DNA of 29,294 bases. Origin: a virus. A program made the translations under genes and the position numbers. The stretch lies in IMG/VR virus record IMGVR_UViG_3300040801_001321, positions 1-29,294 of that record; one strand, written 5' to 3'. Every line of letters starts with the position of its first letter. Positions within the stretch are counted from its first letter, which is position 1. The notes below the pieces were generated by a model. It worked only from the letters and a program-made list of their open reading frames with translations. It made no database searches and was not told the DNA's origin. Positions 1 through 29,294 of the stretch are shown piece after piece.

Positions 1-170
1 CTCACCTCGTGTCGATCAGACGACACCTTGTCAAGCAGGATCGAATTGCGTAGCTCGCCGGTATCGACGCGCACGATGTCGCGCGCAGCCTTCCGGGCTT
101 CGACGCCCGTATACCAGCCGACGCGATCTTCGAGTTCGCGCGTGAAGCCGACGAAATCAAACGTACTCAA
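1..170 (-). CDS. HK97 gp10-like head-tail/tail completion protein (partial, C-terminus off the left edge)
   Basis: Only the first 56 codons are present. The residues VDTGELRNSI at about 40-49 match the hallmark of the HK97 gp10 family, small proteins that act at the head-tail junction. The start is a TTG, chosen because a perfect AAGGAGG lies six bases before it and because no ATG is available in frame. The start overlaps the end of the upstream connector gene by 14 bases, and the ribosome binding site is inside that gene, so translation is probably coupled. Family assignment rests on the motif plus position directly after the adaptor gene; the rest of the protein cannot be seen. Confidence 0.8.
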   Translation of the reverse strand, partial: MSTFDFVGFTRELEDRVGWYTGVEARKAARDIVRVDTGELRNSILLDKVSSDRHEV

Positions 171-474
171 GGTCGACCTCCTTGTGGTGGTTCACCGCAG
201 AGATACCGGTCGGCTGCGTCGCGTTCACCGCGCGGAAGCGTACGCCGTCCTGCACGATCTCGTCGCCGAACTCGATCGGTGTCTCAACGAACGTGTAAAG
301 CCGATGCGTCCGGCGCTCTTTGAACCCCTCTGCGTTCGTCGTAGTAGCGGCGCTCACCGGCTGGATGAATCCGCGATACGTCCCGACCTCTTCAAACGTG
401 GGCTCATCGACGGCGCTCGCTCCGGGCGTCTGGCGCGTCAGCGTGAACGGTCGGTAGTAGCGCTCGATGTTCAT
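157..474 (-). CDS. Head closure / head-tail adaptor protein
   Basis: A 105-residue protein in the position where HK97-like phages encode the stopper or head closure protein, between the connector and the gp10-like gene. The sequence is mostly predicted beta strand (for example RRTHRLYTFVETPIEFGDEI and VRFRAVNATQPTG), in keeping with the small beta-barrel fold of these proteins (SPP1 gp16, HK97 gp7-like). It overlaps the previous gene by ATGA. No catalytic motif is visible. The call is from size, order and general character; a tail-terminator-like protein is the main alternative. Confidence 0.6.
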   Translation of the reverse strand: MNIERYYRPFTLTRQTPGASAVDEPTFEEVGTYRGFIQPVSAATTTNAEGFKERRTHRLYTFVETPIEFGDEIVQDGVRFRAVNATQPTGISAVNHHKEVDLEYV

Positions 475-1250
475 GGCGTGTACTCCGCGTCTGCGATCGG
501 ACCGCCGTTCAGGTAGCTCGTGATCCCTGCGGCCACGTCTTCCGGGTACTCGATACCGCCGATCCGTTCGGTTCGGGTGTAAGAGTACGTGCCGATGCGC
601 TCGGTCTGCAATCCAAGTCGATCGTTCCGTACTACCACGTCGTAGTAGATCATCCGTCCAACGATCCGATCAAACTCTCCCGGCACGTCCAGTAGCAGCA
701 CGAGGAACCGGTCTGCTGCGTCGCCTACGATGGACTGGTCGAAGGTGAGCCCGGCGGCGTCGACGTTTGCGATGGTCTTGCGCCCGTCGTTCCGCTTGGA
801 GCCGAGCAGGTATACCTCGTCCTCGTACTCCATGTCCTCAAGCGTACCGATGATGTCGTTATCGTCACCGGCATCGATCGCGTTCGCCGAAAGCGTCCAG
901 TTGGCGTAGATCGAGACGTACACGTTCAGCAACGTCAGGTCGGTGCGGATGATCGTATCCGGCGACTCGGAAAGCGCGACCGACCGTTGCCGCAACATCG
1001 AGCGATAGCACTCGCAAAGAATCCGGTCGTAGGTGTCGTTAAGCACGCGGTCGATCTTCGCGTCAAACCAGCTTTCGATCGGCGACCACGTTCCGGCCGC
1101 CGCGTCGGAGAGCACGAACGAATCGCCGCTGGTGGTATTCAGCCACCGTTCGCCCGCTGCGTAGTCGGGCGCTTTCTCGCTGGATGTCGGGTCGACTGTC
1201 TCGATCCAATCATAGGTGCCGTTGATCTTCACGTCTGCGCGTGTCGTCAT
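471..1250 (-). CDS. Head-tail connector (gp6/gp15-like) with an extra N-terminal domain
   Basis: 259 residues. The last third has the look of the gp6-like head-tail connector family: RMIYYDVVVRNDRLGLQTER, then an IGTYSYT strand and a final YPEDVAAGITSYL helix. Usual connectors of this family are about 100-200 residues; here about 60 N-terminal residues come first and include GERWLNTTSGDSF followed by AAAGTWSPI, a pattern common in phage structural proteins that display a small beta domain. The gene follows the spike/decoration gene after four bases and runs by ATGA into the adaptor. The connector role is inferred from the C-terminal pattern and gene order. Confidence 0.6.
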   Translation of the reverse strand: MTTRADVKINGTYDWIETVDPTSSEKAPDYAAGERWLNTTSGDSFVLSDAAAGTWSPIESWFDAKIDRVLNDTYDRILCECYRSMLRQRSVALSESPDTIIRTDLTLLNVYVSIYANWTLSANAIDAGDDNDIIGTLEDMEYEDEVYLLGSKRNDGRKTIANVDAAGLTFDQSIVGDAADRFLVLLLDVPGEFDRIVGRMIYYDVVVRNDRLGLQTERIGTYSYTRTERIGGIEYPEDVAAGITSYLNGGPIADAEYTP

Positions 1251-1254
1251 GTCG

Positions 1255-2682
1255 CTATACCTCCGCGTCCCACGTATGGGAGCCGCCGACTGTTGCCGAT
1301 TTATTCGGTAGGCATGAAAGCGTTATCTGCTCCCCAGCTACGAGCCGCGCGTCGAGATCGGAAAGCCCTATCGCACCGGAGCCGGGACCGATGACCGTAT
1401 CAGAAAGAATCAGTTCGCCGCCAGTGAGCGCGGTTGCCGAGATATCGTACTCAGCGGGCGAGCCCCCCGGTACCGCCTGTACCCACGACGCGCCGGTCAG
1501 CGTCGCGCCGACGCGAACGCGAAAATTAGCTATCAAATTACCAGTACCGTAGGCGGCAAACGAGAACCGGTAGCCGAAAATCGATAGTCGGTTCTGGCTT
1601 CCTTCGTACGTCGTCGGTGCTCGCACGCTGAGAATCGGCGTCTCGACGTTTGCCGCGATACCGACTGTGTTGTCGATCGCCCCGAGAGCACGAAGCGCTC
1701 GCGAGGTATCGTCGCCCTCCATGCCAGCCGATGCGCTCGGCGTGCTCAGCGTAAGGTTCGTCGTGTTGCCATCGTTTTTGACGTGCGCATGAATCCGAAG
1801 GCTCGGATTGCGCATCGACGTTTCGACAAACGTGTTTGCGTACTGGATGCGGTCGACGATAACGAACGATCCGAACGCCTTGTCCTCGATGTAGAAACGA
1901 ATCTCGCCCGCTCCGAGCCACTGGAAGGTGATCTGGTAGACGTTGAGCTTTGTCGGGTCGAAAGTGATTGCGACGCCGAGCGGATCGGTCCAGTCAGCGC
2001 GCGGGGTGAAGTAGTCGGCCCCGGCTGCTCGCCGAACGATGCCGAACTCGCTGCCAACGAAGCCAAAGAATAGCCCGTCCTGCTCGTCGCCGTATCCGAT
2101 AAGCTGTTGGCTATCGGCTACGCCCTCCGTGAACATCGCAGTGAAGCGAACCATCCCGCCGATACCGGGGAAGTAACGCATTGGAAGTCGCGTATCCAGA
2201 TCGGCCTCTCCCGCCGCGTTCGTTCCGGTCTGTAGCACGGCGAGCGATCCGTCGTGCGTGACCGTACCGCCGTTGAGTTCGGTGCTGTCGTAGTTGATTA
2301 CCGAAATGTTGTAGGGAAACGCCCACCCGGTACGCGGTCGATACTCCGCGACCTTCGTCTCGCCGAACGCAGTCACGCCGGAAAATCGCGTTTCACGATT
2401 CAGACGCCCACCGGAACGATCGTCGACCACAACGACGACCCCGTTGTCTTTCGGGTACGCCCATAGCGTTGCGCCGTCGTTCGGATCGAACGAGTAGACG
2501 CGCCCGCCTCGTTGCGTCTTTACCGCTACCGACCCGGCCTTGTTACCGTTCGGCGCTTCGGTCGGCTTCTCGACAGACTCGGCAAAATAGCATTTGACCT
2601 CTTCGCCCTCGATCTGGTAGTCGCTTGCGTACCTGGCGATGAGCTTCCATTCAGGTTTCAGCACTCGGATCGCTATCGACAT
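1255..2682 (-). CDS. Large virion structural protein (probable head decoration or spike)
   Basis: 475 residues, almost all predicted beta strand. The middle part (about 165-250) contains RYFPGIGGMVRFTAMFTEG and then GYGDEQDGLFFGFVGSEFGI, a pattern I recognise from large structural proteins encoded next to capsid genes in many uncultured phages. The C-terminal half has further jelly-roll-like strands. It sits between the decoration protein and the connector, which is not part of the minimal HK97 order, and it lies after a terminator, so it is probably made in smaller amounts than the capsid protein. Start supported by GGAGG four bases before ATG. Exact role on the head surface is inference. 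Confidence 0.6.
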   Translation of the reverse strand: MSIAIRVLKPEWKLIARYASDYQIEGEEVKCYFAESVEKPTEAPNGNKAGSVAVKTQRGGRVYSFDPNDGATLWAYPKDNGVVVVVDDRSGGRLNRETRFSGVTAFGETKVAEYRPRTGWAFPYNISVINYDSTELNGGTVTHDGSLAVLQTGTNAAGEADLDTRLPMRYFPGIGGMVRFTAMFTEGVADSQQLIGYGDEQDGLFFGFVGSEFGIVRRAAGADYFTPRADWTDPLGVAITFDPTKLNVYQITFQWLGAGEIRFYIEDKAFGSFVIVDRIQYANTFVETSMRNPSLRIHAHVKNDGNTTNLTLSTPSASAGMEGDDTSRALRALGAIDNTVGIAANVETPILSVRAPTTYEGSQNRLSIFGYRFSFAAYGTGNLIANFRVRVGATLTGASWVQAVPGGSPAEYDISATALTGGELILSDTVIGPGSGAIGLSDLDARLVAGEQITLSCLPNKSATVGGSHTWDAEV

Positions 2683-2696
2683 TCGACCTCCAGACG

Positions 2697-2731
2697 AAAA
2701 GGGCTCGTGAGGCTATCTGCCCCACGAGCCC
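2697..2731 (-). terminator. Rho-independent terminator after the capsid and decoration genes
   Basis: A perfect nine-base-pair stem (GGGCTCGTG with CACGAGCCC) and a 13-base loop is followed on the minus strand by TTTT. It lies in the 73-base gap after the 162-residue decoration-like gene and just before the ribosome binding site of the large structural gene. Such a site lets major capsid mRNA stop here while a fraction reads through to the connector genes. Confidence 0.8.
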
Positions 2732-2755
2732 CCCGTGTTTGCTCGACGCTACTGT

Positions 2756-3244
2756 TTACGGCTCATTGTCAACGTCGGTGACGTTCGGGTTCCACTCGCT
2801 GAGCGTGGACCGCGAATCCATCTCCATGATCGCGTACACGGTCACGTCGATGGACGCTTGCGACGTATCGGTGTGGAAACGCGGCTTGATGTAGCGCTCC
2901 GTGCCGAAGCAACCCACGAGCTGCGTGTAGTCGCCCTCGTAGTTGCTCGCGCCTTCGACGAGGAGCTGACCGAAGCCGTCCGACTCAAACTCGACCGTCT
3001 GCTGCTCGGGCAGGTACTTCTCTTCGGCGATCTCGCTAAACGCGTCGGCATCGCCGTCGTCGCTCGATTCGAGAATCTGAACGTACGTGACCTGCGTGGT
3101 CAGCGTAGGCGGGTCGATGGCGAGCGTGACACTCCGCGCGCCCTTCGTGTCGAGAGCGATCGATCCGTCGTCGTCGCCGGTAGAGTCCAGCGTGACGGTC
3201 CCGAGGTTCACGACGAGGATGTTGTTCGCAATATCCCTCTGCAT
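2756..3244 (-). CDS. Capsid-associated structural protein, decoration-like
   Basis: 162 residues, acidic and strand-rich, translated from a start with AAGGAGG six bases upstream and only 12 bases after the major capsid gene. The order capsid, this gene, terminator suggests it is made in quantity like the capsid protein, as expected for a decoration or cement protein. Recognisable pieces are NNILVVNLGTVTL near the N-terminus and VGCFGTERYIKPRF near 110-123, which I know from unnamed phage proteins in the same position. No enzyme motif. A minor structural role is the alternative. Confidence 0.6.
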   Translation of the reverse strand: MQRDIANNILVVNLGTVTLDSTGDDDGSIALDTKGARSVTLAIDPPTLTTQVTYVQILESSDDGDADAFSEIAEEKYLPEQQTVEFESDGFGQLLVEGASNYEGDYTQLVGCFGTERYIKPRFHTDTSQASIDVTVYAIMEMDSRSTLSEWNPNVTDVDNEP

Positions 3245-3256
3245 GTCAGCCCTCCT

Positions 3257-4552
3257 TTAGCTGGCCTGAACGTCAAGCACCTTGAGTGCCTGATAGTTCG
3301 TGACCGCGCCGCCGACGCGCTTCGTGGTGTAGAACTTCACGTAGCGCTTGTCGGTGTACGGATCGCGGAGAACGCGGATGCCGATGCGATCGACTACCGT
3401 GTATCCTTCTCGGAAGTTGCCGTAGATAGCGATGCTGTTGCCCTCGGCGATGGTGGAGTCCATGTCGCCTGCGAAGCGAACCGGACGACCGAGGAGCTGC
3501 ATGTCGACGCCGCTGAACAGCAGCATCGGGTTGAGCAGGTACTGATTGTCCGAATCCTTGAGCTGCATCACCTCGGCCCACACCTTGCGGTGCATCATCC
3601 ACAGTGCGTTCGCTTGGTACTCTTCAAGCAAGTCGCTCTGCACGTCGATGAAGTCATCCGCTGCGATGGTGCCGACGGTCGCCGTGTCACGGTGTTCGAG
3701 CTTCCAGCGCTCGTACTCGCCCTGCGTAGTCCACGACTCGTAGTCGAGAATGCCGCGCGGCTTCTTGATCCCGTTGCCGGTCATGAATGCTTCGTTCTCG
3801 GCTCGGGCGAACTTCATGGCAACTTTGTCCTGCAACCACGCTTCGAGGTTGATCGATACGTCGTCGAGCGCCTTCGTCGATATCCTCGGCTCGGCGTACT
3901 GCTCATGCGTCGGGATTTCGAGTTCCGCGACCTTCGGGGTGTCCGTCTCCGGTCGGCTGTCGACCTCGGCGACCCAGCCGCTCGTCGGCTCAGTGTCGTC
4001 GATGATGATGCTCACCGCTTCGCGCGCGGTCGAGATCACGTTCGCGACCTGCCGCACCGGAGAGGTCTCGAAGATGCGGCCGCTGATGAAGCGCACCGGA
4101 TCGATCGGGGCGAGGAAGCCGCCGTCAGGATTCGATCCGACGAGCCCCGCCTTGATGATGAGATTGTCGACCGCCTTCTCGTCGGTGTTCAGCCCGTGAA
4201 ACTCCAAGAGCTGTTCGGCGTTCTTGCGTTCGGTCTCCTCGTCGATTCCCTGCCGGCTTCGCATGTACTTCACGAACGCGCTGCGGTACTCGGGGTCCGA
4301 GTGCAGTTCGTCGGTCTTGCCGTTCTCCGGCATGCGGGCCATGAGGTTTTCCAGCGCCTTGCGCTCGTCCTCTTCGGCACGGATGGCGTCTGCCTGTGCC
4401 TGAATCTTCTCGGAAAGTTCGACGAACTCGCTCTTCATCGCCTCGACGCCTTCGTCGGTCGACTTGCCCTTCTCTTCGAGGGAGTCAAGCCGCTTCTGCG
4501 TCTTCGTGACGAGTTCGGTAACCTTCTCCTTGAGTTCTACGATATCGCTCAT
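3257..4552 (-). CDS. Major capsid protein, HK97 fold
   Basis: 431 residues. Residues 1 to about 75 form a strongly charged heptad-like coiled coil typical of the delta (scaffolding) domain that the prohead protease removes. The mature part starts near the segment GSNPDGGFLAPID and continues with an E-loop-like region (FETSPVRQVANVI) and a long spine-helix region (SINLEAWLQDKVAMKFARAE), then GNGIKKPRGIL, all typical of the HK97 capsid family. It follows the protease by ATGA overlap and precedes the decoration gene. No separate scaffold gene is seen, consistent with a fused delta domain. Confidence 0.95.
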   Translation of the reverse strand: MSDIVELKEKVTELVTKTQKRLDSLEEKGKSTDEGVEAMKSEFVELSEKIQAQADAIRAEEDERKALENLMARMPENGKTDELHSDPEYRSAFVKYMRSRQGIDEETERKNAEQLLEFHGLNTDEKAVDNLIIKAGLVGSNPDGGFLAPIDPVRFISGRIFETSPVRQVANVISTAREAVSIIIDDTEPTSGWVAEVDSRPETDTPKVAELEIPTHEQYAEPRISTKALDDVSINLEAWLQDKVAMKFARAENEAFMTGNGIKKPRGILDYESWTTQGEYERWKLEHRDTATVGTIAADDFIDVQSDLLEEYQANALWMMHRKVWAEVMQLKDSDNQYLLNPMLLFSGVDMQLLGRPVRFAGDMDSTIAEGNSIAIYGNFREGYTVVDRIGIRVLRDPYTDKRYVKFYTTKRVGGAVTNYQALKVLDVQAS

Positions 4553-5604
4553 CGCAATGCTCCTTCGATGGTTTCGATGATCGAACCGATTGCCTTTTGC
4601 TCCCGCTCCTGTTCGTCGTCGGAGAGCACGCGCATCATCGTGCCGATTTCGTCCGGGGTGGACGACACGTCCTCGGTGGGCGCTGCAAGGTCCACGATGG
4701 CGTCTACCGCGTCTCGGCTCAACCTTTCATGACCGATGATATACCCGCGCAGAGATTTCGGCAATGCCACGAGTTCAGACCACGACCAGACGCCGCGCTC
4801 AATGGGAGACGGTCGCCCAAGTCGGTTGGTGTAGAGATCGTTCAGCTTCTCTTCGATTTCGACCTGTTCGGGCTCGCCGATCTGGGCGCGGTCGCGTACG
4901 TACTCGGCGACTGCCTTGATGATCGCCTCCTGCGACTCGTCCTGATCTTCGAGCGAGCGGACCATCGTCACGCGGGCGCGCGCGTTCATCGGTTCGTCGA
5001 CAAGCGATGTTTCCCATAGACGCGCCTTCTTGAAGACGCGCACGCCCTCGACCATCTCAACGTCTTCCATTTCGGCAGAGAAGCCGACCGAGAAGTCGGA
5101 GAGTACACCCTGCTTCGCAAGCGCGTAGGCTTCGCGCCCTTCGGTCACGAGCAAATTGATCTCCGCGACGCCGTAGAGCCCCTTGTCGTCCTCTTCGATC
5201 TTCTCGGGGTCAAAGCCGCCGATAAGGTTGAAGTGCTGCCGCTTGAGTCGCAGCGGGCGCTTGTTCTGGATGAGCTCCGCGATCGAATCGGCAAACGCGC
5301 CACGCACGAAACGGTCGTTCGCTCGGTCGGTGTCCCACGTCGCGAGGTAGCCCTCAACGATACCGACCGGTACCTCCTGCCCGTCCTCGCCGACCTGCTT
5401 CGCTTCGTACGCCTTCTCGACGTGGCCTATGGCGATCTTCTCTCGGATCATGTCTCCGCTCCTTTGCCGGTTCTCCCACTGCGTCCGGCAGACTGCGAAC
5501 CGCTGGTCGCTGTCCGGGTACTCCTCGTTCATCGTGTCGTTGCCCATGCAACGATCGAGGAAATCGTCTCGTGATTCTCCACCACTCGGTTTCGGTATCG
5601 GCAT
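4549..5604 (-). CDS. Prohead maturation protease, HK97 (S78) family, with an N-terminal accessory domain
   Basis: 351 residues from the chosen ATG, which has GGGAG seven bases upstream and lies four bases after the minor head gene; a longer frame upstream is inside that gene. Residues 1-45 (PIPKPSGGESRDDFLDRCM, then EYPDSDQRFAVCRTQW) form a small domain seen on various phage head proteins. The protease domain begins near 52. His124 in KRQHFNLIGGF and Ser172 in FSVGF fit the family's His and Ser, and WETSLVDEPMN near 197-207 fits the third conserved region. It cleaves the capsid delta domain during head assembly. The C-terminal 130 residues are an acidic, helical tail. Confidence 0.9.
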   Translation of the reverse strand: MPIPKPSGGESRDDFLDRCMGNDTMNEEYPDSDQRFAVCRTQWENRQRSGDMIREKIAIGHVEKAYEAKQVGEDGQEVPVGIVEGYLATWDTDRANDRFVRGAFADSIAELIQNKRPLRLKRQHFNLIGGFDPEKIEEDDKGLYGVAEINLLVTEGREAYALAKQGVLSDFSVGFSAEMEDVEMVEGVRVFKKARLWETSLVDEPMNARARVTMVRSLEDQDESQEAIIKAVAEYVRDRAQIGEPEQVEIEEKLNDLYTNRLGRPSPIERGVWSWSELVALPKSLRGYIIGHERLSRDAVDAIVDLAAPTEDVSSTPDEIGTMMRVLSDDEQEREQKAIGSIIETIEGALR

Positions 5605-5608
5605 CGCT

Positions 5609-6559
5609 CTACTCCCACACGGCTCGGCACTGGCAGTTGATGATCTGTCCCAACGGCGCGCCAAGCGATCCGTCCATCGGCTCCTGCATCAGATAGCCCC
5701 CGACCTCGAACGGCTCGTCGGCCGGTTTCGTCTGCCCGTGCGCAGCCGCGTGTGCCGGGCGCGTATTCCGAAAGATCGCTTCCCAGCGCTTCGTCTGCGC
5801 ATCGAGAGCGCGCGCCTGCGATCGCATCGTCGCGACCATACGGCCCTGCGCGCCCGGTGTCACCAATCTATCACGGAAATCCGAAACCGTGTTCAGTAGC
5901 GTCCCTTGCCGAACCGATGTCGGAAGACGCGCCATTTTGAGCACGCGCCGAGCGAGACGCCGCGCACCGGCAGAATCTCCCTCTTCGAATAGCTGCGCGA
6001 TGCGTTCGACCGAATCACGTAGTGGGTCACGAACTGCGAGAACCGCGGTCTTGTGCGTCTTGTTCACGGTCCAGTTACTCTCGGTAACGGCGATGATGAT
6101 GCGGTGCTCGCGCATCCGGCCCCGTAGGTCTTGTCGCGCGACGCGGTTGCGTTCCTGCGGCGTGAGATCAACCTGCTCGTTCGCAGCCTCGGTAGATCGG
6201 GTCATCATCGTGCGCAGCGTGTTGAGAATCGAGCGCGACGAGGCGACGATCCGCTCTCCGAACAGCGCGGCCAGCGCTCCGGCGATAGCGACCATCGCAT
6301 CGTCGAATGGGTCGCGCTCCTCTTCGTCCTGCTTGTAGATACGGTAGTCTACGCGGAGCAGACGGCGAGCTATCTTGTCGTAAGTTCGGCGCAGGATCAC
6401 ATCAAGCTCGGTTTCGGTTTCCGGCGGGATGCGAGACGTGCCGGCGGCCCACTCGCCAATGGTGGTATCGGTCCACGCTCCGAGCTCGCGCTCGAAAACC
6501 GTTTGGCCGTAGTCGCGTGCGTCGTCTATGCGCGTGCGCTGCTCACTCGGGCTCGCCAC
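5609..6559 (-). CDS. Minor head protein, MuF / SPP1 gp7 family
   Basis: 316 residues, mainly helical and basic, ending in the typical MuF module: TRPAHAAAHGQ, then FEVGGYLMQEPMD, then a terminal INCQCRAVW with two cysteines. Family members sit inside the head near the portal and affect DNA ejection. The gene lies between portal and protease, as usual. The start overlaps the portal gene by 17 bases. The final motif is complete and the protein is of common length, so it looks intact. Confidence 0.88.
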   Translation of the reverse strand: MASPSEQRTRIDDARDYGQTVFERELGAWTDTTIGEWAAGTSRIPPETETELDVILRRTYDKIARRLLRVDYRIYKQDEEERDPFDDAMVAIAGALAALFGERIVASSRSILNTLRTMMTRSTEAANEQVDLTPQERNRVARQDLRGRMREHRIIIAVTESNWTVNKTHKTAVLAVRDPLRDSVERIAQLFEEGDSAGARRLARRVLKMARLPTSVRQGTLLNTVSDFRDRLVTPGAQGRMVATMRSQARALDAQTKRWEAIFRNTRPAHAAAHGQTKPADEPFEVGGYLMQEPMDGSLGAPLGQIINCQCRAVWE

Positions 6560-7949
6560 CCTCGCCTTCCTCCGTAATGCCTTCGGTTGCGCCTTCGTCC
6601 TCGTCTTCGAACGGCTCTGTAGGCGGCGACGTCTCCGGGAACTCCATGCCGCTCATCCCGCCGACTGGTACGAGCGTCGATGGTGCGAGAACATCATCGC
6701 CGTCGTCGACTGGATCGTATCCTGCCATCTCGCGAATCTCGTTCGTCGTGAGTGCGTTCGTCTCGCGAGCGCGCTTCATCCGTTCGAGATTCCGGCCGCG
6801 CAGCGCCTTGATCGTGTTCTCGTTGTAGCTGATCGACTGGCCTTGGAGTTCCGGGAAACGCGTAGCGAGCGCCGAACCGAGCGCGTCTGCAATGTCCTCG
6901 AAGACCGGGAAGACCGCCCCATCGTAGAAGGCGGTCTGCGCCGTAGTGAAGTTGTTGAATGTCGATGCGTCGTTCGAGACGAGCGGCAGCGGGATATTGT
7001 AGAACGCGTAGACCGTGTCGCGCGCCTCGCGCAGCAGTTCTACGTAGTCCATCTCGCGGTTGCTGATCGCGAGGTCCAGCTTCTCGACGCGCTCGGGCAT
7101 GACCAGCGTGCCGCCAGCCGTACCGCTACCGCGCATCGCTTGGAACGCAGTCTGTATGTCGCGCACCGCCTGAGTGCTGAACCGCTTCGCGTCCTCGGTC
7201 GGCATCACGCCACCGGTGAGTCGCAGCCCGTTCTTGAGTAGCGACGTGTTGTGCCGCTTTCCCTCGACGTTCTGCTGCACGCTGTAGAGCAGGTGCGCGA
7301 CCGGAGACTGCCCCCGGAACGGACGGTCAATCGCCTCGTTGCCGAGAATCGGCACGAGTTCGTTCATCCCGCGATCGTCGATGTAGCGGATTCTTCCGCC
7401 GCGTTCTACACGACGGTAGACGCGCCGATCCCGGTCGGCGTTCGTGTAGAAGCTCGACGGGAGGCCATCGCTATCGGTCCGCTGGTCGATGATATCGAAC
7501 GGATAGAGCCATGTGCGCGAGGTAGGTTCGCGATCCACTCGCCCACGTAGCACGACCCATGCTTCGTTCGTGAGCAGGTACGACGTTGCGATTTCGTAGA
7601 GGAAGCGTCGCTTCGAATAGCCTTCGCTCGACTCGTTCAAGAAGCGAACGACCGGAGCGTCTGGGTCGAAGTCCTGCGAATCGCTCGTGAGTCCGAGGGT
7701 GAATCCTGCGATTTGGTGAGCAATGCGATGGATAGCTGCGCCGAGTACGTCGCTCTTGAGATACAGCCGGTAGGCGAGAATCGGATGAACGTCAGTGAAG
7801 ATGCCAGCGCCCCAAATCAGCGCGTACAGGTCGTCGGAGGAGCGGACCGTTTCGCTCACCGGCTCGGCTATCGGGTGAGACTTCTCGACCCATCCGGCTT
7901 GCTCGGCGATCGGCCGCAGCCAAGAGCCTATTCGTTCAATCGGTCCCAT
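6543..7949 (-). CDS. Portal protein, HK97/lambda B-type
   Basis: 468 residues. Recognisable portal features include the region TSYLLTNEAWVVLRG, the membrane-like clip segment, and NREMDYVELLREARDTVYAFYNIPLPLVS, which is characteristic of portal proteins of the HK97 family, followed by ASTFNNFTTAQTAFYDG and a C-terminal ALTTNEIREMAGYDP. The portal is the dodecameric ring through which DNA is packed by the terminase encoded just upstream (nine-base gap). The tail of the protein is very acidic (last 25 residues). Length is normal for the family. Confidence 0.93.
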   Translation of the reverse strand: MGPIERIGSWLRPIAEQAGWVEKSHPIAEPVSETVRSSDDLYALIWGAGIFTDVHPILAYRLYLKSDVLGAAIHRIAHQIAGFTLGLTSDSQDFDPDAPVVRFLNESSEGYSKRRFLYEIATSYLLTNEAWVVLRGRVDREPTSRTWLYPFDIIDQRTDSDGLPSSFYTNADRDRRVYRRVERGGRIRYIDDRGMNELVPILGNEAIDRPFRGQSPVAHLLYSVQQNVEGKRHNTSLLKNGLRLTGGVMPTEDAKRFSTQAVRDIQTAFQAMRGSGTAGGTLVMPERVEKLDLAISNREMDYVELLREARDTVYAFYNIPLPLVSNDASTFNNFTTAQTAFYDGAVFPVFEDIADALGSALATRFPELQGQSISYNENTIKALRGRNLERMKRARETNALTTNEIREMAGYDPVDDGDDVLAPSTLVPVGGMSGMEFPETSPPTEPFEDEDEGATEGITEEGEGGEPE

Positions 7950-7958
7950 ACGCCCCCC

Positions 7959-9353
7959 TCAGGCAATCACCCACGGCACCGATTGTACCACGGCGCTCGG
8001 TGAGTAGAAGCATAGCAATAGAGCGTCGGCCTTGTCAGGCGAGCGCCCGACACGCTGGATGAAGTCGTCTTTCTTCTCGACGGTACGCCGTCCCTTCGAA
8101 TCTCGCCGCCCTTCTTTGCGCTCGGTCAGCTCTTCGATCAGCTCGATGTCGTCAGGTATGGATACCGTATCGACGACGTTCGCAAAGTCGAACCACATCT
8201 CGGCCACGACGTTCGAGTAGTAGTCTCGGTTCTGCGCGTTCTGCGCAAAGTTGACCCCAACGACGTTGAAGCCCGCGTCTTCGAGCACGTCCGTAACGCC
8301 ACCGCCAAGCCCGGTATCGTCCACCTTGATCATCACGTCTCGATCGTCACCGGCGAAGCTCATCAGCCGTTCTGCCGTCTCGGTCGTCCGGCGCTTCTGC
8401 CCGTCGGCGTTCTGCTTGTACTCACGGAAGTCGATCACAGCGAGCCCCTTGCGCTTGTAGAACACGACACGATCCTTGCCGCCGCGCGCGATGTCCGCAC
8501 CGATCTCGATTGCGCCTTCGTCCTCTACGGTGCGGCGGCTCGCCTCCATCGCCTGACGAATCGTGATGATCGACGACTCGCCAAGCCCCTGCGGCATTCC
8601 TCGCCAGACGTGGTTGTAGTGCGACCAGTCGCCCGTCTCGTGGGCGTGCCGTTGATCGCGCAGCCGGTCCGCTTCCAACGTCTCCGGGAAGTACGGATTG
8701 CCGTCGTGGTTGATCTCGATGCCGAGCGCGCCGTCGCCCCGGTGCAGGTACCACGTCACCTCGTCGCCGTTCTCCATCGTAGCGGCGAGCTTCTCCTTCC
8801 GCGTCTTAAACGCAAGGAAATAGTCGTAGATCGGGTCGCGCTGGTCGATGCGGTTGAACGTGTAGTAAAGCTTCGAGCGCCGCTTGCGCACCGTCGGCAC
8901 AAGCACTTCGAGCGATTTCTGCGATACCTGCTGCGCCTCTTCGGTCCACGCTCGCCCGATGTTCGTGGTCGACTTCACGTGCTGACCGTTACGGTAGCCA
9001 ATCCCCGCGAAGACCATGTGAGCGCCCATTACGTGATCGATGCTGCTGTCGGTCATGTAGTAGCCGGGAATCTGTAATGCCTCTATCGATCGAACGATAG
9101 ACCCGTAGACCGACTCGGCCATAGAGTTCTGCGTCTCGCGCGTGCAGAGGTACGTCGACTTCTCGTTGCGCCCGGTCATCGCAAAGAAGTCAGCCATCGC
9201 CGTGGTCTTCGCACCGCCGCGCCCGCCCCACAGAAAGAAATGGCGCACCTCCTTCGAGTGCGCCTCTTCGTAGAGCGGCATGAACGCCGGGATAAGCAGG
9301 CCGTGAAGCCCGCCGTCCTCAGTCGGTGGACTCGTCGCCTTCGTTATCGTCAT
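7959..9353 (-). CDS. terL: Terminase large subunit
   Basis: 464 residues. ATPase domain: Walker A GGRGGAKT at 43-50 and a Walker B-like stretch RAWTEEAQQ with acidic residues at 138-139. Nuclease domain: Asp287 in GADIARGGKD, Asp345 in IKVDDTGLGGG and a final SPDKADALLL, the usual arrangement of metal-binding acids in PBSX-type (Terminase_3) enzymes. It pumps and cuts concatemeric DNA at the portal. The chosen ATG has GAGGA five bases upstream and lies 35 bases inside the small-subunit gene. All key residues are present. Confidence 0.95.
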   Translation of the reverse strand: MTITKATSPPTEDGGLHGLLIPAFMPLYEEAHSKEVRHFFLWGGRGGAKTTAMADFFAMTGRNEKSTYLCTRETQNSMAESVYGSIVRSIEALQIPGYYMTDSSIDHVMGAHMVFAGIGYRNGQHVKSTTNIGRAWTEEAQQVSQKSLEVLVPTVRKRRSKLYYTFNRIDQRDPIYDYFLAFKTRKEKLAATMENGDEVTWYLHRGDGALGIEINHDGNPYFPETLEADRLRDQRHAHETGDWSHYNHVWRGMPQGLGESSIITIRQAMEASRRTVEDEGAIEIGADIARGGKDRVVFYKRKGLAVIDFREYKQNADGQKRRTTETAERLMSFAGDDRDVMIKVDDTGLGGGVTDVLEDAGFNVVGVNFAQNAQNRDYYSNVVAEMWFDFANVVDTVSIPDDIELIEELTERKEGRRDSKGRRTVEKKDDFIQRVGRSPDKADALLLCFYSPSAVVQSVPWVIA

Positions 9354-9708
9354 TCTCGTCCTCGACTACGCGGATGGTGGCCCCGACGTGCAGGATGATC
9401 GGCGCGTCGATCGCCGCGTCGCTCTGAACCTTGATCTCCTGCGTCGGCTTGCCGTCGAGCCGGTCGTAGATGTAGCGGGCAATGTCGGCCTTCCCCGAAA
9501 GCGCCATGTTCCACATCTTGTGCCCGAGCGCTTCCTTGCGGGCGATCTTGGGCTGACCCTTGCGAATCTCGACGTCTTCGATCTCGCCGAGTTGTCGGAG
9601 CACGTCGGTGAGCGTGAGCGTGCCTTTCGGTCGCCCCTTCGGATTACCCGATTGTCCCGGCTTGAAGCGAGTAGCTGGACTTGGATTCGGATTTCCGCTG
9701 CTGCTCAT
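9319..9708 (-). CDS. Probable terminase small subunit (DUF5681-type N-terminus)
   Basis: 129 residues. The N-terminus RFKPGQSGNPKGRPKG matches the DUF5681 motif often found in proteins encoded just before the large terminase. A helical middle section (TDVLRQLGEIEDVEIRKGQ, then KMWNMALSGKADIARYIYDR) could bind DNA, and the C-terminus is highly acidic. It starts within the stop of the methyltransferase reading frame (ATGA) and overlaps the large subunit by 35 bases. Function as DNA-recognition subunit is inferred from position and motif. Confidence 0.65.
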   Translation of the reverse strand: MSSSGNPNPSPATRFKPGQSGNPKGRPKGTLTLTDVLRQLGEIEDVEIRKGQPKIARKEALGHKMWNMALSGKADIARYIYDRLDGKPTQEIKVQSDAAIDAPIILHVGATIRVVEDENDDNEGDESTD

Positions 9709-10952
9709 AGCTTTTTGATCGTCTGCTCTACGTTGTTCGCCTCACACCAAAGACGGTATCGCTCTATCACGATATCACAATACTGCGGGTTCAGTTCAAT
9801 GGCGAGGCACGACCGGCCCGCGCGTTCTGCTGCAATGACGGTGGTTCCGCTCCCCACAAATGGATCGTACACGTACTCGCTGTCGTGGTTTCGGATCGGC
9901 CGTTCCATGCACTCGACCGGCTTCTGAGTTGAGTGGCCTCCAATCGTGTTCTTGTCGAGCGCGATTTCCCATACCGTGCTCTGCTTGCGGTCGCCAATCC
10001 AGTGAGCGCCAGATCCCTTTCGCACAGCGTACCAGCACGGCTCGTGCCTCCAGTGGTAGTGCCCTCTTCAGATTGGAAAATGTGGCTTGCTCCAGACAAT
10101 CATCGACCGAACAAGGAAACCGCTGTCTTGCAGTATCCTCCCGGTATCGATCAGGTTGGAGCCCGCCGGGCTCCATGTGTATACAACGTCGCCGGGAAAC
10201 AGATCCCATGCAGTAGACCAATCGACCTGATCGTCATTCTCAACCGCCCCTACGCGGCTCGCCGCGTAGGCAAGGTTCCCCTTTTCTGCCTCACGGACCC
10301 GCCATGCCGGATCGTAGTTCACTCCATACGGCGGATCGGTGACCATCATTATCGGCGAACCGTAATCCATGAGACGATCCACGTCATCCGCGTCTGTGGC
10401 GTCTCCGCACAAAAGCCGGTGAGAACCAAGCGCCCACATATCACCGACCGCGCACAAAGCGGGAACGTCGCTCGGAATCTCGTCGTCCCGCTCTGTTTCT
10501 TCCGGCTCTCGTATCAGCGTGATGTCGCCGGTCGTCAGCCGGAAGTCGTCAAAGCTCAGATCACCAGCGAACTCAAGCACAAGCTCGGGCACGAAGTCGC
10601 CGTACTGCGACGTGATCGCCAGTAGCTTGTCAGCAGCGTCCTTCTTGCTTTTCGCTTCGATGAACGCAACCGGCACGTCCGGCACAGTGTAGCCCTCGTC
10701 GCGCAGGTCGCGCAGCGCCACGCACCGCTGGTGACCGTCGATGATGTAGTGCTTCGGATTCTTTGCCTTCGTGCGCCACACGAATACCGGCGCGTTGATG
10801 CCATGCTCGACGATGCGCCGTTTCAGCTTCCCAAGATTCTCGTCGCTGATCGTCTTGATCCCGCCCTGAAAGTCGAGAAGCGAATCCAGCGGCAGCGTCG
10901 TAGCCGCCTCGCACGTAACATCGATCCTGCTCGATTCCTGCTGATTTTTCAT
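9705..10952 (-). pseudogene. ParB domain-DNA methyltransferase interrupted by an in-frame TGA
   Basis: One continuous frame of 415 codons apart from a single TGA at codon 295. Residues 10-150 form a ParB-like nuclease/NTPase domain with YIIDGHQRCVAL near 69-80. Next comes a beta-class N4-cytosine/N6-adenine methyltransferase: DPPY at 206-209 before the stop, and after it RGHYHWRHEPCWYAV, HSTQKPVE and DPFVGSGTT (AdoMet-binding motif I). The stop therefore splits the catalytic motif from the cofactor site. The sequence on both sides is intact and in the same frame, so this is a point mutation, a sequencing error or readthrough. A GTG at 10025 could start the second half but has no ribosome binding site. 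Neighbours use TGA as a true stop. Such enzymes usually protect phage DNA from restriction. Confidence 0.8.
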
Positions 10953-10961
10953 GATCTGCCC

Positions 10962-11441
10962 CTATCTTGGCATGAAGTATGGCCCGTAGTCCACGTGCGC
11001 GATCCACACCGGACGCCACGGCTTCTCGGTCAGCGCGTGCTTGACCCCTGCGTACCACGGCGGGAGTAGCGGTATCCAATCTCCCCGGTGTCGCAGCGCG
11101 AATAGCACGGTCGTTCGGTGGAGCGCTTTCACGAACCGGCGGTTGCCGGCACGCTTGCTCCCGTAGAGCGATAGCCAGCGGTGCTTGCCGTCTCGGCGAT
11201 GTAGCTCCCGAGCGACGATCTGCGCGATTGCGCCCCCGCGCGAATGACCCTGTACTATGAGCACGTTCAGCCCCCGAATCGCCCGGAGTACGATCAGCGC
11301 CTCGTAGCGGTCCCAGCGGTTCACGCGTTCGTTGTCTCCGATGGTGCGCCCGGTCATGAAGTTGAACATCCAGTCCCGCGCATCGTTTGATCCGATGATC
11401 TGGAGCACCCGGTCGCCGTCTTTCAGCCGCCACTCAACCAC
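10962..11441 (-). CDS. Alpha/beta hydrolase, class 3 lipase-like
   Basis: 159 residues. The early segment IIGSNDARDWMFNF resembles the oxyanion-loop region of class 3 lipases. The nucleophile elbow is GHSRGGAIAQIVA with Ser67, followed by YGSKRAGNRRFV (equivalent to the family's GSPRVGN), RHRGDWIPLLPP with Asp121, and HVDYG with His149. So a full Ser-Asp-His triad can be proposed, in the right spacing, although the protein is shorter than most lipases (250-300). No signal peptide is present, so it would act in the cytoplasm unless released by lysis or packed in virions. Start is GTG with AAGGG about eight bases upstream, overlapping the coiled-coil gene by eight bases. Substrate unknown. Confidence 0.75.
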   Translation of the reverse strand: MVEWRLKDGDRVLQIIGSNDARDWMFNFMTGRTIGDNERVNRWDRYEALIVLRAIRGLNVLIVQGHSRGGAIAQIVARELHRRDGKHRWLSLYGSKRAGNRRFVKALHRTTVLFALRHRGDWIPLLPPWYAGVKHALTEKPWRPVWIAHVDYGPYFMPR

Positions 11442-11694
11442 GGTGCGCGCCCTTACGATTTCGGCGCTCTCGGTCGATCGTCGCGTTATGGAGAGCGGTG
11501 ACTCGATGAAGCCTGTCTTCGAGATCGAGTACGTGCCGCTTGAGCCGTTCGTTCTCCGCGAGTACGGTCTGCATCGCTTCGCGTGTCTGGTCGAGTTCGT
11601 CCATCGTCACCACCGTTTCCGGTTCCGCTTGTACCTCGGCCTCCGGCCTCGCAGATCGCGTCTCGCGCAGTGTCGGGAATCTCTCATGCGCCAT
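11434..11694 (-). CDS. Small coiled-coil protein
   Basis: 86 residues. Residues 30-65 form a clear heptad pattern (MDELDQTREAMQTVLAENE, then RLKRHVLDLEDRLHRVTAL), predicting a parallel coiled coil; the C-terminus is basic (RERRNRKGAHRG). GGAGGG lies five bases before the ATG. The gene is overlapped at both ends by its neighbours, which supports translation. I do not recognise a family; a small structural or packaging accessory is possible given its position before the lipase and terminase genes. Confidence 0.6.
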   Translation of the reverse strand: MAHERFPTLRETRSARPEAEVQAEPETVVTMDELDQTREAMQTVLAENERLKRHVLDLEDRLHRVTALHNATIDRERRNRKGAHRG

Positions 11695-11920
11695 CGTATC
11701 CCTCCGGTCGTTTGCCTTCGCGCCACTCCCTGACGCTCACCTGTCGCTCGATCCGTCGCACCGTAGCGTTGATCTGCTCGTCGGTGCGTGGGCCGAAGTG
11801 TCCGTGCCGTTCCCGCGCTCGGGCGAACGCCCACCGTCGCCGCTCTCGCCACGCGGCGCGACACTCCGCGCAGGATTCGATCAACCCGTCGACCTCTCCG
11901 CCGCACCATCGGCAGATCAT
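11684..11920 (-). CDS. Small zinc-ribbon protein
   Basis: 78 residues. The start MICRWCGGEV and the following CAEC at 17-20 give two CxxC knuckles 11 residues apart, a zinc ribbon. The rest is a basic helical tail rich in Arg. The ATG overlaps the stop of the dehydrogenase gene as ATGA, which fixes the start; a longer frame further upstream is only the antisense/alternate reading of that gene. Similar small Zn proteins are common between phage modules. Function unknown; nucleic acid binding is a guess from the charge. Confidence 0.65.
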   Translation of the reverse strand: MICRWCGGEVDGLIESCAECRAAWRERRRWAFARARERHGHFGPRTDEQINATVRRIERQVSVREWREGKRPEGYDGA

Positions 11921-12729
11921 CGCTCGGCTCTCCAATCGGCGTTCAGACCGTCGACCACTTCGAGAAGGGAAGGCATGTACCCGTTCTGTCTCGCGGCGTA
12001 GATCATCGCCGGGATGTCCTTGTTCAGGCAGTGCGAGTCGTAGTGGCGCTGGCCAGCAAAGCTCTGCGTATGGCTGCGCCCGATGCGCGGGTCGTTCAGT
12101 AGAAGCTCGCGCCACTCGTCGTACTCGACGCCGAACGTCTCGCAGATACGTGCCCACTCGTTGAAAAACGTCACTTTGGTCGCGAGGAACGCGTTCTCGG
12201 CGTACTTCACGAGTTCTGCGGTGATCGCGTCGGTGAACTGAATCTTGAACGTGCTCGGCTTCGCCCGCTTGTACGCTTCCGCTACCAGACGGCGATGGGC
12301 GGTTCGGCCTCCGATAATCACGAAGTCGTCGTCGACCTGCTGCGAGTCGAGAGTCGCCCCGGTGAACTCGGGCGACATGCAGACCCGGTAGCCGTCGTCG
12401 ATCATCGAATCTGTGAACCCCGGAGGAACAGTGCTTTTGATCACGAGCACGTCGCAGCGATCGCCCCATTGTTTCACCGCGCTCTCTACGATTGCGGTAT
12501 CAGCCGCGCCTCCGGGAAGCTTCGGCGTCGGCACGCAGATAAAGCCGATCGTCCATCGACGATCGCTCTCGATGGTCCGATACTCCTTGGCACCACCACC
12601 GAACGTCGTTGTCTCGACCACATCGCCGGTTCGGTATCCCTGCTCCGGGTCGTAGATGCTCGCCTCCGGGAAGATGCGGCCCATGTCCTTGCCGACTACG
12701 CCGTAGCCGATGATCAGAATATCACTCAC
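11917..12729 (-). CDS. Nucleotide-sugar (UDP-glucose/GDP-mannose-type) dehydrogenase, short form
   Basis: 270 residues against about 390-450 for usual family members. Residues 8-13 are the Rossmann GYGVVG, then CVPTP (65-69), STVPPGF (99-105), SPEFTGATL (119-127), the AELVKYAENAFLATK stretch (171-185) of the central domain with its active-site Lys, and FFNEWARICE. DSHCLNKD (231-238) fits the catalytic cysteine loop, so Cys234 is the likely nucleophile. The C-terminal sugar-nucleotide-binding domain is missing. It would oxidise a nucleotide sugar to the uronic acid for glycan synthesis. GTG start, AGGGGG six bases upstream, GTGA overlap with the methyltransferase before it. Confidence 0.85.
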   Translation of the reverse strand: MSDILIIGYGVVGKDMGRIFPEASIYDPEQGYRTGDVVETTTFGGGAKEYRTIESDRRWTIGFICVPTPKLPGGAADTAIVESAVKQWGDRCDVLVIKSTVPPGFTDSMIDDGYRVCMSPEFTGATLDSQQVDDDFVIIGGRTAHRRLVAEAYKRAKPSTFKIQFTDAITAELVKYAENAFLATKVTFFNEWARICETFGVEYDEWRELLLNDPRIGRSHTQSFAGQRHYDSHCLNKDIPAMIYAARQNGYMPSLLEVVDGLNADWRAER

Positions 12730-13400
12730 AGATTGCCCCCTTTGAATCGGAAGATCGCGGCCGTGTTGCGCGGCCCCGGTACGCGCTCCGGGCCGTCGAA
12801 CCAAGCTCGCTGCTCTTCGAACCACGCGACCGTTTCGTGTAGCTCAGATCGGTGCGGCTGCGTCTCGTAGAAGTAGTAGTCCATCATCACGATCGGGGCA
12901 TCGTGTACCAGCGACGTCCAGAACCGACCAAACAGTAGATCGAGCGCTTCAGTGCCGCTGGTCATGTCGTCGACCAGCATACCGATCGGCTGTTCCGGTA
13001 CCGAGTCGCCAGCGTAGACGTCGCCCGCCTCGGCGTGGATGTCGCACGGTAGATCGATCACGTTCTCGGCCCACATGCGCCAAAACGATTCGCGGCGCGG
13101 GAGCTCGAGCTTCAGCTTCGTCCATGCCTTCTCTCGGTACGCGTCGCTTGCGAACCAGCGGTCGTATGCGTGTATCGGCGCTCCGGTTGCGCCACCAAGC
13201 ATGCGGCCCATCACGAGGTACGCCGTCGTCGAACCGAGAAACGGCCCGATATCGGCAATCGTGTGTCGTGGGTCGATCTCGCGCGCGAGTTTCACCAGCG
13301 TCGGGGCGATCGTAGCGCCGCCGCCTCCCAGTTCGGGGATACTCGCCGCGCGATTCCAGACCGGGAAGATCGCTTCGTCGTCGATTAGAGGTAGTGTCAC
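12726..13400 (-). CDS. Class I SAM-dependent methyltransferase-like protein
   Basis: 224 residues from a GTG start that overlaps the preceding stop (GTGA) and has AAAGGG six bases upstream. Motif I is [16 protein letters not shown] at 48-63; Asp80 at the end of the next strand (IHAYDRW) would bind the AdoMet ribose. A later acidic strand [10 protein letters not shown] and [12 protein letters not shown] fit the remaining Rossmann strands. Proteins of this type, encoded among glycosyltransferases, generally methylate sugars. It lies between the HNH gene and the dehydrogenase. Substrate is inferred from context only. Confidence 0.7.
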
Positions 13401-14152
13401 GCAGTGCCCTTTGATCGCTTGTTGCGATTCTGTTCTGAATAGGTAGCCCACTTGCAATTTGATGGCTCGTAGTCGCCGTCGTTATCGATTCGCTCAAGCG
13501 TCATGTCCGGAGGTCGCGGACCCATGTCCTCATAAAATGCTTCAAAGCTATCTCTCCAGCGCTTGCAAACCTTGATGCCTCGCAATCCGTAATACTTCCA
13601 CGCTTTGCTGTTCGGGTTTGTGCACCGCTGAATCATGCTGTGCCAGCTTGCGTATTCGGGAGAATGCTTCCGGTCGACTGTGTGTTGATGCGAAGACCTT
13701 GTATAGTCTTTCCTCGCAATCCTTTTGCGAAGACGCTCAAATGTTTTTTCCCTTGCCAGACACCCGCAGCTGCGCGTATTCCCACTCTTTAGGTTCGACG
13801 TAGGCACTTCGGTCGATTCACCGCAATCGCATTCGCATCTCCAGACTACGTTCTTCCACGACCGTCTATCTGTTGCTTCCATGACCACAAGCCTGCCGTA
13901 CCTCTGGCCGCGAAGGTCTTCGTAGTATTGACGATTCCGAGCGATGCAGCCGCAGCTCTTGGTTCTACCGCTGCGTAATGAACCCGCGACAACGTCGTGT
14001 TCATTGCCGCAGTCGCAGACGCAATGCCAAAGGCGCTTGCCGTCAGTAGAGCGTTTCTCACTTCTCGAAACGACCAATAATTTGCCGAACCGTTGCCCTA
14101 TCAGGGACTGTGTAGAAGCCCGTGCTGTCTCCGTCTCGCTCGATGTTTTCAA
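13397..14152 (-). CDS. HNH-like homing endonuclease with two N-terminal zinc ribbons
   Basis: 251 residues. Two copies of a motif of the form FGKLLVV...W.C.CDCG...L.SG...SCGC (about 22-70 and 84-132) supply eight cysteines each in CxC/CGC pairs. The C-terminal half has [25 protein letters not shown] and [19 protein letters not shown], a well-known phage HNH-type endonuclease module. The only workable start upstream of the first ribbon is a TTG with GAGGTG seven bases before it, giving a 95-base overlap with the methyltransferase. The DNA is visibly less GC-rich than the genes around it, consistent with insertion as a free-standing homing gene. Confidence 0.75.
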
Positions 14153-14672
14153 GACCGACCACCTCGTCTATTGCGCGTTCTACTCCGGGAAATCGCGGAA
14201 GATTCCCAACGTCATGCCATGATAATACACCACCTTCCCTGACTTTGGGGAGCCATCGTAAGGTGTCGGCCTTGACGCCTTCGTATGAGTGGTCTGAGTC
14301 TATGAAGCAGATATCGAGCGACGCATCCTCGATCTTCATAGCCGCCTCTGCGCTCCAATCTCGAATGATTTCAATTCGACCCCGGTACCGGCTCACCGCG
14401 CGTACGGTCTTCGCATAGCAGTCGTCGAAGTACCGCTGGTCGTTCTGTGCGATCCTATCGGGCGACTTCGCGTAGGTCGATTCCGGGTCGGGCGCGGTCC
14501 ACGCGTCGACCATGATCCACCGCAGCATCGGCCGCGCGGAAAGTACCTCCTGCGCCGTGCGGCCCATCCATACGCCGATCTCCGCTCCGACCCACGGCTC
14601 GTTCATCGGAATGCGCCGCAGGATTGCTTGCCACCGGCGCGGCCGGTTCGGGTCAGGACGTTTCTTTGCCAT
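14058..14672 (-). CDS. Class I SAM methyltransferase (Methyltransf_24-like)
   Basis: 204 residues from the ATG with AGGAG eight bases upstream; a longer frame exists but lies inside the sulfotransferase gene. Motif [18 protein letters not shown] at 28-44, Asp57 in MVDAW, then the signature [18 protein letters not shown] (123-140) and GGVLSWHDV (147-155). This pattern is typical of small methyltransferases acting on sugars or antibiotics (CmcI/rhamnosyl O-methyltransferase type), where the Asp and His may bind a metal. The 3' end is overlapped by the HNH gene. Sugar methylation is inferred from the neighbouring glycosyltransferases. Confidence 0.8.
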
Positions 14673-15276
14673 AGCCAAATCTCCTGTAGGCGGTTTGTTC
14701 TGCTTCGCGGAACGCGACGCGAGCCATGTGATGCGCGTCATCTGGTCGCGGAAAACTGTTACGCGCTTTCGCGGCCGACGCCATCGCCAGACGCGCGGCC
14801 GTCGGTTTCACGCCGAGTCTACGCAGAAGCGCAGGCAACTCTATGTCCATACGATCGGTATCGTAGACGTCGGAGTTCGGCCAGTCGGCAAACTTGGTGT
14901 AGAGGCTCGTCACCCACCCCGGATGCTCGACCGCTACCCACCAAACGAACGACGAAAAGTCGTCGCAAGCTTCTCGCGGCGGGTCGTTGATCTCGGCGAA
15001 CGGATGCCACCACCGGCCGTCGCTCGTGTGCTTCGGCCAGCTCGGCCAGTCCCACGCGTGCTGTAGCGCCCACACGCTCTTGATGAATCGGTAGGGGTGC
15101 CGGATGAAAACACGGTGCGGTACGCTCATGTCCATCGGTACGACACCGGGGCAGTCGTGCTTGAGGCCGATCGCCTTGCCGAGCACGCCGGTTCGGCGCA
15201 GCACTTCGGTGACGTACGTCCCGCCGCAGCGCGGCATGTGTAGAAAGATGCTCCCGTCGTTCAGGTAGAAGGCCAT
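14653..15276 (-). CDS. Sulfotransferase-like protein
   Basis: 207 residues. FLHMPRCGGTYVTEVLR at 11-27 matches the 5'-phosphosulfate-binding loop of PAPS-dependent sulfotransferases (usual form PKTGGTSL), and RVFIRHPYRFIKSVW at 55-69 matches the 3'-phosphate-binding motif (RHPYDRLLS). Family proteins move sulfate from PAPS to hydroxyl groups of carbohydrates. Length is at the short end. GAGGAG five bases before the ATG; overlaps the glycosyltransferase by 16 bases. No PAPS synthesis gene is seen, so PAPS would come from the host. Confidence 0.75.
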   Translation of the reverse strand: MAFYLNDGSIFLHMPRCGGTYVTEVLRRTGVLGKAIGLKHDCPGVVPMDMSVPHRVFIRHPYRFIKSVWALQHAWDWPSWPKHTSDGRWWHPFAEINDPPREACDDFSSFVWWVAVEHPGWVTSLYTKFADWPNSDVYDTDRMDIELPALLRRLGVKPTAARLAMASAAKARNSFPRPDDAHHMARVAFREAEQTAYRRFGYGKETS

Positions 15277-16049
15277 GCAATCTCCTCGAACGTGTCGAGA
15301 TCGACGGTGTGCCGATCCCCGAGCTGGTACGAAAGACGATCGTTCGAATCGTCACGCCCGCCGCGCTCTTTTCGCGATCCCTTGCCGATGATGTCTTCGG
15401 GTGTGAGTCGCCCGCCGTGCCCCCGAATGACTTCGCTTTGCGTCCGAGGAAGCCAGCGAAGATGGACGCACCGAAGCTCCGCATTGTGCCATGGCGTCAG
15501 CGCGTGGATAACCGTCGTACCATTTCGCACGAGCCGCGTCTTCGAGTGAAACAGCGTACGTTGCCAATCGCACGGCCACGACTCGATGTTCGCGAAGTTA
15601 TAGAGCTTCGTCGGATTGTGCGACGGCGGGCCGAACCACCCCTGCGCGAGTTCTCCGCCGTCTTCCGCGATCCACGTACGATCGACGTGCAGGTACATGC
15701 CCTTGAGCTGATAGGCATATCCCCCGTATCCAGCCTTGATGCGGTTTCGCATCGCTGCGAGATCGTCGGGGTGATACAGCTCGTCTCCGTCGACGCCGAA
15801 TACCCACGTATCCGTCCCGACGTACGGCTCGACGTACTGATGCGTGTGCGTCAGGTTCTCCTCGTGAAATACGTCGTAGGCGACGTGCGCGTGCTCCATT
15901 GCCGCGCGCGCGCACTCCTCCGTGTCGTCGGTGCTTCCGGTGTCGATGAACCGGATGTAGTCGCAGAAATCGGCGATGCGAGTTAGAACCTCGGCGATCG
16001 TCAACTCCTCGTTTTTCACCATCACGATACCGACGATTCGTGGCGTCAT
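15261..16049 (-). CDS. Glycosyltransferase family 2 (GT-A)
   Basis: 262 residues. Starts VGIVMVKNEELTIAEVL, then FIDTGSTDDTEE at 34-45 (nucleotide-sugar binding) and GVDGDELYHPDDL at 85-97, whose DGDE supplies the metal-binding acidic pair. This is the pattern of cytoplasmic GT2 enzymes that build glycans on lipid or protein acceptors. No membrane segment. Donor and acceptor cannot be read from sequence. It starts within the stop of the GT8-like gene (ATGA) and is followed by the sulfotransferase, forming a tight translationally coupled set. Confidence 0.88.
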   Translation of the reverse strand: MTPRIVGIVMVKNEELTIAEVLTRIADFCDYIRFIDTGSTDDTEECARAAMEHAHVAYDVFHEENLTHTHQYVEPYVGTDTWVFGVDGDELYHPDDLAAMRNRIKAGYGGYAYQLKGMYLHVDRTWIAEDGGELAQGWFGPPSHNPTKLYNFANIESWPCDWQRTLFHSKTRLVRNGTTVIHALTPWHNAELRCVHLRWLPRTQSEVIRGHGGRLTPEDIIGKGSRKERGGRDDSNDRLSYQLGDRHTVDLDTFEEIAWPST

Positions 16050-16750
16050 TCGCTCGCCTCGTACTCGCGCCAGCGCTTGCAGATGTGTCGCATCTTCGAT
16101 GGCATGCCCTGCGTTCTACCGAGGCAGTAGTGCCGCAGCGTCGACTTGATGTGGACCGCCCGCGTGTGGTCGAGATTCAACCGCATCCAGTCTTCGTTAC
16201 AGGCGTTCCAGACGGCGCACGGGAACTCGTGGATCGCCGCGCCCGGCTCATTGTGCTCGACCATCCAGCCGAGCGACGCTTGATTCTGCCCCTTGTAGGC
16301 TTTCTTGTACGGATCGTGGAACTTCGAGTCGGCGTACATCTTCGCATCGATCTCGCCCCACTGCTTCACGAACGCGCGCGAGGTTCCGTTGACCTTCACG
16401 AATACGACGCCACCGTTGTAGGGCCAGTTCGTTGACGTACGTCGCGTGAGTCCGATGTCGAACTCTTCGTTGAACGCCGGAGCCATGTCGGCGAGCACCA
16501 TCATGTCGACGTCCATCAGGATGATGTGCTCGCCCCGGTCGGCCTCCTGAACGAACCGATTCCAGACCTTGAACTTCTCGTGATTGCTCGTCATGCCCTT
16601 GTTTCGCTTCGTCTCGGCGGGAGCTTTCATCCGCGCGATCGTGAGATCAGCGGTCGGGCAGTTGCGCCGCACACTCTTCTCGAAGACCGAGCAGAGCCGC
16701 GCGTAGTCGTCGCGCTCGCCGTAGTCGAACTGAACGCCAAGTATCTTCAT
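16046..16750 (-). CDS. Glycosyltransferase, GT8-like (GT-A)
   Basis: 234 residues. IILMDVDMMVLADM (76-89) contains the DVD metal-binding motif and NWPYNGGVVFVKVN (108-121) is the typical following strand-loop of GT8-like enzymes. Near the end LDHTRAVHIKS supplies a His-containing strand, as in the third conserved GT8 segment. Likely transfers a hexose to a glycan acceptor. The ATG overlaps the resolvase stop, so the glycan set is joined to the replication operon with no gap. Confidence 0.8.
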   Translation of the reverse strand: MKILGVQFDYGERDDYARLCSVFEKSVRRNCPTADLTIARMKAPAETKRNKGMTSNHEKFKVWNRFVQEADRGEHIILMDVDMMVLADMAPAFNEEFDIGLTRRTSTNWPYNGGVVFVKVNGTSRAFVKQWGEIDAKMYADSKFHDPYKKAYKGQNQASLGWMVEHNEPGAAIHEFPCAVWNACNEDWMRLNLDHTRAVHIKSTLRHYCLGRTQGMPSKMRHICKRWREYEASE

Positions 16751-17139
16751 CTTTCCCCCACAGCGAACAATTGTACCACGACTCGATCGGTAGAGTCGCG
16801 CTTGTGATAACGTCGGAGCACTGTCAAGTGTCGAATCTGCCGATCATCCTTGAGCACCCCGGCTGCTTCCAACGCATCCATGATCGCTTTGATCGGAGCG
16901 TCGGTGTCGAGCATCTTCCACATGCTGACTTCGAGCGTGCAGTCGACCGGGAAGTCGATCTTCGCGCGCGTGCGAGCAGCAGCGAACGCCGCCGCCATGT
17001 CGGAAAGGCCGCGCTTGTACTTCCCCGTGGTGAATAGGCGGGCTTTCTGACGCACCGACCGAGCGCCGAACTTCTCGTTCAGTCGCGGCAGTCGCCCATC
17101 GTATACGGCCTTGTAGAGCACGGCGGCGGCGTAGCTCAT
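16747..17139 (-). CDS. rusA: RusA-type Holliday junction resolvase
   Basis: 130 residues. GRLPRLNEKFG near the N-terminus and MLDTDAPIKAIMDALE followed by GVLKDDRQI carry the acidic residues (78, 80, 88, 98-99) that bind metal in RusA. It resolves branched recombination or replication intermediates before packaging. Two starts are possible: GTG at 17142 and ATG at 17139; the ATG gives a proper spacing (six) from GAGGA and forms TGATG with the preceding stop. Length matches E. coli RusA (120). Confidence 0.88.
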   Translation of the reverse strand: MSYAAAVLYKAVYDGRLPRLNEKFGARSVRQKARLFTTGKYKRGLSDMAAAFAAARTRAKIDFPVDCTLEVSMWKMLDTDAPIKAIMDALEAAGVLKDDRQIRHLTVLRRYHKRDSTDRVVVQLFAVGER

Positions 17140-17375
17140 CACTCGTCCTCGTCGAACAGATTGCCCCCTTCGGCTTCGTCATCGTCGCCGTAGGTCGGCC
17201 GAAAATCGAACTCGATGTCGGCTACGCGCTGAACGTTTTCAAAGAAACGCCCGGCAGCGTCGGTACCGTCGTGCGGTATCCGCACCTTGAGCTGAATCCC
17301 GCCGCCGGACGTGGTGAACGTCTCGACCTTCTGGATTTCGCCGACGACCTTGATCGTCTCTGCTTGCTTCGGCAT
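17139..17375 (-). CDS. Small acidic-tailed protein of unknown function
   Basis: 78 residues. The first 60 look like beta strands (IKVVGEIQKVETFTTSGGG, then IQLKVRIPHDG), and the last 15 are strongly acidic, ending NLFDEDE. The tail resembles the acidic tips that single-strand DNA-binding proteins use to recruit partners, but no OB-fold signature can be confirmed. GGAGG is four bases before the ATG. It joins the resolvase by a TGATG junction, so a role in replication or recombination is plausible. Confidence 0.65.
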   Translation of the reverse strand: MPKQAETIKVVGEIQKVETFTTSGGGIQLKVRIPHDGTDAAGRFFENVQRVADIEFDFRPTYGDDDEAEGGNLFDEDE

Positions 17376-17570
17376 AGTGCCTCCCTTTCCCTGAAACGAG
17401 TGTGCGGGGCGCCTCTGTGCGGCCAGAGAGTGCGCCCCGTACCGCCGCAGGGCCGCGCGCCGTGGTACGCCACCCGACGCACGCGCCCTGCCACCTCTTG
17501 TGGCGGTAGAAAGCTCGCCGCGCCCCGCGCGTGACCGGCAACGCCGGAATACGCGATCGCGCGACTTGCT
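17376..17570 (-). other. GC-rich non-coding stretch with several hairpins
   Basis: 195 bases with no credible gene between the tRNA-like element and the small acidic gene. On the minus strand it has a CCGGC-GTT-GCCGG hairpin (17535-17547), GCCAC-AAGAG-GTGGC (17490-17504) and a strong hairpin GGGGCGC...GCGCCCC (17406-17438) with an inner CTCTG/CAGAG helix. No T-run follows, so these are not plain terminators. Together with the adjacent tRNA-like element this may be a single structured RNA of about 270 nt. Confidence 0.5.
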
Positions 17571-17649
17571 GGAGACTGGCGGAGTTGAACCGCCGACGCC
17601 ACTCATGGGGGTGAGTTGTTGCGGCGTCCGAGCCGAGCCCCGAGTCCCC
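17570..17649 (-). ncRNA. tRNA-like RNA element (non-canonical, no anticodon arm of normal form)
   Basis: Seen directly: a seven-base-pair acceptor stem GGGGACT with AGTCTCC (one G-U), and next to it a perfect T-arm GGCGG-TTCAACT-CCGCC. Between them there is no normal D arm; a long helix GACGCC/GGCGTC plus ACTCA/TGAGT with a six-base bulge and a six-base loop CCCCCA replaces the anticodon arm. This layout (acceptor, unpaired D-like stretch, long helix, T-arm) is closer to the tRNA-like domain of tmRNA than to a tRNA. No CCA is encoded. The 5' end begins five bases after the stop codon of the upstream gene. Confidence 0.55.
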
Positions 17650-17654
17650 GGAAA

Positions 17655-18386
17655 TCATACGAATGGATCATCCTCGAAGTCGGATACGCCGACCTCGCTC
17701 ACGTGCTTCACTCCCGGCACGTTCGGTTTCGGCCTCTGGCTCTCTTCATGCCAGCGCTTCTCGTCTTCGCTCGCGATACCGCGATCGATACGCACCTGCC
17801 GGCGCGCGCGAGCCTTCTCGATTCCGTCGTTGATCATCGCAGCGAGGTCCATCGGCGGCGCTCCGGTCGCGAGTTCATCGCGCCATCCGAAGTTCAGATT
17901 GCCCGGCGGTCCGTCGTGCCATTTCCCGTTCGTTCGATAGCCCTGTCGCCATCCTTCGCCGACCAGCTCCCACTCAGCGCCGCATCCGGTCTTTCGATCA
18001 ATCCGATCATCGTAGTCGCCGAGGCAGATCGCCTCGGTCTTCGAAAACCGCTTCACCGGATGGCCGCAGAACGGACACGTATTCGGTAGCTGCCCGTCGT
18101 CCGGCCCCGGCAGCGCTTTCGTCTCGCTTCGATCTTCGAGCACGTCGGGCGGCGGTAGCTGTTTCTCCGCAGCCGCGAGCGCCGCCATGTCCGGCAGCGG
18201 TCGCATCTGCGTCGGCGTGAACGTCCGGGTCACCTCTTCGAACAGCGCCACCTTGTACGCGGGGCTGATCCACGCGTAGCTATCGGCGATGTCCTGCGCC
18301 ATTCGCGGCGCGTAGTGTCTCGGTGCGTGCGATCCGGGGCGATAGTGCTCGACGAACGCCTTGATCAAATCCTTCGCGTGATTCAT
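17655..18386 (-). CDS. Zinc-binding protein encoded next to the replication initiator
   Basis: 243 residues. The N-terminal 70 residues are helical (MNHAKDLIKAFVEHYRPG, then ISPAYKVALFEEVTRTF). A zinc site is suggested by CPFCGHPV near 104-111 followed by EAICLGDYDD and TGCGAEWELV. The gene starts in the stop codon of the winged-helix replication gene (ATGA), the position of lambda P or a DnaC-type helicase loader, but no Walker motif is present, so it is not a AAA+ loader. A helicase-recruiting or accessory replication role is inference from context only. Confidence 0.6.
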   Translation of the reverse strand: MNHAKDLIKAFVEHYRPGSHAPRHYAPRMAQDIADSYAWISPAYKVALFEEVTRTFTPTQMRPLPDMAALAAAEKQLPPPDVLEDRSETKALPGPDDGQLPNTCPFCGHPVKRFSKTEAICLGDYDDRIDRKTGCGAEWELVGEGWRQGYRTNGKWHDGPPGNLNFGWRDELATGAPPMDLAAMINDGIEKARARRQVRIDRGIASEDEKRWHEESQRPKPNVPGVKHVSEVGVSDFEDDPFV

Positions 18387-19150
18387 GAGTTCACCCACTC
18401 TTCGAACTCGCGCTGCTCGCGATGCTGTTCGGCGATCCGCGAGCCCTCATGCTCGATCCGTTCCCACAGCGACGAGAGCGCCGACGGCGTGAACGGCTGT
18501 TTCTGCCAGAACGGGTCGCCGCTCTCGCGTAGCGCGTGAAACGCGAGCATCATCGCCTCGGCTACGTCCTGCGGTTTGTCCGGATCGCGCCTACGGCAGC
18601 GCGCAGCGATCGTCTTGATCTGCCCTCGCTCCCGGCCAAAGTTCTCGTACGGCTGGACGGCCCGCATCGATTCGTCGATGTGACGAGCGAGATCATCTTT
18701 CAACGCAGGAGGGGCTTTCGGGCCACGCGCGGGAGCGCGTGAAGTATGGTTCAATTGGGTATAGTTCTCTGGGTCTGGTTCTTGGTCACGTGGTGCCCCA
18801 CCCCCGGTCACCTCATGCCCTACCCCCCGGTCACGTGGTGCCCCACCCTGTAACGATGGTGACAGTTCGTAGATATTCGCATCATAGCGGCGCGTCTCTT
18901 CGTTCCACCGCCTCTGCTTTGTCAGCCACCCAAAGGCGACCAACTCATTGATCGCAGATTTCACCTTCGACCGGCTTGCGCCGATCAGTTTCGCGAGCCG
19001 ATTCATACTCGGCCACGCGCGCTTTGCTGTGTTTGCGTGCATAGCGATCGTCGCGTACAAGGCGATGTGATAGCTCGTCGTCCTCTCGTCTTTGATGAAC
19101 TCGTCTGGAACGGCCGCGAATCCTTGGTTGAAGTGTACGTGTTCGCTCAT
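18383..19150 (-). CDS. Winged-helix replication initiator-like protein
   Basis: 255 residues. Residues 10-80 form a winged-helix domain of HTH_36 type: TSYHIALYATIAMHAN, WPSMNRLAKLIGASRSKV, KSAINELVAFGWL. A low-complexity linker (GGAPRD repeats, about 105-125) follows, encoded by three DNA repeats, then a C-terminal helical domain rich in charged residues. This plan, DNA-binding N-terminus, origin repeats inside the gene, and protein-contact C-terminus, is that of lambda O and similar initiators. The ATG has GGAGG four bases upstream and is preceded by a long structured leader and a strong promoter. Confidence 0.75.
   Translation of the reverse strand: MSEHVHFNQGFAAVPDEFIKDERTTSYHIALYATIAMHANTAKRAWPSMNRLAKLIGASRSKVKSAINELVAFGWLTKQRRWNEETRRYDANIYELSPSLQGGAPRDRGVGHEVTGGGAPRDQEPDPENYTQLNHTSRAPARGPKAPPALKDDLARHIDESMRAVQPYENFGRERGQIKTIAARCRRRDPDKPQDVAEAMMLAFHALRESGDPFWQKQPFTPSALSSLWERIEHEGSRIAEQHREQREFEEWVNS
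18784..18850. repeat. Three iteron-like direct repeats, probable replication origin
   Basis: Three copies of a 22-23 base unit begin at 18784, 18806 and 18829. The first and third share GGTCACGTGGTGCCCCACCC exactly; the middle copy differs at a few bases (GGTCACCTCATGCCCTACCC). Each has partial dyad symmetry (GTGG...CCAC). The repeats lie in the middle of the initiator gene, and a less GC-rich stretch (about 18738-18776) adjoins them, the arrangement found in lambda-type origins. Confidence 0.65.
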
Positions 19151-19159
19151 CGATCCTCC

Positions 19160-19246
19160 AAAAAGAAAGCCCTTGAAGCCGCGAGAGTGGCATGTCAGGT
19201 AGCGCGGGTAACTACGCCGCCTGACTCTCTCGCAGCCACAAGGGCT
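19160..19246 (-). promoter_or_regulatory. Structured leader RNA with terminator-like end before the replication gene
   Basis: On the minus strand AGCCCTTG pairs with CAAGGGCT and, after a short internal loop, GCTGCGAGAG pairs with CTCTCGCGGC, making an about 20-base-pair stem. Its large apical part holds a further GTCAGG/CCTGAC stem. TTTCTTTTT follows at once, then the GGAGG ribosome site and start codon of the initiator. A GGGTAAC upstream (19257-19263) is complementary to GTTACCC in the apical loop (19206-19212), allowing a pseudoknot or alternative pairing. It reads as an attenuator or riboregulator rather than a simple terminator because a promoter lies just upstream. Confidence 0.65.
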
Positions 19247-19299
19247 GTCTGTTCGCGTTACCCATATCTGTCGAATGACGATGCCAACGTCATACCGGA

Positions 19300-19328
19300 A
19301 TTATAACCGATCTCAACCGCGTTGTCTA
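19300..19328 (-). promoter_or_regulatory. Sigma70-like promoter for the replication operon
   Basis: Minus-strand -35 TAGACA and perfect -10 TATAAT are separated by 17 bases. Transcription would start near 19293 and give a 5' leader of about 140 bases with the structured element. The -35 lies inside the end of the preceding gene. Confidence 0.8.
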
Positions 19329-19582
19329 TCCGCTTCGCGCGCTTCGATCCACGCGTCAACCTTCTCTGGTGAGCCCCACGCGGCGGTGGGACACTCGTTG
19401 TAGAGCCATGTCGCCCAGTCGTACATTGCGGCTCGGTTCGTATCGTCGGCCCTGCCGAACGCAGCAACGAGCTTGTCGCTCAGCACCGCGCGGAGGAAGC
19501 CGCCCGGCTCAACGCCGTGTTCGATATAGAGCTGCGCGCCGTTGCGCATGTGCTCGGGAAGTCCTGTGTAGTCAATCTGCAT
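19313..19582 (-). CDS. Conserved phage protein of unknown function
   Basis: 89 residues starting MQIDYTGLPEHMRNG; AGGAGG lies six bases before the ATG. Conserved-looking parts are LYIEHGVEPGGFLRAVLSD, FGRADDTNRAAMYDW and CPTAAWGSPEKVDAWIE. I recognise this as a widespread small phage protein, usually unnamed, but know no function. It is cytoplasmic by sequence. It overlaps the M23 gene by 11 bases and its end contains the -35 of the next promoter. Confidence 0.7.
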   Translation of the reverse strand: MQIDYTGLPEHMRNGAQLYIEHGVEPGGFLRAVLSDKLVAAFGRADDTNRAAMYDWATWLYNECPTAAWGSPEKVDAWIEAREADRQRG

Positions 19583-20216
19583 CGGTAGCCTCCTGTGGCT
19601 GTTCGAGATAGACGAGCGGATTAAGACGCTGCCCGCTCGCGTCGTGAAGCTCGAAGTGCAGGTGCGCGCCATCGGAGCGCCCGGTGTTGCCGACGCGCCC
19701 GATGATCTGCCCCCCTTCGATTTCCCATCCGGTATGCACGCGCGTATCCGAAAGATGACCGTAGAGCGATCGCCAGCCGTTCTCGTGCTCGATCACCAGT
19801 AGACCGCCGAACACGTCGTGACCACGGTAGTAGTCGTCCGGTGGTGGCCAGTGCTCGACGACGACGCCATCGGCAACGGCGACGACCTGCGCGCGCCACA
19901 CGGCCGAAACGTCAACGCCAGTATGGTGCCGCTCGACACCGAAGACCGGCGAGAGTCGATAGCCGAACGGCGACGTGAGTTGTCGGTAGTCGCTCGCCGC
20001 GATCGGAAAGCGATACTCCGCGCCCGATTCACGAACAGGCGGCAGGTCCGTCTCCGCGCCGCCTTCGCGCGACTGGTTGTGCTCTGCGATCTGAGCTTCG
20101 AGCGACCCGATCCGGCCGCGCTGCTCGACGTTGCGGTTCCACAGAATCATGACGATCAGTAGAACCACCGTCGCCAGCAAGGCGAGGGCGATCAGCAGCG
20201 GTGTGTCCCGTTTCAT
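19572..20216 (-). CDS. Membrane-anchored M23 metallopeptidase
   Basis: 214 residues. One membrane helix at 7-26 with a short positive N-terminus, then a short coiled coil (31-50) and an M23 (LytM) domain from about 78. Zinc ligands are visible: His98 and Asp102 in HTGVD, and GAHLHFEL with His185 and His187; LYGHLS near 151-156 is also typical. Such enzymes cut peptidoglycan cross-bridges in the periplasm. AGGGGG four bases before the ATG. It is the second M23 gene in the window and sits in the early region, away from the lysis cluster, so it may act in cell-wall remodelling or superinfection control rather than final lysis. Confidence 0.85.
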   Translation of the reverse strand: MKRDTPLLIALALLATVVLLIVMILWNRNVEQRGRIGSLEAQIAEHNQSREGGAETDLPPVRESGAEYRFPIAASDYRQLTSPFGYRLSPVFGVERHHTGVDVSAVWRAQVVAVADGVVVEHWPPPDDYYRGHDVFGGLLVIEHENGWRSLYGHLSDTRVHTGWEIEGGQIIGRVGNTGRSDGAHLHFELHDASGQRLNPLVYLEQPQEATDAD

Positions 20217-20224
20217 GCTGCCCC

Positions 20225-20707
20225 CTATTTCACCGCTTCCCAAGCGGCGACCGCGTTTTCGATATCGAACTCAAAGAGAGCATCGACAGTGTTACCTCGA
20301 TAGTCGTAGGTGCGGAACATCACGGCTTCGGCGCGCAGAACTTCATCGATCAGACGCTGCGCCGTCTTCCCATCCCATACAACCGATGACGACCCTGTTC
20401 GCCATCCGGTATCGGCGAGATAGTCTGCCTCGATCTTGTCGGTTACGAACACGACATCTTCGTCGTGCGCTTCGTTTTCCAATCCGAGATAGTCCGGGAA
20501 CACGACCATCACTCGCACCGTCGGCGCGAACCGTACAACGAGCGTTTCATCGTACGGCCCCATGACGAAAGCGAGCTTCACGCTATCGTCGAGTAGCGAT
20601 CCCTCGTCTTCGAGAACCGCCCATTGCCCGTACTCTTCGGTGACTTCCGTTGCGAAGCCGGTCGCCGCGATTGCTAAAATCAGCGCCATCATCGAAATCC
20701 GTTTCAT
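20225..20707 (-). CDS. Secreted protein of unknown function
   Basis: 160 residues. A clear signal peptide (MKRISMMALILAIAATGFA) precedes a mature acidic domain of about 140 residues with alternating strands (YGQWAVLEDEGSLLDDSV, then TLVVRFAPTVRVMVVFPDY and DTGWRTGSSSVVWDG). The pattern of a W-containing strand, DDS and later a small-residue turn resembles periplasmic proteins of the VasI/invasion-locus type, but this is weak. AGGAGG eight bases before ATG. It precedes the membrane M23 gene, so both may work in the envelope. Confidence 0.65.
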   Translation of the reverse strand: MKRISMMALILAIAATGFATEVTEEYGQWAVLEDEGSLLDDSVKLAFVMGPYDETLVVRFAPTVRVMVVFPDYLGLENEAHDEDVVFVTDKIEADYLADTGWRTGSSSVVWDGKTAQRLIDEVLRAEAVMFRTYDYRGNTVDALFEFDIENAVAAWEAVK

Positions 20708-20745
20708 CGTGTGTCCTCCTGTGTCTTGATCTTCGTCTCGCCTTA

Positions 20746-20856
20746 TCAACTCACTGCTCGTCCCGCTCTGTTTCCGCTGTCCTTTTGGTGTCGTGCCGGG
20801 CGTGGCGTGATTGGATCGGGCTTTCGGCCTCTGTGTTTTACTCGTCCCTCAGTCAT
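20746..20856 (-). CDS. Very small basic protein (36 residues)
   Basis: Begins MTEGRVKHRGRKPDPI and ends at tandem stops TGA TAA. It is supported by the same junction module used for two neighbouring genes: GAGAGGAGGCAGACA directly before ATG. It overlaps the coiled-coil gene before it (ATGACTGA). Strongly basic and proline-containing, so possibly nucleic-acid-binding or an inhibitor peptide. Too short for any family call. The 38-base remainder up to the signal-peptide gene holds nothing recognisable. Confidence 0.45.
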   Translation of the reverse strand: MTEGRVKHRGRKPDPITPRPARHQKDSGNRAGRAVS

Positions 20857-21166
20857 TGTCTGCCTCCTCTCGTGCGGCGAGCGTATGCTGACCAGGCGTC
20901 CAGTAGCCGAGCTTCGTAAGGGTCATGCGGCATGCCCATTGTTTCAGCGGATGCGAAAACAACGGGTTGTCAGGAAGTTCGGCGGCGAGCTTGATGACCT
21001 CTAATCGCTCTTCTTCGAGTGCTCGCACCTTTGCACGCAACCGAATAATGAGACTCTTGGCCCGCTCCAATTCCTTCGCTTTAGTCTCAAGCTCATATAG
21101 TCGACCTCCGTCGACCAACCACTTTTCATGCAGGGCAAGACTATTCACCGGTCCTCTGTCATTCAT
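20849..21166 (-). CDS. Small coiled-coil protein
   Basis: 105 residues with a long heptad region (about 20-64: RLYELETKAKELERAK, then IIRLRAKVRALEEERLEVI). The C-terminal part has one cysteine and ends AAREEADND, a tail shared with two nearby small proteins. The start lies in the stop of the preceding gene. No enzyme motif. It belongs to the run of modular small genes between 20.7 and 22.5 kb. Confidence 0.6.
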   Translation of the reverse strand: MNDRGPVNSLALHEKWLVDGGRLYELETKAKELERAKSLIIRLRAKVRALEEERLEVIKLAAELPDNPLFSHPLKQWACRMTLTKLGYWTPGQHTLAAREEADND

Positions 21167-21422
21167 CCTCTACCTCCTCGCTTACGATTTCGATCTGTTT
21201 GCCGCAGTAGGGGCAGTATTCAAATGGGCCCGCAACCCGAAACACTACATTGCGCCGAAGCTCCGCGATCCGCTGGTCACGGTCGGTCAGGGCGGCAATG
21301 GCGGCAATGGCGAGTTGGCGATATCCGTTGACAAACGTGCTCCCCTTGACATCGAACGATGCCTGATCACGGTACTCCTCGATCTCCTGCAACCTCTCCC
21401 TCAGCTTCTCAGTCGTTGGCAT
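21159..21422 (-). CDS. Small coiled-coil/zinc-knuckle protein
   Basis: 87 residues starting MPTTEKLRERLQEIEEYRD. A helical middle (RQLAIAAIAALTDRDQRIAE) leads to CPYCGKQIEIVSEEVEDE; a single CxxC pair could bind zinc as a dimer. The ending IEIVSEEVE is nearly the same as the ending of the 163-residue protein nearby. GAGGAG seven bases before ATG, within the shared junction module. Function unknown. Confidence 0.6.
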   Translation of the reverse strand: MPTTEKLRERLQEIEEYRDQASFDVKGSTFVNGYRQLAIAAIAALTDRDQRIAELRRNVVFRVAGPFEYCPYCGKQIEIVSEEVEDE

Positions 21423-21603
21423 TGTCTGTCTCCTCTCGTGCGGTATCATACTCAAACTGATCTGTAATATGAGCGAGTGGGTATCTGTACTCATACGCTC
21501 CGTTGTGAATGACCAAATCTCCCCCTTCTTCCCATGTATCTATCACGGGATCTATCCACTCGTTCGGTCTGTCATCGAATGCCAGCTCAATACCCTGCAT
21601 CAT
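21409..21603 (-). CDS. Small acidic protein
   Basis: 64 residues (MMQGIELAFDDRPNEWID, then GGDLVIHNGAYEYRYPLAH), ending DTAREETDNAND. Two adjacent ATG codons follow the shared junction module; by analogy with the next gene the second (21600) has the better spacing. The tail is one of three related AREE(T/A)D endings. Possibly a small single-domain protein with a beta hairpin. Function unknown. Confidence 0.5.
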   Translation of the reverse strand: MMQGIELAFDDRPNEWIDPVIDTWEEGGDLVIHNGAYEYRYPLAHITDQFEYDTAREETDNAND

Positions 21604-21748
21604 CTGTCTCCTCTCGTGCGGCGAGCTTGTCTTCAATCTTGCGCAGCCGATCTTCCAGCGCGTGAATGTCTCTCCACGTGAGCAGCGTATCGAAGAACAG
21701 CCACGCCCACCCGACAAGCACTACACCAGCAAGTGTCCATGCGCTCAT
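21587..21748 (-). CDS. Small single-span membrane protein
   Basis: 53 residues: a membrane helix at about 4-22 (TLAGVVLVGWAWLFFDTLL) and a cytoplasmic coiled coil (HALEDRLRKIEDKLAAREE). It starts in the preceding stop (ATGA). The ending LAAREETDD carries the shared module. It resembles small phage membrane proteins that modify host envelope functions, but no family is recognised. Confidence 0.55.
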   Translation of the reverse strand: MSAWTLAGVVLVGWAWLFFDTLLTWRDIHALEDRLRKIEDKLAAREETDDAGY

Positions 21749-22236
21749 TCCTCTACATCCTCGCTTACGATCTCGATAGATTTGCGCAGCTCCTCGGCGA
21801 TCATCCATGCGACTCCAGTGTAGCCGGGCCAATCCTTCCCCGGCCTGAGTCTCCCGGCTGCTTGCAAGTTGTCGAGCACGAGGATCACCGCGTCCTTCAC
21901 CTGCCTCTCGTTATACCCGCACGTCTCCGTCTTGGCCTCGGTGGGCTGGAGGGCGGCGAGAGCCCACTCGTACTGGCATGCCACACATTCGCCACTCGCC
22001 ATATCGGTCGGGCATGTATGGGGCATTTCTTCGATGCAGTCGGCGGCGAGCCTTAACGCTCTGGAGAGCTTTGTGTGCAGCCTCGCGTTCTCGCGGCGTA
22101 GGTCGTCGCGCTCCTGCTCCACTTCGCGGAGGCGGGCTTCCATGTGGTCCATGTAGGCATCTGCCTCGCCGCATAGATACCCGACAAACGTTCCGTGTCC
22201 AGCGTACTTTCCCGGTCGCTTCACTGCGTCACTCAT
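21745..22236 (-). CDS. Coiled-coil protein with cysteine pairs
   Basis: 163 residues. MSDAVKRPGKYAGHG at the start is related to the start of the upstream 92-residue protein. Heptads at 30-60 (MEARLREVEQERDDLRREN) predict a coiled coil; CPTDMASGECVAC in the middle offers Cys residues for a metal site. Then a helical section and the ending KSIEIVSEDVEE. AAGGAG five bases before ATG. No known family. Confidence 0.6.
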   Translation of the reverse strand: MSDAVKRPGKYAGHGTFVGYLCGEADAYMDHMEARLREVEQERDDLRRENARLHTKLSRALRLAADCIEEMPHTCPTDMASGECVACQYEWALAALQPTEAKTETCGYNERQVKDAVILVLDNLQAAGRLRPGKDWPGYTGVAWMIAEELRKSIEIVSEDVEE

Positions 22237-22511
22237 GTGTTCTCCTTGTGGCTGGCGAGGAAGGCTTGAATGTTACCGACGGCACGAGATAGGCAGTCGC
22301 AACATTCCTCTCCGTCCCGGTCACAACTCAGTGAGTCGATATCATGAGCATCAACAACGCCCACCAAGGTAGTCATCAGCTCCATCGCCTCGCGCAGGCG
22401 GGCTTCGAGGCGGTTGCAATAGCGCTCCATCTGCGCCATGTACTCGACCACCTGATCAGGGCCAGTCCATTTGCCATCGTGCGGATCGGGTCGCTTCACT
22501 TCGTCACTCAT
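22233..22511 (-). CDS. Small protein related at its N-terminus to its neighbour
   Basis: 92 residues. MSDEVKRPDPHDGKW shares MSD(A/E)VKRP with the following gene, and RLEARLRE is also shared. SCDRDGEECCDCLSRA holds four cysteines, a possible metal site or disulfide cluster. GGGG five bases before ATG; it starts in the stop of the AbrB-like gene. Function unknown. Confidence 0.55.
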   Translation of the reverse strand: MSDEVKRPDPHDGKWTGPDQVVEYMAQMERYCNRLEARLREAMELMTTLVGVVDAHDIDSLSCDRDGEECCDCLSRAVGNIQAFLASHKENT

Positions 22512-22843
22512 GTCGCCCCCTGCTCTACGAATAGCCCGCCGTTCTCTGCGACGCTGATCGTGACGTTCGCAGCCGATCCGATACCGCGCGGACGTGCGAG
22601 CGCCGATGGTATCGCGACGATCGGGCGCGATCCGCTGCGCACCTGTAGCGTCACCGTCTGCGCCCACGGTCGTTCGTCGGTGTGGTACTCGATCGGCCCT
22701 GACAGGTGCCCGGTGCAGTACACCGTGTCTCCCTCGGTGAGCTTGTGGTGAGCGCACCACTCAGCGGGAATCCTGATCCCGACCGTGCCGGGGCCGAGCT
22801 TCATTGTACGCACCGTCCCGTAGTCTGTTCGTTCATTCTGCAT
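22508..22843 (-). CDS. Tandem SpoVT/AbrB-like protein
   Basis: 111 residues holding two copies of an AbrB-type swapped-hairpin pattern: VGIRIPAEWCAHHKLTEGD (about 21-39) and RPIVAIPSALARPRGIGS (about 73-90), each with the hydrophobic strand-IPxx-helix-G(D/A) turn. AbrB-like domains bind DNA and commonly act as antitoxins or transition-state regulators. No toxin gene adjoins it. GAGGAGG six bases before ATG. A second AbrB-like protein is encoded at the control region. Confidence 0.55.
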   Translation of the reverse strand: MQNERTDYGTVRTMKLGPGTVGIRIPAEWCAHHKLTEGDTVYCTGHLSGPIEYHTDERPWAQTVTLQVRSGSRPIVAIPSALARPRGIGSAANVTISVAENGGLFVEQGAT

Positions 22844-23159
22844 GCGTTTCCTCCTCGATAAGCGCGCGAACGTTCGCCGCGTGCTCATCCGCTTCGCGCG
22901 GCCGCGAGCGGTAGTTGATCTGCACTGTCGCGTTGTGTTTCGGGCACGTACCGCGCAGATTGTGAATCGAATGGATCACGACCGGACCGTAGCGCGCAAG
23001 GTGCAATACGTCCTGCGGTAGAATGTGCGCCGCCTGTGTCGCTTGCTTCGGGCATCGCTCGCCATTCTTATCAACGTAGCAGCATTGCCAGCCCTCGCGC
23101 GCGAATACGGCCATGCGCGTTTCCCATATCGTCGTGTCTTGACGTTCGCGCTTGCTCAT
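22833..23159 (-). CDS. HNH-type zinc protein
   Basis: 108 residues. CCYVDKNGERCPKQATQAAHILPQ then HNLRGTCPKHNATVQINYR (given in part) show an HNH-like layout: a Cys pair, AxHILP with the first His, then NL, Cys and HN. It could be a nuclease or a degenerate DNA-binding relative. GGAGG four bases before ATG. It lies between a recombination-type gene and the AbrB gene in the early operon, not obviously inserted. Confidence 0.65.
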   Translation of the reverse strand: MSKRERQDTTIWETRMAVFAREGWQCCYVDKNGERCPKQATQAAHILPQDVLHLARYGPVVIHSIHNLRGTCPKHNATVQINYRSRPREADEHAANVRALIEEETHAE

Positions 23160-23587
23160 CCGTCCTCCGGTAGCTCGATTCCGTTGCGCTTCGCTTCTTC
23201 TTCGATCACCTGATAGGCGCAGAGCAATTGTCCGTTCGTCGCCTTCGTGGTGCTCTCCGGCACGGGGATATCAACGTCGACAAGATCACCTGTGTCGAGC
23301 TTCACCCGGCGCGGGATAATCTTGTGCGGCCACTCGTCCATCTTCATGGCGTGGTTCACAGCGAGATTGTAGTAGTAAGAGTAGCCCCGTCCGGTCATGT
23401 CTCCGAGGTGCTTCGTGTGCGCGTGGAACCGTTTGAACATCTGCTCGCTCGCCCGCATCGTGTGCGGTACGATCCGCTTGTGCCGCAGCGCTTCAAGACA
23501 CCGCCGAGCGATCTGCTCGGCGGGCTCGTTGCGGTGCTTCTCGATCTGGTCGCGGATGATAGCGACCGTCTTCTCGTAGGTCGTCAT
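23156..23587 (-). CDS. Putative recombination-associated protein (NinB-like C-terminus)
   Basis: 143 residues. The end PESTTKATNGQLLCAYQ then EEEAKRNGIELPEDG resembles the C-terminal STT...EYIE...GI.LP pattern of NinB-type phage proteins, which bind single-stranded DNA in recombination. The middle GRGYSYYYNLAVNHAMKM is strongly aromatic. AAGGG six bases before ATG. Position after ERF and YqaJ supports a recombination role, but the family call is tentative. Confidence 0.45.
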   Translation of the reverse strand: MTTYEKTVAIIRDQIEKHRNEPAEQIARRCLEALRHKRIVPHTMRASEQMFKRFHAHTKHLGDMTGRGYSYYYNLAVNHAMKMDEWPHKIIPRRVKLDTGDLVDVDIPVPESTTKATNGQLLCAYQVIEEEAKRNGIELPEDG

Positions 23588-23922
23588 GCGACGCCCTTCT
23601 TTCGCTTCCACATTGCAATCTGGTTTTCTCTGTGTGTTACATCTCGCAGATTTTGAAACCGATTATCAGTTGCATCTCCATTGATGTGATCAATCTCGTG
23701 TTCTGGCCACTGGCCCGTTTCATAGAACCATGCCAGGCGGTGCGCCTTATACAGCGTCCCATCTATTCGAATCCGAACCCTTTGATAGCCAGACCCTTCC
23801 CTCGTTAGGCACCCCGCGATCTCCCCGATTATCGTTTTCTTCGAAATCTTCGTCCTCCACCGGAAAAGACCTGTTGCTCTTTCGTAAATCAGCACTTCAC
23901 GAAGCCGTTCGTGAGTGAGCAT
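23584..23922 (-). CDS. HNH homing endonuclease (HNH_3 type)
   Basis: 112 residues. N-terminal GLFRWRTKISKKTI and GYQRVRIRIDGTLYKAHRL, then WPEHEIDHINGDATDNRF and NLRDVTHRENQ, the classical motif of free-standing phage HNH endonucleases. GGAGG six bases before ATG. It overlaps the 3' end of the YqaJ gene by 26 bases. Its DNA is plainly richer in A and T than both neighbours, pointing to recent acquisition. Confidence 0.85.
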   Translation of the reverse strand: MLTHERLREVLIYERATGLFRWRTKISKKTIIGEIAGCLTREGSGYQRVRIRIDGTLYKAHRLAWFYETGQWPEHEIDHINGDATDNRFQNLRDVTHRENQIAMWKRKKGVA

Positions 23923-24565
23923 TACGCACCTCCTCGGCAATTGATTTCAGTCGATCGACCCGAGTTCGTATCTCAGCCTCAAATCGCACGACCTCTTGAA
24001 TGGCGTTCTCGATCCATTTTTCGTCTCGTTGAATACGCTGCATGTACAAAACCAGTTCGGGAATTTCAACACGAGGATCATAGCTAACGAAGTCACACCA
24101 TTGGCGACCTGCAACAAACATGACCCACTGCATTTGCGCGACGTACCGCGCGTCTATCTTGCCCCCTTCAAACAATGCGAGATGTTGTGCTGTACCGGGA
24201 CACTTGATCTCGACCGCGCCGGTCGTACCGACCAGTCCGTCCGGGCTCGCTCCGCAGTATTCGAGTTCGTCGTGAATGACGAATCCGACCTGCTCGACCG
24301 ATACGTCGCGCTCCAACTCGTACATGCTGCGCGCGTCCGGTTCGTGCTCGGTTCCCCACCGCATCTCCGCGCTAACGAATCCACGCTCCTGCGGCGTGCC
24401 GGTGATCCGTTCGACGATGAGCTGAGCCGCGTAGTTCTTGCGGCTCGCGGCCGGACCGCTCTTCGTCTTCGTAAGTACGTCGGCCACGCGCGAGGCTGTT
24501 ATCAACCCCGCACGCGCGCGCTTCCATTCGTCGGTGCCTTGCACCACATCAATCACCCTACCCAC
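23897..24565 (-). CDS. YqaJ-type viral recombinase / lambda-exonuclease family
   Basis: 222 residues. GTDEWKRARAGLITASR at 10-26, WGTEHEPDAR at 70-79, then GASPDGLV with Asp109 and AVEIKCP with Glu119 and Lys121, the PD-(D/E)xK core, followed by QMQWVMFVAG. Degrades one strand of double-stranded DNA ends to expose 3' tails for the annealing protein. The GTG start has AAGGAGG six bases upstream. It follows ERF with an eight-base overlap, a standard two-component recombination pair. Confidence 0.92.
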   Translation of the reverse strand: MGRVIDVVQGTDEWKRARAGLITASRVADVLTKTKSGPAASRKNYAAQLIVERITGTPQERGFVSAEMRWGTEHEPDARSMYELERDVSVEQVGFVIHDELEYCGASPDGLVGTTGAVEIKCPGTAQHLALFEGGKIDARYVAQMQWVMFVAGRQWCDFVSYDPRVEIPELVLYMQRIQRDEKWIENAIQEVVRFEAEIRTRVDRLKSIAEEVRNAHSRTAS

Positions 24566-25361
24566 GCGCTGCCTCCTTGTTCACTGCTTCGATCTCGGCC
24601 TTTAGCCGGTTGTACTCGGCGAGTACCGTCTGGACGCCGCGCTCATCGCCCTCGCCTTTGAGGGTGTCGTGCAGCTCCTTCCCGGTCTTCCGCAGTTCGT
24701 CGAGCGTGGTGCAGCGGCGCAGCATCTTGATCTGATCGGAGTATTCGATTGCGCTCTCGGTATCGATGCTGTTCGCGTCGTCGTCTTCGTCGACCGCCAC
24801 GATCCCGAGCACTCCGAGAAACGCGTAGCGAGTCGCGAACGTGCGCGCGGCCGCGACCTTCTGCGGTGCGTCCATGTACGCTTCCGGGTCGATCGGGACC
24901 GACATGCTCGACTCTTCGTCGTGGCCGTCTCGGTGGTGCGCGACGACCTTCGCGGTGACCCAGCCCTCGACGCTTTCGTCGGTCGGGTGAACGGTGTAGC
25001 TGAATCCGTGTTCGGCAAGTACGTCCTTCACCTGCTGCACGATGTCGCCGAGCTTCGCGTAGTGGTAGCGGATCGTCTTACCGTCTTTGTTGTAGACCGG
25101 CGTTGACTTCTCGATCTCCGGACACTCGCGCTGGAATGCGGAGAGCGATTCGAAGTAGCGCTCGCGCGCCCATTCGGCCTTCAACTCGCGACGCATCGCG
25201 AGAAGCCGTTCGATAGACTCGACTGGTAGCTGCCGCTCGATCGCTGCTGCGAGCAGCGCCTCCGGCGAATGGTCTGCGATAGCGGCGGGCGCGGTCTCCT
25301 CCCGCGCCGCGACTTCCGTTTCCTCTGCTTGCTGTTCGGTGACGTTCTTTTCCTCTGCCAT
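24558..25361 (-). CDS. erf: ERF-family single-strand DNA annealing protein
   Basis: 267 residues from the ATG with AAGGAG five bases upstream. After an acidic N-terminal stretch (1-35) the ERF core appears: RYHYAKLGDIVQQVKDVL (98-115), GFSYTV, GWVTAKVVAHHRDGHDEE, then APQKVAAARTFATRYAFLG (165-183) and IVAVDEDDDAN. The C-terminal 60 residues are helical. Pairs with the YqaJ nuclease for Red-like recombination. A longer upstream frame lacks a ribosome site and lies in a hairpin-rich leader. Confidence 0.9.
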   Translation of the reverse strand: MAEEKNVTEQQAEETEVAAREETAPAAIADHSPEALLAAAIERQLPVESIERLLAMRRELKAEWARERYFESLSAFQRECPEIEKSTPVYNKDGKTIRYHYAKLGDIVQQVKDVLAEHGFSYTVHPTDESVEGWVTAKVVAHHRDGHDEESSMSVPIDPEAYMDAPQKVAAARTFATRYAFLGVLGIVAVDEDDDANSIDTESAIEYSDQIKMLRRCTTLDELRKTGKELHDTLKGEGDERGVQTVLAEYNRLKAEIEAVNKEAARG

Positions 25362-25382
25362 GGTCGCTCCTTGCGATTGTGC

Positions 25383-25460
25383 GGCGCTCGGCGTATTCTT
25401 TGGCCGAGCGCCGATGTAGTCTCGGTGCCTCATCTTTCCCGGCCCCCGTTCGCGGGGGCC
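25383..25460. promoter_or_regulatory. Two strong hairpins in the leader of the ERF gene
   Basis: GGCGCTCGGC pairs with GCCGAGCGCC (25383-25412, ten base pairs, ten-base loop), and GGCCCCCG pairs with CGGGGGCC around a four-base loop (25441-25460; TTCG on the plus strand). They occupy the 107 bases between the upstream gene and the ERF start. Neither has a following T-run on the minus strand, so they may stabilise mRNA or act as a partial terminator. Confidence 0.6.
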
Positions 25461-25468
25461 TTCCTATG

Positions 25469-25693
25469 TCACGCTCCGTGTCGTCGCTGTCGTAGCACCT
25501 CCTGTCCGACGCGATCCATGATCGCGTAATACTCCTTGTGACCCGGCTCGCGAGAGCAGAACGCCGCAAGCACCGGAAGCGCATCGCCGCGTATCTCAAG
25601 CTCGATCTCTTCCCACTCGCGGCCGTCCATCGGATCATCGATGGTGAACGCGAGCGTTGCGCCTTCGTGCTCGATCTCGATGTGTCGCTTCAT
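25469..25693 (-). CDS. Small hypothetical protein
   Basis: 74 residues starting MKRHIEIEHEGATLAFTIDD; GGAGG eight bases before ATG. N-terminal beta strands, then a helix ending GQEVLRQRRHGA. Acidic in the first half, basic at the end. No family recognised. It sits first upstream of the ERF leader in a chain of ATGA-linked small genes. Confidence 0.6.
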   Translation of the reverse strand: MKRHIEIEHEGATLAFTIDDPMDGREWEEIELEIRGDALPVLAAFCSREPGHKEYYAIMDRVGQEVLRQRRHGA

Positions 25694-25902
25694 TTCCGAA
25701 ACCTCCTCCAGTCCATCTCGTAGTTCTCTATGAGCCACTGCTCTTGCCGCGCGTTCGCGCGACGGATGAGCTTGCGGTACCACTCCTCGGCGACAATGGT
25801 CATTCCGGCGCGTCGCTCCGGATGCATCTTCATGTCGTTTTTCGCCATATGCAGAATGCTTTGCACGCGGAGAACGTCGTCGATGAATTGATCGAGTGTC
25901 AT
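25690..25902 (-). CDS. Small hypothetical helical protein
   Basis: 70 residues (MTLDQFIDDVLRVQSIL, then PERRAGMTIVAEEWYRKL), predicted all-helical, with a basic C-terminus. GGAGGG seven bases before ATG, ATGA junction with the next gene. Function not recognised. Confidence 0.6.
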   Translation of the reverse strand: MTLDQFIDDVLRVQSILHMAKNDMKMHPERRAGMTIVAEEWYRKLIRRANARQEQWLIENYEMDWRRFRK

Positions 25903-25904
25903 TG

Positions 25905-26090
25905 CTATGCCCTCCACGCCGCGCTGCGCACGAGTCGCGCGATCAGCTCGGCCTCTTCGAGTTCGTCGATCATCCGATCGACTTCCTGCTCGGTCCGCGT
26001 CGGGCCGAGATCGTCGAGCGTCGCCCAAAGCGACCGCGCGACCTGCTGCGTCTGACGCTCTCGCGCCGTCTGTTCGATTGCCTGTGTCAT
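25905..26090 (-). CDS. Small hypothetical helical protein
   Basis: 61 residues (MTQAIEQTARERQTQQVARS, then EVDRMIDELEEAELIARLV), helical and acidic. GGGGGT five bases before the chosen ATG. It begins 39 bases after the mini tRNA-like element. Function not recognised. Confidence 0.6.
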   Translation of the reverse strand: MTQAIEQTARERQTQQVARSLWATLDDLGPTRTEQEVDRMIDELEEAELIARLVRSAAWRA

Positions 26091-26129
26091 GTTCACCCCC
26101 AAGTGAATGTTCTCCGCTCTCGCGGGATA

Positions 26130-26174
26130 GCGTAGGCCGGGAGTCGAACCCGGCCGTGCGCTCCGGCGCTACGC
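26130..26174 (-). ncRNA. Mini tRNA-like RNA element (acceptor plus T-arm only)
   Basis: Acceptor strands GCGTAG and CTACGC give six base pairs; the T-arm CCGGG-TTCGACT-CCCGG has the exact canonical loop and its stem can extend to seven pairs. The D and anticodon arms are replaced by a 15-base stretch with a tiny CGC-CGGA-GCG hairpin. Total length is about 45 bases, no CCA is encoded. The 5' acceptor strand is formed by the last sense codon and TAG stop of the upstream gene, so the element begins exactly where that gene ends. Confidence 0.55.
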
Positions 26175-26483
26175 TCGTGCGTGATCTGGACTCGCAAGCC
26201 ACGCCAGCAGCCGCTGATACTCACAATTCACATAATCGACCTTATCGATCCCGTGCCCGTCGAGCACGTCCGGCAACTGCCGAAATATCGCCCCAACGAA
26301 CGCATTGTGCATCGCCGCCGGAGCAAGGTTCCGCATCGCGTAACCGCGACTGAACCCGCTCAAGGTGTCGACGTTGATCGCATACCGCTCGCCGTCGTCC
26401 TCGCGATTGACGTACACACGCATGTGAAACGGTCCCCCGCTGTGATCAATCACGATTTCGCTCATGTGCTGCCCGCTTCTCAT
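26169..26483 (-). CDS. Small hypothetical protein
   Basis: 104 residues. MSEIVIDHSGGPFHMRVYVN near the start suggests beta strands; AAMHNAFVGAIFRQLPDVLDG and CEYQRLLAWLASPDHARA are helical. The first ATG has GGGGG about six bases upstream; a second ATG six codons later is less well spaced. The stop codon forms part of the mini tRNA-like element. First clear gene of the leftward early operon. Function not recognised. Confidence 0.55.
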   Translation of the reverse strand: MRSGQHMSEIVIDHSGGPFHMRVYVNREDDGERYAINVDTLSGFSRGYAMRNLAPAAMHNAFVGAIFRQLPDVLDGHGIDKVDYVNCEYQRLLAWLASPDHARA

Positions 26484-26626
26484 TCTGAACCCCCAAAGTG
26501 TTTCACCCTCTTAGCGTTACCCGCCGACCGCCGCGTGGAGGCGGGGTGTTTTCGGTCGGCTCTCCGGGTTGCCCCGGTCGGGGTGGCTTCGGACTCCCCG
26601 GCTCTCGCCGTCCTCGTCCTATCCAT
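26480..26626 (-). CDS. Possible 48-residue basic leader protein
   Basis: An open frame (MDRTRTARAGESEATP to HFGGSE) that begins about 14 bases after the predicted transcription start and ends as ATGA with the next gene. AAAGGG lies too close to the ATG for a normal ribosome site. The same DNA can form a GCCGACCG/CGGTCGGC stem with an inner CCGC/GCGG helix (26523-26560), so it may be structured RNA instead. Arg-rich composition could arise by chance in GC-rich DNA. Confidence 0.25.
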   Translation of the reverse strand: MDRTRTARAGESEATPTGATRRADRKHPASTRRSAGNAKRVKHFGGSE

Positions 26627-26646
26627 GCCCTTTGTCTATGGTTCTA

Positions 26647-26675
26647 ATAGTACTACAGATATACACGGGTGTCTA
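26647..26675 (-). promoter_or_regulatory. Sigma70-like promoter of the leftward early operon
   Basis: Minus-strand -35 TAGACA and -10 TACTAT with a 17-base spacer. The -35 is the same hexamer as in the promoter of the replication operon. Start of transcription would be near 26640. It lies in the only AT-rich stretch of the control region. Confidence 0.75.
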
Positions 26676-26679
26676 TCGT

Positions 26680-26701
26680 TTTCTATAAAAAAGTGTAGAA
26701 A
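26680..26701. repeat. AT-rich inverted repeat just upstream of the early promoter
   Basis: TTTCTA and TAGAAA flank ten bases including a run of A (T on the minus strand), giving a 22-base dyad ending four bases before the -35 region. Likely an operator; the T-run could instead be a remnant of a terminator for the regulator gene. Confidence 0.45.
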
Positions 26702-26718
26702 GTTTCAGCGGGGAGAAT

Positions 26719-26770
26719 CGGTAGGTTTTTGGCTGAAAACGGTAGGTTTCGGCTGCGCTCGCGGTAGATT
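26719..26770. repeat. Three helically phased direct repeats, probable operator
   Basis: CGGTAGGTTT at 26719-26728 and 26740-26749 and CGGTAGATT at 26762-26770, spaced 21 and 22 bases, that is two DNA turns. GGCTG follows the first two copies. They lie between the regulator gene and the early promoter, 44-95 bases upstream of its -35, as expected for activator or repressor binding. Confidence 0.6.
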
Positions 26771-26772
26771 CG

Positions 26773-27072
26773 CTATCCGGCGCGGATGATCAGCGCGTCG
26801 TCGGAGTAGCCGAGCGTCACGCGATCGCCCGCAGCGATCCCGGCGCGGCGCTGCCAGTCGCGGGGGAGCGAGACCATCAGCTCGTCCTTGTAGCGGCGCA
26901 CGGCTTGCCGTTTCGCCACGCGTTCGAGCGGAGCGTCGATGCCGGACGCGAGCCACGCGGACAGCATGCGGGTCACGGAAGTACCGCGCCCGTTCGCTAT
27001 TTCATGGAGCCTGTTTCGTGTTTCGATCGGAACGACTATGGAAACGACAGTGTGACCTTTCGGAATCCCCAT
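26773..27072 (-). CDS. Transcription regulator with RHH-like and AbrB-like parts
   Basis: 99 residues. Residues 9-45 (VVSIVVPIETRNRLHEI, then GTSVTRMLSAWLASGI) fit a ribbon-helix-helix fold; residues 63-98 (MVSLPRDWQRRAGIAAGDR, then VTLGYSDDALIIR) fit a SpoVT/AbrB DNA-binding hairpin domain. AGGAG nine bases before ATG. It lies beside an array of phased repeats and divergent from the plus-strand HNH gene, so it probably controls the early promoter or its own. The combination of both domains is unusual. Confidence 0.65.
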   Translation of the reverse strand: MGIPKGHTVVSIVVPIETRNRLHEIANGRGTSVTRMLSAWLASGIDAPLERVAKRQAVRRYKDELMVSLPRDWQRRAGIAAGDRVTLGYSDDALIIRAG

Positions 27073-27094
27073 CTCGGATATCTCCTATTTCGCT

Positions 27095-27114
27095 CACAGC
27101 CGCGCGAGGCTGTG
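27095..27114. promoter_or_regulatory. Palindrome in the divergent intergenic region
   Basis: CACAGCC and GGCTGTG, a perfect seven-base dyad with a six-base GC spacer, between the two divergent starts. Candidate operator or a mRNA hairpin in the leader of the regulator. Confidence 0.45.
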
Positions 27115-27141
27115 GATATAACCGTTTTCCCATAGTAAACT
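27113..27141 (+). promoter_or_regulatory. Weak sigma70-like promoter for the plus-strand gene
   Basis: TGGATA and TAAACT (four of six matches each) with a 17-base spacer, ending 21 bases before the start codon. It overlaps the palindrome. Confidence 0.35.
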
Positions 27142-27162
27142 GTCCCCTCGGAGGGATGCAAG

Positions 27163-27720
27163 ATGTCAGACCCGCGCAAAGTCCGAGACACGAACAGAAC
27201 TCTTTACAACCAACTGTACGCCGAGCTTCCCGTCACGGCGCTTCAGGACCGCTTCAGATGTTTCTATTGCGGGCAGGAGGCCGGTACGATCGATCATCAG
27301 CCGCCGCTTGCTGTCATTGGGTCGATGGTGACATCTGGAATGTCGTTCGATTGCGTGAAGGTTCCCTGTTGCCATAGCTGCAATTCTCACCTCGGATCGT
27401 TTCCGAGCATCACGCTGTCGGAGCGCTTCGAGGAGCTGAAAAACCGATTGAGAGCGAAATACCGCAAGGAATTGCGATTACAGGGACAGTGGACGATCGA
27501 CGAAATCCTTGAGCTCGGTCCGTCGTTACGGCAGATGGTCTTTGGTTCGGTTCGCCTTGGCATTGACGCTGAAGAGCGCCTTCTATACCCCGGGCATCGA
27601 CTCGTAAAGCCGGAAACTATTTCTCGCGAAGGGCTTATGCGGGAGTGTGAGAGGTGCGGGCTTATTATCGAAGACGCGGAGCAAGATACCTGCGCATCGT
27701 GTTGGGCATCACTGAAATAG
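27163..27720 (+). CDS. HNH-family protein with C-terminal zinc ribbon
   Basis: The only plus-strand gene, 185 residues. CFYCGQEAGTIDHQPPLA (33-50) and CCHSCNSHLG (69-78) form a zinc-stabilised HNH-like site with Asp44-His45 and Asn74. A helical middle follows, and the last 25 residues carry a CERCG...CASC ribbon. GGAGGG seven bases before ATG. Less GC-rich than the neighbours, divergently controlled, and convergent with the lysis genes (12-base overlap at its end): features of a separately transcribed accessory (moron-like) gene. Nuclease activity is inference. Confidence 0.7.
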   Translation: MSDPRKVRDTNRTLYNQLYAELPVTALQDRFRCFYCGQEAGTIDHQPPLAVIGSMVTSGMSFDCVKVPCCHSCNSHLGSFPSITLSERFEELKNRLRAKYRKELRLQGQWTIDEILELGPSLRQMVFGSVRLGIDAEERLLYPGHRLVKPETISREGLMRECERCGLIIEDAEQDTCASCWASLK

Positions 27721-28104
27721 GCTCACGGCCAGCACACCGAGGGCAAAGCCGACCGCGCCGGAGGTAGCGATCAGGGGCCACCATCGGCGTGTGACGGGCT
27801 CGTATGGCGCGTGTTGCTCGGGAAGGGTGATAGACCACCCGACCGAGGCCGCTTCGATTGTGAGCGGCGATCTCGGCCGGATGATGACATCTGAGTCGGT
27901 GACCACGACGTCGAAGCTCGGAACGTCGACTGTCGGCTCGACGTGTTCGATCGCGTCGAGTCGCTGGACGTCTTCGGCCGCAGCGTCCGGGTAGCGGCGT
28001 ACGTACTCGCGCGCCTCCTCGTCGGAGAGCGGTTCGTATGCGCTACTCGGCGCGGCGAAGCATAGAGCGACGATCGCGAGGATCGTGTAGCGGTTCGACT
28101 TCAT
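27709..28104 (-). CDS. Exported membrane protein of the lysis cluster
   Basis: 131 residues. N-terminal signal peptide (MKSNRYTILAIVALCFAAPS, cut after SSA), an acidic strand-rich middle and a C-terminal membrane helix (PLIATSGAVGFALGVLAV). No lipobox. The gene overlaps the previous membrane-protein gene by 62 bases in another frame. The ribosome site is weak (GGAA). Possibly a spanin-like or virion-associated lysis factor; not recognised. Confidence 0.5.
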   Translation of the reverse strand: MKSNRYTILAIVALCFAAPSSAYEPLSDEEAREYVRRYPDAAAEDVQRLDAIEHVEPTVDVPSFDVVVTDSDVIIRPRSPLTIEAASVGWSITLPEQHAPYEPVTRRWWPLIATSGAVGFALGVLAVSLFQ

Positions 28105-28372
28105 AGGTTCCGTTCGCTTTCGAGATACCCACCGAGGCGACGTCTTTCGACTTCACGCCGCGCGGTAGCTCGACTGTCTCGTGCTTCCCGGTGTCGGGAT
28201 TCTCGACGACGACGTGCGAGTCGTTGCCGGGTATCTTCGCCCACCGGATCGGCCGCTCGACCCACGGCAGTAGGTGCGAGAGTCGGACACGAAGCAGTCG
28301 CCAAAGTAGAAAGGCCGCAGCCGCGAGGAGTACCCACCGCAGCCACGACCACGCCTTGCGCAGCCAGTCCAT
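28043..28372 (-). CDS. Membrane protein of the lysis cluster
   Basis: 109 residues. A membrane helix at about 8-26 (AWSWLRWVLLAAAAFLLWRL) is followed by a basic stretch and a soluble domain (NDSHVVVENPDTGKHETVEL). The ATG overlaps the stop of the 57-residue gene (TGATG). Its end overlaps the exported protein gene by 62 bases. Topology and position fit an inner-membrane lysis accessory such as an i-spanin, but no coiled coil is seen. Confidence 0.5.
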   Translation of the reverse strand: MDWLRKAWSWLRWVLLAAAAFLLWRLLRVRLSHLLPWVERPIRWAKIPGNDSHVVVENPDTGKHETVELPRGVKSKDVASVGISKANGTYEVEPLHDPRDRRSMLRRAE

Positions 28373-28545
28373 CAGCTGAACAGCTCGCGAACGAGAACCG
28401 CGACGGTACCGGCGATCGCTGCCGCCTCGCCTGCGGTTTCCAGCGCCGCGCTCGTGTCGCCACCGCCGACGGTGATCGCGACGACGCCGACGATCATGGC
28501 GATGAGCCCGCCACGGTTCAGCCATTTCTTAACTTTCGGAGACAT
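28372..28545 (-). CDS. Small holin-like membrane protein (57 residues)
   Basis: Starts MSPKVKKWLNRGGLIAMIVG with AGGAGGG four bases before ATG. Two hydrophobic segments (LIAMIVGVVAITVGGG and AAAIAGTVAVLV) are separated by a short acidic loop, and the N-terminus is basic. Overlaps the upstream gene by 17 bases and the downstream gene by TGATG. Holin or holin-partner function is inferred from size, topology and place beside the M23 lysin. Confidence 0.65.
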   Translation of the reverse strand: MSPKVKKWLNRGGLIAMIVGVVAITVGGGDTSAALETAGEAAAIAGTVAVLVRELFS

Positions 28546-28795
28546 CTTTCCCTCCTGTGGCCTCGATCTTCTTGGCCTGATTCTTCATGATCTCGCCGAC
28601 CGATGCGACGCCGAACGACGCGGTGATGAGCCCGACCAGCGAGCCGACTATACCGGTATCGCCCGAAGCGAATGCGATGACGAGCACCGTGAACGCTCCG
28701 AGCGCGATACCCATTGCGACAGTGATAACGATGAACGCGAGCAGTCGACCCATGCTCTTATGCTCGGGCGCTGCCTCGAAGTATCCGACCTTCAT
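28529..28795 (-). CDS. Holin-like membrane protein
   Basis: 88 residues. MKVGYFEAAPEHKSMGRL, then two membrane helices (LLAFIVITVAMGIALGAF and IVGSLVGLITASFGVASV) and a charged C-terminus. The pattern with EHKSMGRL before the first helix is familiar from unnamed phage holin-like proteins. Starts in the stop of the M23 gene (ATGA), giving the usual lysin-holin pair. Confidence 0.7.
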   Translation of the reverse strand: MKVGYFEAAPEHKSMGRLLAFIVITVAMGIALGAFTVLVIAFASGDTGIVGSLVGLITASFGVASVGEIMKNQAKKIEATGGKDVSES

Positions 28796-29294
28796 CGTGC
28801 CTCCTTGTAATACTCATCCGGCCGGGGACGTGATTCCCACCGCTGCCACGTGCGCCCCCGGTGCATCTCGTAGTGTGTGTGCGCTCCGGTGGAGTATCCG
28901 GCATTGCCGACGTCGGCGATGTGGTCACCGGGTTGGACGTGCCGCCCGTCTGTGGTGAAGAAAGCGCACAGCGGAAAGCGCTCCGTCTTGGGCGACTCCT
29001 TGTAACGCCACCGCACGCGCTTCGGCGGGGAGTTGAATAGCTGGTTGATCCAACAGTGAGCAAAGATGTGCGTCGCACCGCTGTCGCCGAGCACAATCGC
29101 CATCGCCCCGAACACGTCGTAGAAATACGCTTTCCCGCCAAAGTCGAACGGCCCATGGTCCAACCGCAGCTCGCTCATGTCGCGGTCGCGGTTCAGCCGG
29201 ATCGCGGCGAAGTAGTAGAGCATCCCGCGCTCCGGTGCGTAGATCGAAGTGCCCACTGGAGCCGCGATGTCGACCGCGCCGTGCACGTGCCACC
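28792..29294 (-). CDS. M23-family metallopeptidase, probable endolysin (N-terminus off the right edge)
   Basis: At least 166 residues; the frame stays open through the right edge (WHVHGAVDIAAPVG at the edge). Zinc ligands: His and Asp of HGAVD, and AHTHYEMH with the HxH pair; THIFAHC resembles the YGHL region. The domain cuts peptidoglycan cross-links. A long insert between strands (about residues 27-60) differs from minimal M23 enzymes. It heads the lysis cluster, being coupled by ATGA to the holin-like gene. Confidence 0.85.
   Translation of the reverse strand, partial: WHVHGAVDIAAPVGTSIYAPERGMLYYFAAIRLNRDRDMSELRLDHGPFDFGGKAYFYDVFGAMAIVLGDSGATHIFAHCWINQLFNSPPKRVRWRYKESPKTERFPLCAFFTTDGRHVQPGDHIADVGNAGYSTGAHTHYEMHRGRTWQRWESRPRPDEYYKEAR

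What the first reader, a model, noticed from the sequence alone, without database searches (positions are those of the whole stretch)
17570..17649. tRNA-like element with a tmRNA-like layout inside a phage operon
An acceptor stem (GGGGACT/AGTCTCC) and a perfect T-arm with loop TTCAACT are plainly present, but there is no true D arm and the anticodon arm is replaced by a long bulged helix. That plan resembles the tRNA-like domain of tmRNA, yet no tag-coding part exists. It starts five bases after a stop codon and lies inside a transcribed operon. It could be an RNase P/Z processing site, an RNA that recruits EF-Tu or host enzymes, a decoy, or the scar (attP) of integration into a tRNA or tmRNA gene.
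Basis: partly seen in the sequence, partly recalled or inferred. Interest (0 to 1): 0.7.

Follow-up and report, generated by a model that had tools for sequence, protein, structure and literature searches.

The report
Tag-less tmRNA-like RNA in a phage
A phage carries a small RNA shaped like the tRNA-like end of the bacterial ribosome-rescue RNA (tmRNA) but without the tag-coding part; it belongs with more than 130 similar, mostly unannotated phage RNAs found here, which probably jam or hijack the host's ribosome-rescue system.

Summary
The element is real. It lies on the MINUS strand, 17649 to 17570: a 7-bp acceptor stem, a 14-nt D region, a bulged helix in place of the anticodon arm, a perfect T-arm, and discriminator A. 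A phage (L002) sharing the neighbouring genes has the same RNA just after the same stop codon. Of 18 pairs, 9 are changed on both sides and none is broken; the G3-U70 wobble (the AlaRS and tmRNA identity signal) and A73 stay fixed. Two pattern scans of IMG/VR then turned up over 130 distinct compact, tag-less tmRNA-like RNAs of 59-86 nt in viral contigs, in two structural classes, with G3-U70 throughout and strong covariation. Some lie unannotated in cultured Streptomyces phages. A covariance model built only from the shorter class picks out the window element and its L002 homologue as the only significant hits in 44 kb (21.0 and 27.1 bits). One such RNA, from phage DS6A, is known in the literature, and a similar molecule inhibits E. 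coli tmRNA. Best reading: a divergent tag-less tmRNA mimic, probably a decoy that blocks trans-translation; not a tRNA, a working tmRNA or an attP scar. The class assignment is well supported; the function is inferred.

The parts
17570..17649 (-). whole tag-less tmRNA-like RNA (80 nt, 5' end at 17649)
17643..17649 (-). acceptor stem, 5' strand GGGGACU (G3 at 17647)
   Evidence: covariation
17629..17642 (-). D region, 14 nt CGGGGCUCGGCUCG; no conserved stem; GG..UCG recalls the tmRNA D-loop
17595..17628 (-). P2-like bulged helix in place of the anticodon arm: GACGCC/GGCGUC, 5' bulge GCAACA, inner hairpin ACUCA-CCCCCA-UGAGU; no anticodon loop, no tag frame
   Evidence: 4 of 6 P2 pairs changed on both sides against L002
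17578..17594 (-). T-arm GGCGG-UUCAACU-CCGCC
17570..17577 (-). acceptor stem, 3' strand AGUCUCC (U70 at 17573) plus discriminator A73; no encoded CCA (followed by GCA)
17376..17569 (-). rest of the about 280-nt non-coding gap; GC-rich hairpins, no sequence shared with L002 seen by eye
17655..18386 (-). upstream gene (243 aa, unknown family), stop codon 5 nt before the RNA; homologue in L002 45-53% identical
17139..17375 (-). downstream gene (78 aa, unknown), 58% identical to the L002 counterpart; AGGGAGG before its ATG
16747..17142 (-). RusA-like Holliday junction resolvase, next gene; syntenic in L002

Best explanation
The element is a phage-encoded, tag-less tmRNA mimic: the tRNA-like domain of tmRNA closed by a short P2-like helix. 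Shown here: the conserved fold, covariation, fixed G3-U70 and A73, absence of anticodon and tag, and kinship in plan with a large family of phage mini-tmRNAs. Inferred: RNase P and 3' processing free it from the operon transcript, CCA is added, AlaRS charges it, EF-Tu and probably SmpB carry it, and it competes with host tmRNA for SmpB or for stalled ribosomes, which damps trans-translation (tagging and turnover) during infection.
For: Fold and geometry. Syntenic homologue with 9 of 18 pairs changed on both sides, none broken, G3-U70 kept. Over 130 distinct compact tag-less tmRNA-like RNAs in viral contigs: 92 with an inner CCG-CANG-CGG hairpin and about 38 without it. G is opposite U70 in 92/92 and 24/24 although position 3 was not in those search patterns. 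Covariation scores 0.66 against 0.18 shuffled and 0.62 against 0.15. Model R2, built without the window or L002, hits L002's element at 27.1 bits (E 1.1e-5) and the window element at 21.0 bits (E 7.8e-4) as the only significant hits in 44 kb. Rfam tmRNA is the best of 4227 families for the window element. No SmpB and no full-length tmRNA in 38 viral records searched (37 with a mini form, plus the L002 contig), as expected if host SmpB is used. Precedent: phage DS6A TLD-only tmRNA; a similar molecule strongly inhibits tmRNA, perhaps by titrating SmpB (PMC4131195; PMC11915505).
Against: The window element is below Rfam's tmRNA threshold (16.1 against 47 bits) and is missed by model R1 with default filters (20.1 bits unfiltered). 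Its D region lacks the GGUUUCGAC motif of the main family, so SmpB binding is uncertain. It lacks the GAC/GAU linker before the T-arm. Canonical tRNAs can reach 20-29 bits with the same models, so the scores mark tRNA-superfamily likeness more than tmRNA identity. Only one syntenic homologue was found. No expression or charging data.
Confidence: 0.55

Rival explanations
1. A tRNA-like processing signal: RNase P and the tRNA 3' enzymes cut at its ends, separating the upstream mRNA from the downstream operon or setting mRNA ends; the excised RNA has no function of its own.
For: It starts 5 nt after a stop codon, and the L002 homologue likewise starts just after the same gene's stop. A canonical acceptor/T-arm is all that RNase P needs (general knowledge).
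Against: A processing site does not need G3-U70 or A73, which stay fixed while the rest of the acceptor stem is replaced. In the wider family only 9 of 72 elements start within 10 nt of a long ORF's stop.
Confidence: 0.2
2. An alanyl-RNA used for something other than blocking trans-translation, for example tag-free ribosome rescue as proposed for mitochondrial tmRNA, an Ala donor for a non-ribosomal ligase, or an AlaRS/EF-Tu sink.
For: Fixed AlaRS determinants; tag-less tmRNA is conserved in mitochondria together with SmpB (PMC11915505). The diverged D region of the window element suggests that SmpB contacts may be relaxed.
Against: No tRNA-dependent ligase was recognised among the window genes scanned; the only tested analogue behaves as an inhibitor of tmRNA.
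Confidence: 0.13
3. A decayed phage tRNA or captured tmRNA fragment without function.
For: No anticodon, no tag, sub-threshold scores.
Against: Nine compensatory double changes, no broken pair, in a genome pair whose flanking proteins are only 42-58% identical. Decay would break stems.
Confidence: 0.07
4. attP core left by integration into a host tRNA or tmRNA gene.
For: Phage attP sites often carry the 3' part of tRNA/tmRNA genes (general knowledge). Xanthomonas phage Rb1 carries a tmRNA-like 3' end with a more distant 5' partner that may be such a case (not tested).
Against: An attP core would carry only the 3' half, with no covarying 5' strand. No integrase found among the scanned window proteins, though the record may be incomplete. 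The host is unknown, so a match to its tRNA/tmRNA genes could not be sought.
Confidence: 0.03

Closest known systems
TLD-only tmRNA of mycobacteriophage DS6A ('standard, no CDS'; PMC4131195, PMC11915505, Mao et al. 2009)
   Same: Phage-borne, little more than the tmRNA tRNA-like domain, no tag
   Different: The DS6A sequence was not in the collections, so no direct alignment. The window element lacks a recognisable GGUUUCGAC D-loop and Rfam's tmRNA model does not accept it.
Phage mini-tmRNAs assembled here (models R1 and R2)
   Same: 7-bp acceptor with fixed G3-U70 and A73, stemless D region, P2 in place of the anticodon arm, canonical T-arm, 59-86 nt, usually no encoded CCA
   Different: The window element has a 34-nt P2 region with a larger inner hairpin, no GAC/GAU linker, and a diverged D region. 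L002's is closer to the hairpin-less class.
Bacterial tmRNA (RF00023)
   Same: Acceptor with G3-U70 and A73, no D stem, T-loop UUCAACU
   Different: No mRNA-like domain, no pseudoknots, 80 nt against about 350 nt
Mitochondrial and Mallomonadaceae plastid CDS-less tmRNAs
   Same: Tag lost, tRNA-like domain kept (PMC11915505)
   Different: Organelle-borne; mitochondrial forms mostly permuted; presumed residual rescue role rather than a phage weapon

Membership tests
TLD-only (tag-less) tmRNA, phage mini-tmRNA | 7-bp acceptor with G3-U70 wobble and A73 | tested here: met
   17647 G opposite 17573 U, A73 at 17570; conserved in L002
TLD-only (tag-less) tmRNA, phage mini-tmRNA | match to a covariance model of the family | tested here: inconclusive
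   R2: 21.0 bits, E 7.8e-4, the only significant window hit. R1: missed with default filters, 20.1 bits unfiltered. tRNAs reach similar scores.
TLD-only (tag-less) tmRNA, phage mini-tmRNA | stemless D-loop with GGNUUCGAC | tested here: not met
   D region CGGGGCUCGGCUCGGAC resembles it only partly
TLD-only (tag-less) tmRNA, phage mini-tmRNA | short closed P2 helix in place of the anticodon arm, no tag frame | tested here: met
TLD-only (tag-less) tmRNA, phage mini-tmRNA | charging by AlaRS, SmpB binding, inhibition of trans-translation | not testable with these tools
   needs biochemistry
tmRNA (RF00023) | score at or above gathering threshold (47 bits) | tested here: not met
   16.1 bits, though best of 4227 families
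tmRNA (RF00023) | tag reading frame and pseudoknots | tested here: not met
   only 34 nt between D region and T-arm, folded as a bulged hairpin
tRNA | D arm, 7-nt anticodon loop, detection by ARAGORN | tested here: not met
   distal loop is 6 nt in both homologues
attP scar of a tRNA/tmRNA integration | identity to the 3' half of a host tRNA/tmRNA gene, with an integrase nearby | tested here: inconclusive
   no integrase among scanned proteins; host unknown, so identity not testable; 5' acceptor strand co-varies

The most novel reading that the evidence does not exclude
Phages carry a large, almost unrecognised family of tag-less mini-tmRNAs (here over 130 distinct sequences in at least two structural classes) that act as RNA antagonists of bacterial trans-translation. 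The window element and L002 are a third, strongly diverged branch that keeps mainly the AlaRS/EF-Tu determinants.
Probability: 0.45. Interest if true: 0.85.

Novelty: new variant of a known kind. Interest (0 to 1): 0.7.

Why it matters
One tag-less phage tmRNA (DS6A) was on record, and the 2025 tmRNA database lists only nine 'standard, no CDS' sequences in all. If over 130 phage forms are real, phages repeatedly strip tmRNA to its tRNA-like domain and keep alanylation, which points to ribosome rescue as a common phage target. It can be tested directly, since Streptomyces phages with such RNAs are in culture and the known analogue already inhibits E. coli tmRNA.

Tried and rejected
BLASTN of the region against cultured phages: no match. 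Tblastn of the two flanking proteins in phages: none. Five gene-based scans of IMG/VR (upstream gene alone and aligned with L002, downstream gene, RusA, glycosyltransferase) returned only the L002 contig. L002's terminase is only 24% identical over a part, so the shared module sits in otherwise distinct phages. A second candidate T-arm/acceptor at 26128-26175 turned up in the R1 search (E 0.19), but it has an extra base between T-stem and acceptor and C3-G70; probably chance or a terminator, rejected as a second copy. Bacterial-genome pattern hits are mostly ordinary tRNA or tmRNA pieces or unpaired. A survey of 297 Actinomycetota genomes found none, but the tool scored only 15 candidates per genome, so this says little. 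DS6A could not be fetched. Mao et al. 2009 is not held and is cited through two papers that describe it.

Full report
OBSERVATION. The element reads on the minus strand: GGGGACU CGGGGCUCGGCUCG GACGCC GCAACA ACUCACCCCCAUGAGU GGCGUC GGCGG UUCAACU CCGCC AGUCUCC A, window 17649 down to 17570. It starts five bases after the stop codon of the upstream gene and lies at the head of a 280-nt gap before a small gene with its own Shine-Dalgarno-like sequence. It folds as a four-way junction at -37.2 kcal/mol (z -2.3). ARAGORN reports nothing. In first-order Markov shuffles of the window, a canonical T-arm joined to a 7-bp acceptor stem appears 0.0075 times per window.

HOMOLOGUE. One viral contig (L002, IMGVR_UViG_3300037504_000098) shares the upstream gene (45-53% identity), the downstream gene (58%), RusA (42%) and the following glycosyltransferase (55%) in the same order, although its terminase is barely related. 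Just after the upstream gene's stop codon it carries GGGCGGC GUGUCUGGAGAUCG GCGUGC ACGACA GCACGC G CGCGG UUCAAUU CCGCG GCCGUCC A. Of 18 equivalent pairs, 9 are changed on both sides, 9 are the same, none is broken and none is changed on one side only. No shuffle of the L002 letters out of 200,000 pairs all 18. The invariant pairs include G3-U70, and A73 is kept: the AlaRS identity signal that tmRNA shares with tRNA-Ala. The tip of the P2 helix and the D region vary. The element therefore is under selection as RNA.

A FAMILY. A degenerate pattern of the plan, scanned over IMG/VR and filtered for pairing, returned compact tmRNA-like RNAs with a tmRNA-like D-loop. A third scan with the tmRNA D-loop at short distance gave a hairpin-less class of 59-69 nt, about 38 distinct. 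Position 3 was free in the second and third patterns, yet it is G in 92 of 92 and 24 of 24, while pairs 4-69 to 7-66 vary with compensation. Covariation is far above both controls. Five cultured Streptomyces phages carry one: BRock, LuckySocke, GiJojo and Alone3 and pSt2308. It is unannotated in four, and in GiJojo it overlaps a hypothetical gene. In 60 of 87 cases there is no tRNA gene within 1 kb. 38 viral records (37 with a mini form, plus the L002 contig) contain no SmpB gene and no full-length tmRNA; the tmRNA hits are the mini forms themselves or tRNA pieces. Most of the mini forms examined pass Rfam's tmRNA threshold (27 of 38 records).

DOES THE WINDOW ELEMENT BELONG? Model R1 (inner-hairpin class) misses it with default filters and gives 20.1 bits unfiltered. 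Model R2 (hairpin-less class), built without the window or L002, finds exactly two significant elements in 44 kb: L002's (27.1 bits, E 1.1e-5) and the window's (21.0 bits, E 7.8e-4). Rfam's best family for the stretch is tmRNA at 16.1 bits (E 9e-5 for 306 nt), well below threshold. For L002's it is tRNA-Sec at 21 bits. Canonical tRNAs reach 20-29 bits with R1/R2, so these scores show tRNA-superfamily likeness; the plan (no anticodon arm, no D stem, G3-U70, A73, compact P2) is what favours tag-less tmRNA. I call it a diverged branch, not a proven member.

MECHANISM. Known (literature): the DS6A TLD-only tmRNA exists, and a similar molecule, chargeable or not, strongly inhibits tmRNA in E. coli, perhaps by titrating SmpB (PMC4131195; PMC11915505). 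Shown here: conserved fold and conserved alanine identity. Inferred: processing, CCA addition, charging, EF-Tu and SmpB binding, and competition with host tmRNA. Conservation of G3-U70 suggests that charging matters, for example for EF-Tu delivery to stalled ribosomes, even though an uncharged analogue also inhibits. The diverged D region of the window element makes its SmpB binding the weakest link.

ALTERNATIVES. A processing site explains the position but not the fixed alanine identity. An attP core does not explain a covarying 5' strand, and no integrase was seen. Decay is contradicted.

LIMITS. The family count is a lower bound from pattern scans that fix U70 and A73, so variants with other discriminators would be missed.

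Noticed in passing
window 26501-26560 (-): HDV-like ribozyme match (RF02682 HDV-F-prausnitzii, 41 bits, gathering 44, E 1.7e-4, full model) just upstream of gene 26169-26483; all pairs shown are standard.
   Followed up: no
window 26128-26175 (-): Perfect T-arm-like hairpin CCGGG-UUCGACU-CCCGG flanked by 7-bp AGCGUAG/CUACGCU at the stop codon of gene 26169-26483; one extra base breaks tRNA geometry.
   Followed up: partly
L002 608-700 (+): Two tandem similar hairpins (CUAUCCGUGCGUGACACGUG / CUAUUCGUGCGUGACACGUG cores) in the non-coding gap after the homologous RNA; not seen in the window.
   Followed up: no
L017, L045, L048: about 70 nt upstream of the mini-tmRNA: A further conserved, apparently structured stretch (GCCAGG...CCUGGCAGCG) lies directly upstream of the mini-tmRNA in three contigs.
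   Followed up: no
L190 1501-1578 (BRock), L191, L192, L193, L316 601-678 (pSt2308): Mini-tmRNAs in tRNA-rich regions of cultured Streptomyces phages, unannotated except that in GiJojo one overlaps a 'hypothetical protein' gene.
   Followed up: yes
L315 565-630 (Pantoea phage Phynn): A compact RNA with a 30-bit R1 match and GGACACGGGUUCGAUUCCCGU is annotated as tRNA-Ser; may be a mini-tmRNA.
   Followed up: partly
L085 142-209 (-) and a second contig of the same Patescibacteria MAG: Two hairpin-less mini-tmRNA-like RNAs (45.9 and 34.5 bits with R2) in one cellular MAG; phage-borne or a reduced host tmRNA is open.
   Followed up: partly
L312 578-629 and L317 578-629 (Enterococcus phage EfsSzw-1 and a gut phage): 52-nt T-arm/acceptor RNAs, R1 19-28 bits, unannotated; possibly even shorter tRNA-like RNAs.
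   Followed up: no
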